Below are positions 1 through 64,000 of a stretch of DNA of 64,000 bases, one piece after another; the first letter of the stretch is position 1; each line of letters opens with the position of its first letter. Made by a program: the position numbers and the translations under genes. Below the pieces are notes generated by a model that searched no databases, was not told the origin of the DNA, and was given only the letters and a program-made list of their open reading frames with translations. This DNA is from an uncultured Acetatifactor sp. (GTDB lineage Bacteria; Bacillota; Clostridia; Lachnospirales; Lachnospiraceae), in assembly GCA_944384205.1 (NCBI GenBank), contig CALWSL010000001.1, positions 248,001-312,000 on the forward strand, read 5' to 3'.

Positions 1-773
1 CTGGCCTCATCCGATAAAATATCACCGAACATATTCTCTGTCAGAATCACATCAAACTGTGCCGGATCCTTTACCAGCTGCATGGCGCAGTTGTCCACCA
101 GCATATGCTCTAAGGTCACCTCTGGATAATCCTTTGCAACCTCCTCCACAACCTTTCTCCAAAGTCTTGAGGAATCCAACACATTTGCCTTATCCACGCT
201 GGTCACTTTTTTTCTGCGCTTCATGGCAATATCAAAGCCCTTGATGGCTATCCGGCGGATTTCGTTCTCGTCATAAGTCAGCGTGTCAATCGCTTTCCTT
301 ACGCCGTTTTCCTCGATTGTCCTGCGCTCGCCAAAATAAAGTCCTCCGGTAAGCTCTCTCATAATCAGCATATCAAATCCTGCCTTGCTGATTTCTTCCT
401 TCAGCGGACATGCTCCTGCAAGCTCGTCGTATAATACCGCAGGACGTAAATTCGCAAACAGATTCAGTTCCTTACGAATTTTCAGAAGTCCTGCTTCGGG
501 ACGAAGATTCGGAGGAAGCTGATACCACGGGGAGGTGGTCGTGTTTCCGCCGATGGAGCCCATAAGTACCGCATCCGCAGCCTTTGCAGTTGCAATCGCC
601 TCATCCGTCAGCGGTACGCCATGTACATCAATGGAAGCGCCGCCCATTAAAATATCCGTATAAATCATTTTGTGACCGTATTTTAAAGCTATTCTGTCCA
701 AAACCTTCTTTGCTTCCGCGACGATTTCCGGTCCGATTCCGTCGCCGGGAATACAGGTAATATGTAATTCCAT
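1..773 (-). CDS. leuB: 3-isopropylmalate dehydrogenase LeuB, C-terminus cut off by window edge
   Basis: Oxidatively decarboxylates 3-isopropylmalate in leucine synthesis (cytoplasmic, NAD-dependent). Reading the minus strand from the ATG at 773 gives [18 protein letters not shown], the classic N-terminus of isocitrate/isopropylmalate dehydrogenases. It is followed by the substrate-loop segment [14 protein letters not shown] and by the conserved Lys/Asp region [15 protein letters not shown] and then [15 protein letters not shown]. About 257 codons are visible of a usual 350-360; the rest lies to the left of the window. The start has GGAGG five bases upstream. A hairpin at 820-844 separates it from yajC, so it probably begins its own unit. 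The family call is firm; confusion with tartrate dehydrogenase is unlikely given the motif set. Confidence 0.95.
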
Positions 774-819
774 AACATCCTCCGTTTAATAAATTCTGAT
801 TTTTATCTTTAATAGCAAA

Positions 820-844
820 GCAGTGCCATACAAACTGGCACTGC
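820..844 (-). terminator. Hairpin between yajC and leuB, probable terminator of the vanY-tgt-yajC unit
   Basis: Perfect 9-bp inverted repeat GCAGTGCCA / TGGCACTGC with a 7-base loop. It lies 24 bases past the yajC stop on the minus strand. The following minus-strand sequence is TTTGCTATT, so the T-tract is weak and termination may be partial, allowing some read-through into leuB. Confidence 0.55.
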
Positions 845-868
845 CTCATCTTTCTCAAAAAAATGCGA

Positions 869-1180
869 TTAATTCTCGCCTGCTTTCTCTACACGACTGA
901 TTGCAGATTTCTCCATTGGAATACGGCAGTTCTTATTGTTACCAAACTCTACAATAACAGTGTCATCTGATATATCGATTACGATTCCGTAAAATCCTGA
1001 TGTGGTTAATACACAATCCCCGGCTTCCAGCGATGCCAGCATAGAAGCGACTCTCTTCTGTTCTTTTTTCTGCGGTCTCATAAAGAAAAACCACAAAGCG
1101 CCAAACATAATCACATATACAAGTACAATACTTATGAGGCTCATGCCGCCTGCTGCTGCCTCAGTTAATAAAATTCCCAT
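869..1180 (-). CDS. yajC: Preprotein translocase accessory subunit YajC
   Basis: Small membrane protein of the Sec translocase accessory complex. The 103-residue product starts MGILLTEAAAGG, has one transmembrane helix at about residues 13-34, then the family signature FFMRPQKKEQKR and a cytoplasmic beta-rich domain (LEAGDCVLTTSGFYGIV). I chose the ATG at 1180, preceded by TGGAGGAAGA, over an upstream in-frame ATG at 1237, which would add 19 residues not typical of the family. It follows tgt by about 70 bases on the same strand. The tgt-yajC order is common in bacteria, where both often sit near secDF. Confidence 0.93.
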   Translation of the reverse strand: MGILLTEAAAGGMSLISIVLVYVIMFGALWFFFMRPQKKEQKRVASMLASLEAGDCVLTTSGFYGIVIDISDDTVIVEFGNNKNCRIPMEKSAISRVEKAGEN

Positions 1181-1249
1181 TCTTCCTCCATTCCGGCGCA
1201 GGGCGCCTAAAAAGCTTTTCAAATAGATATCATACACAAAAATAGTTCA

Positions 1250-2383
1250 TTATTCAAGTGGTGTCGCCATATTTTCTAATTTTTGTTTCTTGTACTGTGC
1301 AAATCGTCCCTCATCCAGCGCTTCCCTGATTTCTTCCATCATCGTATTATAAAAATACAGATTGTGTAAAACACATAATCTCATTCCCAGCATTTCCTTC
1401 GCTTTTAAAAGATGACGGATATATGCCCTGGAATATCGTTTGCATGCAGGACAGCCGCAGCCTTCCTCTATGGGTCTGTCATCCAGCTCATATTTGGCAT
1501 TGAAAAGATTAATCTTTCCATGGTTAGTATACAGATGCCCGTGCCTGCCGTTTCTGGTGGGGTATACACAGTCGAAGAAATCCACTCCGCGCTCTACTCC
1601 CTCCAATATATTTGCAGGCGTTCCGACGCCCATCAGGTACGTAGGCTTCTCAAGGGGCAGATACGGCACCACTTCATCAAGAATATGATACATCTCCTCA
1701 TGGGTTTCACCCACGGCAAGTCCGCCCACCGCATATCCGTCCAGATTCATTTCCGAAATTCTTTTGGCGTGTTCGATTCGGATATCCGCATAAACTGCAC
1801 CCTGATTAATGCCGAAAAGCATCTGTTTGGGATTTACGGTATCCTCCAGCGCATTCAGGCGATTCATTTCCGCCCGGCAGCGCTCCAGCCATCTGGTTGT
1901 CCGCTCCACGGAAGCCTGTACATAATTTCTGTCCGCCTTACTGGGAGCGCATTCATCAAACGCCATGGCAATCGTGGAACCCAGATTCGACTGAATCTGC
2001 ATACTTTCCTCCGGTCCCATAAAAATTTTTCGCCCGTCTATATGAGAATGAAAATAAACACCCTCTTCTTTTATCTTTCTAAGCCCCGCCAGGGAAAATA
2101 CCTGAAACCCACCGGAATCGGTCAGAATCGGTTTGTTCCATGACATAAATTTATGAAGTCCTCCCAGCTTCCTGATAATATGGTCGCCGGGGCGCACATG
2201 CAGATGATAGGTATTTGATAGCTCCACCTGTGTCTTTATCTGCTCCAAATCCTGTGTGGAAACCGCTCCCTTTATCGCTGCCACCGTTCCTACATTCATA
2301 AATACCGGAGTCTGAATCACACCGTGTACGGTAGAAAGTTCTCCGCGCTTCGCTCTTCCCTCCTGCTTTATTAAACGATACAT
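1250..2383 (-). CDS. tgt: tRNA-guanine transglycosylase (queuine tRNA-ribosyltransferase)
   Basis: Exchanges G34 of GUN-anticodon tRNAs for the queuosine precursor preQ1. The 377-residue protein has the expected family length. Visible motifs are the catalytic/substrate region LTDSGGFQVFSLAGLRK at about residues 88-104, the second catalytic aspartate region FFDCVYPTRNGRHGHLYT, and the zinc site made of the Cys pair in CGCPACKRYSR plus a further His (VLHNLYFY). Its ATG directly abuts the TAG stop of the upstream carboxypeptidase gene, so the two are almost certainly co-transcribed and translationally coupled. Confidence 0.97.
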   Translation of the reverse strand: MYRLIKQEGRAKRGELSTVHGVIQTPVFMNVGTVAAIKGAVSTQDLEQIKTQVELSNTYHLHVRPGDHIIRKLGGLHKFMSWNKPILTDSGGFQVFSLAGLRKIKEEGVYFHSHIDGRKIFMGPEESMQIQSNLGSTIAMAFDECAPSKADRNYVQASVERTTRWLERCRAEMNRLNALEDTVNPKQMLFGINQGAVYADIRIEHAKRISEMNLDGYAVGGLAVGETHEEMYHILDEVVPYLPLEKPTYLMGVGTPANILEGVERGVDFFDCVYPTRNGRHGHLYTNHGKINLFNAKYELDDRPIEEGCGCPACKRYSRAYIRHLLKAKEMLGMRLCVLHNLYFYNTMMEEIREALDEGRFAQYKKQKLENMATPLE

Positions 2384-3460
2384 CTATTCCAAATCCTCCC
2401 AAAATTCTTCCAATGTTATGCCCTTCTGCGTAATCACGGCAGCCGCCTCCAAGCCCACATATCTGAAATGCCATGGTTCATATTCGATTCCCGTAATATA
2501 TTCCTTGCCTTTCGGATAACGCAGAATAAATCCGAACCGGTAACTGTTTTCCACAAGCCAGATTCCCGCCTCCGTCTCTCCAAAGCCTTCATCCAGACAG
2601 GTATATTCATCCGACACAATATCCAGCGCCAGTCCGATCTGATGTTCGCTTGCTCCCGGCACCGTAACCGCCTGACTTGCCAGTTGATGCGCCTCCACAA
2701 AATTCATGCCCTGCTGCATATAGCGGGTGATTTTTCGGTTAAAAAGCATCTCCTGACGCTCCGTATCACGATAAGGAGAACAAATAACCAGATTGATTTC
2801 ATCCTCCTTTGCCGCTTGCAGCATATTGCGAAGATCGTCAATAATTCTTTCATCACAGCGCATGGTGCTGGTAATATTGCCAAGCTCAAAGCTATAATCC
2901 TCAGGAATGGAATGCTGCTTATTGATTAATACCAGCCGCCAGTCATCTTTGGAAAACTCATATGTATTTTCTGGATTTTTAACCGGGGTATCCGTTTCCT
3001 GCGTTCCGGCAGACTTCGGCTTTCTGTTCTCCGTGGACTTTAAAATATCCTCCGCCTTATATTTTCCTACGATGTCCAAGCCATGAGATATCTCGTCGTA
3101 CTCATAATCGTTTAAAACATCCCTGTCGTCCAATATCTCAACATCTTCTATATTCGGTTCTTCCTCCTCAGCCAATGAGACCTGATTCAGCATTTCCTCA
3201 TTCACAGACATTTCGCCGGAATCTTTTGGAGCCGTAATAAAAACCGGAAAGGAAAAACTGCTGTACACAACATAAAGCACCAAAGTCATCGACAGCATGA
3301 AAAAACGCTTGCCGTTTCGTTTACAGTAAGAAATCATGCAAAAAAGAAACACCCACAAGGACAGGATGGGCAAAATCAGGATACTGCATATTTTATTTTT
3401 CTTTCCAATTTTCAGCAAATCCAATCTGACACGTTCTTCTATTGATTTATTCATTTGCAT
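2384..3460 (-). CDS. Membrane-anchored D-Ala-D-Ala carboxypeptidase, VanY-like (M15B)
   Basis: Predicted peptidoglycan-trimming metallopeptidase removing the terminal D-Ala. The 358-residue protein has a hydrophobic N-terminal stretch with two membrane segments (about 24-45 and 52-72), an acidic low-complexity linker, then the catalytic domain. Zinc-site motifs are SEHQIGLALDIV (SxHxxGxAxD) and EPWHFRYVG, with SPYRDTERQEMLF upstream, as in VanY/DacY enzymes. The start ATG has AAAGG about five bases upstream; a second ATG lies two codons later. It is the first gene of a vanY-tgt-yajC unit, divergent from aroC. Nothing suggests glycopeptide resistance: no vanRS/HAX neighbours are present. Confidence 0.88.
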   Translation of the reverse strand: MQMNKSIEERVRLDLLKIGKKNKICSILILPILSLWVFLFCMISYCKRNGKRFFMLSMTLVLYVVYSSFSFPVFITAPKDSGEMSVNEEMLNQVSLAEEEEPNIEDVEILDDRDVLNDYEYDEISHGLDIVGKYKAEDILKSTENRKPKSAGTQETDTPVKNPENTYEFSKDDWRLVLINKQHSIPEDYSFELGNITSTMRCDERIIDDLRNMLQAAKEDEINLVICSPYRDTERQEMLFNRKITRYMQQGMNFVEAHQLASQAVTVPGASEHQIGLALDIVSDEYTCLDEGFGETEAGIWLVENSYRFGFILRYPKGKEYITGIEYEPWHFRYVGLEAAAVITQKGITLEEFWEDLE

Positions 3461-3535
3461 ATCAGCCTTTTATCTAGCATTTTAGCTAATAATATCATAT
3501 ATTTTCTGCATGCGCATCATTTTTCTGCAAAAAAG

Positions 3536-3564
3536 TTGCTATTTGCCAAACAATTCGTTATAAT
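3536..3564 (+). promoter_or_regulatory. Promoter of aroC leader transcript
   Basis: -35 TTGCTA (3536-3541), exactly 17 bases, then a perfect -10 TATAAT (3559-3564). The predicted transcript start near 3571 is just left of the long hairpin, so the hairpin and repeats would be transcribed as an approximately 280-nt 5' leader. Confidence 0.75.
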
Positions 3565-3577
3565 GTGAACATTCAGA

Positions 3578-3652
3578 GCCAAGCAGATTTCCGGAAACAG
3601 AAGCGATGAATGCTTGCATTCAGAAGCGCCTGTTTCTGGAAATCTATTTGGC
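3578..3652 (+). repeat. Long near-perfect inverted repeat in aroC leader
   Basis: Left arm 3578-3600 (GCCAAGCAGATTTCC then GGAAACAG) is the reverse complement of 3630-3652 except at three positions. Two of these are G-U wobbles in RNA, so 22 of 23 positions can pair. Inside lie a short GCG/CGC pairing and a perfect TGAATGC-TT-GCATTCA hairpin. The outermost TTGGC can alternatively pair with the adjacent GCCAAA at 3656-3661. Confidence 0.85.
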
Positions 3653-3665
3653 GAAGCCAAACAAC
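3646..3665 (+). repeat. Direct repeat copy 1 containing TTTGGCgaaGCCAAA hairpin
   Basis: The 20-mer at 3646-3665 recurs exactly at 3814-3833, flanking the tandem array. Each copy contains a 6-bp stem TTTGGC/GCCAAA with a GAA loop. Confidence 0.85.
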
Positions 3666-3692
3666 GAGGAAATCCGCAGGATTTTCGAGTTT

Positions 3693-3805
3693 GGCTCTGA
3701 ATGGAGCCATAAGGGCTCTGAATGGAGCCATAAGGGCTCTGAATGGAGCCATAAGGGCTCTGAATGGAGCCATAGGGCTCTGAATGGAGTCATAGGGCTC
3801 TGAAT
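3693..3805 (+). repeat. Six tandem 20-21 bp units (GGCTCTGAATGGAGCC core)
   Basis: Units begin at 3693, 3714, 3735, 3756, 3776 and 3796. The first three are exactly 21 bp apart and the later ones 20 bp. Each complete unit carries GGCTC-TGAATG-GAGCC, a 5-bp stem with a 6-base loop. The fifth unit has one base change (GGAGTC) and the sixth is partial. The regular hairpin phasing, rather than a conserved reading frame, is what is kept. Confidence 0.9.
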
Positions 3806-3813
3806 ACAGAGAC

Positions 3814-3833
3814 ATTTGGCGAAGCCAAACAAC
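3814..3833 (+). repeat. Direct repeat copy 2 containing TTTGGCgaaGCCAAA hairpin
   Basis: Exact second copy of the 20-mer at 3646-3665. It ends four bases before the aroC ribosome-binding site (GGAGG at 3837-3841), so folding here could affect aroC translation. Confidence 0.85.
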
Positions 3834-3848
3834 ACTGGAGGTATCATA

Positions 3849-4952
3849 ATGGCAGGCTCATCATTCGGAACCATTTTTAAAATAACTACCTGGGGGGAAT
3901 CCCACGGCAAAGCGCTGGGCGTCGTCATTGACGGCTGTCCCGCGGGGCTTGAACTGTCTGAATCGGATATTCAGACCTATCTTGACAGGAGAAAACCGGG
4001 AACAAGCTCTATCACCACTCCCAGGAAAGAGGCTGATGAAGTGGAAATCCTATCCGGCGTCTTTGAAGGGCGTACCACAGGCGCTCCCATTTCCCTTATC
4101 GTCCGCAACACCTCGCAGATATCTAAGGATTACAGCGAAATTGCATCCTACTACCGCCCCGGTCATGCGGATTATACTTTTGATGCGAAATACGGCTTCC
4201 GGGATTATCGCGGCGGCGGACGCTCTTCGGGACGGGAAACCATCGGACGCGTGGCAGCCGGATCCATCGCCTGTAAAATATTAAAGGAAATGGGGATTGC
4301 GGTATGCGCCTATACCCGTTCTCTCGGTCCCATTGAAGCTGACTGTTCCCGTCCTGACAAAAAAATAATCCTGTCCACAAAAACGGCAATGCCGGACCTT
4401 GCGGCTGATGCAAAAGCGGTTGCTTATCTTGAGGAAGCCAAAAAGCGTTTTGATTCCGTGGGCGGCTCCATGGAATGTCTGATTACAGGTGTCCCCGCCG
4501 GAATCGGCGACCCCGTATTTGAAAAGCTGAACGCCAACCTTGCAAAAGCAGTCATGTCCATCGGCGCAGTCAAGGCGGTGGAAATCGGCGACGGAATGCA
4601 GGTATCCCAAAAATGCGGAAGTGAAAACAATGACGCTTTCCGCATGAAGAACGGAAAAGTGGTAAAAGAAACCAACCATGCAGGCGGTATCCTCGGCGGC
4701 ATGAGTGACGGCGATACGATTCTCGTAAGAGCACATGTAAAGCCCACTCCTTCTATTTACCGCACCCAGCAGACCGTAAACCGTGACGGCGAAGAAATCG
4801 ACGTGGCAATCAAGGGACGCCACGACCCTGTGATTGTTCCCAGGGCAGTCGTGGTTCTGGAATGTATGACTGCACTCACCGTTTTAGATGCCATGATGAT
4901 TAATATGTCCGCCAGACTGGATTCCCTGAAGGATTTTTACAACCAAAAATAA
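3849..4952 (+). CDS. aroC: Chorismate synthase
   Basis: Makes chorismate from EPSP, the last step of the shikimate pathway (reduced-FMN dependent). The 367-residue protein begins MAGSSFGTIFKITTWGESHG, the hallmark N-terminus. Further signatures are GCPAGLELSE, RRKPGTSSITTPRKE, the RDYRGGGRSSGRETIGRVAAG segment and the HDPVIVPRAVVVLE C-terminal motif. The ATG at 3849 sits 7 bases after GGAGG; an in-frame ATG at 3816 would place the ribosome site inside the coding region and adds non-family residues. It is a lone plus-strand gene behind an elaborate leader and ends in a strong bidirectional terminator. No other aro gene is adjacent. Confidence 0.97.
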   Translation: MAGSSFGTIFKITTWGESHGKALGVVIDGCPAGLELSESDIQTYLDRRKPGTSSITTPRKEADEVEILSGVFEGRTTGAPISLIVRNTSQISKDYSEIASYYRPGHADYTFDAKYGFRDYRGGGRSSGRETIGRVAAGSIACKILKEMGIAVCAYTRSLGPIEADCSRPDKKIILSTKTAMPDLAADAKAVAYLEEAKKRFDSVGGSMECLITGVPAGIGDPVFEKLNANLAKAVMSIGAVKAVEIGDGMQVSQKCGSENNDAFRMKNGKVVKETNHAGGILGGMSDGDTILVRAHVKPTPSIYRTQQTVNRDGEEIDVAIKGRHDPVIVPRAVVVLECMTALTVLDAMMINMSARLDSLKDFYNQK

Positions 4953-4968
4953 AACGCATATCAGAAAA

Positions 4969-5005
4969 CGGGCAGGAAGAAAACAAATTGTTTTTCTCCT
5001 GCCCG
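4969..5005. terminator. Bidirectional terminator between aroC and the lactonase gene
   Basis: Convergent genes share an inverted repeat CGGGCAGGA...TCCTGCCCG whose stem extends with AGAAAAC/GTTTTTCT around a short AAATT loop. On the minus strand the stem is followed by TTTTC. It lies between the aroC stop (4952) and the 5034 stop. Confidence 0.85.
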
Positions 5006-5033
5006 CTGTTATTCTATCTTCTATCTAAATATC

Positions 5034-6089
5034 TTACTCAGGCAATTTGCAGAATATAATACAGTTCGGCACATTCACCTTCAATCCGGGACCGTTCATA
5101 ATAATGGTTCCCGCCTCCAGATTCACATGGAAAAAGGTCATTTCATTGCTTTCATGGTTCAGGGACACCAGAAATTTATTGTTGGGAAACAATTCCGCAT
5201 CCTTCGGATATTCCCCGCTAATCGGAAGCGCCAGATTTTTAGTAAGTGTTCCGTCCTCCTGATTTACATTGTATATGACAACGGAATTATCACCTGCATT
5301 CGTGGTGAGCAGATAATTGTAATCTGCCGAAAAGCTGAGCGCGCTTGATGCGTTATTATTTCCCTTGCTCATTTTGGCAGTCTCCACCGTCTGTATTTTT
5401 TCAAAATAAGGAACATTGTTCCTGTCCTGATAGGAATAGACGTCTATATAGCACTTCCACTCGTGAAGAACATAAATAAATCTGCCATCCTTTGAAATCT
5501 TGATGAGTCTCGGACCGGACTCCATCTCACTGCGTACCACATCCGCAATTTTTACTTTTCCCTTCTGCGTATCAAAATGATAAACATTTACATGATCCAT
5601 CCCCTGATCCGTCACAAGCAGATATTTATTGTCATGGGTCATACGCGCACAGTTGATATGCGGTCTGAAATTGCGCTCTGCAATGGTTCCAAGACCCTTA
5701 TGATATATCTCATCCGTAATCTCGCCAATGGAACCGTCCTCATTCAGACGAAGCACTGTCAGTTTTCCGTCATGATATCCTGCCACAAACAGGAAGCTGT
5801 CGGAATAATCAACAGACACATAGCATCCTCTCATGCCGTTAATGGAAGCAAAGTTCAGCTTCTCAAGATTTCCGTCCGCCAAAATCCGATACGCCTCCAC
5901 CCCGAAATCCGTAATTGAATAGAGATATTTCTTATTGTGTGAAGTACAAATATAGGATGCGTTGGAAATCTCAATTTCATTTTTAAGAATAAATCGTCCC
6001 TTTTCCATATCTACATCGTATATTTTAATACCGTGACTATCCTTCTGTGTGTAGGTAGACACATATGCAACATATTTTTCTTTGCCCAT
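5034..6089 (-). CDS. Lactonase family protein, seven-bladed beta-propeller (6-phosphogluconolactonase-like)
   Basis: The 351-residue protein has the repeated blade pattern of the PF10282 lactonase family. It starts with YVAYVSTYTQKDSHGIKIYDVD and has repeated segments such as KYLYSITDFGVEAYRI, NKYLLVTDQGMDHVNVYHFD, GRFIYVLHEWKCYIDVYSY and NYLLTTNAGDNSVVIYNVN. It is cytoplasmic, with no signal peptide. Members include 6-phosphogluconolactonase of the pentose-phosphate route and muconate-cycle enzymes. No zwf or gnd is nearby, so the exact substrate is not fixed by context. The start has GGAGG seven bases upstream. It probably forms its own unit, with a terminator behind the upstream gene at 6198-6228. 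Confidence 0.82.
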   Translation of the reverse strand: MGKEKYVAYVSTYTQKDSHGIKIYDVDMEKGRFILKNEIEISNASYICTSHNKKYLYSITDFGVEAYRILADGNLEKLNFASINGMRGCYVSVDYSDSFLFVAGYHDGKLTVLRLNEDGSIGEITDEIYHKGLGTIAERNFRPHINCARMTHDNKYLLVTDQGMDHVNVYHFDTQKGKVKIADVVRSEMESGPRLIKISKDGRFIYVLHEWKCYIDVYSYQDRNNVPYFEKIQTVETAKMSKGNNNASSALSFSADYNYLLTTNAGDNSVVIYNVNQEDGTLTKNLALPISGEYPKDAELFPNNKFLVSLNHESNEMTFFHVNLEAGTIIMNGPGLKVNVPNCIIFCKLPE

Positions 6090-6197
6090 AGCTCAACCTC
6101 CATTATACCTCTGCTTTACTTAAATATAGCACAAAAGAACAATTTATGAAACACTTTTTTCTTTTATACGTTATTTCGGTAGAATATGCGCAGAAAA

Positions 6198-6228
6198 AGA
6201 GCTGCAACACAAAAAGTGTGCAGCTCTG
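6198..6228 (-). terminator. Rho-independent terminator of the 6233-6547 gene
   Basis: On the minus strand AGAGCTGCACAC - TTTTT - GTGTTGCAGCTCT is followed at once by TTTTCTG. The stem has 12 pairs with one bulge. It begins five bases after the stop codon. Confidence 0.9.
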
Positions 6229-6232
6229 AAAG

Positions 6233-6547
6233 TTACTTTTCTTCACATCCGCAGGTCTCGCCGCGTCCGGAAAAATCCTGCCATGGAGCCGTTCTCATGG
6301 AATCGTCAAAACGGTCAAAGCATCTGCTTTCTCTTCTCTCTTCGCGCCGTTCCTCGCGTCTGTCCTCGCATCTGTTTTCGCGTCTCTCTTCACGACATTC
6401 CTCACGTCTCTCGCATCGTTCTTCTCTCCGCTCTCTTCTGCAGCCATTATCCTCTTTGTCCTCTCTGCATCCGCAGGAGTCATTGCCACAAGCTCCATTA
6501 GAATTTCCGCAGCAACACAGTAAAAGTAATATAATAAGCCAATTCAT
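6233..6547 (-). CDS. Small Cys-capped, Arg/Glu-rich protein of unknown function
   Basis: I do not recognise a characterised family. The 104-residue product begins with a hydrophobic segment MNWLIILLLLCCCGNSNG (membrane anchor or signal, with a Cys triplet that could be lipidated or oxidised). A Cys-rich patch (CGNDSCGC) comes next, then about 55 residues of low-complexity R-E-E-R-R-C repeats, and a non-repetitive tail ending CGCEEK. A gene is supported by the ribosome site GAGGT eight bases before ATG and by a strong terminator right after the stop. The repeated CGT/GAG codons look like slippage-prone DNA. Its length may vary between strains. Confidence 0.7.
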   Translation of the reverse strand: MNWLIILLLLCCCGNSNGACGNDSCGCREDKEDNGCRRERREERCERREECREERRENRCEDRREERREERRESRCFDRFDDSMRTAPWQDFSGRGETCGCEEK

Positions 6548-6618
6548 ATTATTTACCTCTATGGTTTTACTGTATTGTATTCCCGCTTCTGTAATCTGTT
6601 GCCTGTCTGCGCAAGTTT

Positions 6619-7155
6619 TTACTTTTGCAAAAGTTCCTTTTTGATATAACGAAAGGTTTCTTTCTCTCCTTCTTCCGCTAACATCCGCAAAATTTTTTCA
6701 AGTATCTTGGCAGTTTCAGGATGAATGGGCACCTTACCCTTTCCGGGCAGATAATAGGCAAGAGGAGCGTCATCCGTGTAATCCTTTCCTTTATAGACCT
6801 TGCTTGCCGCGATGCGATCCATAATCATCTCCGCAATATATTTGGGAGGCATGGGAACCGGCACAAACAAGTCTCCGCCGCTCTGACTGCTGTAATCTAC
6901 CCAATACTCATAGTGATGTTTATTTCGTCCCTTATGATGGAGCCAGGCGCTGGAATAGCCTTTTATCTCGCGTTCTGCATTATTGGGGCTTCTGTCCCCC
7001 TGAAAATATTTCACACCCACCAGAAACTCCGTCGGACTGTACTTTGATAAATCATGTGTAATTCCCTGCTTATATAACCCTACCCGAAAGCAGCCCTTCG
7101 CCACCAGATATTTGTGATATGTGATTGTTTTAAAATGTTTCCAAGCATTACTCAT
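6619..7155 (-). CDS. DUF5662 family protein
   Basis: The 178-residue protein matches the DUF5662 pattern as I know it: MSNAWKHFKTITYHKYLV, GLYKQGITHDLSKYSPTEF, AWLHHKGRNKHHYEYWVDY, and the PVPMPPKYIAEMIMDRIAASK segment. Many conserved His and Asp residues (THDLSKYS, LHHKGRNKHH) suggest a metal-binding or hydrolase-like fold, but no activity is established to my knowledge. It is cytoplasmic, with no membrane segment. It lies 20 bases downstream of the GH13-like gene, so the two are probably co-transcribed. The ribosome site is weak (GAGTAA), which fits a coupled distal gene. Confidence 0.78.
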   Translation of the reverse strand: MSNAWKHFKTITYHKYLVAKGCFRVGLYKQGITHDLSKYSPTEFLVGVKYFQGDRSPNNAEREIKGYSSAWLHHKGRNKHHYEYWVDYSSQSGGDLFVPVPMPPKYIAEMIMDRIAASKVYKGKDYTDDAPLAYYLPGKGKVPIHPETAKILEKILRMLAEEGEKETFRYIKKELLQK

Positions 7156-7175
7156 TGCGTTACTCGATTCCGTTC

Positions 7176-9179
7176 TTAAAAAATTGTTCTGTCATCATAT
7201 TGCTGCGTTTTCTTTCTGTTCCTTTTATCCCTCTTTCCTTTTTCGCCATGTATCTCCGTTACCGTCTCGTCAGAAACACTTATGAAAATCAGAATACTTC
7301 TTGCTGGAACCCTGCATCTGATTTCCGCACTTTTTTCTTCCACACCGACATTCGCCGGCTTCTCCGGAATATCAGATGCAGAAGTTTTATCCTTTCTTTG
7401 TGTCTGCCAAACGGCATCTTCCTCCGTGGTCAAAAGCATCTGCCATCTCAACCCCTTTGGCAGTCTGGGCAGTCCCAATTCATGTTCTTCCCAATGGAGA
7501 TTCATAGCCATATAAAAGAAGCAGTCCTCCTCCGTGCGGTTAACTTTCGCGTATTTACCGCAATACATTAATCCCACGCATCTGCTGTAGCTTTCCATCC
7601 GGGGATGCCACGCATTCAGTCCGTGATAGGACAAATCGGGATATCCGCAGGCAATATAATCCATAATTCTCGGTTCCTTAGGCTGATGCAGAATGGGATG
7701 TGCCTTTCGGATTTTCACAAGCTGCTTAAAAAAGGAATGAATCTCCGCATTTCGCTCTATATCCCGCCAGTCAAGCCACGTCACCGTGTTATCCTGACAG
7801 TAAGGATTGTTATTCCCCTTCTGAGAATTGCCGAATTCATCTCCCATAAAAATAAGGGGAGCCGACTGACTAAACAGCAGCATACAAAAAGCGTTTTTTA
7901 TCTGCCGCAAACGCAGAGCCGTCACCCTCCTGCGCCGTGATTTTCCTTCCTCTCCGCAGTTCCAGCTACAGTTATAGTCACTGCCGTCCCTGTTGTTTTC
8001 GCCGTTAGCTTCATTATGCTTTCTGTCATAAGAAACCATATCCATGAGAGACATTCCGTAATAATTGGACATATAATGTATCCGTCCCATCTTCTCCGGA
8101 ATATGGCGCATCTGATAAAGAGCTGTCTGCACCATGCCCTCGTCCCCTTTTAAAAACTTTCTTGCGGCATAATAATAATCATCCTGATAACAAGCCAGAT
8201 TGCGATATGCAGGATATTCCTCTTTTTTGTAGATTACATCCGTATCAAAACCGTAATACCAAAGCTTTGTATCCGCAAACAGCGGATCCCTTGCAAGCAG
8301 CTCCACCGGAAGATTTTCCCCCATCAGGTGAAAACCGTCCACATGATATTCCAGAACCCAGTATCGCAATATCTCGGGAATTTCGGTAAATGCTACCTCC
8401 TTCGGAAAATAAAACTGCATTACAATTTCCATTCCCTGCCTGTGAAACTCTCTGACAAGCTCCTTAAATTCCAAAGAAGCATCATCTCCCGCCGCATAGG
8501 CTGCCTTTGGCGCATAATAATACCCCTTTTTATAGCCCCAGTAATTCAGCTTCTTAGAGGAAAGGATATCCAAATCCTCATCGCTTACCAGATAAGGCAG
8601 TTCATTTTTCCGCTCCTCTCGGGAAGGAATTTCAAGAAACTCATAAGCGGGCTGCAATTCTACCGTAGTTACACCGATTTCCTGCAAATAAGAAAGTTTT
8701 TCCAATATTCCCCGGAAAGTGCCGCGATGGGCAACGCCGGAGGATATATGCTTCGTAAAGCCTCTTACATGCAAAAGATAACAGAAGCAATCTTCATAAG
8801 AAATTCTGGGATTCGTGGTCCCCTGCCAGTCAAAATCCGCTGTCAAAAACGCCGCCTTCAAATCCTTATTATTTCGTTCTCTTCCATATCTGTTTCTGCC
8901 TGCGAAGGCGGCTGCATGATAGTCCGGCACAATCGTATCTTCCTCATAAAACTGATAAGAAATTTCATCAGGTTTATATTTTGTCAAAAATTGAACATAA
9001 ACATTTCCAATTTTTTGCTTCCTGTCAAACGGAATTTTTTCAAGTTTTTTCCCTGAAGCTCTGTCATATATCAGAATTCCGCAGGACTGCTTCGCGGAAA
9101 CAAAGGAAAACCGAATACCGTCTCCCTCACAATGCGCGCCAAGAGGATATGGCTTTATCTGCATATTATGTTCTGTCAT
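7176..9179 (-). CDS. GH13 amylase/isoamylase-fold protein with degenerate active site
   Basis: The 667-residue protein resembles GlgX/isoamylase-type debranching enzymes over its length: an N-terminal beta-sandwich, LNYWGYKKGYYYAPKAAY, then VSYDRKHNEANGENNRDG, SWNCGEEG, IFMGDEFGNSQKGNNNPYC and TVTWLDWRDI. The catalytic positions are replaced, though. Region I has MQFYFPK where DVVYNH is expected. Region II has GFHLM where GFRxD (nucleophile) is expected. Region III has LWYYGFD where the general-acid Glu (LIAEPWD) should be. Region IV has SNYYG in place of AHDG. Hydrolysis therefore looks unlikely; carbohydrate binding or a structural role is possible. The ATG at 9179 has GGAGG five bases upstream; in-frame ATGs at 9191 and 9203 also exist. 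Confidence 0.82.
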   Translation of the reverse strand: MTEHNMQIKPYPLGAHCEGDGIRFSFVSAKQSCGILIYDRASGKKLEKIPFDRKQKIGNVYVQFLTKYKPDEISYQFYEEDTIVPDYHAAAFAGRNRYGRERNNKDLKAAFLTADFDWQGTTNPRISYEDCFCYLLHVRGFTKHISSGVAHRGTFRGILEKLSYLQEIGVTTVELQPAYEFLEIPSREERKNELPYLVSDEDLDILSSKKLNYWGYKKGYYYAPKAAYAAGDDASLEFKELVREFHRQGMEIVMQFYFPKEVAFTEIPEILRYWVLEYHVDGFHLMGENLPVELLARDPLFADTKLWYYGFDTDVIYKKEEYPAYRNLACYQDDYYYAARKFLKGDEGMVQTALYQMRHIPEKMGRIHYMSNYYGMSLMDMVSYDRKHNEANGENNRDGSDYNCSWNCGEEGKSRRRRVTALRLRQIKNAFCMLLFSQSAPLIFMGDEFGNSQKGNNNPYCQDNTVTWLDWRDIERNAEIHSFFKQLVKIRKAHPILHQPKEPRIMDYIACGYPDLSYHGLNAWHPRMESYSRCVGLMYCGKYAKVNRTEEDCFFYMAMNLHWEEHELGLPRLPKGLRWQMLLTTEEDAVWQTQRKDKTSASDIPEKPANVGVEEKSAEIRCRVPARSILIFISVSDETVTEIHGEKGKRDKRNRKKTQQYDDRTIF

Positions 9180-9225
9180 CACAACCTCCATTCCGCCTCC
9201 CACGGCAAATCAATGTACTGTTTTT

Positions 9226-9254
9226 ATTATAATGTATTGCATGAAAAATCACAA
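9226..9254 (-). promoter_or_regulatory. Promoter of the GH13-like gene
   Basis: Minus-strand -35 TTGTGA (9254-9249), 17 bases, -10 TATAAT (9231-9226). It overlaps the divergent promoter for the DUF1292 gene. Confidence 0.65.
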
Positions 9255-9265
9255 GCGGTTATACT
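9237..9265 (+). promoter_or_regulatory. Promoter of the DUF1292 gene
   Basis: -35 TTGCAT (9237-9242), 17 bases, -10 TATACT (9260-9265). The two divergent promoters are interleaved, so polymerase at one should block the other. Confidence 0.6.
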
Positions 9266-9323
9266 TATAGAAACAGGAAACAACACACCTGAAAACAAAA
9301 AAGCACATAATAAGGAGACTGCT

Positions 9324-9641
9324 ATGGCAAAGAACAATGATGTAAACGATGAAGAAATGACTGTTGAGTTAGAGCTGGAGGATGGCACTGTTGTCAATTG
9401 TGCTGTCATTACCATCCTCACTGTGGAGAAAAATGATTATATCGTTCTCCTGCCTTTAAATGAGAACGGCGATAACGAGGACGGTGAAGTATGGTTTTAT
9501 CGCTATCACGAAAATCCCGATGACCCCAATGAAGAACCCGAACTGGATTTCATTGAGGATGACGATGAGTATGAAAAGGTTGCGGATGCCTTTGACGAGT
9601 ATCTTGATAACTGTGAATTTGATGAGCTGGTGGAAGAATAA
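9324..9641 (+). CDS. DUF1292 family acidic protein
   Basis: The 105-residue, very acidic protein starts MAKNNDVNDEEMTVELELEDG and has the DUF1292 core (two-strand pattern ending [22 protein letters not shown]) followed by an Asp/Glu-rich tail. DUF1292 proteins are widespread in Firmicutes, as in the yrzB neighbourhood, and their function is unknown. The ATG at 9324 follows AAGGAG by six bases; the open frame extends upstream to 9132 but without a suitable site. Its last 136 bases overlap, on the opposite strand, the 3' end of the helicase gene. Confidence 0.85.
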   Translation: MAKNNDVNDEEMTVELELEDGTVVNCAVITILTVEKNDYIVLLPLNENGDNEDGEVWFYRYHENPDDPNEEPELDFIEDDDEYEKVADAFDEYLDNCEFDELVEE

Positions 9642-11524
9642 GTCTTAAACAGTTTATTTAAAAATCTGGATGGCAGCCTGGGGCGTTCCTTCGTACCTGT
9701 CAGGTATAGAAGCTCCAGGCTTTCCTTTGCCCTTGTCATCGCCACATAAAAGATTCTCCGCTCCTCCTCACAGCTCTCATCATCCGGCATATTTCCATGG
9801 GGATATATCTTTTCATTGCAGTCCGGGATATAAACACTGTCAAATTCCAAGCCTTTTGCGGCATGCACCGTCATCAGGGATATTGCGGGAACTTCCGCGC
9901 CCCCCGCTGCGCCCTTCTCCAAATTTTTCGAATAATTCTCCTGCGCCTCCATCCATTCGGACACTGTTTCATAGCCCGCCGCATCCTCTCCCAGCCATTT
10001 CAGCAATTCCTCCCATTCCCGCCATTGTTCTTTCCGACTGCCTGCTCTCTCCCGTAAATAAGTATCATATCCAATCACTCTTCTGATATAATGTACCGCA
10101 AGAAAAGGGGACAAATTCTTTAAATACGCCATCTGCCTCTCCCATTTTTCTATTCTCCGTATAACTTCCGCTGTTTTGGGAGTTACTTCTCTCTGACGGT
10201 AATAATCACATATTTTCTGATAATCCGGCATCCCTTCCTCCGCTCCCAGAGCTTCCCTGCTGATATATCTGGAGGGCTTATTCAGAATCTGTAAAAAAGA
10301 GGCTCTGTCATTCTGCCCCGCCGCCAGCCTGATATACGCCATGATATCTCTGACGGCAAAATGCTCGTAAATACTTCTGACTTTTTCTTTCATGGTATAG
10401 GCAATCCCTTCCCTGTTAAGTCTGACTGCAAGACCCTGCATATAGGAATTCGTCCGGAACAGTACGCCGATCTTTTTCTCCGAAGGGGGTTTCTTAAGTC
10501 TGGAAATTAGATAGCGGTACTGCTGATCTCGCTCTGAAAATGCCCGTATCGTTACAGCCTCTTCCCTGTCATACATAGCCTGCTCCTTATCCGGCGATGC
10601 CTTTAACTCTTTAAAAAATCTGTTCTTATTTTCTCCTATTACATCCAAAGAAGCCCGGATAATCTCAGGTCTGCTTCTGTAATTAAGATTTAAAGATATC
10701 TGCTTCGCCTGATAATCCTGCGCAAAACGCTTTAAGCAGTCAGGCTTGGAACCGCGAAAACCGTAAATGGACTGATCGTCGTCGCCTACCGCAAATAAGT
10801 TTGCAGATTTTGCCGCCAGCAGACGGATTACCTCATACTGCATGGGCGAAATATCCTGAAATTCATCCATCAGAATATGGTGAAAGCGCCCCTGCCAGTA
10901 TTCTCTCAGGTTTTTGTCGTCGCTCAATGCCTTGCGGCATTCATAAATCATATCATCAAAGTCAAAGGCTCTTACACGCTTCCGTTCTCTTTCATATTTT
11001 TCCAGAATCATCTGAAAATGAGACTGCCACTCCATAGAAAGCTTACTTTTAGCCTCCTCAAAGTTTTCCGTATTCTTAAAACAGCTTATCGCAGCCAGGA
11101 TATTTAGTGCGTCGTCCGATATGTTATTTTGTCTGTCTTGCAGTTCTTCTTTGGGAATCTGTTCTTTGAGAACAGGGGTAATGAGTTTCCGCTTCTGTGC
11201 TTCTGTCAGAAGCTGATTGGAATTCAGAACATGGGATTCTCTCAATATGTGATAAAAAACAGAGTGAAAGGTTCCGAAATTGACGGGTAATATTTGAGAG
11301 GATAGTTGTTGAAATCGATTCTGCATGGAAAATGCAGCATCCCTTGTGAAGGTAATGACAAGAATGTTCTCAGGCTTTACATCTTCTCTCTCCAAAAGAT
11401 AAAAAATGCGTTGTGTTATCGTGTGGGTTTTTCCGGAACCGGGACCTGCCAATACCAGCAAAGCCCCGTTCCCGTGCATCACAGCATCCCGCTGTGCGTC
11501 ATTTAAGCTGCCTAAATCAAGCAT
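9506..11524 (-). CDS. UvrD/PcrA-family ATP-dependent DNA helicase (SF1A)
   Basis: A 3'-5' DNA helicase of the repair/replication family. The 672-residue protein shows motif [17 protein letters not shown] near the N-terminus, motif Ia [11 protein letters not shown], motif [12 protein letters not shown], motif [13 protein letters not shown], motif IV YRSRPEI, motif [19 protein letters not shown] and motif [14 protein letters not shown]. It is slightly shorter than PcrA (about 720-740). The ATG at 11524 lies inside the end of gltX (8-base overlap); a TTG at 11539 is an alternative but poorly spaced start. The last roughly 50 residues are a Ser-rich tail encoded by DNA antisense to the DUF1292 gene, outside the family core. 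Confidence 0.9.
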
Positions 11525-12974
11525 TTTCCAACAGTTCAATTCCTTTACGGATTCTTATCAGGGACTCTTCTTTGCCCAGAACCTCCATGATTTCCGTCGC
11601 GCCGGCAGGCGTCATCTGCTTGCCGGATACCGCTGTACGAATGGGCCACATCACATAGCCGTTCTTACAGCCCTTCTCCTCCACATATGTTACAAGAGTC
11701 TGATACAGCCCGTCATTACTGTAATCCTCCTGTGCCTCCAGAATTGGAAGAATTTCCTTTAAAACCTCAAGCGAAGAAGCGCTGTCAGTTTTCATCTTCT
11801 TATGGGTATACATAGACACATCATATTCGGGAAGCTCCTCAAAGAAATCAACATGACCTGCGATATCAGGGAACACCTCGATACGTGTCTTGACCATTGC
11901 CGCAATCTTCTTCAAATCATAATTCTTTGTAATCGCCTTTTTTAAATAGGGCTCCGCCATCTCATAAAAGGTATCAAAATCCATCGCCTTTAAGTATTCG
12001 CCGTTCATCCAGCGAAGCTTCACAATATCGAATACCGCTGGAGATTTGCTGATTCTGTGATAATCAAACTCTTTTATCAGCTCATCCAGAGAAAAGATTT
12101 CTTTGTTGTCCTCAGGACTCCATCCGAGAAGCGCCACATAATTGACAATGGCCTCCGTCACAAATCCCTGATCGATTAAGTCTTCAAAAGAAGCATGTCC
12201 GCTGCGCTTGCTCAGCTTCTTATGATTCTCATCAGTAATCAGGGGAAGATGGATATAAACCGGAACCTCCCAGCCGAATGCTTCATATAATCTCACATAC
12301 TTAGGGGAAGAAGAAAGATATTCGTTTCCTCTCACAACATGGGTGATATTCATGGTATGGTCATCCACTACATTCGCAAAATTGTAAGTGGGATAACCGT
12401 CTGACTTAATCAGAATCATATCATCCAGCTCGGAATTGCTTACCGTGATATCTCCATACAATTCATCATGGAAGGTTGTCGTTCCCTCATTGGGAATATT
12501 CTGTCTGATTACAAAGGGCTTGCCTTCCGCCAGATTTTTCTCTACCTCCTCCTTGGATAAGGTCAGGCAGTGCTTGTCATAAATCATAATCTCTTTGCCG
12601 TCCACCACCTCTGTTTTCAGAGAAGAAAGTCTTTCCTTATCACAGAAACAATAATATGCCTCGCCCTTCTCCACAAGCTCCCTCGCATATTTCATATAGA
12701 TACCGGTCTTCATGCGCTCGCTCTGTACATAGGGACCGTAGCCGCCGTCCTTGTCGGGACCTTCATCATGGATAAGCCCGGTCTTTTCCAGCGTACGGTA
12801 TATAATCTCCGTAGCACCCTCCACATATCTCTCCTGATCGGTATCCTCAATACGCAGCATAAAGTCGCCGCCGCTATGCTTTGCAATCAAAAATTCATAT
12901 AATGCAGAACGCAGATTGCCAACGTGCATTTTGCCTGTCGGACTTGGCGCGTATCTTGTTCTAATCTTTGTCAT
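11517..12974 (-). CDS. gltX: Glutamate-tRNA ligase
   Basis: Charges tRNA-Glu. The 485-residue class I synthetase has the HIGH-type motif in [18 protein letters not shown] and the KMSKS-type motif as [12 protein letters not shown], plus [13 protein letters not shown] and [10 protein letters not shown] near the anticodon-binding end. The start has GGAGG six bases upstream and a promoter 28-56 bases upstream. I see no T-box leader in the 75-base gap. It overlaps the helicase gene downstream, and the two are probably one transcript. Confidence 0.97.
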
Positions 12975-13002
12975 GACTGCCTCCTAAATATTTAATCAAT
13001 TT

Positions 13003-13031
13003 ATTTTATCTTCTTTTCATAAAATCCGCAA
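13003..13031 (-). promoter_or_regulatory. Promoter of gltX
   Basis: Minus strand -35 TTGCGG (13031-13026), 17 bases, -10 TAAAAT (13008-13003), followed within 20 bases by the AGGAGG site of gltX. Confidence 0.6.
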
Positions 13032-13049
13032 TCTTTTTCCGAATATTTT

Positions 13050-13826
13050 TTAATTCCGAAACAATCGTCCCTTTAACATCATCGTTCCCATCGTCTGCGG
13101 CAAATCCTTCTTATCCTTGTGTTCTTCCTCCGATTCTGCAATTCTCTTTCTGATATCCTGCATATGCTTATCCAGCGCAGCGCTGGTCTCCGCACATGCA
13201 ACCAGCTCCCTTGCAAGCTGTTCCGCCTCCTCATCAGGAATATTTTTCTTATAGCGCAGCTTATGCTCCAGACTCGCCCAGAAATCCATGGCAATGGTGC
13301 GAAGCTGTACCTCTACTTTCATCATTCGTTTCTCATTATGCAGAAAGATAGGAATCTCCACAATCAGATGCAGACTTCTGTAACCGCTGGGTTTTGGATT
13401 TTTAATGTAATCCTTCTTTTCAATTAATCTCACATCATCCTGCTTTAAGAGGCAATCTGCCAGCATATAAATATCATCCTGAAAGGAACAGACCACACGC
13501 ACGCCTGCGATATCCCTGATATTTTCCTCCAGAGATGCCAATGTCAGCGGAATATCCTTGCTGCGCACTTTTTTCACAATACTCTCCATAGACTTCACAC
13601 GGGATTTGATGCTCTCTATGGGATTACGGTCATATTGCAGGGAAAATTGTTCATTTAATACTTTAAATTTCGTTTCCACCTCCATAATCGCACATCGGTA
13701 ATATGCCATCAGGGTATCATAAGGCAGACGGTTCTGCTGTAAAAATTCGATAAACTCATCCGACATCAGATTGTCGCGCACAAACTGTCTCTGTGTCTGT
13801 TTGAAAAATTGATTCAAACCGCCCAT
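13050..13826 (-). CDS. relQ: Small alarmone synthetase RelQ (GTP pyrophosphokinase family)
   Basis: Synthesises (p)ppGpp by transferring pyrophosphate from ATP to GTP/GDP. The 258-residue protein contains only the synthetase domain, as in RelQ/YjbM (about 210-250 residues). Visible elements are IKSRVKSMESIVKKV, IRDIAGVRVVCSFQDDIY (acidic site), NPKPSGYRSLHLIV (Gly-rich nucleotide-binding loop), VEVQLRTIAMDFWASLEHKL and the C-terminal helices. No HD hydrolase, TGS or ACT domain is present, so it is not the long Rel. It has its own promoter at 13860-13888 and GGAGG before the ATG. Confidence 0.92.
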   Translation of the reverse strand: MGGLNQFFKQTQRQFVRDNLMSDEFIEFLQQNRLPYDTLMAYYRCAIMEVETKFKVLNEQFSLQYDRNPIESIKSRVKSMESIVKKVRSKDIPLTLASLEENIRDIAGVRVVCSFQDDIYMLADCLLKQDDVRLIEKKDYIKNPKPSGYRSLHLIVEIPIFLHNEKRMMKVEVQLRTIAMDFWASLEHKLRYKKNIPDEEAEQLARELVACAETSAALDKHMQDIRKRIAESEEEHKDKKDLPQTMGTMMLKGRLFRN

Positions 13827-13859
13827 TTATCTTTCCTCCTTTGTAGACTAGACCTTTTT

Positions 13860-13888
13860 ATTTTACCACAGCCCCCGTCTTCTGTCAG
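13860..13888 (-). promoter_or_regulatory. Promoter of relQ
   Basis: Minus strand -35 CTGACA (13888-13883), 17 bases, -10 TAAAAT (13865-13860). It lies between the hydrogenase terminator and the relQ ribosome site. Confidence 0.65.
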
Positions 13889-13902
13889 TAAACAACATCT
13901 AA

Positions 13903-13947
13903 AAAGACTATGAACCTTTTCCTAATCCTGTCGGGCTCATAGTCTTT
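13903..13947 (-). terminator. Terminator of the [FeFe] hydrogenase gene
   Basis: On the minus strand AAAGACTATGAGCC pairs with GGTTCATAGTCTTT (one G-U), with an approximately 17-base loop and TTT following. It starts about 20 bases after the hydrogenase stop. Confidence 0.8.
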
Positions 13948-13967
13948 AATATTTACTGCATAAGAAA

Positions 13968-15479
13968 TCAAAAATACTGTCCCACTCCTTCGTCAGGCAC
14001 GGACTTCTCCGCAGCGGCTTTAAACTGACTCAACTCCCTGGCAGCCTGCGCAACCGCAATATTGGTTCCCGCACCGGCAACGCAGCCGCCGGGACATGCC
14101 ATACCTTCAATCAGGCATCCGTTCTTCTTGCCGGCTTTGGCAAGCAACAGCATTTTCCGGCATTCCGCAAGACTTTCCGCATGTTCTATATGCACCTGCG
14201 TACCGGGATAATATTTCTTGATACATTCCTCAATCGCGTTCGCTACGCCGCCTGCCACACCATAGCCCCTTCCTGCAGAAGTCGCATCCCGCATCTGATC
14301 CATAGCCTGGATTTCCTCAAGTAAAATCCCTTTTGCCTCAAACATACCCACAAGCTCTTCAAAGGTAATCACGAAATCCACATCCGAGCGGACGGTTCTG
14401 CGGCTCGCCTCCAGCTTTTTGGAGGCACAGGGACCGATAAATACCACGGAAGCATCCGGGTGCTCCCTTTTTATCACACGGGCAGTCGCCACCATGGGCG
14501 TCAGTTCGTTGCTGATTTTATCAATGGTCTCAGGAAACAGCTTCTTTGCCATCATGGACCAGGAAGGACAACAGGACGTAAGCGCAAACGCCTGCTTTCC
14601 GCTTGCAACCTCCTTCACATAGTGCTCTGCCTCCGCCATACAGCCCATATCCGCACCGATTGCAGTCTCATACACATCTGCAAAGCCCAGCTCCTTTAAC
14701 GCCGTCTTAAACATATCCGGCGTCACTTTGGGACCAAACTGTCCCACAAAGGCAGGGGCAACCTGAGCAATAATCTTTCTGCCGGACTGCATTGCCCGAA
14801 TCAACTGGAATATCTGGGATTTGTCTGCAATCGCGCCAAAGGGACAGCTTACCATACACTGACCGCAGGATACGCACATATCATTGTCAATTACGGCTCT
14901 TCCCACACGGTCCGACTTAATGGCATTGACACCACAGGCTGCCTTACAGGGTCTTTCCTTATGACAAATGGCGTCGTAAGGGCAGACGCTTTTACATTTG
15001 CCGCATTTAATACATTTCTCCTGATCGATTACGGATTTTCCATTTACAAAACTGATTGCTCCCTTGGGACAAACACTCTGACAGGGATGCGCCACACATC
15101 CCATACAGGAATTCGTCACCTCATAACGATTTTCAGGGCAGGCATTGCATGCGGAAGGAATCACCTGCATCAAAGGAGGCTCATAATATTTCTCATCAAT
15201 ATTGCTTTCCTCCAACCCCTGCGTCAGATGTCCCGGACGTTCTCTGTTTTCCGGTCTTAAGCTCATACCCATCGCAAGACGGATACGCTCACGGATAATC
15301 GCGCGGTCACGATAAACACTCTCCCAGAACTCCGGTTCATCATAATCTACAATCTGGTAAGGAAGCGCCTCCATATCATCCTTCAGATTCTGGGAATGGT
15401 ATGCGAGATTCGCGACCTCCTTAAATACTCGTCTTCTTACTTTTCTAACAGGTGTATCAATACCTCTCATGGAACTCAT
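13968..15479 (-). CDS. Monomeric [FeFe] hydrogenase with ferredoxin-type clusters
   Basis: Reversible H2 enzyme coupled to ferredoxin, cytoplasmic. The 503-residue protein has an N-terminal helical part (1-100), several Cys clusters at about residues 111-215 (CNACPENRY, CMGCVAHPCQSVCP, CIKCGKCKSVCP, CVSCGQCMVSCP) for 4Fe-4S centres, then the H-cluster domain. Its three signatures are TSCCPSW (301-307), GPCASKKLE (349-357) and EGMACPGGCVAGAG (458-471). L2 has GPC rather than the usual MPC and L3 ends GAG rather than GGG. These are features I associate with the little-studied group B enzymes. All cluster cysteines, including the proton-relay Cys, are kept. HydEFG maturases are not in this window. 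Confidence 0.88.
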   Translation of the reverse strand: MSSMRGIDTPVRKVRRRVFKEVANLAYHSQNLKDDMEALPYQIVDYDEPEFWESVYRDRAIIRERIRLAMGMSLRPENRERPGHLTQGLEESNIDEKYYEPPLMQVIPSACNACPENRYEVTNSCMGCVAHPCQSVCPKGAISFVNGKSVIDQEKCIKCGKCKSVCPYDAICHKERPCKAACGVNAIKSDRVGRAVIDNDMCVSCGQCMVSCPFGAIADKSQIFQLIRAMQSGRKIIAQVAPAFVGQFGPKVTPDMFKTALKELGFADVYETAIGADMGCMAEAEHYVKEVASGKQAFALTSCCPSWSMMAKKLFPETIDKISNELTPMVATARVIKREHPDASVVFIGPCASKKLEASRRTVRSDVDFVITFEELVGMFEAKGILLEEIQAMDQMRDATSAGRGYGVAGGVANAIEECIKKYYPGTQVHIEHAESLAECRKMLLLAKAGKKNGCLIEGMACPGGCVAGAGTNIAVAQAARELSQFKAAAEKSVPDEGVGQYF

Positions 15480-15526
15480 TATTTTGCCCTCTTGTTTGAT
15501 ATTTTTTTAACACAGTTGCTTCTTTT

Positions 15527-15555
15527 ATTAAAACATAAACCACCTGTAAAATCAA
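15527..15555 (-). promoter_or_regulatory. Candidate promoter of the hydrogenase gene
   Basis: Minus strand -35 TTGATT (15555-15550), 17 bases, -10 TTTAAT (15532-15527). It is in the 83-base gap after the feoB stop, so the hydrogenase can be expressed apart from feoAB. Confidence 0.5.
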
Positions 15556-15562
15556 GTATCTA

Positions 15563-17581
15563 TTAGAACAAACCCTGCAGCAGGCTTCCGAGTTGAAATA
15601 CCAGAGTAGATACCGACCATGCCAGAAGCAGTTCAAATGCAAGCATTTTCAGTGTAAATTTCCAGGAGCCGCTCTCTTTTTTGATGGTCGCCACCGTGGC
15701 GATGCAGGGTACATACAACAGACAGAACAGCATCAGACAATACGCATTCAGGGAACCGAAATCCGGATTGACGGCATGCACATTTTCCAATATGGTACTC
15801 ATTCCCGCCGCAGAATTGGCATTCGTCACGCCAAACAGTACCGCAAAGCTGGATACCACAACCTCTTTTGCGGAAATTCCCGCCAAAAGCGCCACGCCAA
15901 TCTGCCACATGCCAAGTCCCGCAGGCTTCAAAACCGGAACAAGAATACGCCCAATGACCGCGCCAAAGCTGTCCGCCGCATCAGCAACCATTCCCGTCAC
16001 ACCAAAATTCAAAAGAAACCAAATCACAATGGAAGCAATAAATATGGTGGTTCCCGCCTTGGACAAATAGTCTCTCAGCTTGTTCCACACATAGATACGG
16101 ATGGTTCTTGCATTGGGACGCTTATACTCCGGCAGTTCAATCAGCAGGGAATCATTAACTTTTCCCTTTTCCAGACGATTAAAGACAAGTGCTGAAATAA
16201 TAGCAATAACCATTCCGATAATATACATGGACAGCGCTGCAAATACTGCATAGTTTTCAAAAAACATTCCCGAAAAAAGCACATATACAGGCAGCCGTGC
16301 CGAACAGGACATAAACGGAATCACCATCATGGTCTTTCTCCGGTCATGCTCCGTTTCCAGTGAACGGGTTGCCATAATGGCAGGCACGGTACAGCCAAAG
16401 CCTAAAATCATAGGAAGAAACGCTTTTCCCGACAAACCGACCCTGCCCATAACGGAATCCATGACATACGCCACTCTTGCCATATAGCCGCTGTCTTCCA
16501 AAATTGCGAGAGCCAGAAACAGGATACAGATATTGGGGATAAAGGTAAGAATTCCTCCCACACCTGCAATAATTCCATCTACAATCAAAGATTTCAGCCA
16601 TCCGCTTACGCCGATTCCCGCAAGAAACCCTGTCACGCCATCCGAAAATATGGCAAGCGCTTCTTCAAATACGCCTTTCAGCGCATCTCCCACGGTAAAG
16701 GTTAAGAAAAATACAAAGCACATAATAAGCAAGAACACAGGAATGCCCCACACAGGATGGGTCAGCACCCGGTCTGCCTTATCTGTCACCGCCGCTTTTC
16801 TGTTTTTGTGGAACAGACATTCATGCACCACCTTCTCTATGTAAGCGTATTTACACTGTATAATCTCTTTCTCATAGCTTTTATCCGCCACATTCGTCAC
16901 TTGGATAGGGTGCTCTTTCTTCACCTCTTCATCATCCTCAAGCAGCTTAATCGCATGCCAGCGCACAGAGGAATGGGTGGGATAATGCGCCTGCATCATC
17001 ACGGAAAGCTTGGCAATCTTATTCTCAATTACCTCAGGGTAGTCCAGAATATACTCTTCCATGCCCTCTACATAATGATGGATGACAGCATGCAGCAGAA
17101 TGTCCAGCCCTGTGCGCTTTGCTGCGGAAACAGGCACTACCGGAACATTGCCAAGCATCTCCGGAAGTCTGTGCAAATCAATTTCCATTCCCCGCTCTTT
17201 GACAATATCCATCATATTTAACGCCAGTACAATGGGTTTCCCCAGTTCCAGAAGCTGTAAGGTCAAATAAAGATTGCGTTCCAATGAGGAGGCGTCTACA
17301 ATATTGATAATTACGTCAATCTCATCATCCATCACACAGGAACGGGTAACCTTTTCCTCTATGGTATAACAGGTCAGGGAATAAATACCCGGCGTGTCAA
17401 TCAATGTGATTTTCGTATCCTCATAAGCGGTTTCACCCTCCACCTTTTCCACCGTTACTCCGGGCCAGTTTGCAACCTTTAGTCTGGAACCTGTCAACGC
17501 ATTAAAAAGTGTGGTTTTTCCACAATTTGGATTTCCCACACATGCCACATTTATATGCTTCTTTTTTTCTCCGCTATTCAT
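15563..17581 (-). CDS. feoB: Ferrous iron transporter FeoB
   Basis: Inner-membrane Fe(II) uptake permease with an N-terminal G-protein domain. The 672 residues show G1 GNPNCGKTTLFNAL near residue 16, G3 TLIDTPGIYSLT, G4 ALNMMDIV, a helical insertion domain, then the paired Gate/core membrane domains (GFGCTVPAIMATRSLE, and the second gate MLFCLLYVPCIATVATIKKE). It overlaps feoA by 8 bases. The hydrogenase downstream needs much iron, so the neighbourhood may be functionally meaningful, although the hydrogenase has its own candidate promoter. Confidence 0.97.
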   Translation of the reverse strand: MNSGEKKKHINVACVGNPNCGKTTLFNALTGSRLKVANWPGVTVEKVEGETAYEDTKITLIDTPGIYSLTCYTIEEKVTRSCVMDDEIDVIINIVDASSLERNLYLTLQLLELGKPIVLALNMMDIVKERGMEIDLHRLPEMLGNVPVVPVSAAKRTGLDILLHAVIHHYVEGMEEYILDYPEVIENKIAKLSVMMQAHYPTHSSVRWHAIKLLEDDEEVKKEHPIQVTNVADKSYEKEIIQCKYAYIEKVVHECLFHKNRKAAVTDKADRVLTHPVWGIPVFLLIMCFVFFLTFTVGDALKGVFEEALAIFSDGVTGFLAGIGVSGWLKSLIVDGIIAGVGGILTFIPNICILFLALAILEDSGYMARVAYVMDSVMGRVGLSGKAFLPMILGFGCTVPAIMATRSLETEHDRRKTMMVIPFMSCSARLPVYVLFSGMFFENYAVFAALSMYIIGMVIAIISALVFNRLEKGKVNDSLLIELPEYKRPNARTIRIYVWNKLRDYLSKAGTTIFIASIVIWFLLNFGVTGMVADAADSFGAVIGRILVPVLKPAGLGMWQIGVALLAGISAKEVVVSSFAVLFGVTNANSAAGMSTILENVHAVNPDFGSLNAYCLMLFCLLYVPCIATVATIKKESGSWKFTLKMLAFELLLAWSVSTLVFQLGSLLQGLF

Positions 17582-17819
17582 CTTCCGTCGTTCCCTCTTC
17601 CTTTATCTTAACCTCGATATTGGAGGAAATATGCTTTCCGAGTGCGAGTCGCGTTCCCCTGACCTGAATAATCAATGCACCGCGCTTTTTGCGGTTCAGT
17701 ACCTTAACCACCGTACCGTCGTTTAATCCCAGCGCCTGCAGTCTCCTGGTGACGGACGGTTCCACATACAGACCCGTTATATAATAACTGTGCCCTTTGT
17801 CTGCCTCATATAATGTCAT
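17574..17819 (-). CDS. feoA: FeoA, cytosolic partner of FeoB
   Basis: The 81-residue SH3-like protein MTLYEADKGHSYYITGLYV continues with RRLQALGLNDGTVVKVLNRK and GTRLALGKHISSNIEV, the standard FeoA pattern. It supports FeoB-dependent Fe(II) uptake. I chose the ATG at 17819 over an upstream GTG (17831), because the GTG is only one base from its purine run. It overlaps feoB by 8 bases. Its regulation (Fur or DtxR box) is not evident in the 30-base gap to ppa. Confidence 0.92.
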   Translation of the reverse strand: MTLYEADKGHSYYITGLYVEPSVTRRLQALGLNDGTVVKVLNRKKRGALIIQVRGTRLALGKHISSNIEVKIKEEGTTEDE

Positions 17820-17863
17820 GACAGCTTCCACACTCCTCTTTTGAATTGTGACCCGATTTCTTT

Positions 17864-18424
17864 TTACCAGCTCTTGATAAAGGTATCTATATAGTTATCC
17901 AGACATTTCCTGATAACCTCAACAGCTTCTTCCCGATTCCCCTTCTCATTCACTGCTGTTGTCTTATTCTCCAATGCCTTATACACCGTAAAGAAATGTT
18001 CCATCTCTGCCACAACATGAGGAGGCAGCTCACTGATATCCTTGTAGCAGTTATAATTCGGATCATTAAACGGCACCGCAATAATTTTCTCATCGTTCTT
18101 ACCGTTATCCAACATGGAAATAACACCGATGGGATAAGCTCTTACCAAAGTCATGGGCTGAACCGGCTCAGAGCAGAGCAACAGCACATCCAACGGGTCT
18201 CCGTCATCCCCATAGGTACGGGGAATGAATCCGTAGTTCGCAGGGTAATGTGTTGAGGTGTGTAAAATACGGTCCAGAATCAGCAGACCGGTCTCTTTAT
18301 CCAGCTCGTATTTATTCTTGCTTCCCTTGGATATCTCAATAACACAAATGAAATCCGTGGGGGTTACTCTTCTGGTATCCATTGTGTGCCAAATACTACC
18401 GTTTATTTGTTTTGTTTCGCTCAT
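17864..18424 (-). CDS. ppa: Inorganic pyrophosphatase, family I
   Basis: Hydrolyses PPi to phosphate and so drives biosynthetic reactions. The 186-residue soluble protein has the family I core: ISKGSKNKYELDKETG (Lys/Glu substrate site), HYPANYGFIPRTYGDDGDPLD cluster split around the metal-binding motif DGDPLDVLLL, and YKDISELPPHV at the end of the domain. The start follows AAGGATGAGAAG. It is adjacent to feoA with a 32-base gap, so transcriptional read-through is plausible. Confidence 0.95.
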   Translation of the reverse strand: MSETKQINGSIWHTMDTRRVTPTDFICVIEISKGSKNKYELDKETGLLILDRILHTSTHYPANYGFIPRTYGDDGDPLDVLLLCSEPVQPMTLVRAYPIGVISMLDNGKNDEKIIAVPFNDPNYNCYKDISELPPHVVAEMEHFFTVYKALENKTTAVNEKGNREEAVEVIRKCLDNYIDTFIKSW

Positions 18425-18500
18425 CTTCTCATCCTTCCCTTCGCGGCTTCTGCATGAAAGCTTTCTTTTTTATCATATCATATCTGTCAAGAAATAACAA

Positions 18501-19748
18501 TTAACCTCTGATTTGTCCGTTACCGCAGATGGTATATTTGTAGGAGGTCAGCTCTTTTAAGCCCATGGGACCTCTTGCGTGAAGCTTCTGGGTACTGATG
18601 CCGATTTCCGCTCCAAAGCCGAATTCAAAACCATCCGTAAAACGGGTGGAGGCATTTACATAAACGCACGCGGCATCCACTTCATTTAAGAACTTCGCGG
18701 CGTTCTTCGCGTTCTTTGTAATAATGCAATCGGAATGCTTTGTATTATACCTGTTGATATGGGCAATCGCTTCCTCCACATTATTGACCGTTTTCATGGA
18801 AATAATGTAATCCAGATACTCTTTCCCGTAATCCTCCTTTGTTGCAGGAACACAGTCCGTCAGAATCTCCTGAATTCCCTCGTCGCCGCGCATTTCCACA
18901 TTTTTGGTGCGAAGCGCCTCCGCAAGCTTCGGCAGCAGCGCCTCTCTGATATCCCTGTGCACCACAAGGGATTCACAGGCATTGCATACGCCGATCCGTT
19001 GTGTCTTGGCATTAAAAATAATCTTTACCGCCATATCCACATCGGCTTCTTTGTCCACATAAATATGACAATTTCCGGTACCGGTCTCGATAACGGGAAT
19101 CGTACTGTTTTCCACAACACTGCGGATTAACCCTGCTCCGCCCCGGGGAATCAGAACGTCCACATAATCCTTTAATTTCATAAATTCAGCCGTCACGGCA
19201 CGATCCGTATCCGCAATCAACTGAATAGCGTCTTCCGTAATGCCGCTCTCAGCAAGGGCAGCCCGCAACACCCTGACAATCGCAATATTAGAGTTTATCG
19301 CGTCGCTTCCGCCCTTTAAAATCACAGCATTGCCTGTTTTAAAGCATAAGCCGAAGGCATCTGCCGTTACATTGGGACGGGATTCATAAATGATACCGAT
19401 AACCCCCAGAGGCACTCTTCTTTTCTCTATCTTAAGCCCGTTGGGACGTTCAAAACGTTCCATTACCTCACCGATACAGTCAGGAAGCTCTTCAATCTGC
19501 CTTAAGCCCTCTGCCATGCCTTCGATACGCTCCGGCGTCAGACGCAGACGGTCAATCATGCCGGGGTGCATTCCATTCTTCTCTCCATTTGCAATATCCC
19601 GGGCATTTGCCTCCAAAATCTCCTGCTTACATGTCAAAAGACACTGTGCAGCATGATGCAACGCCTTGTTTTTTTCCTCTGTAGACGCCTTCTGTAATAA
19701 ATATTTTGCAGCTACAGCCGCTTTTCCCATTGCCTGCAAATCTGTCAT
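18501..19748 (-). CDS. proA: Glutamate-5-semialdehyde dehydrogenase
   Basis: Reduces gamma-glutamyl phosphate to the semialdehyde in proline synthesis (NADPH). The 415-residue protein of the aldehyde-dehydrogenase superfamily shows [47 protein letters not shown], the catalytic cysteine region [16 protein letters not shown] and [21 protein letters not shown]. The start ATG at 19748 is preferred to an upstream GTG (19757). It is the last gene of the proB-DUF896-cyclo-ligase-proA unit. Confidence 0.96.
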
Positions 19749-19805
19749 CTTCCTCACCCTTCCTTTGCAATCTGCTTCTATGTTGTCTCCTATATTCTAT
19801 GCCTG

Positions 19806-20366
19806 TCAGACGCACAATATCTGACAGGGCTTTATATCCGTCTCCTGTGCCGGAATCCGCTCCGTCATCTGGCATCGATAACCCACCGCTATGGTGCGAA
19901 GCTGTAAAACAGTCTTTCCCTGCAAATATCTGTCATAAAAGCCCCTGCCATATCCAATGCGGTTGCGGTTATAGTCAAACGCCACACCGGGCATCAGCAT
20001 TAACGTATGCTGCGCCGCAGCGTTATCATAGACAAAACTCCCGCTGTTTCCGTCGGGTTCTAAAATCCCCTTATAGCCTTCTTTCAATTCCTCCAGAGAA
20101 AAGACGCGGAAAAACTGCATTTCATCCCCCGCTACCTTGGGAAGATACACCTTTTTGCCACATTCCAGGGCATCCTGCAAAATTTCCCTGATATCAATCT
20201 CACTTCCGTAAGGGACAAAGCCCAGCAGTACCTTCGAGAGATAATACCATGGGTGTTTCAAAATTCTTTCCGTCAGCATAAGAGAAGCTTCTGCTCTTTC
20301 CTGTTCACTGAGAAGCTCCCGCCGTTTTAAAACCTCTCTTCGGATATCAGTCTTGCTCCTCTCCAT
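19806..20366 (-). CDS. 5-formyltetrahydrofolate cyclo-ligase
   Basis: Converts 5-formyl-THF to 5,10-methenyl-THF using ATP. The 186-residue product starts MERSKTDIRREVLKRRELLS and has the family motifs LGFVPYGSEIDIREILQDAL, KKVYLPKVAGDEMQFFRV, PGVAFDYNRNRIGYGRGFYD (substrate/ATP loop) and the closing AVGYRCQMTERIPAQETD. The ATG at 20366 overlaps the end of the DUF896 gene by 20 bases. A longer open frame to 20456 would run through that gene. Being inside a proline operon is probably a convenience grouping; fhs and folD lie elsewhere in the window. Confidence 0.92.
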   Translation of the reverse strand: MERSKTDIRREVLKRRELLSEQERAEASLMLTERILKHPWYYLSKVLLGFVPYGSEIDIREILQDALECGKKVYLPKVAGDEMQFFRVFSLEELKEGYKGILEPDGNSGSFVYDNAAAQHTLMLMPGVAFDYNRNRIGYGRGFYDRYLQGKTVLQLRTIAVGYRCQMTERIPAQETDIKPCQILCV

Positions 20367-20601
20367 TCTTTCCCGGTCCCCCGCTTTTCTTTGCTCTGTA
20401 TTTTTCACCCAGATTTTCAATGGTGCCGTCTTCATTTTCCACATCAATATTGTCAAGCTGCGCTTTGAGATTTGCCCTTACGCTGGCAGCATATTCTTTT
20501 CTCAGACGGTCCTGCTCCTGTTTTTCCGCATCGGTCAGTCCCACATCCTTTGATTTATGGTACAATTCATTAATTCGCCTGATTCTTTCATCCATATTCA
20601 T
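20347..20601 (-). CDS. DUF896 family protein (YnzC-like)
   Basis: The 84-residue protein MNMDERIRRINELYHKSKDVG, then LTDAEKQEQDRLRKEYAASVRANLK split across the core, is a clear DUF896 member (B. subtilis YnzC-type three-helix fold). A short disordered tail follows (KSGGPGKNGEEQD). Function is not established; YnzC sits next to LexA/SOS genes in Bacillus but not here. It lies between proB and the cyclo-ligase gene with a 20-base gap upstream, so it is part of the pro operon. Confidence 0.9.
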   Translation of the reverse strand: MNMDERIRRINELYHKSKDVGLTDAEKQEQDRLRKEYAASVRANLKAQLDNIDVENEDGTIENLGEKYRAKKSGGPGKNGEEQD

Positions 20602-20621
20602 GGCTTCTCACCCGCCTTCTT

Positions 20622-21488
20622 TTATTTATGCAGCGCGTCCACAAAAAGAGGTAAATCAAAGGTTTCGTCCTTATGCGCCACAAACAGCGTCCCTTCTTTC
20701 TCACCTTCCAGAATTCTATGTAATACGCCAAAATCCCTGCTGTTGGCAATCACCATATCTGCATTGGATTTGGTGGCGATTTCCGCCGCAATCAGCTTCG
20801 TATTCATACCGCCGGTTCCCACACTGCTTCCTGTACTGGATTTGCCCATTTCCATCAGCTCGTCCGTCAGCTCATCCACCTGATCGATAAACCGTGCGTC
20901 GGGATTCTGTCTGGGGTCATCCGTATACAGACCGTCAATATCGGACAGCAGTATCAGTAAATCCGCCCCCACCAGCGCCGCCACGATTGCGGAAAGCGTA
21001 TCGTTGTCACCGATTTCAATTTCATAAGTGGCAACGGTATCATTTTCATTTACAATGGGAATCACCCCCATTTTTAAAAGCTCCGAAAAGGTATTGTGTG
21101 CATTATAGCGGTTCAGATTATCCACAATGGTATTCTTGGTCATCAATATCTGCGCGGCAACCTGATTGTACTCAGCAAAAAGCTTCTGGTAAATCATCAT
21201 CAGTCTTGCCTGACCGACTGCAGAGCACGCCTGCTTTACCGCAATGGCTTCCGCCTGTGTCTCTGCGTTGATTTCCTTTAAATTCACTGCCTTTTTTCCA
21301 ACGGCAATCGCGCCTGAGGATACCAGCACCACATCCTTCCCGCTGTTGCGGATATCACAAAGCTCCCTTACCAGCTTCTCCAGACGGATATAGTCAATGT
21401 CCCCCGTTTCTGCATGCTGCAGAGAAGAAGAACCTATTTTTACAACGATTCTCTTTTTATCCTTCAGTAATTCTCTTATATTATCCAC
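20622..21488 (-). CDS. proB: Glutamate 5-kinase, short form without PUA domain
   Basis: First step of proline synthesis, phosphorylating glutamate. The 288-residue amino-acid-kinase-fold protein has IVVKIGSSSLQ, VLVSSGAIAVGKK, NENDTVATYEIEIGDNDTLSA and SSVGTGGMNTKLIAAEIATK. It stops after the kinase domain; the C-terminal PUA domain of the E. coli form (367 residues) is missing, as is common in clostridia. The initiator is GTG at 21488, seven bases after GGAGGT. It begins a four-gene operon ending in proA. Confidence 0.94.
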   Translation of the reverse strand: MDNIRELLKDKKRIVVKIGSSSLQHAETGDIDYIRLEKLVRELCDIRNSGKDVVLVSSGAIAVGKKAVNLKEINAETQAEAIAVKQACSAVGQARLMMIYQKLFAEYNQVAAQILMTKNTIVDNLNRYNAHNTFSELLKMGVIPIVNENDTVATYEIEIGDNDTLSAIVAALVGADLLILLSDIDGLYTDDPRQNPDARFIDQVDELTDELMEMGKSSTGSSVGTGGMNTKLIAAEIATKSNADMVIANSRDFGVLHRILEGEKEGTLFVAHKDETFDLPLFVDALHK

Positions 21489-21515
21489 TGCGATACCTCC
21501 GATACAATAGTCTTT

Positions 21516-21544
21516 ATTCTACTGCATTTTTTTTCCTTCGTCAA
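21516..21544 (-). promoter_or_regulatory. Promoter of the proB operon
   Basis: Minus strand -35 TTGACG (21544-21539), 17 bases, -10 TAGAAT (21521-21516), just past the stop of the upstream flavoprotein gene. It shows that the pro operon starts here. Confidence 0.75.
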
Positions 21545-21552
21545 TGAAATCG

Positions 21553-23223
21553 TCAACTTTCCGTTTCGGCGGGCGCAAAGTATTTTGCAATCGCCTCTGC
21601 AACCCTGATTCCGTCCATCGCCGCTGAGGTGATACCTCCCGCATAGCCCGCTCCCTCGCCGCAGGGATAAAGTCCGCGTATTTCCGACTGCAGCTCATCA
21701 TTACGGAGAATACGAACCGGGGAGGATGTTCTGCTCTCCACGCCAAGCAGGATAGCGTCCTCCCTGTCAAAGCCCTTTATCTGTCTGCCGAACACCTCCA
21801 TGCCCTCCACAAAAGCCTGGTTACATTCCCTTGGGAGAATCCGGCTTACGTCAGCCCATACATAAGCGCCCTTGCAGCAGGGGGCAAAGCTTTCCCGATT
21901 CATCAGCCCGTTATACTCCATGGGGTTTTTTGCTGCAAATTCCTCCTCCGTGACGGCGTTTGTCACACATTCCTTAAAGATGCCATATCGCTGTGCCGGA
22001 ATTTTTCCCGCTCCCAGACGGAAAGCCCTCTCCTCCAGCTTGCGCTGAAAGGCGATGCCCGCCAGAGGATGCCCTGAGCCGTAATCCTGCGGCGTCACTG
22101 CCACAATAATGGCGCTGTTGGCGTTTTTTCCGTTCCGTCCGCTGTAGCTCATGCCGTTCACTGCCGTCCTGCCCTCCTCGGAGGACGCATTGACCACATA
22201 TCCTCCGGGACACATACAGAAAGAATACACGCCGCGCCCTGTACCGGTCTTTGCCGTAACCTTGTAGGGCGCCGCACCAAGACTTCCCGGCTGCTCCGTT
22301 CCGTACTGGCTTACATTTATCATTTCCTGCGGATGCTCCACCCGAAGCCCCACCGCAAAGGATTTTGCCTCCATCGGAATTTGTTTTTCATACAACATTT
22401 CAAAAGTATCCCTCGCACTGTGTCCGATGGCAAGCACAAGCTGCCCGCAGGGAATTTCCTCGCTGTCGTTTACCCTGACGCCGGTTACATGCCCGTCCTG
22501 TAACAATATATCTGTCACCTGACTTAAAAAACGAACCTCGCCGCCCAGCCGGATAATCTCCTGCCGCATCTTTTTGACCACACCGGCAAGTACGTCCGTA
22601 CCGATATGGGGCTTTGCCTCGTACAGAATGGATTCTTTGGCGCCAAAGCTCACAAAAGTCTTTAATACCTCCCTGTTCCTGCCGTCCTTATCCTTTACCA
22701 GCGTGTTTAATTTCCCGTCAGAAAAGGTTCCCGCGCCGCCCTCGCCAAACTGTACGTTAGAGGATACCTGCAGCGGCGCGCCGTTCCAGAAGGCTTCCAC
22801 ATCCGCACATCTTTCATCCACGTCCCTGCCGCGCTCTAAAAGGATGGGACGGTATCCGTGAAGCGCCAGATAATAACCGCAGAAAAGTCCCGCAGGTCCC
22901 GTTCCCACAATTACTGTGGGATATGTCTGCGGGTGTTTTCCCAATTTCGGGAAACGATATTCCTGTTTTTCCGCCTGCTGAATCTGTACGCCTGCCCCCT
23001 TGTTCTTTCGCAGCCTTTTCAGTATCTGTTCCTCGTTCTCCGTCTCAATGTCCAAGGTGTAACTATAATAAATCTCCGGCTTCCTTCTGGCGTCAATAGA
23101 TTGTCTGACAATTTCCATCCCATTGATGTCCTTTAACGGAATCCGAAGCAGCTCCGCCGCTTTTTTCGCAAGCTGCTCTTTCGTATGTTCTGTCTGAATT
23201 TTTACCTGATTAATCCGAATCAT
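21553..23223 (-). CDS. FAD-dependent oxidoreductase (COG2509-type)
   Basis: The 556-residue flavoprotein has an N-terminal FAD-independent domain (about 1-95), then a dinucleotide-binding motif VIVGTGPAGLFCGYYLALHGY at roughly 104-124 and ILLERGRDVDERC. Also present are NVQFGEGGAGTFSDGKLNT, VNASSEEGRTAVNGMS and the closing GLYPCGEGAGYAGGITSAA with FAD-binding Gly. It belongs to the large COG2509 group of uncharacterised NAD(P)/FAD dehydrogenases. Substrate unknown. It starts six bases after the stop of another flavoprotein gene (23230-24459), suggesting they are expressed together. Confidence 0.85.
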   Translation of the reverse strand: MIRINQVKIQTEHTKEQLAKKAAELLRIPLKDINGMEIVRQSIDARRKPEIYYSYTLDIETENEEQILKRLRKNKGAGVQIQQAEKQEYRFPKLGKHPQTYPTVIVGTGPAGLFCGYYLALHGYRPILLERGRDVDERCADVEAFWNGAPLQVSSNVQFGEGGAGTFSDGKLNTLVKDKDGRNREVLKTFVSFGAKESILYEAKPHIGTDVLAGVVKKMRQEIIRLGGEVRFLSQVTDILLQDGHVTGVRVNDSEEIPCGQLVLAIGHSARDTFEMLYEKQIPMEAKSFAVGLRVEHPQEMINVSQYGTEQPGSLGAAPYKVTAKTGTGRGVYSFCMCPGGYVVNASSEEGRTAVNGMSYSGRNGKNANSAIIVAVTPQDYGSGHPLAGIAFQRKLEERAFRLGAGKIPAQRYGIFKECVTNAVTEEEFAAKNPMEYNGLMNRESFAPCCKGAYVWADVSRILPRECNQAFVEGMEVFGRQIKGFDREDAILLGVESRTSSPVRILRNDELQSEIRGLYPCGEGAGYAGGITSAAMDGIRVAEAIAKYFAPAETES

Positions 23224-23229
23224 AAGGGG

Positions 23230-24459
23230 TTACCTTTCCGCTGCCGCTGCTGCCGCCAAATATCCGCTGCACCATGCCCACTGTAAATTATATCCGCCGC
23301 ATTTACCGTCCACGTCAAGGATTTCCCCTGCAAAATAAACGCCGGACATACGCTTGGATTCCATATTTTCCGTGACCTCCGACACATCAACACCGCCGGC
23401 GCACACCTGAGCGCTGTCATAAGGATTGCTTCCCGTCACATGCAGTTTCCAGCTTCGACACAACGCATAGACCTGTTTCAACGCTCCCTCATCCGCCTGC
23501 TCCACAGACAGATTCGGTTTTAAGCCGGAGAGTTTTATAAACAGGGTCATGATTTTTTTATGTAACATTCCGGTAAAAAATTCTTCAACGGTTCTGTCCG
23601 TCTGCAGGAGCCTGCGGTTCTCAATGAGCTGTGAAAAGGTCTTATCATCATATCCGGGCAGAAGATTTATGACAACCTCCGCCTCTTTCTGTTCTCTCAA
23701 TATGTAATTTACTTCTCGGCTCACCTGAAAAACGGGAATGCCGGAAATTCCATAATCCGTAAACTGAATCTCCCCTGCGTCCTCGGCAATGCAGGATTTT
23801 CCCCGATAAACAAAAATCTTTCCTTCCGCCCTGACGCCCGCTACCGCTTTTAAATATTCTTCCCGGCATCTTAACTGTACCAAAGCAGGCACTGTAGGAA
23901 CAATCGAATGTCCCAACTGTCCTGCCAGCTTATAGCCGCTTCCATCCGAGCCGGTCTTAGGCGCCGCCTTGCTGCCGCAGGCAAGAATCACCCGGTCAAA
24001 CATAAACGTTCTGTTTCCATCGGAAACCAAAATTCCGTCACCGTTTTTATCCTTTTGAATCTGATTAATTTTACATTCGTATATTACTTCTATACCAAGT
24101 ACTTTCAGTTCATTGCGAAGCACGTCCAGCACTACCGCCGCCTGTTCACAGGCGGGGTACAGATATCCGTTTTTATTCTTGATAAGCAGACCTAAGCCCT
24201 GAAAGAAATGAATCGTTTCCTCCGTTCCAAACCGCTTCAGACATCCCGCAATCCACTCCTTATCCCTGCCGTAATAGCAGTCAATATCCAGATTCCGGTT
24301 TCCCAGATTGCACCTGCCGTTTCCGGTTACCAGAATCTTTCTTCCCAACCGCTCGCCGCGCTCCAGAATCGTGACTGCTGCGCCCTGTCCGGCTGCTGTA
24401 ATTGCCGCCATCATACCGGCGGCGCCCCCGCCGACAATTCCTATTTTTAATCTGTCCAT
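23230..24459 (-). CDS. Flavoprotein, HI0933/BaiN-like family (COG2081)
   Basis: The 409-residue FAD protein begins MDRLKIGIVGGGAAGMMAA (Rossmann GxGxxG), continues with LERGERLGRKILVTGNGRCN, the family signature, and ends with GVYFAGEILDVDGKCGGYN and LQWAWCSGYLAAAAA. Members include BaiN/YhiN-type enzymes and 'aminoacetone oxidase-like' proteins; in bile-acid-converting Lachnospiraceae BaiN is a reductase, but no bai genes are here, so I do not assign that role. The start ATG follows AAAGG by about nine bases. Confidence 0.87.
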   Translation of the reverse strand: MDRLKIGIVGGGAAGMMAAITAAGQGAAVTILERGERLGRKILVTGNGRCNLGNRNLDIDCYYGRDKEWIAGCLKRFGTEETIHFFQGLGLLIKNKNGYLYPACEQAAVVLDVLRNELKVLGIEVIYECKINQIQKDKNGDGILVSDGNRTFMFDRVILACGSKAAPKTGSDGSGYKLAGQLGHSIVPTVPALVQLRCREEYLKAVAGVRAEGKIFVYRGKSCIAEDAGEIQFTDYGISGIPVFQVSREVNYILREQKEAEVVINLLPGYDDKTFSQLIENRRLLQTDRTVEEFFTGMLHKKIMTLFIKLSGLKPNLSVEQADEGALKQVYALCRSWKLHVTGSNPYDSAQVCAGGVDVSEVTENMESKRMSGVYFAGEILDVDGKCGGYNLQWAWCSGYLAAAAAAER

Positions 24460-24510
24460 CCGTCTTGCCTTTCTGATTTTCTTTACCGCGGTACGCGGTT
24501 TCGCATCTGA

Positions 24511-25248
24511 CTAACTGGAATAATTTTCCAGAAAATGATACAGACTTTCCTCATTCTCAATCCAAATCATCTGCATCAGTTCCATCTGCATATCCTCCGG
24601 AAGGGAATCCGGCGCAATGCCTGTGTTAATATAAACCGTCTCCATATCTTCCAGATACACAACAACCTCATTATCCCGCACCGCCAGATAAAAACTGCTG
24701 CTTGGCTGTATATACTGATAATTCATTTGCACTACAACCTTTTCTCTGGAAAAAGAAAGTACCTCAAGATTTACAAAGCCTCTCTCCATCTCGGACAACG
24801 GCGGAAAACTTTCATAAGCCTCCATAGCTTCCAGAAACTGCTCTCTGTTCAGACCCACATATTTATCAGGCAGCTTCCACACAGTCTCCACAACGCTGCC
24901 GCTCACAATATCCGTCTCCTCCAGAACATACTGGGTATCCACGGAAAGAGTCTCCATTGATGACGTCACTTCCGCAACGGAAGAGGCGGTACTGTTTGCT
25001 GCCGATGAATCATTTATTCCGATTGCCGCACCCAATAATGTCTTTTGTGCATTCTCCGCTTCCGCCTCCTGCACCACAGAATAATCCTCAATCTCTATCG
25101 TTGATTCCGGAACAGGAATTACCTGCTCTGTTTTTTTCTGCTCGCCGGGATAGAAGAAATGTGTTGTCTTTACTCCCACGAAAATACCGATTGCAAACGT
25201 AATTAAAGGATATAGAACAAATAAACCGATAGCCTTCACATATTTCAT
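24511..25248 (-). CDS. Single-pass membrane protein of unknown function
   Basis: The 245-residue protein has a short N-terminal cytoplasmic stretch, one membrane helix (KAIGLFVLYPLITFAIGIFVG, roughly 4-26), an extracytoplasmic low-complexity acidic/Ser linker (about 40-100), then a folded C-terminal domain (about 110-240). In the folded part YLAVRDNEVVVYLEDMETVY is a predicted beta hairpin reminiscent of BofC-type C-terminal domains, but the similarity is too weak for an assignment. The ATG at 25248 is about 13 bases after AAGG; a TTG at 25299 gives a longer, less hydrophobic N-terminus. It is downstream of the flippase gene with a short gap. Confidence 0.6.
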   Translation of the reverse strand: MKYVKAIGLFVLYPLITFAIGIFVGVKTTHFFYPGEQKKTEQVIPVPESTIEIEDYSVVQEAEAENAQKTLLGAAIGINDSSAANSTASSVAEVTSSMETLSVDTQYVLEETDIVSGSVVETVWKLPDKYVGLNREQFLEAMEAYESFPPLSEMERGFVNLEVLSFSREKVVVQMNYQYIQPSSSFYLAVRDNEVVVYLEDMETVYINTGIAPDSLPEDMQMELMQMIWIENEESLYHFLENYSS

Positions 25249-25302
25249 ATTATCACATGACCTTTTTGTTTTTGCTATCAGTATCAGCTTATTTGTCAAA
25301 AA

Positions 25303-26910
25303 TTATTCAAAAACCCGTAAAATTTGTCCTGCTGCCAGAATCAGGCGTCCACCCGGAACATTTTTCAGCTCCTGCTCTTTAAAGTTCTTGAGAAGGAGCA
25401 AAATCACCCAGTAACAGACAGCAGAAAGCACCAGACATACAAATGCCGTGACAAAATTGCCCAAATGCGGCGCAAATACCCTGCCAAGAAGCATACAGAG
25501 AAGTCCCGCAACGCACGCTGCGCCTGTCGGAATGCCAATCACCCGCAGCCAATCCATTCCCGTATGCAAAAGGCGAAAACAAAAGAAACCGAGCACAATA
25601 CATCCGATTCCCACTGACGCCATATAGGCGTATACTAATGAAAGTACGCCAGCTTCTCCGGTATTAAGCAGTATGGACAACACAATCACAAACAGAATAT
25701 TCATCAGTCCCAATGCTCCCAACAAATGATATTTTTTTCCCAAAAGCTGTATCAGCCTGGAAAAATAAAAGAATAATACTGTAAGCAAAATCAATCCGGA
25801 ACCGAAACGCAGCATTCCTGCCGCCGTCTCCGCACCTGTCCCGCCCAGCATTCCCGATAGTTGTTCTGCCATAATGCCGACATAGACTGCGGCAAATAAC
25901 GCATGTACCACTCCGATGTGCAGTCCGTTTTGAAAAAGCATTTTAGCATTCCTAAAATCTTCTTTCCGAAATGCGGCTGTCGTTTTAACCGCCAAAGGAA
26001 GTATCACCATACAGATAATCAGCAGGGGAATTCCGCATAAAACCACATATTTTCCTGCAAACAGTCCGTAATTTTCTCCAAAGCTGCCGATATCTTCTAC
26101 ACTTTTCCGGTAAAAAACCGGACCCAGCCAAAAGGGAAGCTGTTCCAATAATGAAATCAACGCCATAATGCCCATAGAACCATAAAGAATCTTTACAATA
26201 TCCGCAAAGGAATCCGTCTGCTTCATTCCCTCATTGCTTTTCCGTAACCGGGAATGCCTGCTTCCGAAAGCAATCAGACCTAAAAACAACACAATCAGTA
26301 CTTCCGTCAAAATTCCCGCAATGGCAATGCCCGCCCCGCCGTACATCGCCGTATAAAAATCGTTTCCTAACAGACTGCTGACCTTTGCGCCATAATTTCC
26401 CAAAATATTGGCAAAGAGCAGTCCAAGTCCCAGAAACAAAAGCTGTCTGAGCAGCGACGCAACCGCGGCGGGCAGCTCTGTTCCTTCCCCTTGAAAGAAG
26501 CCAATCAGCACGGAGGAAATCATTCGCAAAAACAGTACCGGTGCCAGCAGAGATATAATAAAACCACTGTATGGCACTTTAACTATTTTGTCTGCAATCA
26601 GTCCTCCGCACAGCGCAAGCGCAATGCTGCAGACGATTCCTATGCCTCCCTCCAAAATCAACACTTTTTTCCGAATACTTCTCGTATTCTTATACTGCGC
26701 CTTCGCATTTCTCGTCCGCAGCATTTTACCCAGAGTATCTGGCAGGCTTCCTGCTGCCAAAGTATAAACGAAACAAAACGCTCCCCATGCAATCACCAGA
26801 TAAGCGATTCCGTTATTTCCCAGCGTTTTTCCCCATATACAAACAGTAATCAGACCGATAATGTCCGCAAAAATCTCTATCTGACGTCTTTTCAATTCCA
26901 CTTGATTCAT
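25303..26910 (-). CDS. MOP-superfamily flippase (SpoVB/MurJ-like polysaccharide transporter)
   Basis: The 535-residue integral membrane protein has about 14 hydrophobic helices, for example IGLITVCIWGKTLGNNGIAY and ILIVLFLGLIAFG. It carries the early motif GSLPDTLGKMLRTRNAKAQ and belongs to the oligosaccharide/lipid-II flippase family to which SpoVB, YtgP and MurJ belong. It likely moves a lipid-linked precursor across the membrane. A spore-cortex role (SpoVB) is possible in an endospore former but is not shown by the sequence. The start has GGAGG seven bases upstream. Confidence 0.78.
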   Translation of the reverse strand: MNQVELKRRQIEIFADIIGLITVCIWGKTLGNNGIAYLVIAWGAFCFVYTLAAGSLPDTLGKMLRTRNAKAQYKNTRSIRKKVLILEGGIGIVCSIALALCGGLIADKIVKVPYSGFIISLLAPVLFLRMISSVLIGFFQGEGTELPAAVASLLRQLLFLGLGLLFANILGNYGAKVSSLLGNDFYTAMYGGAGIAIAGILTEVLIVLFLGLIAFGSRHSRLRKSNEGMKQTDSFADIVKILYGSMGIMALISLLEQLPFWLGPVFYRKSVEDIGSFGENYGLFAGKYVVLCGIPLLIICMVILPLAVKTTAAFRKEDFRNAKMLFQNGLHIGVVHALFAAVYVGIMAEQLSGMLGGTGAETAAGMLRFGSGLILLTVLFFYFSRLIQLLGKKYHLLGALGLMNILFVIVLSILLNTGEAGVLSLVYAYMASVGIGCIVLGFFCFRLLHTGMDWLRVIGIPTGAACVAGLLCMLLGRVFAPHLGNFVTAFVCLVLSAVCYWVILLLLKNFKEQELKNVPGGRLILAAGQILRVFE

Positions 26911-26939
26911 GAAACTCCTCCATGCCCCTTTGGCGGATG

Positions 26940-26962
26940 AAAAACGCTGTCCTTGGCGTTTT
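26940..26962 (-). terminator. Terminator hairpin after ybeY
   Basis: Minus strand AAAACGC - CAAGGACA - GCGTTTT, followed by a further T (TTTTT run). It is the second of two hairpins between ybeY and the flippase gene, the first spanning 26966-27025. Confidence 0.65.
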
Positions 26963-26965
26963 CCT

Positions 26966-27025
26966 GTGTGAAACTTTATAATTCTCAGGCAGTGTCTTTT
27001 GCTGCCTTGGAATTATTTTTCACAC
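26966..27025 (-). repeat. Long interrupted inverted repeat overlapping the ybeY stop codon
   Basis: Three nested arm pairs: GTGTGAAA/TTTCACAC (outer), ATAATTC/GAATTAT (middle) and GGCAG/CTGCC (inner), separated by short internal loops. The right outer arm lies inside the last codons of ybeY (stop at 27013). It may protect the 3' end of the transcript or act with the neighbouring T-rich hairpin. Confidence 0.7.
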
Positions 27026-27525
27026 TCATCTCTTGTAATATTTAATGCTCCCAGTACCTCTTCCTGCTTCTGCTCCATTACGGCTGCTTCCGCTTCCTCC
27101 ATATGGTCATAGCCGCACAGATGAAGCATGCTGTGCGCAATCAGAAAAGCGAACTCTCTTTTCAGGCTGTGTCCATAGCTTTCAGACTGCTCCTTTACCT
27201 TGTCCACGGAAATAATGATGTCGCCCAGAATCAACTCACCGGTATCCGGGTCAAAATAATCCGCCTCCTCATCCTCGTCAATCAGAAATTCGCCTTCCTT
27301 CTCAAAGTCAAGGTTTGGAAAGGACAGCACATCCGTCTCCCTGTCAATGCCGCGGTATTCTTTGTTAAAGCTATGTATGCCTTCATTATCCGTAAGCAAT
27401 ACATTTATCTGCACCTCATAGGGGCAATTTTCCATATCCAGCACCTTTTCTGCCACCTGCTTTACGGTTTCTTCCACTGGAAAGGGAAAACGCTCCGCAG
27501 TTTCATTTTCAACGTAAAAAGTCAT
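27013..27525 (-). CDS. ybeY: Endoribonuclease YbeY (rRNA maturation)
   Basis: Zinc-dependent single-strand RNase acting in 16S rRNA 3' maturation and ribosome quality control. The 170-residue protein has NKEYRGIDRETDVLSFPN and the metal-binding signature HSMLHLCGYDH (HxxxHxxGyDH). It carries an acidic insert (EDEEADYFDPDTGE) before LGDIIISVDKVKEQ. The GGAGG site lies upstream and the start overlaps the 7TM-HD gene by 17 bases. The phoH-(pgpH)-ybeY order is standard in Firmicutes. Confidence 0.96.
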   Translation of the reverse strand: MTFYVENETAERFPFPVEETVKQVAEKVLDMENCPYEVQINVLLTDNEGIHSFNKEYRGIDRETDVLSFPNLDFEKEGEFLIDEDEEADYFDPDTGELILGDIIISVDKVKEQSESYGHSLKREFAFLIAHSMLHLCGYDHMEEAEAAVMEQKQEEVLGALNITRDECEK

Positions 27526-28687
27526 AATACAGCTTTTCCTCCTTAAATATGCTCTGCATCGTGTTTATCTCTCTCATCGTAATATCACACTGCCCAAAGC
27601 GATTCTCTTCCAAAAAATGATTAAATACCCGGTCTATCACCGCGTCATAATTTACATTCTGCTCTGAATTTTGGGCTATAAGCTGCTGTACCACATTCAC
27701 TATGGCGTCCGCGCACATTAAAACCACAGTCTCCCTGCTTTTCGTGGACATATTTTTGTCGGAATATTCCGACAGAATGCGTTTTACGCTCTTCGGGAAC
27801 TGCTGTTCCTCCAGAATATCAGGATTTGTCTGCACCAATCTGTGATAATATCCGGCACATTTTAAATCCTCCGCGTTCAGGGATAACTTTGCGGCTATCC
27901 GCTCACAGAAATACGCCGTATGGATACTGTGCATATAATCCTTTCGGGAAGTCTTCCGATACTCCGCCAGAATAGCATTTTCCGTATCATTCAGCTCCAG
28001 ATACTTTTCTCTGTATTTAAAAATTACAAGCGCTGAAAACAGCTTTAAAATTCCAAGCAGCAGAATCCCGGAAATAATCACATTGATCCCCGGAATTACA
28101 AAAAGCTCCATGCTTAAGCGCTCATTCGCAGGCAGCACAACTCCCGCTGTCTGACAGACAAGCAGACCAAGCAGTGACAAAAACAGCCTGCCGCCAATCT
28201 GAAAGGTTTCGTTCAAATGCCGAAACAGTGTAACCGCAAAGACGCCCGAAAGAAAATACAGAAAAAACACAGTCACTCCGTCTCCGCCAAGCAGCGTGGA
28301 TTGCGTAAGCAGCACGGATGCCGCCAAAATTCCCGTACTCATATTACTAAAAAGAGAAAGCAGCACAAAAACCGGCATATAAGACCAGCCTGCCACCGGC
28401 AGAAACGCACACGCAAAGGCGCTGGCCAGTCCAATCAGAAAGCAGAGCCAGAATCTGTAATAATGTTCGCCATTGTCATATGCAAGCTCCTGCTCCAAAT
28501 ACGCCTGGCGCAGATGAAATCCCAAAATCATAACACCCGCCACACCGAATACCACATTGCTCAATACAATATCGGCGGTCTTCTGGTTCCACAGCGAGAT
28601 ACCGCCCATTCCCAAGCCCGTAAACAATATGCTGAATAGTTCGGGCATCATATTACGCCATGTAATCCTTGGTTTATTTTCTTCCAT
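27509..28687 (-). CDS. 7TM membrane protein with degenerate HD domain at the PgpH position
   Basis: In most Firmicutes the gene between phoH and ybeY is pgpH (yqfF), a c-di-AMP phosphodiesterase of about 700 residues: extracellular domain, seven helices, HD domain. Here the 392-residue protein has about seven hydrophobic segments (from FSILFTGLGMGGISLW to NVIISGILLLGILKL) and then a soluble domain. MHSIHTAYFCERIAAKL keeps the first His, but the metal-binding HD pair reads YYHRL where YHDIGK is expected; MCADAIVNVV keeps a later Asp. The extracellular domain is missing. Loss of phosphodiesterase activity is therefore likely. The ATG at 28687 overlaps phoH by 14 bases. Confidence 0.75.
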   Translation of the reverse strand: MEENKPRITWRNMMPELFSILFTGLGMGGISLWNQKTADIVLSNVVFGVAGVMILGFHLRQAYLEQELAYDNGEHYYRFWLCFLIGLASAFACAFLPVAGWSYMPVFVLLSLFSNMSTGILAASVLLTQSTLLGGDGVTVFFLYFLSGVFAVTLFRHLNETFQIGGRLFLSLLGLLVCQTAGVVLPANERLSMELFVIPGINVIISGILLLGILKLFSALVIFKYREKYLELNDTENAILAEYRKTSRKDYMHSIHTAYFCERIAAKLSLNAEDLKCAGYYHRLVQTNPDILEEQQFPKSVKRILSEYSDKNMSTKSRETVVLMCADAIVNVVQQLIAQNSEQNVNYDAVIDRVFNHFLEENRFGQCDITMREINTMQSIFKEEKLYYDFLR

Positions 28688-29666
28688 ATTTCTCTCTGCT
28701 TCTTGTCTTTTCCTTTGCTTCATAATCATCATAAGCCTTAACAATCTTCTGTACAAGAGGATGTCTGACAACATCCTTGCTGGTAAGATTACAGAATGCA
28801 ATTCCGTCAATTTTGTTAAGTACTCTTGCGGCTATATCAAGACCGGATTTTGTTCCCGCAGGCAAATCCTTCTGGGAGGAATCACCTGTTACCACCACCT
28901 TGGAGCCAAAACCGATACGGGTCAGAAACATTTTCATCTGAGCGGGTGTGGTATTCTGCGCCTCATCCAGAATAATATAGGCATTGTCCAGCGTACGTCC
29001 ACGCATGTAGGCAAGGGGCGCTACCTCAATCAATCCCTTTTCCATATTTTTGGCAAAGCTCTCCGCTCCCATAATCTGATACAGCGCATCGTACAAAGGT
29101 CTCAGATACGGGTCAACCTTGCTCTGTAAATCGCCCGGCAAAAATCCCAGCTTTTCCCCCGCTTCAATAGCGGGACGGGTCAGGATAATCCTGCTCACCT
29201 CGTCATTTTTAAAGGCTGTGATAGCCATCGCCATAGCAAGATAGGTCTTGCCGGTTCCGGCAGGTCCCAAGCCAAATACCACCATATTATTTCTGATGGC
29301 GTCCACATAGTTCTTCTGCCCCAAAGTTTTCGGTTTAATCGGCTTTCCGTTTATGGTATGACAAATACAATCGGAGTCTATCTCCGCAAGCTTTTCTTCC
29401 TGATCTTCCATTCCCATCGTAATCGCGTAATCTACGCTCTGCTCCTCAATTTCATTTCCCCTCTCGGAGATTCTCACAAGCTGCTCCAATACCCCGGCAG
29501 CCCTGCTTACGTTTTTTTCTTCCCCTGTGACTACCACACTGCCATTCCGGTCAATCACGGAAACCTGAAAATCCTGTTCTAATTTTTTGATATACGCATC
29601 CTGCATACCAAATATTTTCTGCATATGCTCCGCAGGTATATTAATTTTCCTGGAAATCTGATTCAT
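28674..29666 (-). CDS. phoH: PhoH-family ATPase
   Basis: P-loop NTPase related to helicases, acting in RNA metabolism with YbeY. The 330-residue protein has an N-terminal KH-like region (about 1-95), KPKTLGQKNYVDAIRNN, Walker A GLGPAGTGKTYLAMAMA, LTRPAIEAGEKLGFLPG, a Walker B/DEAQN motif (YIILDEAQNTTPAQMKMF) and VVTGDSSQKDLPAG. The ATG at 29666 lies inside the 3' end of yqfD (26-base overlap), so translation is probably coupled. Confidence 0.95.
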   Translation of the reverse strand: MNQISRKINIPAEHMQKIFGMQDAYIKKLEQDFQVSVIDRNGSVVVTGEEKNVSRAAGVLEQLVRISERGNEIEEQSVDYAITMGMEDQEEKLAEIDSDCICHTINGKPIKPKTLGQKNYVDAIRNNMVVFGLGPAGTGKTYLAMAMAITAFKNDEVSRIILTRPAIEAGEKLGFLPGDLQSKVDPYLRPLYDALYQIMGAESFAKNMEKGLIEVAPLAYMRGRTLDNAYIILDEAQNTTPAQMKMFLTRIGFGSKVVVTGDSSQKDLPAGTKSGLDIAARVLNKIDGIAFCNLTSKDVVRHPLVQKIVKAYDDYEAKEKTRSREKYGRK

Positions 29667-30882
29667 CAATATTATTCTCTCCGGTATCCTCTTTCAAAAT
29701 AGTGGTGCTCACTCCAATGGATTCCTGAACAAGAAATTCTCCTTCAATAACCCACGTTCCACTATTCGTATCTATTTTAACATTTTTTTCAATTATTTGT
29801 ACCCCCTTTTCATCTAAACTTATAAGAAAAGTGTTTAATTTTTCATTAAGAATCCGCTGTGCCTCATCAAGCGTATATTCATGCTCTGTATTTTGATATT
29901 CCCGATGAGTATAACACCCGAAATAAATGGGAATAGACAACTTATCGAAAAGAAGCGGTCTGCTCTCCTTAATCAGACTGTCGTACAGCAGAAACGGTCT
30001 GTCCTCCGGCGTCCGGAATTCTTTTTCTCCCAGCCGCAAATAATATTTTTTCTTTGTTCTTCCCGTATACTCCTTGCTTACATAATCAAAGGGCAGTCTT
30101 GCCCGAAAGGTTCTTATATGCTCTAACACGATATCCGCATCTGCATCCACATACGTGTATTCCCGCACAGTAGCATCCTCATTATAAACAGGTACGCTGC
30201 CCTCCACCAGTACGGTTCCCTTTGTCACCTCATCGCCGATTCCCACCTTGGGCACCCCTTTTCTTACTATCATTGCCGTAATTTTACCGTCATATTCTGC
30301 CACCAGATCGGACCCCTGCGTCTGTTCCACTGTAGCGGTGATAATGGGGGCGTCGTTTTCCTTAATCTCAATCAAAAGCTTGGTTCCGGAAAGTTTGGCA
30401 GAAGTCCATGTAATCTGCGGAAACGCCCTGCGTATCTCCTTCTCCATGGATTGAATATCAAGCTTCTCTTTGCGCATGCCAACCCGCACATCGTACTCCT
30501 CAAGGAAGGTCATAAAACTGTCTTCCGTAATCTGATAATTTCCGGAAATTTCAATATCCCAGATAAACAGCGATGAAATCATCCAGAATGCCACCGTCAG
30601 GCAGAGTCCCAGTATAAATATTTTTCTTTTCGATAGAAACGGAATTAAAAAAGGTAGTCCACATCTTTGCAATATGGCTACCTTAGTTCCCGTTTTTTTT
30701 ACAATCGGGCGAAGCTTATAAAAATTTTGAAGACTGATGCTCATATAACAGGCATCTCCGTCTTTCACGATATCCCACAAAAGAATATCCCTGTTGCCGC
30801 ACAAGTTCATAAAACGTTCCGGCGAAAAACCCCAGACTTTTATCCGCACGTAACCTTTCAAATATTTCAACAAACCAATCAT
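29641..30882 (-). CDS. yqfD: Sporulation protein YqfD
   Basis: Membrane protein of the endospore-formation programme (YqfD family). The 413-residue protein has an N-terminal region (about 1-75), one transmembrane segment (IFILGLCLTVAFWMISSLFIW, roughly 86-106) and a long extracytoplasmic part with GNYQITEDSFMTFLEEYDVRVG (POTRA-like fold). Also seen are ITWTSAKLSGTKLLIEIKEND and VLVEGSVPVYNEDATVREYTYV. The ATG follows AGAGG. It follows yqfC and overlaps phoH, the order known from Bacillus and clostridia. Confidence 0.9.
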   Translation of the reverse strand: MIGLLKYLKGYVRIKVWGFSPERFMNLCGNRDILLWDIVKDGDACYMSISLQNFYKLRPIVKKTGTKVAILQRCGLPFLIPFLSKRKIFILGLCLTVAFWMISSLFIWDIEISGNYQITEDSFMTFLEEYDVRVGMRKEKLDIQSMEKEIRRAFPQITWTSAKLSGTKLLIEIKENDAPIITATVEQTQGSDLVAEYDGKITAMIVRKGVPKVGIGDEVTKGTVLVEGSVPVYNEDATVREYTYVDADADIVLEHIRTFRARLPFDYVSKEYTGRTKKKYYLRLGEKEFRTPEDRPFLLYDSLIKESRPLLFDKLSIPIYFGCYTHREYQNTEHEYTLDEAQRILNEKLNTFLISLDEKGVQIIEKNVKIDTNSGTWVIEGEFLVQESIGVSTTILKEDTGENNIDESDFQEN

Positions 30883-30903
30883 GCCAAACCTCTAACCTTT
30901 ATA

Positions 30904-31182
30904 TTACAAATATCGGACATTACAGATACAGCCGCTGATTTTCATATCCTCGTTGGTATAATAATCAACAGACAGTCTCGTTCCCTCAAAGCAGACCTGA
31001 CATGTTTTTGCCTGAAGCAATATGGTATGTTCCGTATATTCGAGAATACCCTTGTAGTTTTCAATCCACGCCTCTGTATTGCCCGTCATTGTAATGCGCA
31101 ATGCGCCCATACAGATGTCCTTGGGAAGCTGCAATGATTCCATAAACAATTCTTTTTTGGGAGTTTTATCTTTTTTCTTCAT
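30904..31182 (-). CDS. yqfC: Sporulation protein YqfC (YabP/YqfC family)
   Basis: The 92-residue protein MKKKDKTPKKELFMESLQLP then DICMGALRITMTGNTEAWIEN, YKGILEYTEHTILLQAKTC and LSVDYYTNEDMKISGCICNV is a typical YqfC. In Bacillus yqfC and yqfD belong to the mother-cell sigma-E regulon. The start ATG at 31182 has no clear ribosome site. A sigma-E-like element is visible directly upstream (31188-31218), which would leave almost no leader. Presence of this pair suggests the organism belongs to a spore-forming lineage. Confidence 0.88.
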   Translation of the reverse strand: MKKKDKTPKKELFMESLQLPKDICMGALRITMTGNTEAWIENYKGILEYTEHTILLQAKTCQVCFEGTRLSVDYYTNEDMKISGCICNVRYL

Positions 31183-31187
31183 GGTAT

Positions 31188-31218
31188 CATTATATTCCCA
31201 TAGGACAGAATGAATGAC
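31188..31218 (-). promoter_or_regulatory. Possible sigma-E-like promoter of yqfC
   Basis: Minus strand GTCATTC (31218-31212), 15-base spacer, AATATAATG (31196-31188). It resembles the sigma-E consensus (-35 near GTCATATT, -10 near CATAnAnT). The -10 also contains the housekeeping hexamer TATAAT but lacks a -35 at 17 bases. It is only a few bases from the yqfC ATG, so transcripts would be leaderless. Confidence 0.35.
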
Positions 31219-31219
31219 T

Positions 31220-32524
31220 TTATCCTATAATCTCCCTGATAATGGAACGCATTTCAGGTTTTTGGGCAGAAATGTGGTATGCCTTTAAGAAACGGTCTGC
31301 TGCCGTTTTCGCCTTGCTTCTGTCGTTGGCATGCAGATAAGCAAGGATATCTCCTTTTTTCACAAAGTCGCCTACCTTTTTTTCCAGCACCAGTCCCACA
31401 GACAAGTCAATTTCACTCTCCTTCGTCTCTCTGCCGCCGCCGAGAATCAATGAACAGACGCCGATTTCATCGCATTCAATATGGGTGATAAACCCTTCCG
31501 TCTCAGATCGAATCGGTTCCACAATGGACGCCTCAGGCAGCATGGACGGATTGTAAACCGCTTCCGCGTCTCCGCCCTGCGCCTCCACAAACTGCGCCAG
31601 CTTCTTTAATGCACTGCCTTCTGATATCGTTTTACGGAGCATCGCTTCCGCCGCATCCTTATCGGACGCTGCGCCGCCCAAAAGCAGCATCTGGGTGCCA
31701 AGGGTCATACACAGCTCTTCAAAATCCTTAGGTCCGCAGCCTTTCAGGGTGTCGATGGCTTCCCTGACTTCAAGCGCATTGCCGACGGCACGTCCCAGCG
31801 GCTGATCCATATCGGAAACCACCGCCACGGTACGTCTTCCCGCGTTATTGCCAATCTGTACCATCTCACGGGCAAGCGCCAACGCATCTCCTTCCGTTTT
31901 CATAAAAGCGCCGCTTCCGGTCTTCACATCCAATACAATGGCATCCGCTCCCGCAGCAAGCTTTTTACTCATAATGGAGCTTGCAATCAGGGACATATTG
32001 TCAACAGTTGCCGTAACATCCCGAAGGGCATAAAGTTTTTTATCCGCAGGCGCCAAATCTGCTGTCTGTCCCATAATGGCAATTCCGATTTCATTTACAT
32101 TTTGGATAAACTGCTCCGTTGTAAGCGCTGTGGAAAATCCCGGAAAACTCTCCAGCTTGTCAATGGTTCCGCCGGTATGACCAAGCCCTCTGCCGCTCAT
32201 TTTCGCAACCGGAATGCCGCATGCTGCCACCATGGGCGTCAATGCAAGGGACGTCTTATCCCCCACGCCGCCGGTACTGTGCTTATCTACCTTTATTCCA
32301 TTGATAGAAGCCAAATCCAGCATCTCACCGCTCTGAGCCATCGCCATGGTAAGATGCAGGGTTTCATTCTCTGTCATTTTCTGAAAATAAATCGCCATCA
32401 TCAGGGCAGACACCTGATAATCAGGAATTCTCTCTTTGGTGTAACCCTCCACAAAAAAATCAATTTCTTCTCTGGACAACTCCCCGCCATTCCGCTTTTT
32501 CATGATAATATCATACATTCTCAT
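31220..32524 (-). CDS. pdp: Pyrimidine-nucleoside phosphorylase
   Basis: Phosphorolysis of uridine and thymidine in pyrimidine salvage. The 434-residue protein has the GT3-type N-terminus MYDIIMKKRNGGELSREEID, KHSTGGVGDKTSLALTPM (phosphate loop), SGRGLGHTGGTIDKLESFPG and DVKTGSGAFMKT. The C-terminal alpha/beta domain follows (GDILAYLHANDRSKAKTAA). The start MRMYDII follows GGGGT by seven bases. It is between nth and yqfC; no deoB, deoC or cdd is next to it, so it is not in a typical deo operon. Confidence 0.95.
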   Translation of the reverse strand: MRMYDIIMKKRNGGELSREEIDFFVEGYTKERIPDYQVSALMMAIYFQKMTENETLHLTMAMAQSGEMLDLASINGIKVDKHSTGGVGDKTSLALTPMVAACGIPVAKMSGRGLGHTGGTIDKLESFPGFSTALTTEQFIQNVNEIGIAIMGQTADLAPADKKLYALRDVTATVDNMSLIASSIMSKKLAAGADAIVLDVKTGSGAFMKTEGDALALAREMVQIGNNAGRRTVAVVSDMDQPLGRAVGNALEVREAIDTLKGCGPKDFEELCMTLGTQMLLLGGAASDKDAAEAMLRKTISEGSALKKLAQFVEAQGGDAEAVYNPSMLPEASIVEPIRSETEGFITHIECDEIGVCSLILGGGRETKESEIDLSVGLVLEKKVGDFVKKGDILAYLHANDRSKAKTAADRFLKAYHISAQKPEMRSIIREIIG

Positions 32525-32575
32525 AGTCTTTACCCCATTTAATGTTTAATCTTTATGAAGAATTTCTTTTCGTCC

Positions 32576-33211
32576 TTACACACCAACCTTCTTGCAGATA
32601 TCCTTCAAGCAACATTTATCACAATAGGGTTTTGTCCGCGCCGTACAGATCTCCCTGCCGTGATACACAAGGCGATGGCAGAAGTCGCTTCCCTCCTTTG
32701 GCGGAATAATCTTCCAAAGCTCCTTCTCCACCTTTGCCGGTTCTTTTATGCCGTTCACCAACCCCATTCGGTTTACCAGTCTGATACAGTGGGTGTCCGT
32801 AACGATAGCAGGCTTTCCGAACACATCCCCCATAATCAGATTTGCACTTTTTCTTCCTACACCGGGCAGCGCCAGCAGCTTATCAAAATCATCGGGCACC
32901 TTTCCGCTATATTCATCCCGCAGTATCTTCATGCAGGCGCTGATATCTCGGGCTTTGCTGTGTCCCAGTCCGCAGGGCTTCACAATCGCCTCAATCTCCT
33001 CCACTGAAGCCTCTGCCAGCGCATTCACGTCGGGAAATTTCTCATACAGCCCTTCCACTACTACATTTACCCTTGCATCCGTACACTGTGCCGCCAGACG
33101 CACACTGACAAGCAGCTTCCACGCCTGATCGTAATCCAGAGAACACGCCGCGTCGGGATACTCTTTTTTTAACCGTTCTATGATTTCCAAAGCTAATTGT
33201 TTTTTGGTCAT
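32576..33211 (-). CDS. nth: Endonuclease III (DNA glycosylase/AP lyase)
   Basis: Base-excision repair of oxidised pyrimidines. The 211-residue protein shows the helix-hairpin-helix and catalytic Lys region LLALPGVGRKSANLIMG, the catalytic Asp in VTDTHCIRLVNRMGL, and the FeS loop ICTARTKPYCDKCCLKDIC. That loop is C-x7-C-x2-C-x5-C, one residue longer in the first gap than the standard C-x6. The ATG at 33211 follows GAGGT and avoids overlap with the upstream gene; an upstream in-frame ATG at 33295 would overlap it. Confidence 0.93.
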   Translation of the reverse strand: MTKKQLALEIIERLKKEYPDAACSLDYDQAWKLLVSVRLAAQCTDARVNVVVEGLYEKFPDVNALAEASVEEIEAIVKPCGLGHSKARDISACMKILRDEYSGKVPDDFDKLLALPGVGRKSANLIMGDVFGKPAIVTDTHCIRLVNRMGLVNGIKEPAKVEKELWKIIPPKEGSDFCHRLVYHGREICTARTKPYCDKCCLKDICKKVGV

Positions 33212-33261
33212 TTGATACCTCATTTTATCAATGTCTAATACCATGGCAGACATTATTCCAT

Positions 33262-35562
33262 TTATCCGTTTGTGTCCATATTGCTCCAGGACCAACTCCC
33301 GTTATAACCATAACTTCCAAAAATTTTCGCAGCACTTCCATCCTCATAAGTAATTACTGAGGAGGAATAAAAAATTTGGGGGATTGTCAGCTTATCCGCC
33401 AGAGCATCCACGTCATAGGACGACCATCTGACACCATCCTTTGCTTTCATCCGGACAACCACTGCATCATCTTGAGCCGGATTTTCTGCGGCACAATCAC
33501 TTAAGAACTGATTCAGTGCCGCAATATCAATATCATCCAGTCTTTCAGCATCCTCGATTGTATACTCCCATACTTTTTTGTTATTCTTAAAACATCTAAG
33601 TACAGCCCTGTTTCCATCTGTATTGACCGGATAAATTTCATACTTCAACTGACTTACTCCAAAAAGCCGTTTCGCCTCCGATTGTGCTTTATATTTATTT
33701 TCCCAGTCCGTTCCCGGCTTGTCCAGATAGAGTATCATTTCCTCATTCTCGTCCAAGGTCTCATAAAGCTTTCCTGTATAAGCTTCCACCTCGCTTACCG
33801 AGTCATTTACTGTAAGAAAATACTCCATCAATGTCACATCATTCCCCACATAGGTAGCCCACATGGTTGCTCCGTCCATATGAACAGACGTATAATCCAT
33901 TTTCACTACACCTGCATATTTTGAACTTTCCAGAGAATAATACTCATTTAAATCATCCTCCGTCCAGTCTGTACCATCCTCCTTCGTTACAATGACCCGA
34001 TAAACGGTGGAGGAATTATCTTCCATATAATGCGTCTCCAGCAGAGCGTCGATATCTGCCTTTGCCGTTGCAGTCGTTGTCTCCAAAACATAATCTCCCT
34101 GGTATTTCACACCGTTTGCCTCGACGACTGAATCAGAATTCGGCGTATGATCCTTTTGGAACGCACGGGACGGCAAATTAAAATAGTCATATTCTCCGGC
34201 GTTATCCCATGTCACATCAACCAGATACCACTCTCCGTCCAGTTTCACTGCATTCCACGCATGAGCCTCCCTGACCCCCCCAGCCCCTGCTATTCCATCA
34301 ATTGTCTCGCATTCAATCCCCAGAATATCCATACATAACTGAAAGGCTTTTGCATATCCATCACAGACAGCTTTTTTGTAGACAAACACTCCTGTCGGGG
34401 AATGAGACACCCACGGAACGGTTCCATTTACATAATTCACAGAGTCATATTCGCAGTTTTTTGTCATATAATCATGAATAGCCTTCTCCTGCTCATAAGG
34501 AGAAGAAAAACGATATGCACAATCCAGGTATTCCTTTAAACCGTTATAAAAAGCTATGTCGCTCTCTGATAATCCTGAAGTATCCTGATTTCTGTAAGCA
34601 TATTCATATTTATAGTAAGAACTGTTTGTTGGCAGATTGCAGACGGTACTCACGGAATTTTCATGATTTCCCGCAAGAATTCCGGTTGCCTTATCAAAAG
34701 TATAGGTAACTCCGTCAATCGTCGCATTTCCCTTTGCCATCGTTCCATAGATGGGGTCAAAGTAGTAAGTACCGTTTTCATTCGTATCCCAACCCTTAAT
34801 CATATGTCCGTTCTCATCATAGCGGACCCATTTGCCGTAACGGACGCCGTTCTCACTTTCAATATCGCCCCACTGACCGGCTTCGGATTCCTGATAGACA
34901 TCCTTGCTGACTGCCCTTGCACCGCCCTGTACATTATCCAGCCAGTACCATGCGTCCGTACCGGGATCATAAATTTCCTTGCCTCGATAAGAACTATCCA
35001 TAGGGTCATAGCCCTGACGGATACCGTTTTCATACCAGTATTCCACGCCATCTATCGTAACCCAGTGATTGTCAAACCCAACACTGCAGGACTCCAGAAT
35101 ACCGTTGTTTTCATTAAAGTAATAATCCACGCCGTCGATAGTCTGATTCCCTTTCAGCATGGTTCCATAGGTCAAATCAAAATAGTAGTTGCCTTGCTCA
35201 TTGGTATCCCAGCCTTTTATCATATGACCTTCCGCATCATAGCGAACCCACTTGCCGATATTTCCCGCGTCATCTGCCTTGGATTCCTGATAGACATCCT
35301 TGCTGACTGCCCTTGCACCGCCCTGTACATTATCCAGCCAGTACCATGCGTCAGAAGCCGGGTCATAGATTTCCTTACCCCGATAAGCAGGATTATTTGC
35401 ATCATAACCCTGCAGTACACCATTCTCATACCAGTAATATTTGCCGTCTGCTTCCTCCCAGCCGTTCTCCACGGCAGCATTTACGGAAACAGAACCTGCC
35501 ATTATTGATAATACAAATACCGTTGTCGCTCCGGTCACTAGTGTACTGATTTTCTTACGCAT
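33262..35562 (-). CDS. Secreted cell-wall-repeat protein with transglutaminase-like domain
   Basis: The 766-residue protein has a signal peptide (MRKKISTLVTGATTVFVLS, cleaved around SVSVNA), then two tandem modules (about 33-160 and 165-300). These share YRGKEIYDPASDAWYWLD-type and YQES repeats as well as GKWVRYDENGHMIKGWDTN (choline/cell-wall-binding-like aromatic repeats). A transglutaminase-like domain (about 325-490) follows with the Cys-His-Asp triad in AVCDGYAKAFQLC, REAHAWNAVKL and WYLVDVTWD. The last roughly 270 residues are beta-rich with no family I recognise. Probably a surface enzyme crosslinking or cleaving wall or host protein. It has GGAGG before ATG and is downstream of degV. 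Confidence 0.82.
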   Translation of the reverse strand: MRKKISTLVTGATTVFVLSIMAGSVSVNAAVENGWEEADGKYYWYENGVLQGYDANNPAYRGKEIYDPASDAWYWLDNVQGGARAVSKDVYQESKADDAGNIGKWVRYDAEGHMIKGWDTNEQGNYYFDLTYGTMLKGNQTIDGVDYYFNENNGILESCSVGFDNHWVTIDGVEYWYENGIRQGYDPMDSSYRGKEIYDPGTDAWYWLDNVQGGARAVSKDVYQESEAGQWGDIESENGVRYGKWVRYDENGHMIKGWDTNENGTYYFDPIYGTMAKGNATIDGVTYTFDKATGILAGNHENSVSTVCNLPTNSSYYKYEYAYRNQDTSGLSESDIAFYNGLKEYLDCAYRFSSPYEQEKAIHDYMTKNCEYDSVNYVNGTVPWVSHSPTGVFVYKKAVCDGYAKAFQLCMDILGIECETIDGIAGAGGVREAHAWNAVKLDGEWYLVDVTWDNAGEYDYFNLPSRAFQKDHTPNSDSVVEANGVKYQGDYVLETTTATAKADIDALLETHYMEDNSSTVYRVIVTKEDGTDWTEDDLNEYYSLESSKYAGVVKMDYTSVHMDGATMWATYVGNDVTLMEYFLTVNDSVSEVEAYTGKLYETLDENEEMILYLDKPGTDWENKYKAQSEAKRLFGVSQLKYEIYPVNTDGNRAVLRCFKNNKKVWEYTIEDAERLDDIDIAALNQFLSDCAAENPAQDDAVVVRMKAKDGVRWSSYDVDALADKLTIPQIFYSSSVITYEDGSAAKIFGSYGYNGSWSWSNMDTNG

Positions 35563-35577
35563 ATAAAATTCCTCCCT

Positions 35578-36444
35578 TCAAGATACATCTCTGTTTTCCG
35601 CAATAAATAAAACTCCCAGAGTTCCCGGTCCGCAATGACTGGATATGACCCCTCCTGCTCTGGTAACCAGAATTTCCTCAAAAATATTTAAACTGCGCAG
35701 GTAGTCACGAATCATTTCAACTATTTTCTTATTGCATCCGGAATGTGTAATGAATACCCGATCCTTTTTTGCATTTTTTAGATCGTTCTCCATCTCATGA
35801 ACATAATCCAAAAGAACCTTGTCCATTTTCCCCCGGTATTTTTTAGAAGGATTCATTTTGCCATTTTCGACCACAATTTTGGGATGAAGCTTCAGTGCTC
35901 CTCCAGCCATAGCCGCCAGACCGCTGCACCTTCCCCCTCTATGAAGGTAAACCAGGGTATCTACCACAAAGCTTGCCCGGACAAGGGGTTTTAATTCTTC
36001 CATTTTTCGGGCAATATCATGAGCATTCTTTCCTTTCTGCGCCATAATTGCAGCTTCGATTACCAGAAGTCCGATGCCGGTAGAAAGATTTGCCGAGTCT
36101 ATAACAGTAACCAAATGGCTCGCTCCAAGTTCCTCCGCAGCAAGACGCATAACATTCGCTGATGTCGACATCTCTTCCGATATGGAAAAACATACTACCT
36201 CCCTTCCGGCTTCCACATAGGGTTTCATCAACTCCATCGCTTTATCCAACGCCGGAGCCGATGTTTTCGGTGTGGATTTATTCGCATCCGACCAACGGTA
36301 AATATCATCCGGGGAGATATCGCCGTGACCGTCTTCACATTCTCTATCCCCCAAAATAATATGCAGGGGCAAAATCGACACCTCATACTTTTGCAGCAGC
36401 TCTCCAGATAAATCACAGGTACTGTCTGAAATAATTTTTACCAT
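35578..36444 (-). CDS. DegV family fatty-acid-binding protein
   Basis: The roughly 288-residue protein has the DegV fold: MVKIISDSTCDLSGELLQ, then ISILPLHI-like beta strands, TSAPALDKAMELM, VCFSISEEMSTSANVM, VIDSANLSTGIGLLVIEAA, VDTLVYLHRGGRCSGLAAM and HCGPGTLGVLFI. DegV proteins bind a fatty acid, and FakB members deliver acyl-phosphate from host fatty acids with FakA (no fakA here). Start ambiguity: ATG at 36450 or 36444, both downstream of AAAGGGG. It is 15 bases upstream of the repeat/transglutaminase gene. Confidence 0.9.
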   Translation of the reverse strand: MVKIISDSTCDLSGELLQKYEVSILPLHIILGDRECEDGHGDISPDDIYRWSDANKSTPKTSAPALDKAMELMKPYVEAGREVVCFSISEEMSTSANVMRLAAEELGASHLVTVIDSANLSTGIGLLVIEAAIMAQKGKNAHDIARKMEELKPLVRASFVVDTLVYLHRGGRCSGLAAMAGGALKLHPKIVVENGKMNPSKKYRGKMDKVLLDYVHEMENDLKNAKKDRVFITHSGCNKKIVEMIRDYLRSLNIFEEILVTRAGGVISSHCGPGTLGVLFIAENRDVS

Positions 36445-36486
36445 CTCCATCTTCCCCTTTCTATCCAATTCTGCATTCTAATGCTT

Positions 36487-36876
36487 CTATTTCCCAATCA
36501 GTTTATCCTGATTTAATATGTGATTCACAAGCCAGTCTGTAATTGTACGAAGCATTTCATCTATTGCTTCATCCTGATTTTCATCAAGGGCTTCCAAATC
36601 CCATTCATTGACAATTTCACGCAATGCGTCATGCTGGATTTTCTGGGTAAACATCCTTTTATAACCGATTGATTCCATGTACGCCTCTTCATGTTCAAAA
36701 TGAGTGATTGTATAATTCTTTAATTGAATTAATATTTCCCTGATATTATCATACTTGTCGGGAATAAATTGCTCGTTCTTAAGAGTATACAGCTCCTCCG
36801 CGATTTCAAATAATTTTCTGTGCTCATTATCAATCTGTTCTATTCCGGTTAAAAACTCATCCTTAAACTCATACAT
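36487..36876 (-). CDS. Bacteriohemerythrin (non-heme di-iron O2-binding protein)
   Basis: Single-domain hemerythrin that may bind oxygen or handle iron or NO stress. The 129-residue four-helix protein starts MYEFKDEFLTGIEQIDNEH and has the di-iron ligands: His in DNEHRKLFEIAEEL, the HFEHEEAYMESIGY HxxxE/HxxxH pattern, QHDALREIV, and HILNQDKLIG (HxxxxD). I took the ATG at 36876, which has GGAGG eight bases upstream, over the ATG at 36891. It lies next to degV on the same strand. Confidence 0.9.
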   Translation of the reverse strand: MYEFKDEFLTGIEQIDNEHRKLFEIAEELYTLKNEQFIPDKYDNIREILIQLKNYTITHFEHEEAYMESIGYKRMFTQKIQHDALREIVNEWDLEALDENQDEAIDEMLRTITDWLVNHILNQDKLIGK

Positions 36877-36896
36877 AAATTTGTCCTCCATTGTTT

Positions 36897-38261
36897 TTAA
36901 ATATTTTGTATCTTTCCAATCAAACGTCCATAAATGATATAAGAAATAATAACATTAATTACATCTGCAATCAACTGTGTCCAAACAATTCCGCTCATTC
37001 CGAACAGATAATTCATCAGCAATAAAATGGGAATATTCAGGCAAATCTGTCTGATAATTGCCAAACTAAAGGAAACCTTTCCTCTATCAACCGCCTGCAT
37101 AAAATGTACCATATGAAAACTTAAAAACATAAATGGTGTTGCAAAGCAACGTGACTGCAAATATTCGGTACCAAATCTCACTGTATCCGCATCAGAAATA
37201 AACGCATTTATAATGTCAGGTGCAAATATGCGGTAAAAAATCACACAAAGGATAGAGACTATCAGACCTGCAAGACGTGCAGCCACGAAAAAACCCTTCA
37301 TTCTTTTATGGTTTTTAGACGCATAATTATATGCAACCAGCGGTATCATTCCAAGACAGATACCGATGCCAATATTCAAAGGAAGGCGTTCCACCTTCAA
37401 CACAATCCCAATGGCTGCAAGCTCAATATCTCCATGTCCTGATGCAAGCTTATTGATTACAATATTGGTCAAATCAAAAAGCAGCAGACTCATTGCAGCC
37501 GGAATCCCCACAGAAAAAAGAGAGCGCAACGATTGCCGTCGGATTTTTTCGATTCTGTGTGGCAGGGAAAGCACTGTTTTTTCTTTCAGCCTTCGATAAA
37601 CCAAAATAAAATATACCAGCGTAATCACATTGGACAGCATGGTTGCAACTGCGGCACCGGCAACCTGATAACCGTCCGGAAAAAGCACAAACATAAATAC
37701 AGGATCAAGAATAACGTTCAATATCCCGCCCAATCCCAGACCAAATCCGGCTTCTTTGGCATAGCCGATATTCCGTACCATTGCGCTCATTGTATTGGCA
37801 AGAACGGCAGGCACACCACCGATAACTACAACAAACAATAGATACTGTCTGGCATATCCGATAGTATTGTCACTTGCTCCAAGCAAATAAAGCAGCGGAT
37901 TCATAAAAATTAAACATAACAGAGAAAAGATCAGCGAGGCAACCGTTGCCATTACAAGACTGAGCGAAGCAACCTTTTTTGCCTCTTCCTCTTCTTTACT
38001 TCCAAGCAATCTGACAACTAAGCTTCCGCCTCCCACTCCGAATAAATTCGCAATCGCTGATGTCATCAGAAAAATCGTCAACACCAGCGAGGATGCCGCA
38101 ACCATATAAGGATTATCCGTCTGTCCGATAAACCATGTATCTGCAATATTATAAATCAGCGTAATTAACTGGCTCATAATGGTAGGAATCGCCATTTTTG
38201 CCAATGCGGAGGGAACTGATTTTGTTTCAAAAATTTCTTTTGTGCTTACTTTACTGAACAT
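36897..38261 (-). CDS. MATE family efflux transporter
   Basis: Cation-driven multidrug or metabolite exporter. The 454-residue protein has about 12 membrane helices with MATE features: ALAKMAIPTIMSQLITLIYNIADT, FIGQTDNPYMVAASSLVLT, LFGVGGGSLVVRLLGSKEE and PAAMSLLLFDLTNIVINKLAS. In the second half GIGICLGMIPLVAYNYASKN is visible. The start is uncertain between ATG 38270 (two bases after AGGAG) and 38261 (about 10 bases); I show 38261. It follows a GNAT gene on the same strand with a 20-base gap to that gene's stop. Confidence 0.88.
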   Translation of the reverse strand: MFSKVSTKEIFETKSVPSALAKMAIPTIMSQLITLIYNIADTWFIGQTDNPYMVAASSLVLTIFLMTSAIANLFGVGGGSLVVRLLGSKEEEEAKKVASLSLVMATVASLIFSLLCLIFMNPLLYLLGASDNTIGYARQYLLFVVVIGGVPAVLANTMSAMVRNIGYAKEAGFGLGLGGILNVILDPVFMFVLFPDGYQVAGAAVATMLSNVITLVYFILVYRRLKEKTVLSLPHRIEKIRRQSLRSLFSVGIPAAMSLLLFDLTNIVINKLASGHGDIELAAIGIVLKVERLPLNIGIGICLGMIPLVAYNYASKNHKRMKGFFVAARLAGLIVSILCVIFYRIFAPDIINAFISDADTVRFGTEYLQSRCFATPFMFLSFHMVHFMQAVDRGKVSFSLAIIRQICLNIPILLLMNYLFGMSGIVWTQLIADVINVIISYIIYGRLIGKIQNI

Positions 38262-38289
38262 ATATACCATTTCTCCTGCAAAATTCTAA

Positions 38290-38733
38290 TCATATTTCTT
38301 TCCTCATTTTAACATGTTCTATGTCAGCCTCAATAAAGACATCCGAAATTTTTCTGTATCCGCATTTTTCATAGAAACTGAAAACCTCATATTTCGCATC
38401 CATTTCAATTTCTGTCACGCCTTCATTCTTATAATAATTTTCAAGATACGCCATGACGGTTTTTCCGAACCCCATGCCTCTGTAAGCTTTTAAAAAGCAA
38501 AATCTTTGGATTCTTATTGTATTCTCCGGTGTATGCAGACACCTGATGGTTCCTATATCCTTTTCTTCATATTGAATCAAAAAGTGATTACATCGCTCAT
38601 TCAAACAGTCATTTTCATCAACTTCAATTTCTTTTGAAACTCCCTTTTCAAGCGTGAATACCTGATTACGTATCTTCATGCAACGTTCAAGGAGAGACTG
38701 GTTTTCTACTTTACGAATTTCAAGTTTTTTCAT
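38290..38733 (-). CDS. GNAT-family N-acetyltransferase
   Basis: The 147-residue acyl-CoA transferase-like protein has the GNAT core with CoA-binding region RFCFLKAYRGMGFGKTVM (RxGxG type) at about residues 77-94, VTEIEMDAKYEVFSFYEKCGY and a C-terminal IEADIEHVKM. The substrate is not predictable; ElaA-type (YesJ-like) members with similar length are known. It has a strong ribosome site (AAGGAG) and is adjacent to the EAL gene without an obvious shared role. Confidence 0.82.
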   Translation of the reverse strand: MKKLEIRKVENQSLLERCMKIRNQVFTLEKGVSKEIEVDENDCLNERCNHFLIQYEEKDIGTIRCLHTPENTIRIQRFCFLKAYRGMGFGKTVMAYLENYYKNEGVTEIEMDAKYEVFSFYEKCGYRKISDVFIEADIEHVKMRKEI

Positions 38734-38792
38734 TTATGGCACTCCTTCACATCTAGCGCACGCTAAAAGCCGTGCTGCCTAAACACTTTTTC

Positions 38793-40007
38793 CTAATCCA
38801 GATTATGACAAAGCGCTATTACCAGCACATCATCCACCGATGGATTTTTCACAAAATAATCCGCTGTTTCCACTCTGCGGTAAATACCGTCATCCCCCAA
38901 CTGGCGTGTGACAACACTAACAAACTTCTCACCCCGTTCCTGTGCCGCCAACAGATTGTCAATCCGAAAGGTAGTACGGAACAACTCCCGATCCTCCGGG
39001 TGCATCGTTGACGCCCCGTGAGCAATCAACTCCTCAAACACACCGGTGGAAGGACAGGATTGTGCTGTGAAATTCTCATATGCCATCATATAGAAGCTGT
39101 TTCTCGTAAGATTGGCAAAAATCACCAGCGGATACCTGGTAAACACAGCGTCCAACAATAGCTGTGTTGCACTGGAGGGTGCCTGCACCACCAGAATATC
39201 TTCCGGCTCCTCCACCTCTTCATCCTTAATGCAAAGCTCCATAAACGACTGCCAATCCAGCGGTTTTGCAAATAAAAACCCCTGAATCGCCTTGCAGGAG
39301 CAGGTTCTGAGAAAACCTAACTGTTCTCTTGTTTCCACACCTTCCGCTATCGTTACCAGCTTCAGTCTGTGTGCAAAATTGAAAATACTCTCCAATACAA
39401 TGCGTTCCTTTTCGTCTTCACAATTCCGGCTAATCAGAGATTTGTCAATTTTTAACACATCCACAGAAATATCCTTCACAAAGCTTAAGGAGGATAAACC
39501 GCTTCCAAAATCATCTATGGCAACCTTAAATCCCTGTTTACGAACGTTCTGTGTCCATTTGGCTATCCTTTCTTCCTGTCCGGTAAAAGCCGATTCCGTA
39601 ATCTCAATCTCAATTTTTGTATGCGGTACCCCGTAAGAATCTACTATTTCACAAAGCTGTTTGGTAAAATCCTCCTCTTTCACATGCTGTCTCGAAAAGT
39701 TCACCGCCACAGGGACCATAGGTATCTTCCTCTCCTGCTGTTGTTTCAGGAACATACAGACTTCCCTTAATATATACCAGTCAAACCTCGTAATCTCAGT
39801 TCCCTGTTCCAACATCGGGATAAAACTGCCCGGCATGGTCATCGAACCATCGTCTTTTGTCCATCGCGCCAATGCCTCCGCTCCGGTAAGCTGCCCGGTA
39901 AGCGCATCGTACTGGGGCTGATAGTATACCTGTATTTCCCGCTTTTTCATTGCCCGGAAAATTTCCTGACACATTTCCTCTCTGGTTTTTTCTGATGATT
40001 TATACAT
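38793..40007 (-). CDS. EAL-domain cyclic-di-GMP phosphodiesterase with C-terminal PAS-like region
   Basis: Degrades c-di-GMP to pGpG. The 404-residue protein starts at the ATG (40007) with AAGGA upstream (a longer ATG at 40043 has a poor site). The EAL domain is complete: GAEALARW, VNFSRQHV, IEIEITESAFTG, FKVAIDDFGSGLSSL, VLKIDKSLI, VTIAEGVETREQL and IQGFLFAKPL, so it keeps the metal ligands and catalytic Glu. The last roughly 150 residues (NSFYMMAYENF... DDGIYRRVETADYF) look PAS/PAC-like. No GGDEF partner is visible and no membrane segment, so it is a cytosolic enzyme with its sensor after, not before, the EAL domain. Confidence 0.88.
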   Translation of the reverse strand: MYKSSEKTREEMCQEIFRAMKKREIQVYYQPQYDALTGQLTGAEALARWTKDDGSMTMPGSFIPMLEQGTEITRFDWYILREVCMFLKQQQERKIPMVPVAVNFSRQHVKEEDFTKQLCEIVDSYGVPHTKIEIEITESAFTGQEERIAKWTQNVRKQGFKVAIDDFGSGLSSLSFVKDISVDVLKIDKSLISRNCEDEKERIVLESIFNFAHRLKLVTIAEGVETREQLGFLRTCSCKAIQGFLFAKPLDWQSFMELCIKDEEVEEPEDILVVQAPSSATQLLLDAVFTRYPLVIFANLTRNSFYMMAYENFTAQSCPSTGVFEELIAHGASTMHPEDRELFRTTFRIDNLLAAQERGEKFVSVVTRQLGDDGIYRRVETADYFVKNPSVDDVLVIALCHNLD

Positions 40008-40080
40008 ATTTTTTCCTTCATTACTTATGATATGGTTCTCCATAACGTCTCTAAATGCGTTTTCAATATTTCAATAGAAA

Positions 40081-40359
40081 TTAGCAGTAATATCTTATTT
40101 CTCCAAAATATGAATACCCTTTCTGGATAACATCATTACTCCGTGCTTCTATCATCCTTATGATATTGCGCAACGTATGTGAAGGTATTCTTGAATTATT
40201 ATTGCAGAGCAGACATTTCCCTGCGCTAGTAATCCATACCTTTGTCGCATTTTCGGAAGGCTTTCCTTTTGCGATATGTACGCGAATCGGTTCAACGGGT
40301 TTATTCTCATTTGTCCAGAAATAAATCCAGTATTCTCCCATTCTAAAGATTTGAGGCAT
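40081..40359 (-). CDS. DUF4160 family protein
   Basis: The 92-residue protein MPQIFRMGEYWIYFWTNENK, then PIRVHIAKGKPSENATKVWI, matches the DUF4160 pattern as I remember it (start PxIxxxxG..IYFW, then a PxHVHV-type segment, here IRVHIAKG). The function is uncertain; DUF4160 genes often pair with a DUF2442 gene in a toxin-antitoxin-like arrangement. Here the partner upstream is a 90-residue protein whose stop overlaps this gene by 17 bases. The start follows GGGGGC by about seven bases. Confidence 0.72.
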   Translation of the reverse strand: MPQIFRMGEYWIYFWTNENKPVEPIRVHIAKGKPSENATKVWITSAGKCLLCNNNSRIPSHTLRNIIRMIEARSNDVIQKGYSYFGEIRYYC

Positions 40360-40615
40360 TTTCAAAGCCCCCTTCCTGAGAGAATTCAATAATAAGATGA
40401 GCGGTAGATCTTATTATTTCTTCGAACTGCTTAATCTCTTCTTCTGAAAAATGGTAAACATCTTCCCATGTATAATGAGGAAGCCAGCATGTAGCATGTT
40501 TAAAACCATATCGTTCATCCGGTCTCTCAATATATACTTTTACTGTTCCATTTTTCTGCATGTCAGAATGTACAATTTCCGTTTCATCGTTCAGTGTCAT
40601 AAAAGGATACATCAT
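40343..40615 (-). CDS. Small acidic/aromatic protein, partner of the DUF4160 gene
   Basis: I do not recognise the 90-residue product (MMYPFMTLNDETEIVHSDMQ, VKVYIERPDERYGFKHATC, EEEIKQFEEIIRSTAHLIIE). It has many Glu/Asp and aromatic residues and is predicted to be soluble. It could be a DUF2442-like antitoxin-type protein by position and size, but I see no decisive motif. The ATG at 40615 follows GGAGG by about nine bases; an upstream ATG at 40654 is in frame but lacks a site. Confidence 0.55.
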   Translation of the reverse strand: MMYPFMTLNDETEIVHSDMQKNGTVKVYIERPDERYGFKHATCWLPHYTWEDVYHFSEEEIKQFEEIIRSTAHLIIEFSQEGGFENASNL

Positions 40616-40727
40616 ATTATCACTCCTCCCTATTTCATCTTGCGAAATAATCATAGTATTCTGCCCTAGTCAATTTTGTAATTTTTTCGCAATGATAGAT
40701 TTTCCACTGCCTGAATTTCCTCTAAGC

Positions 40728-41207
40728 TTACTTATGATATGGTTCCTTATTAATAATCCGAAACGCCCTGTAAATCTGCTCGCTTAAAATCACACGCATA
40801 AGCTGATGCGGAAAGGTCATGCGCGAAAAGCTCAGTGCAAAATCAGACCTTGCAAGCACGGACGAATGTAGCCCCAGAGAACCGCCAATCACAAAACAAA
40901 TCTGACTCCTTCCGCCAATGCCAGACTGTTCCATCCAGTCTGCCAGCTCCTCACTGGAAAGCGCATTTCCTGCAATCTCCAAAGTACAGACATAGGAATC
41001 CGGTTTGATTTTAGACAGGATTCTCCGGGCTTCCTTCTCCTTAATCTGCTCCTCCTCTACCGGACCGGCTTTATCGGGAGTTTTTTCATCCGCGACCTCA
41101 ACAATCTCAAATTTACAATATTTACCAAGTCTTTTTGCATATTCCTCAATGGCGTCACGGTAAAAACGTTCCTTTATTTTGCCTACGCAGATTATGGTTA
41201 TTTTCAT
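40728..41207 (-). CDS. rlmH: 23S rRNA (pseudouridine-1915-N3)-methyltransferase RlmH
   Basis: SPOUT methyltransferase of helix 69 in 23S rRNA, acting on 70S ribosomes. The 159-residue protein begins [20 protein letters not shown] and has [20 protein letters not shown], the knot/SAM loop [20 protein letters not shown] and [21 protein letters not shown]. The closing [15 protein letters not shown] is diagnostic. The family is very uniform, so the call is firm. Confidence 0.98.
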
Positions 41208-41222
41208 GCTTCACCTTTCCTG

Positions 41223-42068
41223 CTATTTTTCATTTGAAAAAACAGCATCATACACTTCATCGTCAATATAATGCTCCAGAAAATCCTGATCCAGATTCAT
41301 AAACTGACAGTTAAACTTGTCTTTCAGGATTTGCACACGCTTAAAATAAATCACTTCATCCGTGACATCTTCCGTAATCTCCAACTCCTCGTCAATGATA
41401 TCCGCCTGTAAATTATCCTGATACCATTTCGTCATGGCATCCCGCAGGGTGTTTTCCGATTCTGCTTTCTTGGCAAAGAGTTTTGCGTTCTTCATGGAAA
41501 CCACACCCATAATAATAAACAGGAAAAATACGGTGCACATTACACCATAAAACATATAGGGATTCCCAAGGCGCAGCGGCAAGACGCCCAGCATTCCCAG
41601 AACCATAGCCGCAAGCCCGACAGCCCCCACGATAAGAAGCATCCATGCAGAAGAGCGATTCTCTTCGGCACGCTCCGTATTATTGTAATACACTGTTGTG
41701 CGCACAGTTTTCTCTGCCGCAGACTTTTGGAGTTCCTCATCCACTTTCGTTTCCTGCCCGTCTGCTTCTGCTTCTTTTACGATTGCCTCCTGCTCAAGAA
41801 AAACCTTTGCCATTGCACTTGCAGGACCTTTATCCTGCTCGCGGACAAGAATCTCGTAGACATTATCCTCTTCACTATATCTTATCGTAACCCCTTTTAG
41901 TTTATTGAACTCAAGATATTTTTTCAGAGAATTCATCTGCTCTTCGTCACCGAAAATAAGCGGAACCAAATCATCATACTGCTCTTCTGTAACCAGCTCG
42001 CAGCCACAATCTGCACAAACGGAAACCCCATCCCGATATTCATTCTTACATTTCGGACACCAAGCCAT
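41223..42068 (-). CDS. Zinc-ribbon protein with two C-terminal membrane helices, function unknown
   Basis: The 281-residue protein has a four-Cys zinc ribbon at residues 4-23 (CPKCKNEYRDGVSVCADCGC), a DUF2007-like stretch (LVPLIFGDEEQMNSLKKYLE), a linker of about 100 residues, two predicted helices (MLLIVGAVGLAAMVLGMLGV and MFYGVMCTVFFLFIIMGVVS) and an acidic tail. No enzyme motif is seen. It is 15 bases upstream of rlmH on the minus strand, so the two may be co-expressed. Similar zinc-ribbon membrane proteins are common in Lachnospiraceae. Role unknown. Confidence 0.75.
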   Translation of the reverse strand: MAWCPKCKNEYRDGVSVCADCGCELVTEEQYDDLVPLIFGDEEQMNSLKKYLEFNKLKGVTIRYSEEDNVYEILVREQDKGPASAMAKVFLEQEAIVKEAEADGQETKVDEELQKSAAEKTVRTTVYYNNTERAEENRSSAWMLLIVGAVGLAAMVLGMLGVLPLRLGNPYMFYGVMCTVFFLFIIMGVVSMKNAKLFAKKAESENTLRDAMTKWYQDNLQADIIDEELEITEDVTDEVIYFKRVQILKDKFNCQFMNLDQDFLEHYIDDEVYDAVFSNEK

Positions 42069-42096
42069 AACCCAATACCTTCCTTTCTATACACAA

Positions 42097-42123
42097 CAAG
42101 TTACCCGATTTACGGGTAACTTG
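42097..42123 (-). terminator. Hairpin after the Dabb gene
   Basis: Perfect 11-bp stem CAAGTTACCCG / CGGGTAACTTG with a 5-base loop between the Dabb stop (42131) and the zinc-ribbon gene. The following minus-strand sequence is TTGTGTATAG, so T-tract support is weak; it may be a partial terminator or a stability element. Confidence 0.55.
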
Positions 42124-42130
42124 TCATCCA

Positions 42131-42430
42131 TTAAAAGCTATAATCCATGCAGGATCTGTTACATGTCACACTTCCCACATACTTGCCTGCCTCAACATGT
42201 GCAGGGTGCGTCTGATAAGCCGCAAGCGCCTCAGGCGTCTCAAAGGTAGAAATCAGCGCAACATCCCGATTGCTGGAAGAAAATTCGTTTCTTATAACCT
42301 GAATCTCTACTGCTCCGGGAACCAGTTCTTTAATCGGCTCCAAGAGCTGGCTCATTTTGTTTGCAGCTTCCTTTTTTTCTTCCTCTGATAAAGTTTCCAC
42401 AAAATTCCACAATACAATGTGTTTTACCAT
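42131..42430 (-). CDS. Dabb family (stress-responsive A/B barrel) protein
   Basis: The 99-residue protein MVKHIVLWNFVETLSEEEKK, then VAL-ISTFETPEALAAYQTHP and HVEAGKYVGSV, has the ferredoxin-like A/B barrel pattern (VKHIVLW... YQTHPAHVEAG) of the Dabb family. Members act as dimeric small-molecule-binding or monooxygenase-like proteins; the ligand is unknown here. The ATG at 42430 follows AAAGGGG by seven to eight bases. It is separated from nfnB by the triplicated segment. Confidence 0.85.
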   Translation of the reverse strand: MVKHIVLWNFVETLSEEEKKEAANKMSQLLEPIKELVPGAVEIQVIRNEFSSSNRDVALISTFETPEALAAYQTHPAHVEAGKYVGSVTCNRSCMDYSF

Positions 42431-42454
42431 CTTAGAATCCCCTTTGCTCATTTT

Positions 42455-42664
42455 CAGACTATTTGCCACTTAAGTATTCGTCAATTCCCTTTGCTGCCGC
42501 TTTTCCCGCGCCTCACGCAAGCCATGGGCGCAGACTATTTGCTACTTAAGTATTCATCAATTCCCTTTGCTGCCGCTTTTCCCGCGCCTCACGCAAGCCA
42601 TGGGCGCAGACTATTTGCCACTTAAGTATTCGTCAATTCCTTTCGCTGCCGCTTTCCCCGCGCC
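42455..42664 (-). repeat. Tandem triplication of the nfnB 3' end (76-bp period)
   Basis: Copies begin at 42455, 42531 and 42607 (exact 76-base steps); the third is the genuine end of nfnB, homologous to about 42664. On the minus strand each vestige still reads the GltA/NfnB tail (KAAAKGIDEYLSSK or SGK) ending in TAG. The two extra copies differ by a few bases from each other and from the gene. They also contain a GCGCC...GGCGC inverted pair at the junction. Because 76 is not a multiple of three, read-through would not be in frame. Confidence 0.95.
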
Positions 42665-43996
42665 CATGGCTAGGATAACGGTTGCTGCTCCGGTAACGGC
42701 GTCACCGCCGGCATATACGCCTTCTTTTGTTGTTTTGCCGTTTGCTTCATCGGCTACAATACATTTCCATTTATTTGTCTCTAACCCTTCTGTTGTAGAC
42801 GAGATAAGCGGATTAGGAGAAGTACCCAGGGACATAATAACGGTATCCAGATCCATCACAAACTCAGACCCCGCCACCTCTACAGGGCGTCTTCTGCCGG
42901 ATTCATCCGGCTCACCCAGCTCCATCCTGATACATTTCATACCGGTTACCCAACCATTATCATCGGCGAGAATTTCGACAGGATTGGTAAGCAAATCAAA
43001 AATAATGCCTTCTTCTTTTGCATGATGGACTTCTTCTACTCTGGCAGGAAGCTCTTCCTCACTTCTACGATATACAATATGTACCTCTGCCCCGAGGCGA
43101 AGCGCCGTTCTTGCCGCATCCATAGCAACGTTGCCGCCTCCGACAACAGCTACCTTCTTACCGCGCATAATAGGCGTATTGGACTCCTCATCAAATGCCT
43201 TCATCAGATTGCTTCTGGTCAGATATTCGTTTGCAGAGAATACACCGTTAGAGTTCTCTCCGGGAATCCCCATAAACTTGGGAAGCCCTGCGCCGGAACC
43301 GATAAATACAGCGCTGAACCCTTCCTCCTCCATCAGTTCATCAATGGTAACGGATTTTCCTACCACAACATTGGTCTCGATTTTCACACCAAGAGACTTT
43401 ACATTCTCGATTTCCTTTGCAACCACTTCCTCCTTGGGAAGACGGAACTCAGGAATACCATATACAAGTACGCCGCCCGCCTCATGCAGCGCCTCAAAGA
43501 TTGTTACGTCATAGCCCATCTTGGCAAGGTCGCCTGCACAGGTAAGACCTGCGGGACCGGAACCGATTACTGCAACTTTTTTGCCCTTTTTCTCTGTTGC
43601 CCCTGCAGGCTTAATTCCGTTTTCACGTGCCCAGTCAGCAACAAAACGCTCCAATTTACCGATAGAAATGGGATCCCCTTTAATACCGCGGATACATTTT
43701 CCCTCACACTGGCTCTCCTGAGGACATACACGACCACAGACTGCGGGAAGCGCACTGGACTCACTGATAATCTGATAAGCCTCTTCAATATTTCCCTCCT
43801 TCACCTTTTCAATAAAGCCGGGAATATTAATAGAAACGGGGCATCCCTTGATGCACTGTGCGTTTTTACAATTAATACATCTGGAAGCCTCTTCCATTGC
43901 TTCCTCTTTGTTATATCCTAAACATACCTCTGCAAAGTTGGCTGCACGTTCTTTTGCATCCTGCTCTCTTACAGGAATTTTCTTTAATACATCCAT
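42611..43996 (-). CDS. nfnB: NADP(H)-binding subunit of NfnAB / glutamate-synthase small-chain-like protein
   Basis: With NfnA it forms the electron-bifurcating NADH-dependent reduced ferredoxin:NADP+ oxidoreductase. The 461-residue protein has two N-terminal 4Fe-4S motifs (CINCKNAQCIKGCPVSI, CGRVCPQESQCEGKC), FAD motif VAVIGSGPAGLTCAGDLAKM, NADP motif VAVVGGGNVAMDAARTALRL, YAGGDAVTGAATVILAMGAG, and the tail KAAAKGIDEYLSGK. On its own it would be called gltA; the NfnA-type partner directly upstream (24 bases) points to Nfn. Downstream the 3' end occurs in two extra tandem copies. Confidence 0.92.
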   Translation of the reverse strand: MDVLKKIPVREQDAKERAANFAEVCLGYNKEEAMEEASRCINCKNAQCIKGCPVSINIPGFIEKVKEGNIEEAYQIISESSALPAVCGRVCPQESQCEGKCIRGIKGDPISIGKLERFVADWARENGIKPAGATEKKGKKVAVIGSGPAGLTCAGDLAKMGYDVTIFEALHEAGGVLVYGIPEFRLPKEEVVAKEIENVKSLGVKIETNVVVGKSVTIDELMEEEGFSAVFIGSGAGLPKFMGIPGENSNGVFSANEYLTRSNLMKAFDEESNTPIMRGKKVAVVGGGNVAMDAARTALRLGAEVHIVYRRSEEELPARVEEVHHAKEEGIIFDLLTNPVEILADDNGWVTGMKCIRMELGEPDESGRRRPVEVAGSEFVMDLDTVIMSLGTSPNPLISSTTEGLETNKWKCIVADEANGKTTKEGVYAGGDAVTGAATVILAMGAGKAAAKGIDEYLSGK

Positions 43997-44019
43997 TTTT
44001 TCTCTCCCTTATTATATCC

Positions 44020-44898
44020 TTAGTCACAGTTGCCGCATCCGCCGTGATGGGTGTCGCCCTCTTCTAATTTGAGAACAGCTCTGCCCTCAGCGGTTTTATA
44101 CATCTGCTGACGTCTCATTGCCTCATCAAAATTAACCGCATGACCGTCGAATTCAGGACCGTCCACACATGCGAATTTCACCTTACCTCCTACCGTTACA
44201 CGGCAGGCACCGCACATACCGGTACCGTCCACCATAATAGGATTCAGGCTGACAATCGTAGGAATATTTAAATCTTTGGTGAGCAGACAAACAAATTTCA
44301 TCATAATCATAGGACCGATTGCAATACAGATATCATACTGTTTTCCTTCTGCCACCAAATCCTTAATCGTCTGCGTAACCATACCGCTTCTTCCGTAAGA
44401 ACCGTCATCGGTTGTCACATAGAGATTACCGGCAACAGCTTCCATCTCTTTTTCCAATATCAATAAGTCCTTGGTTTTGCTGCCGACGATAACATCTGCA
44501 GCCACACCCTGCTCATGCAGCCATTTTACCTGAGGATATACGGGCGCAGCGCCTACACCGCCTGCAACAAAAAGAATCTTCTTATTTTTAAGGGACTCCG
44601 GAGTTTCCTCCGTCAGCTCGGAAGGGCATCCCAAAGGTCCGACAAAATCCTTAAAGCTGTCGCCTTCTTTCAGAGACGCCATCATCTTTGTTGCTGCACC
44701 GACAGTCTGGAAAACAATCGTAACCGTTCCTTTTTCCCTGTCGTAATCGCAGATAGTAAGAGGAATTCTCTCTCCCTCATCATCCATACGGACAATTACA
44801 AACTGACCGGGTTTACATGTCTTTGCAACCCTCTTTGCCTCTACATCCATCAGATAAATGTTTGTAGTAAGCTCCTGTTTCTTCACTATCTTATACAT
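44020..44898 (-). CDS. nfnA: NfnA: FAD/NAD-binding subunit of ferredoxin:NADP+ oxidoreductase
   Basis: The 292-residue protein of the dihydroorotate-dehydrogenase-electron-transfer type has KTCKPGQFVIVRMDDEGERI (flavin region), GTVTIVFQTVGAATKMMASL, KKILFVAGGVGAAPVYPQVK (NAD region) and a C-terminal [2Fe-2S] motif GTGMCGACRVTVGGKVKFAC. In thermophilic and gut clostridia NfnA binds the bifurcating partner flavin and NADH. Its start has GAGGT upstream; it is followed at 24 bases by nfnB, so the heterodimer is co-expressed. PyrK-like and sulfide-dehydrogenase readings are alternatives but fit the context less well. Confidence 0.9.
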   Translation of the reverse strand: MYKIVKKQELTTNIYLMDVEAKRVAKTCKPGQFVIVRMDDEGERIPLTICDYDREKGTVTIVFQTVGAATKMMASLKEGDSFKDFVGPLGCPSELTEETPESLKNKKILFVAGGVGAAPVYPQVKWLHEQGVAADVIVGSKTKDLLILEKEMEAVAGNLYVTTDDGSYGRSGMVTQTIKDLVAEGKQYDICIAIGPMIMMKFVCLLTKDLNIPTIVSLNPIMVDGTGMCGACRVTVGGKVKFACVDGPEFDGHAVNFDEAMRRQQMYKTAEGRAVLKLEEGDTHHGGCGNCD

Positions 44899-44921
44899 AA
44901 TCCACCTCTCTCAGTCACATT

Positions 44922-46337
44922 TTAAGACTGCTCTTCTATTTCAACTAATGTATAGTTGCCATATTCATCTATTTGTAATTTATAAACCTTTCCGGTATAC
45001 GCATTCACCGCAAAATGATTTCCCGTTCTGGTCAGGGATTCATCTTCGCCCTGCAAAAATTCAGAAACCACATAAAAATCGTCTACATCATTGATATTCG
45101 TAACATATTGATACCGGTATTTATAGATATATGTATCATAAGCATGTCCCGCCTCATCATATATCTTACCACTTTCCATCGAATATGCAACTACATCCTT
45201 TTCCGCATCCTGAGGCGTATACTCCGTATTCATCACAAGACTGTAAGTCCTCTCTACAACCCCGCTGCTTCTTCCACCGCCTATTCTGACAAATTTGAAA
45301 TTCGATTTTCCAAGAGGCATCGGAATCGGTCCTGTATACAACGTGGAGGATAAAGTAGGTGTACTGCCGTCCGTCGTGTAATAAACCTCTGAATCATCTC
45401 CGCTGATTTCAATCATAGTCGGGAACTCATACTCGCCGCTCACGGTAGTTACCGTCGGAATCGGAAGGGCTTCTATCTCGATATGATATGTTTTCGTTAC
45501 ATATTCACTGGCAATTCCATATTCGTTGACAAAATAGGCACAAATGGTATAATCGCCGTCATCCAGAATAATCGGAGCCGTATACTGGGCGCTGTTTTCA
45601 TCCGGCTTGCTGCCGTCCAGGGTATAATAAATCTTACCGTTTCCATAGGCAGTCAGTCGCAGCGGCTGGATATCTGCATAATAGCCTTCCGGTATGCTGA
45701 ACTCCGGCGCCATCGCCACATAATTTTGATAACTCTGTACGACGCGTTCATTTTCACATGACAACAGCAGTTCGTTAATACTCTGATAATCTTCTCTTGC
45801 CCGGTAAATTGCAATCAGTTTACCATATGCGCTTTCCACCTGCTCGTTTGACGCATTTTCCTGTTTTATAATCTGTCTTAACAGATATTCATATTCTATT
45901 TTATTATTTTTTAAAAAATAAACGTCTGCCAGACCAAACATCAAAGTGACATCGTCCTCACTTAATTCCAAAGCCCGCTGGTAGTATTTTATTGCTTTGT
46001 CATACTGCTGCCTTTCCACACACCTCTTTGCTTTTTCTGTCTGAAAGGAAACGGAATGATACTGATAAGTCAGCACGGTGCCGGTGACAAACAAAAGACA
46101 CAGTATACCGACAACTCCTGCAATCAGTATATTTCTCCTTGCTTTTTTCTGCGGTTTTATATCCTGCCCGGATATCTGCTGCTCTTCCTTGATATCCTCT
46201 GCAATTTCGCTGATTGTCTGTTCTATATTCAATTCAACTTCCGGCTCAAAATCGGGAACAATATGGATATCCTCCCCACATTGCTCGCAATATAGAGAGC
46301 CCACTGGCATTTTGGCGCCGCAATTCGGACATTTCAT
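44922..46337 (-). CDS. Zinc-ribbon, membrane, TPR and chitobiase-C repeat protein
   Basis: The 471-residue protein has an N-terminal zinc ribbon (MKCPNCGAKMPVGSLYCEQCG), an acidic stretch, one membrane helix (ILIAGVVGILCLLFVTGTVL), and TPR repeats in the extracytoplasmic part (QQYDKAIKYYQRALEL, DVYFLKNNKIEYEYLLRQII). Two chitobiase/beta-hexosaminidase C-terminal-type units follow, NGKIYYTLDGSKPDENSAQY and DSEVYYTTDGSTPTLSSTLY. The final roughly 90 residues are unassigned. No catalytic motif is seen; such Ig-like units usually assist surface or carbohydrate interaction. The ATG at 46337 follows AGGAG. It is between folD and nfnA. Confidence 0.78.
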   Translation of the reverse strand: MKCPNCGAKMPVGSLYCEQCGEDIHIVPDFEPEVELNIEQTISEIAEDIKEEQQISGQDIKPQKKARRNILIAGVVGILCLLFVTGTVLTYQYHSVSFQTEKAKRCVERQQYDKAIKYYQRALELSEDDVTLMFGLADVYFLKNNKIEYEYLLRQIIKQENASNEQVESAYGKLIAIYRAREDYQSINELLLSCENERVVQSYQNYVAMAPEFSIPEGYYADIQPLRLTAYGNGKIYYTLDGSKPDENSAQYTAPIILDDGDYTICAYFVNEYGIASEYVTKTYHIEIEALPIPTVTTVSGEYEFPTMIEISGDDSEVYYTTDGSTPTLSSTLYTGPIPMPLGKSNFKFVRIGGGRSSGVVERTYSLVMNTEYTPQDAEKDVVAYSMESGKIYDEAGHAYDTYIYKYRYQYVTNINDVDDFYVVSEFLQGEDESLTRTGNHFAVNAYTGKVYKLQIDEYGNYTLVEIEEQS

Positions 46338-46371
46338 CCCAGGCTCCTCTCCGGCTCTAACTATTATCAGC

Positions 46372-47217
46372 CTACTTTTGTAATGCAACGGATTCTACAC
46401 AGTTATTCATCAGCATGGCAATCGTCATGGGTCCTACACCACCGGGTACCGGAGTAATTGCACTGCATTTTGGCGCCACATCGTCAAAGTCAACGTCTCC
46501 GCATAATTTATTCTGCTCGTTGCGGTGGATACCCACATCAATAACGACTGCTCCCTCTTTCACATATTCGGCTGTAATCATTTTCGGTTTACCGACAGCA
46601 ACCACAAGGATATCCGCTCTCCTCGTTACCTCTTTCAAATTCCTGGTTTTGCTGTGTGCAACGGTCACGGTTCCGTTCTCCTGCAGGAGCAGAAGCGCCA
46701 TAGGCTTACCCACAATATTGCTTCTTCCGATTACCACGCATTCCTTTCCCTCAACGGAAATGCCGGAACGCTTTAATAGCTGTATAATGCCGGCCGGAGT
46801 ACAGGAGACAAAGCCTTTCCTGCCGATACACAGGGAACCCACATTCTGCGGATGAAAACCGTCCACATCCTTCAAAGGATGAATTCTGTCCAGTATCTTT
46901 TCTTCATTGATATGTTTCGGAAGAGGAAGCTGTACCAGAATGCCGTTCACATCCTTCTTTTCATTCAGCTCATCAATTAATTTTAAAAGCTCTTCCTCAG
47001 AGGTCTCCTCCGCAAGCTCATACGCCAGCGAATGAATTCCAATGTAGGCACAGGCTTTCTTCTTATTACCCACATAAACACTGGAAGCAGGGTCGTTTCC
47101 CACCTGAATGACTGCAAGGGTGACTTCCACTCCCCGCTCCTTCATTGTGGCAACTCTCTCTTTTAATTCCTCCTTGATTTGTGCGGATATTGCTTTACCG
47201 TCAATCAACTGCGTCAT
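46372..47217 (-). CDS. folD: Methylenetetrahydrofolate dehydrogenase/cyclohydrolase FolD
   Basis: Bifunctional NADP-dependent enzyme of one-carbon metabolism: 5,10-methylene-THF to 10-formyl-THF. The 281-residue protein has NDPASSVYVGNKKKACAYIG (substrate Tyr/Lys region), GILVQLPLPKHI, the loop PLKDVDGFHPQNVGSLCIG, VVIGRSNIVGKPMALLLLQ (NADP fold), VAVGKPKMITAEYVKEGAVV and VPGGVGPMTIAMLMNN. The start MTQLIDG (47217) follows GGAG by eight bases; a GTG at 47226 is an alternative. Next to fhs, as expected for a formyl-THF module. Confidence 0.97.
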   Translation of the reverse strand: MTQLIDGKAISAQIKEELKERVATMKERGVEVTLAVIQVGNDPASSVYVGNKKKACAYIGIHSLAYELAEETSEEELLKLIDELNEKKDVNGILVQLPLPKHINEEKILDRIHPLKDVDGFHPQNVGSLCIGRKGFVSCTPAGIIQLLKRSGISVEGKECVVIGRSNIVGKPMALLLLQENGTVTVAHSKTRNLKEVTRRADILVVAVGKPKMITAEYVKEGAVVIDVGIHRNEQNKLCGDVDFDDVAPKCSAITPVPGGVGPMTIAMLMNNCVESVALQK

Positions 47218-47235
47218 GTTTGACACTCCTTCCCT

Positions 47236-48906
47236 TTAAAATAATCCTGTAATCTTTCCGTTTTCATCTACATCAATATCAAATGCCACAGGCTGTTTCG
47301 GAAGTCCCGGCATCGTCATTACCGCACCGGTAAGAACAACAACAAAACCTGCTCCTGCGGATACATAAACCTCTCTGACATTCAGTTCAAAACCGACAGG
47401 TCTTCCCAGAAGAGTCGGGTCGTCGGATAAAGAATACTGATTCTTCGCCATACATACAGGCAATTTGCCGAATCCTGCCTTTTCAAGCATGGATAGCTGC
47501 TTCAGCGCAGCGGGGGCATAATTTACATAGCCCGCGCCATAAATTTCTCTGGCTACGGTTTCAATTTTCTCTTTCAGGCTTAATTCGTCCTCATACAGTA
47601 CCCTGAAATTGCTTTCCTTCTTCTCCAACGTCTCCAGCACCTTTTCGGCAAGCGCAACGCCGCCCTCGCCTCCTTTTGCCCAAACCTCTGAAAGCGCAAA
47701 TTCACAATTTCTCTCCTCGCAAAAACGCTTTACATAAGAAATCTCCGCTTCGGTATCGGTCAGGAAGGAATTCAGTGTTACTACAACGGGCACGCCGTAC
47801 TTCTGCAAATTTTCGATATGCTTTTCCAGATTTACAATGCCTTTTTGAAGCGCTTCAAGATTTTCTGCATTTAAATCCGCCTTTGCCACACCGCCGTTAT
47901 ATTTCAGTGCACGAATCGTCGCAACCAATACAACCGCATCCGGCTTCAAACCCGTCATACGGCACTTGATATCAAAGAATTTTTCTGCGCCCAAATCCGC
48001 GCCGAAGCCTGCCTCCGTAATACAGTAATCAGCCATTTTTAATGCCGTCTTTGTAGCCCTTACGGAATTGCAGCCGTGCGCTATATTTGCAAAAGGTCCT
48101 CCGTGTACCAGCACCGGAGTATGCTCTAAGGTCTGTACCAGATTGGGTTTCATGGCATCCTTAAGCAGCGCCGCCATAGCTCCCACCGCCTTTAATTGCC
48201 CTGCGGTTACAGGCTCTCCCGCATAATTGTACGCTACTATAATTCTGGACAGACGTTCCTTCAAATCCTTCATATCGGAAGCAAGACAGAGAATTGCCAT
48301 AATCTCACTTGCAACCGTAATCACAAAATGATCCTCCCTTACCACACCGTCCGTCTTACTGCCAAGCCCCACAACAATGTTGCGGAGTACTCTGTCATTC
48401 ATATCCTCGCATCTCTTCCAGACAATCTGTCTGGTATCAATCTGCAATTCATTTCCCTGCTGAATATGATTGTCAAGCAGAGCGGCAAGAAGATTATTTG
48501 CAGAAGTAATCGCGTGAAAATCTCCCGTAAAATGAAGATTTAAATCCTCCATGGGAACCACCTGCGCATAGCCTCCGCCTGCGGCGCCGCCTTTAATACC
48601 GAAACAGGGACCAAGAGAGGGCTCCCTCAAAGCAATAACCGCTTTTTTTCCCAGTTTTCCGAATGCCTGCCCCAATCCTATACTGATGGTTGTTTTTCCT
48701 TCTCCCGCCGGAGTGGGATTGATAGCGGTCACAAGGATTAATTTCCCGTCAGGATTAGATGAAACCTTGTTTATATATTCATCGGAAATCTTCGCCTTAT
48801 ATTTTCCGTAAAGCTCCAATTCCTCCATCGTAATCCCAAGGCTCTCCGCCACCTGTGTAATAGGCTGCATCACTGCTTCCTGTGCAATCTGAATGTCTGT
48901 TTTCAT
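47236..48906 (-). CDS. fhs: Formate-tetrahydrofolate ligase
   Basis: ATP-dependent synthesis of 10-formyl-THF from formate; a Wood-Ljungdahl methyl-branch enzyme in acetogens and a formate-assimilation enzyme elsewhere. The 556-residue protein shows [20 protein letters not shown] (nucleotide loop), [55 protein letters not shown] and [17 protein letters not shown]-type ([19 protein letters not shown]) segments. The ATG at 48906 follows GAGG; folD is downstream. No other Wood-Ljungdahl genes are in this window. Confidence 0.97.
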
Positions 48907-48931
48907 CTCATTAACCTCTCGCTTTTTTTGT

Positions 48932-51589
48932 CTATATCTCTTCCAGAAGCTGCTCAAATTGTTCCATTGTCATCAATACCTTGCGCGGCTTGGTTCCTTC
49001 CTCCTCGCCCACCACACCGTATTCGCAAAGCTGATCCATAATTCGCGCCGCCCGGTTAAAGCCTATCTTTAACACTCGCTGCAGCATACCGATGGAAGCC
49101 TTGTCCTTATCAATAATAAATCGTCCCGCTTCCTCAAAATATTCGTCTCTCTCACTGCCGCCCGAAGCTGCGCCGGACGCAGAAGAGGAACCGATATTCT
49201 TGATTTTCTCTTCAATATCCTCCGCATAAACATTACCCAGCGTCTGATTTTTGAGAAAATCAACCACGTCGGACACTTCCTTATCAGAGACAAAAGCCCC
49301 CTGAATGCGCGCAGGTTTGGCATATCCCTGAGGGTAAAAGAGCATATCGCCCTTACCCAACAGCTTTTCCGCTCCGTTCATATCAAGAATCGTTCTGGAA
49401 TCCACGCCGCTGGATACGGAAAACGCCACACGACTGGGCATATTTGCCTTAATCAGTCCCGTGATAACATCCACGCTGGGACGCTGGGTTGCAATAATCA
49501 GATGGATTCCCGCAGCTCTCGCAAGCTGTGCCAGACGGCAGATGGATTCCTCCACCTCACCGGGGCAAACCATCATCAAATCCGCAAGCTCGTCCACAAT
49601 AATAACAATCTGAGGCATCTTTGCCGGCGCTGTCTCGTCGCCGTTCTCCCGCATGCTTTCCACTTTTTTGTTGTAGCCTTTTAAGTCACGGACATTAAAA
49701 TCTGCAAATTTCCGATAACGGTCCTCCATCTCCGTCACACCCCAGTGCAGTGCGGCGGAAGCCTTCTTCGGATCGGTTACAACCGGAATCAGCAAGTGGG
49801 GAATTCCGTTATAGACACTCAATTCCACCACCTTAGGGTCAACCATAATAAGCTTCACATCATCGGGATGCGCCTTGTACAGAATGCTTATAATTAAAGT
49901 GTTAATACAGACCGACTTGCCGGATCCTGTCGCTCCCGCAATCAGCATATGAGGCATCTTTGCGATATCCGCCACAACTACCTTGCCCGCAATATCCTTC
50001 CCCACTGCAAATGCAAGATTTGACGGAAACTCCTTGAATTCCCTGCTTTCAAGCAAATCACGGAGCGCAACCGTCATGTTTTCCTTGTTGGGCACTTCAA
50101 TGCCGATTGCCGCCTTTCCGGGTATCGGCGCCTCAATCCGGATATCCGTAGCTGCCAGATTTAATTTAATATCGTCCGCCAGATTCACAATTTTGGACAC
50201 CTTCACGCCCTGCTCCGGCTGCATCTCGTATCTGGTAACGCTGGGACCCTGACTGATGTCCGTTATCGTCACCTTCACGCCGAAGGTATTCAGCGTCTGC
50301 TGTAAGCGCATTGCCGTTTCCTTCAGTTCCCTTGTGGAATCCCCCGCAGCCGCCGTTCCCTTCTGCAATCTGGAAAGCGGCGGAAACATATATTTTTTCG
50401 GCAGCTTTTTTTCCCCGTTCTGTATGCCCTTATGTATCTCTGATGCCGTACCGTTGTCGGGAACATCCGCTATATCCGCCTTTTTTGTTCCCCTGCGGCT
50501 TATCCCGCCTGCGGACGGCTCCGGCACGCCTTCTTTATGGATGCGGATTGCCTCTGCCTGAGGGGAAAGCATCTCCGACTTCTCAAACGCAATCTCTTCT
50601 TCCGGCTCCGTCTCCTCAACGGTAAGCTGATGTGCGCTTCTGATCTGAATCCTGTCAAAATCCAAGGAATTATCAGAAACCGTTTGCGTTCCGTTCTCTT
50701 CCGCAATCGTAATCTCATGAATATCGTCCCTGCGCCGCTCTTCTTCGCGGGGCTTTAAGGAGGTATCAGCCATAACACCTGTTACTTTTTTCTCCATCCG
50801 AAGAATTTTTTCGTTCTCTTTTTCCTCCGCCCGAAGCCTGCGCTCCTCCTCTCTTTGGGCACGCAGCTTTCTCTGCTCGATACGTCTGTTTTCCGCATAC
50901 TCTCTCCGGCTCTCTGCATATTCCCTTCTGCGCTCCGCGTCGATTCTGCTTCGCTCCCTGATACGGCTGCCGCCGGACTTCACACTGCCAAGCAGTGATT
51001 TTTCCGTCAGAAGGATAACGCTGATAACGGAACACAGGATAACCACAAGCACGGTTCCAATCATTTCCAGATATTGGCAGAGCAGAAAGCTCAGGCTGCC
51101 GGCTATTACGCCGCCCCCACTTTTGCTGTCCCTGCTGCTTTCATATATTAATTTTACATCATACGCTTCCATGCCTGCTGTATTTTTCGCAAAAAGGTCA
51201 CAAATAATACCAAGCATCAAAAACAGTACCACACCTGCAATCAGCTTTCTGAGCGCTGTGGGATTTCCTTCATTTGCAAACCAGAAAGCAACGGCAAGAA
51301 AAAGCAGAATGGGAACTGCATATGCGGTGAATCCGAACAATCCGAACATAACACCGCTGACAGAATCCCCAACCGGACCGATAATACCAAAGTTACAGCA
51401 AAACAAAATAACCATTGCCACAAAAAAAACAATAAGACCTATTTCGTGGAACAATACCCTGTCCCGCTCTGCCTGATAAGCATCTGCTTTTTTTCTCCTG
51501 CTGCTATTATTGGAAGTATTCCTTTTACCTGATGACTTGTTTGATGATCTGCCGGAAGATGATGTTCTTTTGCCTGATGATGATGCCAT
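48932..51589 (-). CDS. ftsK: DNA translocase FtsK/SpoIIIE
   Basis: Membrane-anchored DNA motor that moves chromosome through the division septum, and in spore formers through the prespore septum (SpoIIIE). The 885-residue protein has a Ser/Lys-rich N-tail, about four membrane helices (for example [20 protein letters not shown]), a long Arg/Glu linker and the motor domain. The motor shows [20 protein letters not shown] (Walker A), [13 protein letters not shown] (Walker B), [20 protein letters not shown] and the C-terminal gamma winged helix ([20 protein letters not shown]). Start: ATG 51589 or 51595, both after AAAGG. Promoter upstream at 51665-51693. Confidence 0.96.
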
Positions 51590-51664
51590 TTTCATCAACC
51601 TTTCTAAAAAATCTTACGACCCTGCACCGCTTTTTTGCATAGAATTGCAGGGTACACTTCTAAG

Positions 51665-51693
51665 AGTATACCATTTTTATCAAGTCTTGTCAC
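51665..51693 (-). promoter_or_regulatory. Promoter of ftsK
   Basis: Minus strand -35 GTGACA (51693-51688), 17 bases, -10 TATACT (51670-51665), in the 120-base gap downstream of the ClpP-like gene. Confidence 0.6.
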
Positions 51694-51719
51694 CATGTAT
51701 ACAATTTTTTTGCGGCAGT

Positions 51720-52442
51720 CTATTCTTTCTTTCCGTCAATCAATCCATGAAGCTTTTTCAATGCCTCGCAGACTCCTCCAACCTCGTCGATAATGCCATG
51801 CTTTACAGCTTCTTCTCCCACGAGGATGGTTCCCACATCCTTCGTCAATATTTCCGTCTCCATCATCAGTTCTTCAAAACGGCTTCTGGTAATCTTGCAA
51901 TGATTGCAGACGAAACCTGTGATCCTGTCCTGAATCTGCTTAAAGTAATCAAACGTCTGGGGTACGCCAATCACCATTCCGTTCATTCTGACCGGATGGA
52001 TAACCATGGTTCCTGTCGGCACAATATAAGAATAATCCGTACTGACGGCTATCGGCACCCCGATGGAATGACTTCCTCCCAGCACCAGCGACACGGTTGG
52101 CTTGCTTAAGGATGCCAGCATTTCCGCTATGGCTAGTCCTGCCTCCACATCTCCGCCCATCGTATTTAACAGTACCAGAACACCCTGAATGTGGGCACTG
52201 TCCTCTATCGCCGCAAGCTGGGGCAGAATATGCTCATACTTTGTTGTTTTGGAGTTTCCTGAAAGGTTCTCATGCCCTTCTATCTCTCCGATAATGGAAA
52301 GCAAATGAATATCCTGCTTTTCCTTATTATCCTGCAGGGTAAGCTGTCCGGTCTGCTCAATGCGTTCGTCCTGATGCTTTTCCGTATCTATTCTCTGTTC
52401 CTCTTTATCTGCTGATTTTTTATCATTCTTATTCTCTGCCAT
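51720..52442 (-). CDS. TepA/ClpP-like serine protease
   Basis: The 240-residue protein of the ClpP superfamily (TepA/YmfB type). After a charged N-terminal extension (1-50) it has [38 protein letters not shown], the nucleophile region [20 protein letters not shown] (Ser) and [12 protein letters not shown] (His). The C-terminal part [19 protein letters not shown] then gives the usual IIDEVGG ending. Such proteases assist forespore or secretion processes in Bacillus, next to spoIIIE/ftsK as here. No Clp ATPase is nearby. Confidence 0.87.
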
Positions 52443-52477
52443 ATGTTTCTCCCTTCCGGTTTTTGTTTTGGCGTGTC

Positions 52478-52517
52478 AAAAAGGACCGTTCCGAAAAATA
52501 TCGGAACAGTCCTTTTT
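52478..52517 (-). terminator. Terminator after the glycosyltransferase unit
   Basis: Minus strand AAAAAGGACTGTTCCGA, loop, TCGGAACGGTCCTTTTT, then GACACG: a 16-17 bp stem with one mismatch and a flanking T-run. It lies after the stop of the membrane glycosyltransferase gene (52563). Confidence 0.9.
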
Positions 52518-52562
52518 AGTATTTCCACTATCTGATTTTCTATGAATCAAAAACGCAAATCC

Positions 52563-53984
52563 TTAAATATCATAGTCATCGTTTGCATCCACCTGCACAT
52601 CAAAGTCTTCCTGTCCTTCGCCGGGCTCCATATCAAAATCAAGCACCTTTTTGACGTGCTTCTTAGGAAGAGGCAAAGGATTCTCAATCAGCTGCACTTT
52701 GGAGGGCGCCTCCTCAATTACATCCCGACTCATCGCTTCCAGTTCGGTTTCCAGTCTTTCATACATGAAAGCCTCCATGTCCTTCGTAAACAGTCCTGTC
52801 ACGCCCACACCTGCCAGAATTGCAGCCAGTACATAGAGATAAGGATATCCGCCAACCTCTGCCGTGGTCATTCCAAAGCACTGCATTAGCACAAGCATCA
52901 GTCCTGCCAGAATCCATATGCTGAAACCCTCTTTGCGGCGATTACACCAATAACTGAAAATTCCGAAGGACATCACTGATAAAAGCAGTAATATGCCAAC
53001 CCCATCCTGCATCACATCCGCCCTGACAGGCATTGTAAATTCCGAAGGAACGAAAAGGCTCCACCAAGCGCCCATGATACTTAGCACCCCTTTGGAGCTT
53101 GCCAGAGAATCGATGAGAACAAGCAGTACAAAACCTGCCGCGCAGCCGGACACACAACAAAGACTACAGAAGAGCCGTCCGGAAACCGGTCTCTCCTCTT
53201 CCACGTTTTTTAAAAGCAAACCCGCTGCCGTCATAAAAAGCAGAGAAAATCCTATTATATCCAAATAGCACACACAGGAAATCAGCACACCGCACAACGC
53301 ACATTTTGTCAGCTTTTTTTGTCCGCTGATACATCTGACACAGAAATAAGCGGAAATGGCAAAAACAGCAAGAAGCAGCATTCTCGGAGAAAGTGTCAAT
53401 GCCTCTCTCACCATCAGCGGCTCTGCCATAACAAATCCAAACGCAACAAGTGCTGCCACCGCACCTGTCTGCTTACGGACCGCCGCGTAGATGAAAATGG
53501 ATGCTATTATCTGCAAAGCAATCTGCAGCCAGATTCCTGCCAGAAATATATTGCCGAAAATTACATATATTACATGCAACAACTGCAGATAGATATAGGT
53601 TGCACCGTGCACCACAGGCGGAATTACCTGTCCCTCCGCCACCTTAGCCAGCTCATAATAGGCAGCATCCTGCCCTGCGCCATCCAGTCCGTTTATCCTG
53701 AGTGCAAGCCCTGCTCCAAGCAGGATTACCGCTGTCACGCCTTCCGTCACAAGCGCCGGTTTGCTTCCTGATTCCCAAAAGCCGGTTGATTTCTGCATAG
53801 ACCTGTGCAGCAAAAAAACAATCAGTCCGCAGAGTAAAAGCCATACGCTGCTTCCCGCAAAGCCGACGATTTCCGAATATCCTGCCTGTCTGCTTAAGCT
53901 TCCCGACATCCAAAACAGACTGACGCATACAGCCATCGAATATAAAAACCACAGAAAATAACTGAATGCCTTCTTTTGGATCAT
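52563..53984 (-). CDS. Membrane glycosyltransferase (GT-C fold, GT39-like)
   Basis: The 473-residue protein has about 11 hydrophobic helices and a lumenal acidic motif near GLALRINGLDGAGQDAAYYE, which suits a polyprenyl-phosphate-sugar-dependent transferase (ArnT/PMT/GT83 class). The extracytoplasmic loop between the first helices and the later FTMPVRADVMQDGVGILLLL stretch agree with this fold. The C-terminal cytoplasmic tail is acidic. The ATG at 53984 starts 10 bases past the stop of the upstream GT2 gene. Together the two genes could act in teichoic-acid or lipid-linked glycan modification; the substrate is not resolved. Confidence 0.72.
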   Translation of the reverse strand: MIQKKAFSYFLWFLYSMAVCVSLFWMSGSLSRQAGYSEIVGFAGSSVWLLLCGLIVFLLHRSMQKSTGFWESGSKPALVTEGVTAVILLGAGLALRINGLDGAGQDAAYYELAKVAEGQVIPPVVHGATYIYLQLLHVIYVIFGNIFLAGIWLQIALQIIASIFIYAAVRKQTGAVAALVAFGFVMAEPLMVREALTLSPRMLLLAVFAISAYFCVRCISGQKKLTKCALCGVLISCVCYLDIIGFSLLFMTAAGLLLKNVEEERPVSGRLFCSLCCVSGCAAGFVLLVLIDSLASSKGVLSIMGAWWSLFVPSEFTMPVRADVMQDGVGILLLLSVMSFGIFSYWCNRRKEGFSIWILAGLMLVLMQCFGMTTAEVGGYPYLYVLAAILAGVGVTGLFTKDMEAFMYERLETELEAMSRDVIEEAPSKVQLIENPLPLPKKHVKKVLDFDMEPGEGQEDFDVQVDANDDYDI

Positions 53985-53994
53985 TTCCCTTTTC

Positions 53995-54951
53995 CTATTT
54001 ATCCTCTTGGGATAATACCTTTTCAATATTGTAGCGGGGTCTCTGTTTTACTTCAATATAAATCTTGCCGATATACTGACCTACCAGTCCCACCGCAAGC
54101 AGCTGCAAACCGCCCAAAAACCAGATGGACAGAATCAGCGAGGTCCATCCCGGCACAACATGACCCGTAAAGTACGAAATCAGGGCATAGACTGCAGCCA
54201 ATATAGACGCAATAATAATAATAACCCCAAGTCCGAGAATCAGACTGATTGGCTTCACACTAAAGGAAGAGATTCCGTTAAACGCCAATGCCAGCATTTT
54301 CTTTAACGGATATTTGGATTCTCCTGCCACCCGCTCTTTGCGGTCATAGTAGACACAATCTGTCTGATAACCGATTAAAGGCATCATTCCGCGCAAAAAC
54401 AGGTTCGTCTCCTTATAAAGAGAAAACTGCTCCACCGCACGTTTGGACATCAGACGAAAATCCGCATGATTGTAAACCGTCTTTACGCCCATCAGTTCCA
54501 TTACCTTATAAAAACCCTGCGCCGTGGTACGCTTAAAAAAGGTATCTGTTTTTCGCTCTTTTCTGACACCGTAAACAATATCGTTGCCTGCGTGAAACTT
54601 GTCAATCATCTCTTCAATGACAGCCACATCGTCCTGCAAATCCGCGTCAATGGATACGGTGACGTCACTCATATCCTTTGCCGTAATCAGTCCAGCCGTC
54701 AGCGCAAACTGATGTCCCACATTCCCCGCAAGGTTCACACCGCAAACCTGTATCGGATGGGCTTTGTGTTCCTCCTCAATCAGCTCCCAGGTACGGTCCT
54801 TACTTCCGTCATTTACAAATAAAATAAAGCTGTCCCCTGCAATCTTTCCCTTACCAGCCAAATCATCCAATACGCCTCTTAGCGCTTCGGATGCAATTTT
54901 CAATACTTCTTCCTCGTTATAGCAGGGAACTACTATTGCCAGTCTTTCCAT
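53995..54951 (-). CDS. Glycosyltransferase family 2, GtrB/DPM1-like
   Basis: Loads a sugar onto undecaprenyl phosphate for use by membrane transferases. The 318-residue protein has the GT2 opening LAIVVPCYNEEEVLKIASEA, DGSKDRTWELIEEE, the DxD region VSIDADLQDDVAVIEEMIDK, RKTDTFFKRTTAQGFYKVM and two C-terminal membrane helices (ILGLGVIIIIASILAAVYAL, WTSLILSIWFLGGLQLLAVG). Downstream is a GT-C membrane protein, a standard pairing. Its start has GAGG with about nine bases. Confidence 0.9.
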   Translation of the reverse strand: MERLAIVVPCYNEEEVLKIASEALRGVLDDLAGKGKIAGDSFILFVNDGSKDRTWELIEEEHKAHPIQVCGVNLAGNVGHQFALTAGLITAKDMSDVTVSIDADLQDDVAVIEEMIDKFHAGNDIVYGVRKERKTDTFFKRTTAQGFYKVMELMGVKTVYNHADFRLMSKRAVEQFSLYKETNLFLRGMMPLIGYQTDCVYYDRKERVAGESKYPLKKMLALAFNGISSFSVKPISLILGLGVIIIIASILAAVYALISYFTGHVVPGWTSLILSIWFLGGLQLLAVGLVGQYIGKIYIEVKQRPRYNIEKVLSQEDK

Positions 54952-55047
54952 CGTAACCTCATTTCCCTCAGATACCTTATTCTGAATTTATATACTGAGC
55001 GGCATCTCAAACCAGAGCGGAGAATGCCCTCACTTTGAGCAATCTCA

Positions 55048-55112
55048 GGGTGAAACATAGAAGTTCTTTGCGAAACAGCCTCTGCTGTGAGCATTAGAAC
55101 TTCTTTTCACCC
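55048..55112 (-). repeat. Composite hairpin between yebC and the GT2 gene
   Basis: Nested inverted repeats: outer GGGTGAAA/TTTCACCC, then AGAAGTTCT/AGAACTTCT, then inner ACAGC/GCTGT with CTCT loop. It begins after the yebC stop (55121) and lies 97 bases before the GT2 start. There is no T-run, so it is a stability element or palindromic intergenic unit rather than a plain terminator. Confidence 0.7.
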
Positions 55113-55120
55113 TTCTCGCA

Positions 55121-55849
55121 CTATTCATCCCAGTTATGGTATACCGCCTGGACATCATCGTCACCGTCAAGTAAATCCAATGTTTTCTGCAGATTCTTGA
55201 TCGCAGTCTCATCCGTAAGCTCCACATAATTCTGCGGAATCATGGTCACTTCCGCACTCAGCATCGGGATGCCGGCTTCCTCAAGCGCCTTGCGCACCTC
55301 CTCAAAGCTGTCAGGGTCGGTCAATATTTCAAAGCTGTCCTCTTCCTCCGCAAAGTCCTCCGCGCCGGCATCCAGAGCTGTCATCATAAGGTCGTCAGCT
55401 TCCATATCGCACTCTTCTTTATCGATGATTATCTGACCCTTTTTATCAAACATAAAAGATACACAACCCGGCGTACCTACATTTCCCTGTCCTTTTGTAA
55501 ACGCACTTCTGACGTTTGCAGCGGTACGGTTCTTATTGTCGGTAAGCGCGTCCACAATAATTGCAATACCGTTAGGTCCATATCCCTCATAGGTCACAAA
55601 TTCATAATTAACATTGCCCACGTCTCCCGCAGCTTTCTTGATACCTCGCTCGATGGTATCGTTTGGCATATTATTTGCCTTTGCCTTTGCGATCACGGTT
55701 GCAAGCTTAAAATTGTTGTTCGGGTCCGGTCCGCCCTCTTTTACGGCTACTGCAATCTCTCTTCCGATAATGGTAAAAATCTTCCCCTTCGCAGCGTCGT
55801 TTTTTTCTTTTTTATGCTTAATATTTGCAAATTTTGAATGTCCTGACAT
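55121..55849 (-). CDS. yebC: YebC/PmpR-family DNA-binding regulator
   Basis: The 242-residue protein [60 protein letters not shown] and the end [19 protein letters not shown] are diagnostic of the YebC family; its members bind DNA or, in newer work, help translation of proline stretches. The start follows GGAGT with AAGGT. It is not placed next to ruvC as in many proteobacteria. High confidence in family, low in specific target. Confidence 0.97.
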
Positions 55850-55919
55850 ACCTTTACTCCTTTTATTATTTTGTATCTTTTAACAGTCTTTTATCGCATA
55901 AGCTTTCCTTATCATAGCA

Positions 55920-57329
55920 TTATTTTTCGGTTTCTTCAAGCATGGATTGTGAAACCTCTCCATCCTCTGCCTTTTCCTGTGTCTCCACGGGCAGTTTTGT
56001 CACAAATACGCTTGTTATCATTTTGTTCTCCACAGACAGAATTTTGAAATTATATCCCTTGTAATCCACATCGAAATCTTCATCCGGCTCCGGGATTTTG
56101 TCAAGCCTTGCTATCAGAAAACCGTTCAGGGTCTCAAACTCCTCCCCGGTAAAATCAATCCCTAAGCGTTCCTCCAACTCCTCCAACGGTGTTTTTCCGT
56201 CTATGATATATTCGTCGTTTCCCTTATCCTCGATATATTCCCTGTCCTCGTCATACTCGTCCATAATGTTTCCGACGATTTCCTCCAGAATATCCTCCAT
56301 CGCCACAAGACCGTCTGTCTGTCCGTACTCGTCCGCAACCATAACCATCTGAAGCTTCTGTGACTGCATCTTTTGGAACAGCTCGTCAATATTTTTGGTT
56401 CTGGGCACAAAATAAACCTCCCGCAGCAGCCCTTCTATTTCCTTTACGGGCATATCTCCCCGCTGCCCTTCGGTATATACCCGCATGGCGTCTTTCAAAT
56501 GCAGAATACCGATAACATGGTCAATATTTTCCTCATAAACAGGATAACGGCTGTTTCTCTCCGCAATCATAAAATCAATCGCGTCCTTAAGTCCTGTATT
56601 GCCGTCAATCGCAACAATATTTTTTCTGTGGGTCATGATATCCTGCGCTTCCTTATCGCCAAGCTCAAAAATATTGGATATCATTTCCGCCTCGCTTGCC
56701 TGTATCAGTCCCTGTTCATGACCCTCGTTCACCATGTTTATAATTTCTTCTTCCGTTACATCGTTTTCATCTTCCTTATCCCTGACACCAAACAAAAACA
56801 GAATACCGTCCACCGTAACGGTAACCAGACCTGTAAACGGCTTTAGAATTCCGGTAATGTAATACACCGGCGTAATGCAGGCATAGGACCATTTTTCCGG
56901 AATTCTCGCCGCAATCTTTTTCGGCAGCAGCACGCCGAAGGTCAGTACTATGTACAGAAGAACAATCATTGTCAGCACAAACGCACAGACAGTAAGCGCT
57001 TCCGATGAAATATTCTCCAGTTTCAGTTTTCTCTCCACCAGAAAAAGCAACGCATTTTTTATGGAGTGGGACCAGATGCTTACACAGACCGCTCCCATTA
57101 CCACATTTAATAGTGTAATAATTAATTGCAGCGTATTCACATATTCCGAAGGACTGTTGACAAGCTTTTTTAAACGAAGTGATTTTTTATCTCCTTCGCC
57201 TTCCGTCCGCCTCTCGATATCCTTGCTGTTTAACGCTCTGGAAGCCGTACCGAAGCCGTAAAAAAATATATCTGCAAACAATAGTAACAGAAAACAAATA
57301 ATACTGGCAGTAGGTCCGCTGTCGTCCAT
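55920..57329 (-). CDS. CNNM/CorC-type transporter (hemolysin C family), DUF21-CBS-CorC_HlyC
   Basis: The 469-residue membrane protein has an N-terminal DUF21 domain (helices from IICFLLLLFADIFFYGFG through VCAFVLTMIVLLYIVLTFGV), a CBS pair (ELGDKEAQDIMTHRKNIVAI and VREVYFVPRTKNIDELFQKM) and a C-terminal CorC domain (LEERLGIDFTGEEFETLNGF). Members export or sense Mg2+/Co2+. It has its own promoter at 57387-57415. Confidence 0.9.
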   Translation of the reverse strand: MDDSGPTASIICFLLLLFADIFFYGFGTASRALNSKDIERRTEGEGDKKSLRLKKLVNSPSEYVNTLQLIITLLNVVMGAVCVSIWSHSIKNALLFLVERKLKLENISSEALTVCAFVLTMIVLLYIVLTFGVLLPKKIAARIPEKWSYACITPVYYITGILKPFTGLVTVTVDGILFLFGVRDKEDENDVTEEEIINMVNEGHEQGLIQASEAEMISNIFELGDKEAQDIMTHRKNIVAIDGNTGLKDAIDFMIAERNSRYPVYEENIDHVIGILHLKDAMRVYTEGQRGDMPVKEIEGLLREVYFVPRTKNIDELFQKMQSQKLQMVMVADEYGQTDGLVAMEDILEEIVGNIMDEYDEDREYIEDKGNDEYIIDGKTPLEELEERLGIDFTGEEFETLNGFLIARLDKIPEPDEDFDVDYKGYNFKILSVENKMITSVFVTKLPVETQEKAEDGEVSQSMLEETEK

Positions 57330-57386
57330 TCAAGATAACCTCTCTTCTTATTGTATATTTGTCAAATTTTCTCATTAGACGTTGTA

Positions 57387-57415
57387 ACTATAACATCCCT
57401 GTCACTATTCGTCAA
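57387..57415 (-). promoter_or_regulatory. Promoter of the CNNM/CorC gene
   Basis: Minus strand -35 TTGACG (57415-57410), 17 bases, -10 TATAGT (57392-57387), right after the mazF stop. A second TTGACA with no -10 lies closer to the gene. Confidence 0.7.
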
Positions 57416-57426
57416 GGACTGACGCC

Positions 57427-57768
57427 TTATGTATCCAGCTCCAGACTGATCATCAAGGCTCTGTTCACCCTCTTCATAATCTCTCCGTCCAAATGACACA
57501 CCTTATCCTTTAACCGTTTTTTATCAATCGTGCGAAGCTGTTCCAACAATACGACGGAATCCTTATCCATATCATATAAAGAAGCATTCAGCTCTATATG
57601 TGTAGGCAGCTTTGCTTTATTCATCTTTGAGGTAATAGCCGCGCAGATTACCGTCGGACTGTGTTTGTTTCCCACATCATTCTGTATAATCAGAACCGGT
57701 CTGATTCCTCCCTGCTCGGAGCCAATCACCGGGCGTAAATCTGCATAATATACATCTCCTCTTTTCAT
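57427..57768 (-). CDS. mazF: MazF/NdoA-type endoribonuclease without visible antitoxin
   Basis: Sequence-specific single-strand mRNA interferase. The 113-residue protein has [40 protein letters not shown] (catalytic Arg), [20 protein letters not shown] (catalytic Thr) and [18 protein letters not shown], nearly the EndoA (NdoA) pattern of Bacillus. In Bacillus its antitoxin gene precedes it, after alr. Here only 84 bases lie between the alr stop (57853) and this start, too few for an antitoxin. Its ribosome site is GGAGG, so it is translated on its own. Confidence 0.93.
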
Positions 57769-57852
57769 TTTGCCTCCATTTTGCTATACAAATCTGTATT
57801 TATCTGTACGGATAGTATTGCCGTTTTATCCGGAGGTATTCACTTGTATTAT

Positions 57853-59052
57853 TTATATGGAGCAAAGTCCGTCCTGTATTGCCATCGGCTTTCCATCTCT
57901 TATATATACTCTGGGGATTCGTTTGCCCAAATCACAAACCAGCTCGTAATTAAACCGTCCTGACATATCTCCTAAAAGCTCAACGCTGATATGTTCCGTT
58001 TTGTCATAGCCAATCAGCGTCACCCGGTCTCCCTCTTTTGCCTCCGGGATATCCGATACATCCACCATAAACTGATCCATGCAGACTCTTCCGAGAATCG
58101 GCGCTTTTTTCCCATGGATAAGAACATAGCCCCTGCCTGATAAAGATCTGGGATAACCGTCCCCATAACCCACGGGAACAGTCGCCACACGCATATCCTT
58201 TTCCGCCGTAAATGTTCCTCCATAGCTTACGCTCTGTCCTGCATGTATCGTTTTAACATACACAATATGGCTGTAAAAAGACAATGCCGGGGTAAGCGCC
58301 ACCGCCTCGCGGCTCACTTCATCGGAAGGATACAGCCCGTATAGGGTAATGCCTGCCCTGACTACATCCATATTCGCTTCCGGCATCTCTAATATTCCCG
58401 CGCTGTTGGAGCAGTGTTTTACGGGAATGGAAAGTTTCAGTCTGTCCTCTGTTAATTGCAGAAAACTTATGAAACATGCAAGCTGTCTTTCCGCGTCGCT
58501 TTTATCCCGATAATCCGCTTTGGCAAAATGGGTAAAAATGCCCTCAATCTCAATTCCATCCTGATTCATCAGCTCTTCCACAAAACGAAGACCTTCTTCA
58601 TCAGGAGTGATACCGATTCTTGACATACCGGTATCCACTTTAATATGTACCTTTACAGGATGCCCCGTACTTTTTGCAGCAGAAACAAGCTCCGGGATAG
58701 TATCATAACGAAATACCGTGGGTCTGATTTCTTCTCTTGCCAGCATTTCATAAGAATAAGGGAAAGTGTAGCCCAGAATCAGAATCGGCTTTTTCACTCC
58801 CGCCCTTCTAAGTACAAGGGCTTCCTCTGCGGTAGCCACCGCAAAGCCAAACACAAAATCCAGTTGCTCCAGACAATGGGCAATAGGAACGCAGCCGTGT
58901 CCATAGCCATCCGCCTTAATTACGCCTATCATTTTCGTATGCTCCGCAATATTGGCTTTCATATTGCGCATATTGCTCAGAATGGCATCCAAGTCCACCT
59001 GAATATAACCTCTTTGACAGATATCCGTTTTTACCTGCAAATCATTCATCAT
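57853..59052 (-). CDS. alr: Alanine racemase
   Basis: PLP enzyme making D-Ala for cell wall. The 399-residue protein has GYIQVDLDAILSNMRNMKAN, the PLP-lysine motif MIGVIKADGYGHGCVPIAHC, HIKVDTGMSRIGITPDE, the catalytic-Tyr region AGQSVSYGGTFTAEKDMRVA and VCMDQFMVDVSDIPEA. The start overlaps the stop of the nnr gene by four bases (ATGA), so translation is coupled. It is followed by mazF, the known alr-ndoA order. Confidence 0.97.
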   Translation of the reverse strand: MMNDLQVKTDICQRGYIQVDLDAILSNMRNMKANIAEHTKMIGVIKADGYGHGCVPIAHCLEQLDFVFGFAVATAEEALVLRRAGVKKPILILGYTFPYSYEMLAREEIRPTVFRYDTIPELVSAAKSTGHPVKVHIKVDTGMSRIGITPDEEGLRFVEELMNQDGIEIEGIFTHFAKADYRDKSDAERQLACFISFLQLTEDRLKLSIPVKHCSNSAGILEMPEANMDVVRAGITLYGLYPSDEVSREAVALTPALSFYSHIVYVKTIHAGQSVSYGGTFTAEKDMRVATVPVGYGDGYPRSLSGRGYVLIHGKKAPILGRVCMDQFMVDVSDIPEAKEGDRVTLIGYDKTEHISVELLGDMSGRFNYELVCDLGKRIPRVYIRDGKPMAIQDGLCSI

Positions 59053-60566
59053 AAAAAGTCCGCCTCTCTGTATCTTACGTCAGTCCCCGCGCCGGAAAAT
59101 AACTTCTCTGCAATATCTCCTGCCATCACAGCATATTCGCCAAGGCTTTCCGCCGCACATTCCCCCGCCAGAGCATGCGCATATACGCCCACGGAAGCCG
59201 CCTCAAAGGGCTTCATCTTCTGAGCAAGCAGACCTGCAATCACACCTGTCAGCACATCTCCGCTTCCCGCCGTTGCCATGCCGCTGTTTCCCCTTACATT
59301 TACACAAGTCGCTGCATTCTCTCCGCAAATAACCGTACGGGCATCCTTGGCAGCCACAACTGCATGTAACCGTTCCGCCAGTTTTTTTACGTAAAAAACC
59401 ATATCTTCTTTTAAGGAAGCAATGCTTTCCCCCGTCAGTCTCGACAGCTCTCCCACATGAGGCGTCAATATCACAGCGCCTTCCCGTTCTGTCACTGCCT
59501 TTTGTAATCCGGCATCCTCTGCCAGCAGATTCAAACCGTCCGCATCTATCAGCAAAGGCAGCCCGCTTTCTGATATCACTGTCCTCAGCGCATCCTTCGC
59601 CTCTTCGCTTTTTCCGACGCCCGGTCCAACCGCCGCCACATCCGCCCATTTCAGACTTTCTCTCAAATCCTCGGTTGTCCCCAGCAATGCCTCCGGAACT
59701 GCCCCTTGCAGAATCACGCGGTTTGGGGACGGCGTAATCACCTTTACCATTCCCGCGCCCGTCCGGTATGCCGCTTTTGCCGCAAGTACCGCAGCCCCAG
59801 CCATATTTACGCTGCCCGCCACCAGCAGCACCTTTCCGAAGGTTCCTTTGTTTCCGTCCGGTGCCCGCGCCGGCAGTAAATTTCTCACCGGCTCGTCATA
59901 ATAAAACATGGCGGGTTCTTCTCCGAAAAAGCTTCTGTCCGTGATTCCGATATCGGCAGTCACCACCTCGCCCGCATATTCACAGCCGGGATACAACACA
60001 AGTCCTCTCTTGCAGAATCCAAAGGTAACTGTCAGGTCTGCCCTGACCGCGCAGCCTGACACTCTTCCCGTATCCGCGTTCAGTCCGCTCGGCACATCAA
60101 CGGCTATCCGGTATCCTTTTCTCCGGTTAAAATATTCTATCGCTTTGGCATATTCGCCGCCCACCTCTCTGGACAGTCCCACGCCGAATAAAGCATCCAC
60201 CAGTATAGTATATTCCGAATCCGGCGCTTTGCTACCTATCGGAACGGAATAATGACGAAGAATTTCTCTCTGCCGCTTCCATTGTTCGGACGCCTTCTCC
60301 TCACTGCCCACGCACCAGACGTCCGTGGAGATTTTCTTTTCTGCAAGAAGGCGCGCCAGCGCAAGACCGTCTCCGCCGTTATTACCCACTCCCACAAGAA
60401 TCAGAACCCGTATTTCCGCCGGGTTCTTTTCCCCAAAACGCTTTGCAATTTCTTTCAAAACCGCGAGCGCCGCACGTTCCATCAGAACCATAGCCGGAAT
60501 TCCGATTTTTTCTATCGTATTGCTGTCATACTGTTTCATTTCTTCAGAGTTGACAAGATATTTCAT
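59049..60566 (-). CDS. nnrD: Bifunctional NAD(P)HX epimerase/dehydratase
   Basis: Repairs hydrated NADH and NADPH. The 505-residue fusion has an N-terminal epimerase domain (about 1-220: MKYLVNSEEMKQYDSNTIEK, VLILVGVGNNGGDGLALAR, VDALFGVGLSREVGGEYAK, VDVPSGLNADTGRVSG) and a C-terminal ADP/ATP-dependent dehydratase domain with KGTFGKVLLVAGSVNMAGAA, VAAVGPGVGKSEEAKDAL and GNSGMATAGSGDVLTGVIAG. The ATG at 60566 follows AAGGAG by six bases; an upstream in-frame ATG at 60635 overlaps the preceding gene. It is coupled to alr. Confidence 0.96.
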   Translation of the reverse strand: MKYLVNSEEMKQYDSNTIEKIGIPAMVLMERAALAVLKEIAKRFGEKNPAEIRVLILVGVGNNGGDGLALARLLAEKKISTDVWCVGSEEKASEQWKRQREILRHYSVPIGSKAPDSEYTILVDALFGVGLSREVGGEYAKAIEYFNRRKGYRIAVDVPSGLNADTGRVSGCAVRADLTVTFGFCKRGLVLYPGCEYAGEVVTADIGITDRSFFGEEPAMFYYDEPVRNLLPARAPDGNKGTFGKVLLVAGSVNMAGAAVLAAKAAYRTGAGMVKVITPSPNRVILQGAVPEALLGTTEDLRESLKWADVAAVGPGVGKSEEAKDALRTVISESGLPLLIDADGLNLLAEDAGLQKAVTEREGAVILTPHVGELSRLTGESIASLKEDMVFYVKKLAERLHAVVAAKDARTVICGENAATCVNVRGNSGMATAGSGDVLTGVIAGLLAQKMKPFEAASVGVYAHALAGECAAESLGEYAVMAGDIAEKLFSGAGTDVRYREADFL

Positions 60567-60631
60567 AACTGCTCCTTCTTGTAGCAAAAAAGACCACTGG
60601 CAAAAAACAGCGATCCCTTTCCACATTTTAT

Positions 60632-61288
60632 TCAATTCGGATTCTCTTTGCCCGGAATCGCCGGATGCTGTTTCTCCGGATTGTATTTCATATCAAACAG
60701 ATTCAGAACCTCCGCGCCGAAAACATCGTGCATATAAGAGTATATTTCGTGATTTTTCTGCTCCTTTTCCTGTTTTTCCACAAGACGCTTCTTCAGCTCG
60801 ATACGAATCTCCGTTACCCATTCCTCAATCGCCTCTATTTCCGCAGTGTTTTTCTGCATAATCATATAGCAGCTCTCCATTGTCTGCAGCATGAGCTGTT
60901 GATTTACCTCCTCAATCTCATGGGGAAGCTCCAGCAGTTCATCCTTATAGCTTGCCAGCTTTTGATTGCATTCCTCTATCAGGCGCTTGTGGTCGTCGAT
61001 TCGCCTGTCAATTTTAGGGTCGCCGGTTTGCTCCGCTTCGTTCACCATGGAAACCATTTCATTCATCAGCTTTTTTTTCAGTTTTCGGATATCCTTTGAT
61101 TCCGTATTTAAGCGCCCCTGTCTCTTTAACAGGTTATTGAGCTGCTCAGACAGATTTTTTATTTCTTTTTTGCCAACCTCGTCAAACAGACGATACCATT
61201 TGTGATCCAACGTCAGTACAGGGATATTTTTCCCCAGAAGCGCATCTGAAAATGCTGTTTTCCTCTGTTTATCACTTTTACGCTCCAT
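60632..61288 (-). CDS. Coiled-coil protein of unknown function
   Basis: I do not recognise a named family. The 218-residue soluble protein has a globular start (FSDALLGKNIPVLTLDHKWY, about 13-32), then heptad-like Leu/Glu/Lys repeats (about 38-130) and further helix up to about 180 (VTEIRIELKKRLVEKQEKEQ). It ends with a short loop-rich tail (KQHPAIPGKENPN). Probably a structural or adaptor coiled coil. It is 36 bases downstream of rex, and 65 bases before the nnr start, so the three are likely transcribed together. The start has GGAGG. Confidence 0.7.
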   Translation of the reverse strand: MERKSDKQRKTAFSDALLGKNIPVLTLDHKWYRLFDEVGKKEIKNLSEQLNNLLKRQGRLNTESKDIRKLKKKLMNEMVSMVNEAEQTGDPKIDRRIDDHKRLIEECNQKLASYKDELLELPHEIEEVNQQLMLQTMESCYMIMQKNTAEIEAIEEWVTEIRIELKKRLVEKQEKEQKNHEIYSYMHDVFGAEVLNLFDMKYNPEKQHPAIPGKENPN

Positions 61289-61324
61289 ATTTTCCTCCTA
61301 TACCGTAAATGAATCATTCTTTTG

Positions 61325-61972
61325 TCAGTCTTTATTGCTCTCCTTCATATATCGGTTAATATTGTAGGAAAGCTTCATCAAACTGTCTGAGAGATGCACA
61401 TTTTCTACCTGAATACCGTCCGGGACATTCAAATCCACATGTGCAAAATTCCAGATGGCGCGGATACCGTTCTGCACCAGTCTGTCCGCAACCTCCACCG
61501 CGCTCGTCTTCGGTATCGTAAGAATCGCGATATCAATATCATTCTCCCTGACAAAGCGCTCCATCTCTTCCATCGGCATAACCTTAATTCCGCGTACATC
61601 CGAGCCTATCAATTCGGGATTCTTATCAAACATTCCTTTAAAAATAAAGCCGCGGCGTTCAAAATTCATATAATTCCCCAATGCTCTGCCCAGATTTCCG
61701 GCGCCGATGATAATAAAATTATGTTTGTTTTCCAGACCAAGTATTCTGCCGATTTCTTTATATAAAAATTCAACGTTATAACCATAACCCTGCTGACCAA
61801 ATCCGCCAAAATTGTTGAAATCCTGACGAATCTGGGACGCCGTCACTTTCATCAGTTCACTCAATTCCTGGGAAGATATTCTCTCAACCCCTTCATCCTT
61901 CAATTCTCCGAGATATCGGAAATATCGCGGCAGCCGTCCTACAACAGCCTGTGAAATTTCTTTTGCTTCCAA
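61325..61972 (-). CDS. rex: Redox-sensing transcriptional repressor Rex
   Basis: Senses NADH/NAD+ and represses fermentation and reductive genes. The 215-residue protein starts MEAKEISQAVVGRLPRYFRY (winged-helix domain) with QELSELMKVTASQIRQDFNN, then the Rossmann part NFIIIGAGNLGRALGNYMNF and the nucleotide-binding C-terminal AIWNFAHVDLNVPDGIQVEN. I chose the TTG at 61972, with GGAGGAGGT seven bases upstream. An ATG six codons earlier (61990) sits right where that site would be needed and has no site of its own. Promoter with perfect TTGACA and TATAAT is at 62002-62030. Confidence 0.95.
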   Translation of the reverse strand: MEAKEISQAVVGRLPRYFRYLGELKDEGVERISSQELSELMKVTASQIRQDFNNFGGFGQQGYGYNVEFLYKEIGRILGLENKHNFIIIGAGNLGRALGNYMNFERRGFIFKGMFDKNPELIGSDVRGIKVMPMEEMERFVRENDIDIAILTIPKTSAVEVADRLVQNGIRAIWNFAHVDLNVPDGIQVENVHLSDSLMKLSYNINRYMKESNKD

Positions 61973-62001
61973 GGTAAATACCTCCTCCATCCAATAGTTT
62001 C

Positions 62002-62030
62002 ATTATAGCTAAATGTTAAAATCTTGTCAA
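62002..62030 (-). promoter_or_regulatory. Promoter of rex
   Basis: Perfect consensus hexamers on the minus strand: -35 TTGACA (62030-62025), exactly 17 bases, -10 TATAAT (62007-62002). Its -35 is the left half of a palindrome shared with the divergent promoter. If Rex binds there it represses its own promoter. Confidence 0.85.
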
Positions 62031-62040
62031 TGAATTGACA
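62025..62040. promoter_or_regulatory. Palindrome TGTCAA-TGAA-TTGACA: back-to-back -35 boxes, possible Rex operator
   Basis: Perfect 6-bp inverted repeat with a 4-base centre. With flanks it reads TTGTCAAtgaaTTGACAG, close to the Rex half-site geometry TTGTxAA-nnnn-TTxACAA known from Gram-positives. Alternatively the palindrome is just the two divergent TTGACA boxes facing away from each other; both could be true. Confidence 0.55.
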
Positions 62041-62063
62041 GTTAAATTTCTTCAAGGTAAAAT
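62035..62063 (+). promoter_or_regulatory. Promoter of the ABC-F gene
   Basis: -35 TTGACA (62035-62040), 17 bases, -10 TAAAAT (62058-62063). The predicted transcript start near 62070 is about 35 bases before the start codon. Confidence 0.75.
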
Positions 62064-62105
62064 ATACGCGAATACACAGATAACAGAAAAAAGGATGCTA
62101 TAAAA

Positions 62106-64000
62106 ATGATACTTTCCTGTCAAAATATCTCAAAGGCATTTGCAGAAAATCAGGTCCTGCAAGATGTCAGTTTTCATATTGAGGATTATGAAAAAGCTGC
62201 GATTGTCGGCATCAACGGCGCCGGCAAAACCACACTCCTGCGCATTATCGTAGGAGAAATGCAGGCAGATACCGGACTTGTCACCCTTTCCAAAGATAAA
62301 ACCCTGGGGTATCTTGCCCAAAACAGCGGCGTAAACACGAACAATACCATTTATGATGAACTTTTATCCGCCAAACAGGATCTGATTGATATTGAAAAAC
62401 GGATGCGTGACTGTGAAGATGCAATGAAGCACGCAGACAGCGGGGAGCTGGAAGCGTTGATGAAACAGTACACCGCTCTTACCCACGCCTTTGAAATTGG
62501 CGACGGCTACTCCTATAAAAGTGAAATCGTGGGCGTTTTGAAAGGTCTGGGTTTTTCGGAGGAAGATTTCTCCAAGGCGGCTGCCACCCTCTCCGGCGGT
62601 CAGAAAACCCGTGTGGCACTGGGTAAGCTTCTTTTACAGAAGCCGGATTTGATTATTCTGGATGAGCCTACCAACCATCTGGATATGAATTCTATCACCT
62701 GGCTGGAAACCTATCTGCTCAATTACAAAGGCGCCGTGATTATTGTTTCCCATGACCGCTATTTTCTGGATCGTATTGCTACCAAGGTCATCGAGATCGA
62801 CCAGACCAAGGCTACTACCTTCCAGGGAAATTACTCTGCTTATGCCGTCAAAAAAGAACAACTGCGCGTGGCAGCATGGAACGCCTATCTGAACCAGCAG
62901 CGGGAAATCAAACATCAGGAGGAGGTTATCGAGAAGCTGAAGTCCTTCAACCGGGAGAAATCCATTAAGCGCGCTGAAAGCCGTGAAAAAATGCTGAATA
63001 AAATAGAAGTTCTGGACAAACCCACCGAAGCACGTACCGATATGAAGCTCACTCTTACACCACGCCGGCAAAGCGGCAATGATGTTCTGACGGTGGAAGG
63101 ACTTTCCAAGTCCTTTGGCGCACAAAAGCTGTTTTCCGATGTAAACTTTGAGATAAAGCGCGGCGAGCACGTGGCGATTATCGGCGATAACGGTACCGGC
63201 AAAACCACGCTGTTAAAAATATTGAATGAGCTGATTCCTGCCGACAGCGGAAGCTTCCGGCTTGGGACGAATGTGGAAATCGGTTATTACGATCAGGGGC
63301 ATCACGTACTGCATTCGGAGAAAACCCTGTTTGACGAAATTTCCGACGATTATCCCTACCTTACCAATACGGAAATCCGCAACGTACTCGCCGCCTTTCT
63401 TTTTACCGGAGATGATGTATTGAAACGAATCAGCGATTTAAGCGGCGGCGAGCGCGGACGGGTCTCCCTTGCCAAGCTGATGCTGTCGAATGCTAACTTT
63501 CTGATTCTGGATGAACCTACCAACCATCTGGATATTATGTCAAAGGAAATTTTAGAAGACGCCATCAATGGCTATGAAGGCACCGTACTCTACGTTTCCC
63601 ATGACCGATATTTTATTAACAGGACAGCGCACCGTATTCTCGACCTGACGGCGCACAGCTTTGTAAACTATATCGGAAATTATGACTATTATCTGGAAAA
63701 ACACGATACTGTCATGGCTGCTGTCGCTCAGACAACAAACACTTCTGCAATCGGAAATAATGCCTCCGGCATCGTCTGCCAGCAAACGGTCACTAAGAAT
63801 GTTGAATCCGAGAATAAGGCAGACTGGAAAGCCAAAAAGGAAGAACAGGCAAGACTTCGCAAGAAGGAAAATGATTTAAAGAAATGTGAGGAAAAAATTG
63901 CTTCTATTGAAGAGCGTCTGTCAGAAATTGACGCCGAGATGTCCAACCCGGAAATCGGCACCCAGGTACTCAAATTGCAGGATTTGTCCAGGGAACAAAT
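62106..64000 (+). CDS. ABC-F family ATPase, C-terminus beyond window
   Basis: Soluble duplicated ABC ATPase of the translation-factor (EttA/Uup/YdiF-like) family; some members protect ribosomes from antibiotics. About 630 codons are visible. MILSCQNISKAFAENQVLQD begins with Walker A GINGAGKTTLLRI, then signature LSGGQKTRVALG, Walker B LIILDEPTNHLDMN, a linker of about 80 residues (KSFNREKSIKRAESREKMLN), a second Walker A IGDNGTGKTTLLKILN, signature LSGGERGRVSLAK and second DEPTNHLDIM. The long Lys/Glu C-tail is coiled coil, cut by the window edge. There are no membrane segments. The start follows AAGGA by ten bases. Confidence 0.95.
   Translation, partial: MILSCQNISKAFAENQVLQDVSFHIEDYEKAAIVGINGAGKTTLLRIIVGEMQADTGLVTLSKDKTLGYLAQNSGVNTNNTIYDELLSAKQDLIDIEKRMRDCEDAMKHADSGELEALMKQYTALTHAFEIGDGYSYKSEIVGVLKGLGFSEEDFSKAAATLSGGQKTRVALGKLLLQKPDLIILDEPTNHLDMNSITWLETYLLNYKGAVIIVSHDRYFLDRIATKVIEIDQTKATTFQGNYSAYAVKKEQLRVAAWNAYLNQQREIKHQEEVIEKLKSFNREKSIKRAESREKMLNKIEVLDKPTEARTDMKLTLTPRRQSGNDVLTVEGLSKSFGAQKLFSDVNFEIKRGEHVAIIGDNGTGKTTLLKILNELIPADSGSFRLGTNVEIGYYDQGHHVLHSEKTLFDEISDDYPYLTNTEIRNVLAAFLFTGDDVLKRISDLSGGERGRVSLAKLMLSNANFLILDEPTNHLDIMSKEILEDAINGYEGTVLYVSHDRYFINRTAHRILDLTAHSFVNYIGNYDYYLEKHDTVMAAVAQTTNTSAIGNNASGIVCQQTVTKNVESENKADWKAKKEEQARLRKKENDLKKCEEKIASIEERLSEIDAEMSNPEIGTQVLKLQDLSREQ

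Follow-up and report, generated by a model that had tools for sequence, protein, structure and literature searches.

The chorismate synthase gene aroC in the 64-kb stretch of DNA analyzed here (the window) is preceded by a leader of about 280 nt, for which folding gives −125.2 kcal/mol (z of −9.3, with none of 200 shuffled sequences as good). The leader is composed of three pieces, namely a closed RNA module with stems P1 to P4, an array of 21-nt units, and a second copy of a 20-mer from the module just upstream of the ribosome binding site (Table 1).

Table 1. The aroC leader and its parts (positions in the window)
Feature	Position	Strand	Remarks
Promoter of aroC, sigma-70 type	3536..3564	+	TTGCTA-17-TATAAT; predicted start at ~3571, in the first bases of P1
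Repeated unit: whole RNA module, P1-P2-P3-P4	3570..3703	+	R1 score of 132.2 bits (E 1.7e-32), this copy being among those used to train R1
P1 5' arm, inner part of a former transposon terminal inverted repeat	3570..3582	+	13 nt, 100% complementary to 3691-3703
P2, long hairpin	3585..3645	+	CUUG tetraloop at 3613-3616; sequence varies among copies, pairing preserved
Alternative 75-nt hairpin (predicted)	3578..3652	+	P2 lengthened by GCCAA (3578-3582) with TTGGC (3648-3652)
P3, TTTGGC-gaa-GCCAAA	3647..3661	+	small hairpin TTTGGCgaaGCCAAA
P4 hairpin, GGAAATCC/GGATTTTC	3666..3688	+	arms 3668-3675/3679-3686
GA/GA internal motif under P4	3666-3667 and 3687-3688	+	GA..GA across copies, by eye
P1 3' arm	3691..3703	+	pairs with 3570-3582
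Array of 5.5 copies, 21-nt unit	3693..3805	+	every unit repeats the P1 3' arm; by eye, each could form a small hairpin
Exact repeat of the P3 20-mer	3814..3833	+	first copy at 3646-3665
Ribosome binding site of aroC, GGAGG	3837..3841	+	read from sequence
aroC, chorismate synthase	3849..4952	+	PF01264, E 1.1e-138

The original prediction for this leader had named the promoter, a near-perfect hairpin of 75 nt (the alternative hairpin of Table 1), and an exact duplication of the 20-mer, and all three are present, with TTTGGCgaaGCCAAA inside each copy of the 20-mer. The promoter is the only promoter-like site within 3450-3900, where shuffled sequences give an expectation of 0.9. The second 20-mer does adjoin the ribosome binding site, ending 3 nt short of GGAGG. 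The perfect 13-bp stem that closes the module had been overlooked, as had the 21-nt array. A covariance model of the module, R1, was built on 13 copies. Scanned against the window, R1 found the aroC copy alone, apart from two weak signals, namely its trace on the opposite strand and a second match at 3760-3868 (15.3 bits, E of 0.04); the 20-mer at 3814-3833 is probably the remnant of a partial module duplication.

A protein-coding reading of 3606-3803 (65 aa with GSEWSHK repeats) was dropped because other copies, compared by eye, shift the frame, and a kink-turn at the GA/GA motif of P4, considered by eye, is also among the readings set aside. Elsewhere the window contains a tandem array of 2.8 copies of a 76-nt unit (42455-42664) and, on the minus strand at 6233-6547, an ORF of 104 aa rich in Cys, Arg, and Glu behind a hydrophobic start, without a Pfam match.

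Dispersal and ends of the family

The module belongs to a dispersed family. A DNA search found matches in 8 of 61 genomes, all of the same genus and including the window's own genome, at unrelated places. With R1, 30 of the 41 genomes searched from this genus (GTDB Acetatifactor) have matches, at up to 62 per genome, and in the own genome there were nine at E ≤ 1. Across Lachnospiraceae, 72 of 150 genomes (71 of 149 genera) had matches, and class-wide 8 of 148 genomes, five of these eight being Lachnospiraceae. The copies precede unrelated genes. The original prediction had set a dispersed repeat against its own claim, and the same element is indeed found at unrelated loci. The loci used below are 100 regions chosen among the matches listed for genomes of the genus, together with earlier and own-genome loci; their 133 matches (106 + 27) were reduced to 124 copies, the 13 training copies included, by excluding nine weak second, antisense, or partial matches, one of them in the own genome (L130). 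Flanks are shared by few pairs among the 124 copies.

The copies kept from the set of 106 matches are 98 to 181 nt long, which leaves no room for a transposase. Both ends, GTAA..TTAC, are intact in 24 of the 124, and 13 of these 24 have duplications. The 8-mers flanking the GTAA..TTAC positions are identical at 7 to 8 places in 25 of the 124 copies, compared with 0.41 expected when flanks of different copies are paired. We call young the 23 copies that combine GTAACTATTCAG ends with a target duplication of 8 bp, and old the remaining 101, where old means only that no duplication is recognizable; two copies with a duplication of at least 7 of 8 and no GTAA-like ends (L011 and L172) were counted as old. 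The family thus has what characterizes miniature inverted-repeat elements: it is short and dispersed, and it has terminal inverted repeats and duplications. The window copy has lost its GTAA ends, and its duplication is not recognizable (2 of 8).

A candidate mobilizer is present in the complete genome G006, which carries two copies (L295 and L296) of a 1.8-kb single-ORF element of the IS66 family with GTAACTATTCAG ends, a transposase of 485 aa (PF03050, E of 1.2e-42), and exact 8-bp duplications, ATTTTTAT and AAAAAAAC. Duplications of 8 bp are the rule in the IS66 family. Of 138 genomes of the genus, 5 encode transposases related to this pair at E ≤ 1e-40, and all six loci of these related transposases carry at least one GTAACTRTTCAG end (GTAACTATTCAG or GTAACTGTTCAG). 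In the six PF03050 loci of the first comparison, L295 and L296 are the only two with such ends on both sides. In the own genome, the sole IS66 transposase (L291) has a mere partial GTAAATATTCAG match, and a matching element was not seen; in the drafts G032 (the genome with 62 matches), G022, and G036, an IS66 transposase was not detected. Pairs of ends 1.3 and 6 kb apart in G006 were first guessed to bear a transposase, a guess not borne out by the 1.3-kb case, which by eye has no transposase-like ORF.

Because the IS66 element of G006 has the same ends and duplications, we infer that the family is a miniature transposon, probably mobilized in trans by IS66. It resembles IS66-family elements and their miniatures in its terminal GTAA repeats and in the PF03050 transposase with the same ends in G006, but its interior is an RNA fold with no sign of an IS remnant, as judged without formal alignment. 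The copy in the aroC leader appears to be old and no longer mobile, with ends that match those of the single-ORF IS66-family insertion sequence.

Conserved fold, competing pairings, and strand

The interior of the copies is a conserved fold that covaries strongly. In 106 aligned matches, 84.8% of cells hold standard pairs, with 876 double changes, compared with at most 44.1% and 189 when the arms are slid; in 29 copies from outside the training set, one per genome, the values are 91.2% and 369, compared with at most 47.4% and 89, both alignments having been fitted to the structure of R1. P3 is paired in 60.8% (106 matches) and 73.8% (29 copies) of cells, and inner P4 in 54.9% (106 matches). 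Of 60 distinct 5' arms of P2, cut out of the alignment of 106 matches, 49 pair best with their own 3' arm; the mean duplex energy is −14.6 kcal/mol with own and −3.5 kcal/mol with foreign arms, and the median identity of the 5' arms to one another is 0.50 compared with 0.44 after shuffling. Judged from these alignments, the interior fold is maintained by selection or by a repair process. A site behind the same gene is shared by L213 (G030) and L225 (G007), with upstream flanks 82.8% identical; by eye, P2 is rewritten between the two yet nearly perfectly paired, and the rest of the module is almost unchanged, as if P2 hairpins at this site had been refreshed by template switching.

The original prediction had also claimed mutually exclusive pairings of the TTGGC at 3648-3652, and these hold in the folding model. 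For a transcript ending at 3690, 3578-3582 is predicted to pair with 3648-3652 at a probability of about 0.99, with P3 absent. Once 3691-3703 is added, an exchange is predicted in which this pairing falls to 0.01 and P1 and P3 reach 0.96 to 0.99 and 0.63 to 0.99 per pair; in the whole leader, P1 is predicted at 0.81 to 0.83, and array copies capture its 5' arm up to 0.15. Across copies, the cells of the alternative helix are paired in 85.4% (alignment A2) and 84.9% (A4), compared with at most 41.2% and 45.8% when slid, and double changes number 32 compared with up to 22 (A2) and 11 compared with up to 3 (A4), mostly in one or two columns; these alignments were fitted to the structure with the same columns, and the controls are mixed. 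An alignment-free check covering 53 of the 124 copies gave a modest excess, 32 complementary compared with 24.2 expected, and a loose strand-exchange test on truncated copies did not separate them clearly from the shuffled control (0.50 to 0.59 and 0.41). The competing pairings are predicted ones, which the column covariation across copies moderately supports.

Several observations bear on the strand that matters. Mismatches in P1 and P2 favor G-U over A-C (124:45 in old and 26:13 in young copies); P4 of the old copies agrees (89 G-U and 46 A-C), and P3 of the old copies points in the opposite direction (17 and 51). The sense RNA is more stable than the antisense RNA in 91 of the 101 old and 21 of the 23 young copies, and likewise in 28 of the 29 family copies. 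Since the young copies share this property, part of the asymmetry is built into the element. With gene calls from a simple ORF script, old copies among tandem genes are co-directional in 49 cases and opposite in 15 (p of 2.4e-5), and young copies in 8 and 6, a sample (n = 14) of little power. By genome, the old copies divide as 10:7 in G006, 12:5 in G032, and 27:3 in the others, so that the lean is weak in the two best-sampled genomes; for the 29 family copies it is 13:6 and not significant (p of 0.17). The co-directional lean of the older copies hints that the RNA itself matters, although the bias could also reflect selection against antisense copies rather than a benefit of sense copies. Of the 101 old copies, 18 have a promoter-like site that ends 0 to 15 nt upstream of the module, compared with 3 at the mirrored position; the corresponding counts are 3 and 5 for young copies and 4 and 3 for the family set, and because of the latter the promoter placement is unreplicated.

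Two species have a module just behind the −10 box of one and the same small gene, at an identical +1 position (L174 in G032 and L011 in G030); the product of this gene contains TEENRxILERI and has no Pfam match. Among 30 orthologous loci of this gene, a sense R1 match in the leader occurs in one, that of G032 itself (the G030 locus lies outside the 30); L264 has an antisense copy upstream, L263 has a match elsewhere, and the leader of the G083 ortholog, whose protein is 95% identical, is without a module. Tandem growth is confined almost entirely to the 3' side of the module. Its last 14 nt are repeated within 300 nt downstream in 18 of 124 copies, compared with 1 of 124 for its first 14 nt upstream. 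TRF arrays, with units of 18 to 124 nt, lie on the 3' side in 14 of 124 and on the 5' side in none of the 124 (4 and 0 of 29 in the family set); carriers of arrays at the 3' end include L123, L174, L009, L011, L225, L227, and L143.

Relation to Clostridiales-1

Among described RNAs, the one nearest to the window copy is the Rfam family Clostridiales-1 (RF01699), with a score of 35.4 bits (E of 1.3e-6 to 2.9e-6) that lies under the gathering cut-off of 48 bits. It aligns over the full model (1-166 of 166), including P2 and the GCUUGC apex, though some pairs are non-standard and the 3' third fits poorly. The window has no gathering-level match, and the own genome has none at E ≤ 0.01 genome-wide. 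Among 20 sister loci, nine match at E ≤ 0.01 and 11 give no match; L153 (55.9), L156 (54.5), and L225 (48.8) exceed the cut-off, and with Rfam's own filters one of 11 loci, L153, passes. The two families have in common the closing stem, the long hairpin with the GCUUGC apex, and a second hairpin with UGAG...GCGAAU, whereas P3 and the tandem arrays of the window module are not evident in the Clostridiales-1 consensus shown. The canonical Clostridiales-1 copies have an extra hairpin, mostly TGATRCC..CATCA ends, and 5-bp duplications, unlike the GTAAC ends and 8-bp duplications of the window family. Best RF01699 matches number at least 83 in G006, at least 100 in G198, and 0 in the genome of the window (G000), and among the matches listed they lie, by eye, mostly elsewhere than R1 matches.

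Apart from exceptions such as L342, the 19 canonical RF01699 copies that we read (L333-L348 among them) are near-identical to one another within G006 and likewise within G198. A 3' end is recognizable in 13 of the 19, one being L352 of G185. Flanks of 5 bp are identical in 9 of these 13, compared with 1.9% of mismatched pairs, and agree at four or more of five positions in 11 of 13, compared with 25.6%. Because of these flank repeats, the Clostridiales-1 family as described in Rfam itself looks like a transposable element. Rfam types it as 'Gene; sRNA', and the table of Weinberg et al. (2010, PMC2864571) gives it as probably RNA, 'cis-reg n', and not a switch; the words mobile and transposable are absent from the main text of that paper. 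In the literature, we found no functional study of Clostridiales-1 and nothing on structured RNA in Lachnospiraceae; on compensatory changes in bacterial MITEs, the one paper listed concerns IS605 stem loops in Borrelia. Among the titles listed, those for MITEs with Lachnospiraceae or IS66 included, none points to an earlier account of the mobility seen here, with subscription literature thinly covered. A MITE of Cardinium (PMC9769881), as far as its description was consulted, has no bearing on the element. We consider it very probable that the leader element began as a miniature transposon of the IS66 type with a Clostridiales-1-like RNA inside.

Explanations for the aroC leader

The original prediction had taken the leader for a cis-acting structured RNA of the attenuator or riboswitch kind, linked to aroC. 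What stands is the structured RNA, whose fold and, less firmly, alternative helix are kept across the family and whose pairings exclude one another; the link to aroC does not. The covariance search of relatives' aroC upstream regions did not find the module in their leaders. R1 had no match at any of 80 aroC loci of relatives with flanks of up to 2.5 kb, and a second set of 29 loci (flanks of up to 1.5 kb), partly from the same contigs as the first, had two matches, neither in a leader: one (L238) is located past aroC on its 3' side, and the other (L256), weak at 19.1 bits, is antisense and lies upstream of the promoter. The aroC matches in public contigs come from Acetatifactor, other Lachnospiraceae, and a few differently labeled bins, and the closest relative found is only 75% identical in its aroC DNA. 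By eye, eight relatives (L233, L234, L237, L248, L250, L252, L257, and L260) have a similar promoter at the same place and a leader of roughly 30 to 80 nt. On this comparison, the simplest reading is that the module was inserted at the start of a short aroC leader in this lineage, and among the loci examined it appears to occupy the aroC transcription start in no other lineage.

Conservation in leaders of the same gene, by which a riboswitch or attenuator would be recognized, was therefore not found, the leaders compared being those of aroC, and neither a terminator scan nor folding revealed an expression platform. No terminator-like site lies between the module and aroC, the sole sense-strand match of the scan (3619-3640; 0.6 expected by chance on both strands) being inside P2; in folding, GGAGG is unpaired at 0.47 to 0.77, so that the ribosome binding site is about half to three-quarters open and is not closed by the leader. 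The position of the module in a leader and the competing pairings, which are predicted to form during transcription and show some conservation, would fit an aroC-specific attenuator or riboswitch. However, the absence of the module from the examined aroC leaders of relatives, its occurrence before unrelated genes, and the lack of a terminator-like site or a closed ribosome site ahead of the gene led us to reject this explanation, and we regard it as highly improbable that aroC is controlled by such a switch or that the window copy is an aroC sensor. The leader RNA is probably not an aroC switch but an old copy of a transposon-borne fold.

We somewhat favor the explanation that the leader is an IS66-type miniature with a Clostridiales-1-related fold that has been kept as a co-transcribed element of mRNA stability or processing, and that resident copies, with about the same likelihood, act on the mRNA of which they are part. 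The aroC mRNA would carry the copy at its 5' end. In the nascent RNA, the extended P2 hairpin would form first, and when the P1 3' arm emerges, strand exchange may convert it in the cell to P1, P3, and P4, burying the 5' end in a helix; the extra P1 3' arms of the array would keep a partner at hand. Because a buried 5' end would slow 5'-end-dependent decay and the duplex would offer a double-stranded processing site, the copy might tune the amount or stability of aroC mRNA with no metabolite being sensed. Insertion itself would be random in orientation, and sense copies that are useful or harmless would be retained. The nearest functional precedent, in the parts of the sources consulted (PMC2229807 and PMC10969869), is provided by the ERIC elements of enterobacteria and the Correia/NEMIS elements of Neisseria, which are co-transcribed miniature transposons with stable hairpins and are reported to affect mRNA via RNase III or RNase E, orientation being of importance for ERIC. 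Likened by description, the window family differs from them in its strongly covarying stems, its branched module, and the tandem repetition of the module's 3' end in 18 of 124 copies.

A plain selfish miniature transposon without host function, whose fold serves transposition or harmlessness (for example, as DNA friendly to read-through), is a less probable but serious alternative, under which the strand bias would arise because antisense copies that cause termination or interference are lost. It is consistent with young, duplicated copies that have the same fold and no bias, with the few flanks held in common, and with a site turnover that looks high, as the leader of the small gene discussed above (the MTEE gene) is occupied in G032 and empty in its G083 ortholog. 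For an IS66-type transposase, the ends alone should be enough; nevertheless, there is strong covariation in the interior. The sustained pairing of P1 and P2 in old copies and the +1 site that two species share at L011 and L174 also speak against a purely selfish element. It is much less plausible that the leader is the source of a trans-acting sRNA cut out of it. In favor of this reading, a double-strand RNase could cleave P2, whose duplex is long and near-perfect, and an sRNA is the type given by Rfam, with 'cis-reg n' in the 2010 table (PMC2864571). However, the P2 sequences share little between copies, so that a common target is unlikely, and no terminator-like site was found downstream of the module.

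Returning to a kept mRNA element, we tentatively extend it to a broader view, which we hold to be possible though doubtful. The Clostridiales-1-type core, comprising the CUUG hairpin, the GA-motif hairpin, and the strand exchange in which the 5' arms of P1 and P3 take part, might be a portable RNA device carried by two or more unrelated kinds of transposon (GTAAC ends with 8-bp and TGATRCC ends with 5-bp duplications). It would have been placed again and again at +1 sites and operon junctions, where it would cap the 5' end or act as a barrier to decay, while P2 would be renewed as a perfect palindrome and further P1 3' arms would be gained in tandem.

An Rfam family listed in 2010 is hereby tied to transposons, and IS66 is named as a candidate mobilizer of the module found in the window. 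The module family also serves as a warning that covariation alone can mark mobile elements as riboswitch candidates. Its young insertions without visible strand bias, alongside older biased ones, amount to a natural experiment. If old copies do stabilize or process the mRNAs in which they reside, a family of gut bacteria would be spreading a ready-made 5'-UTR element by transposition.
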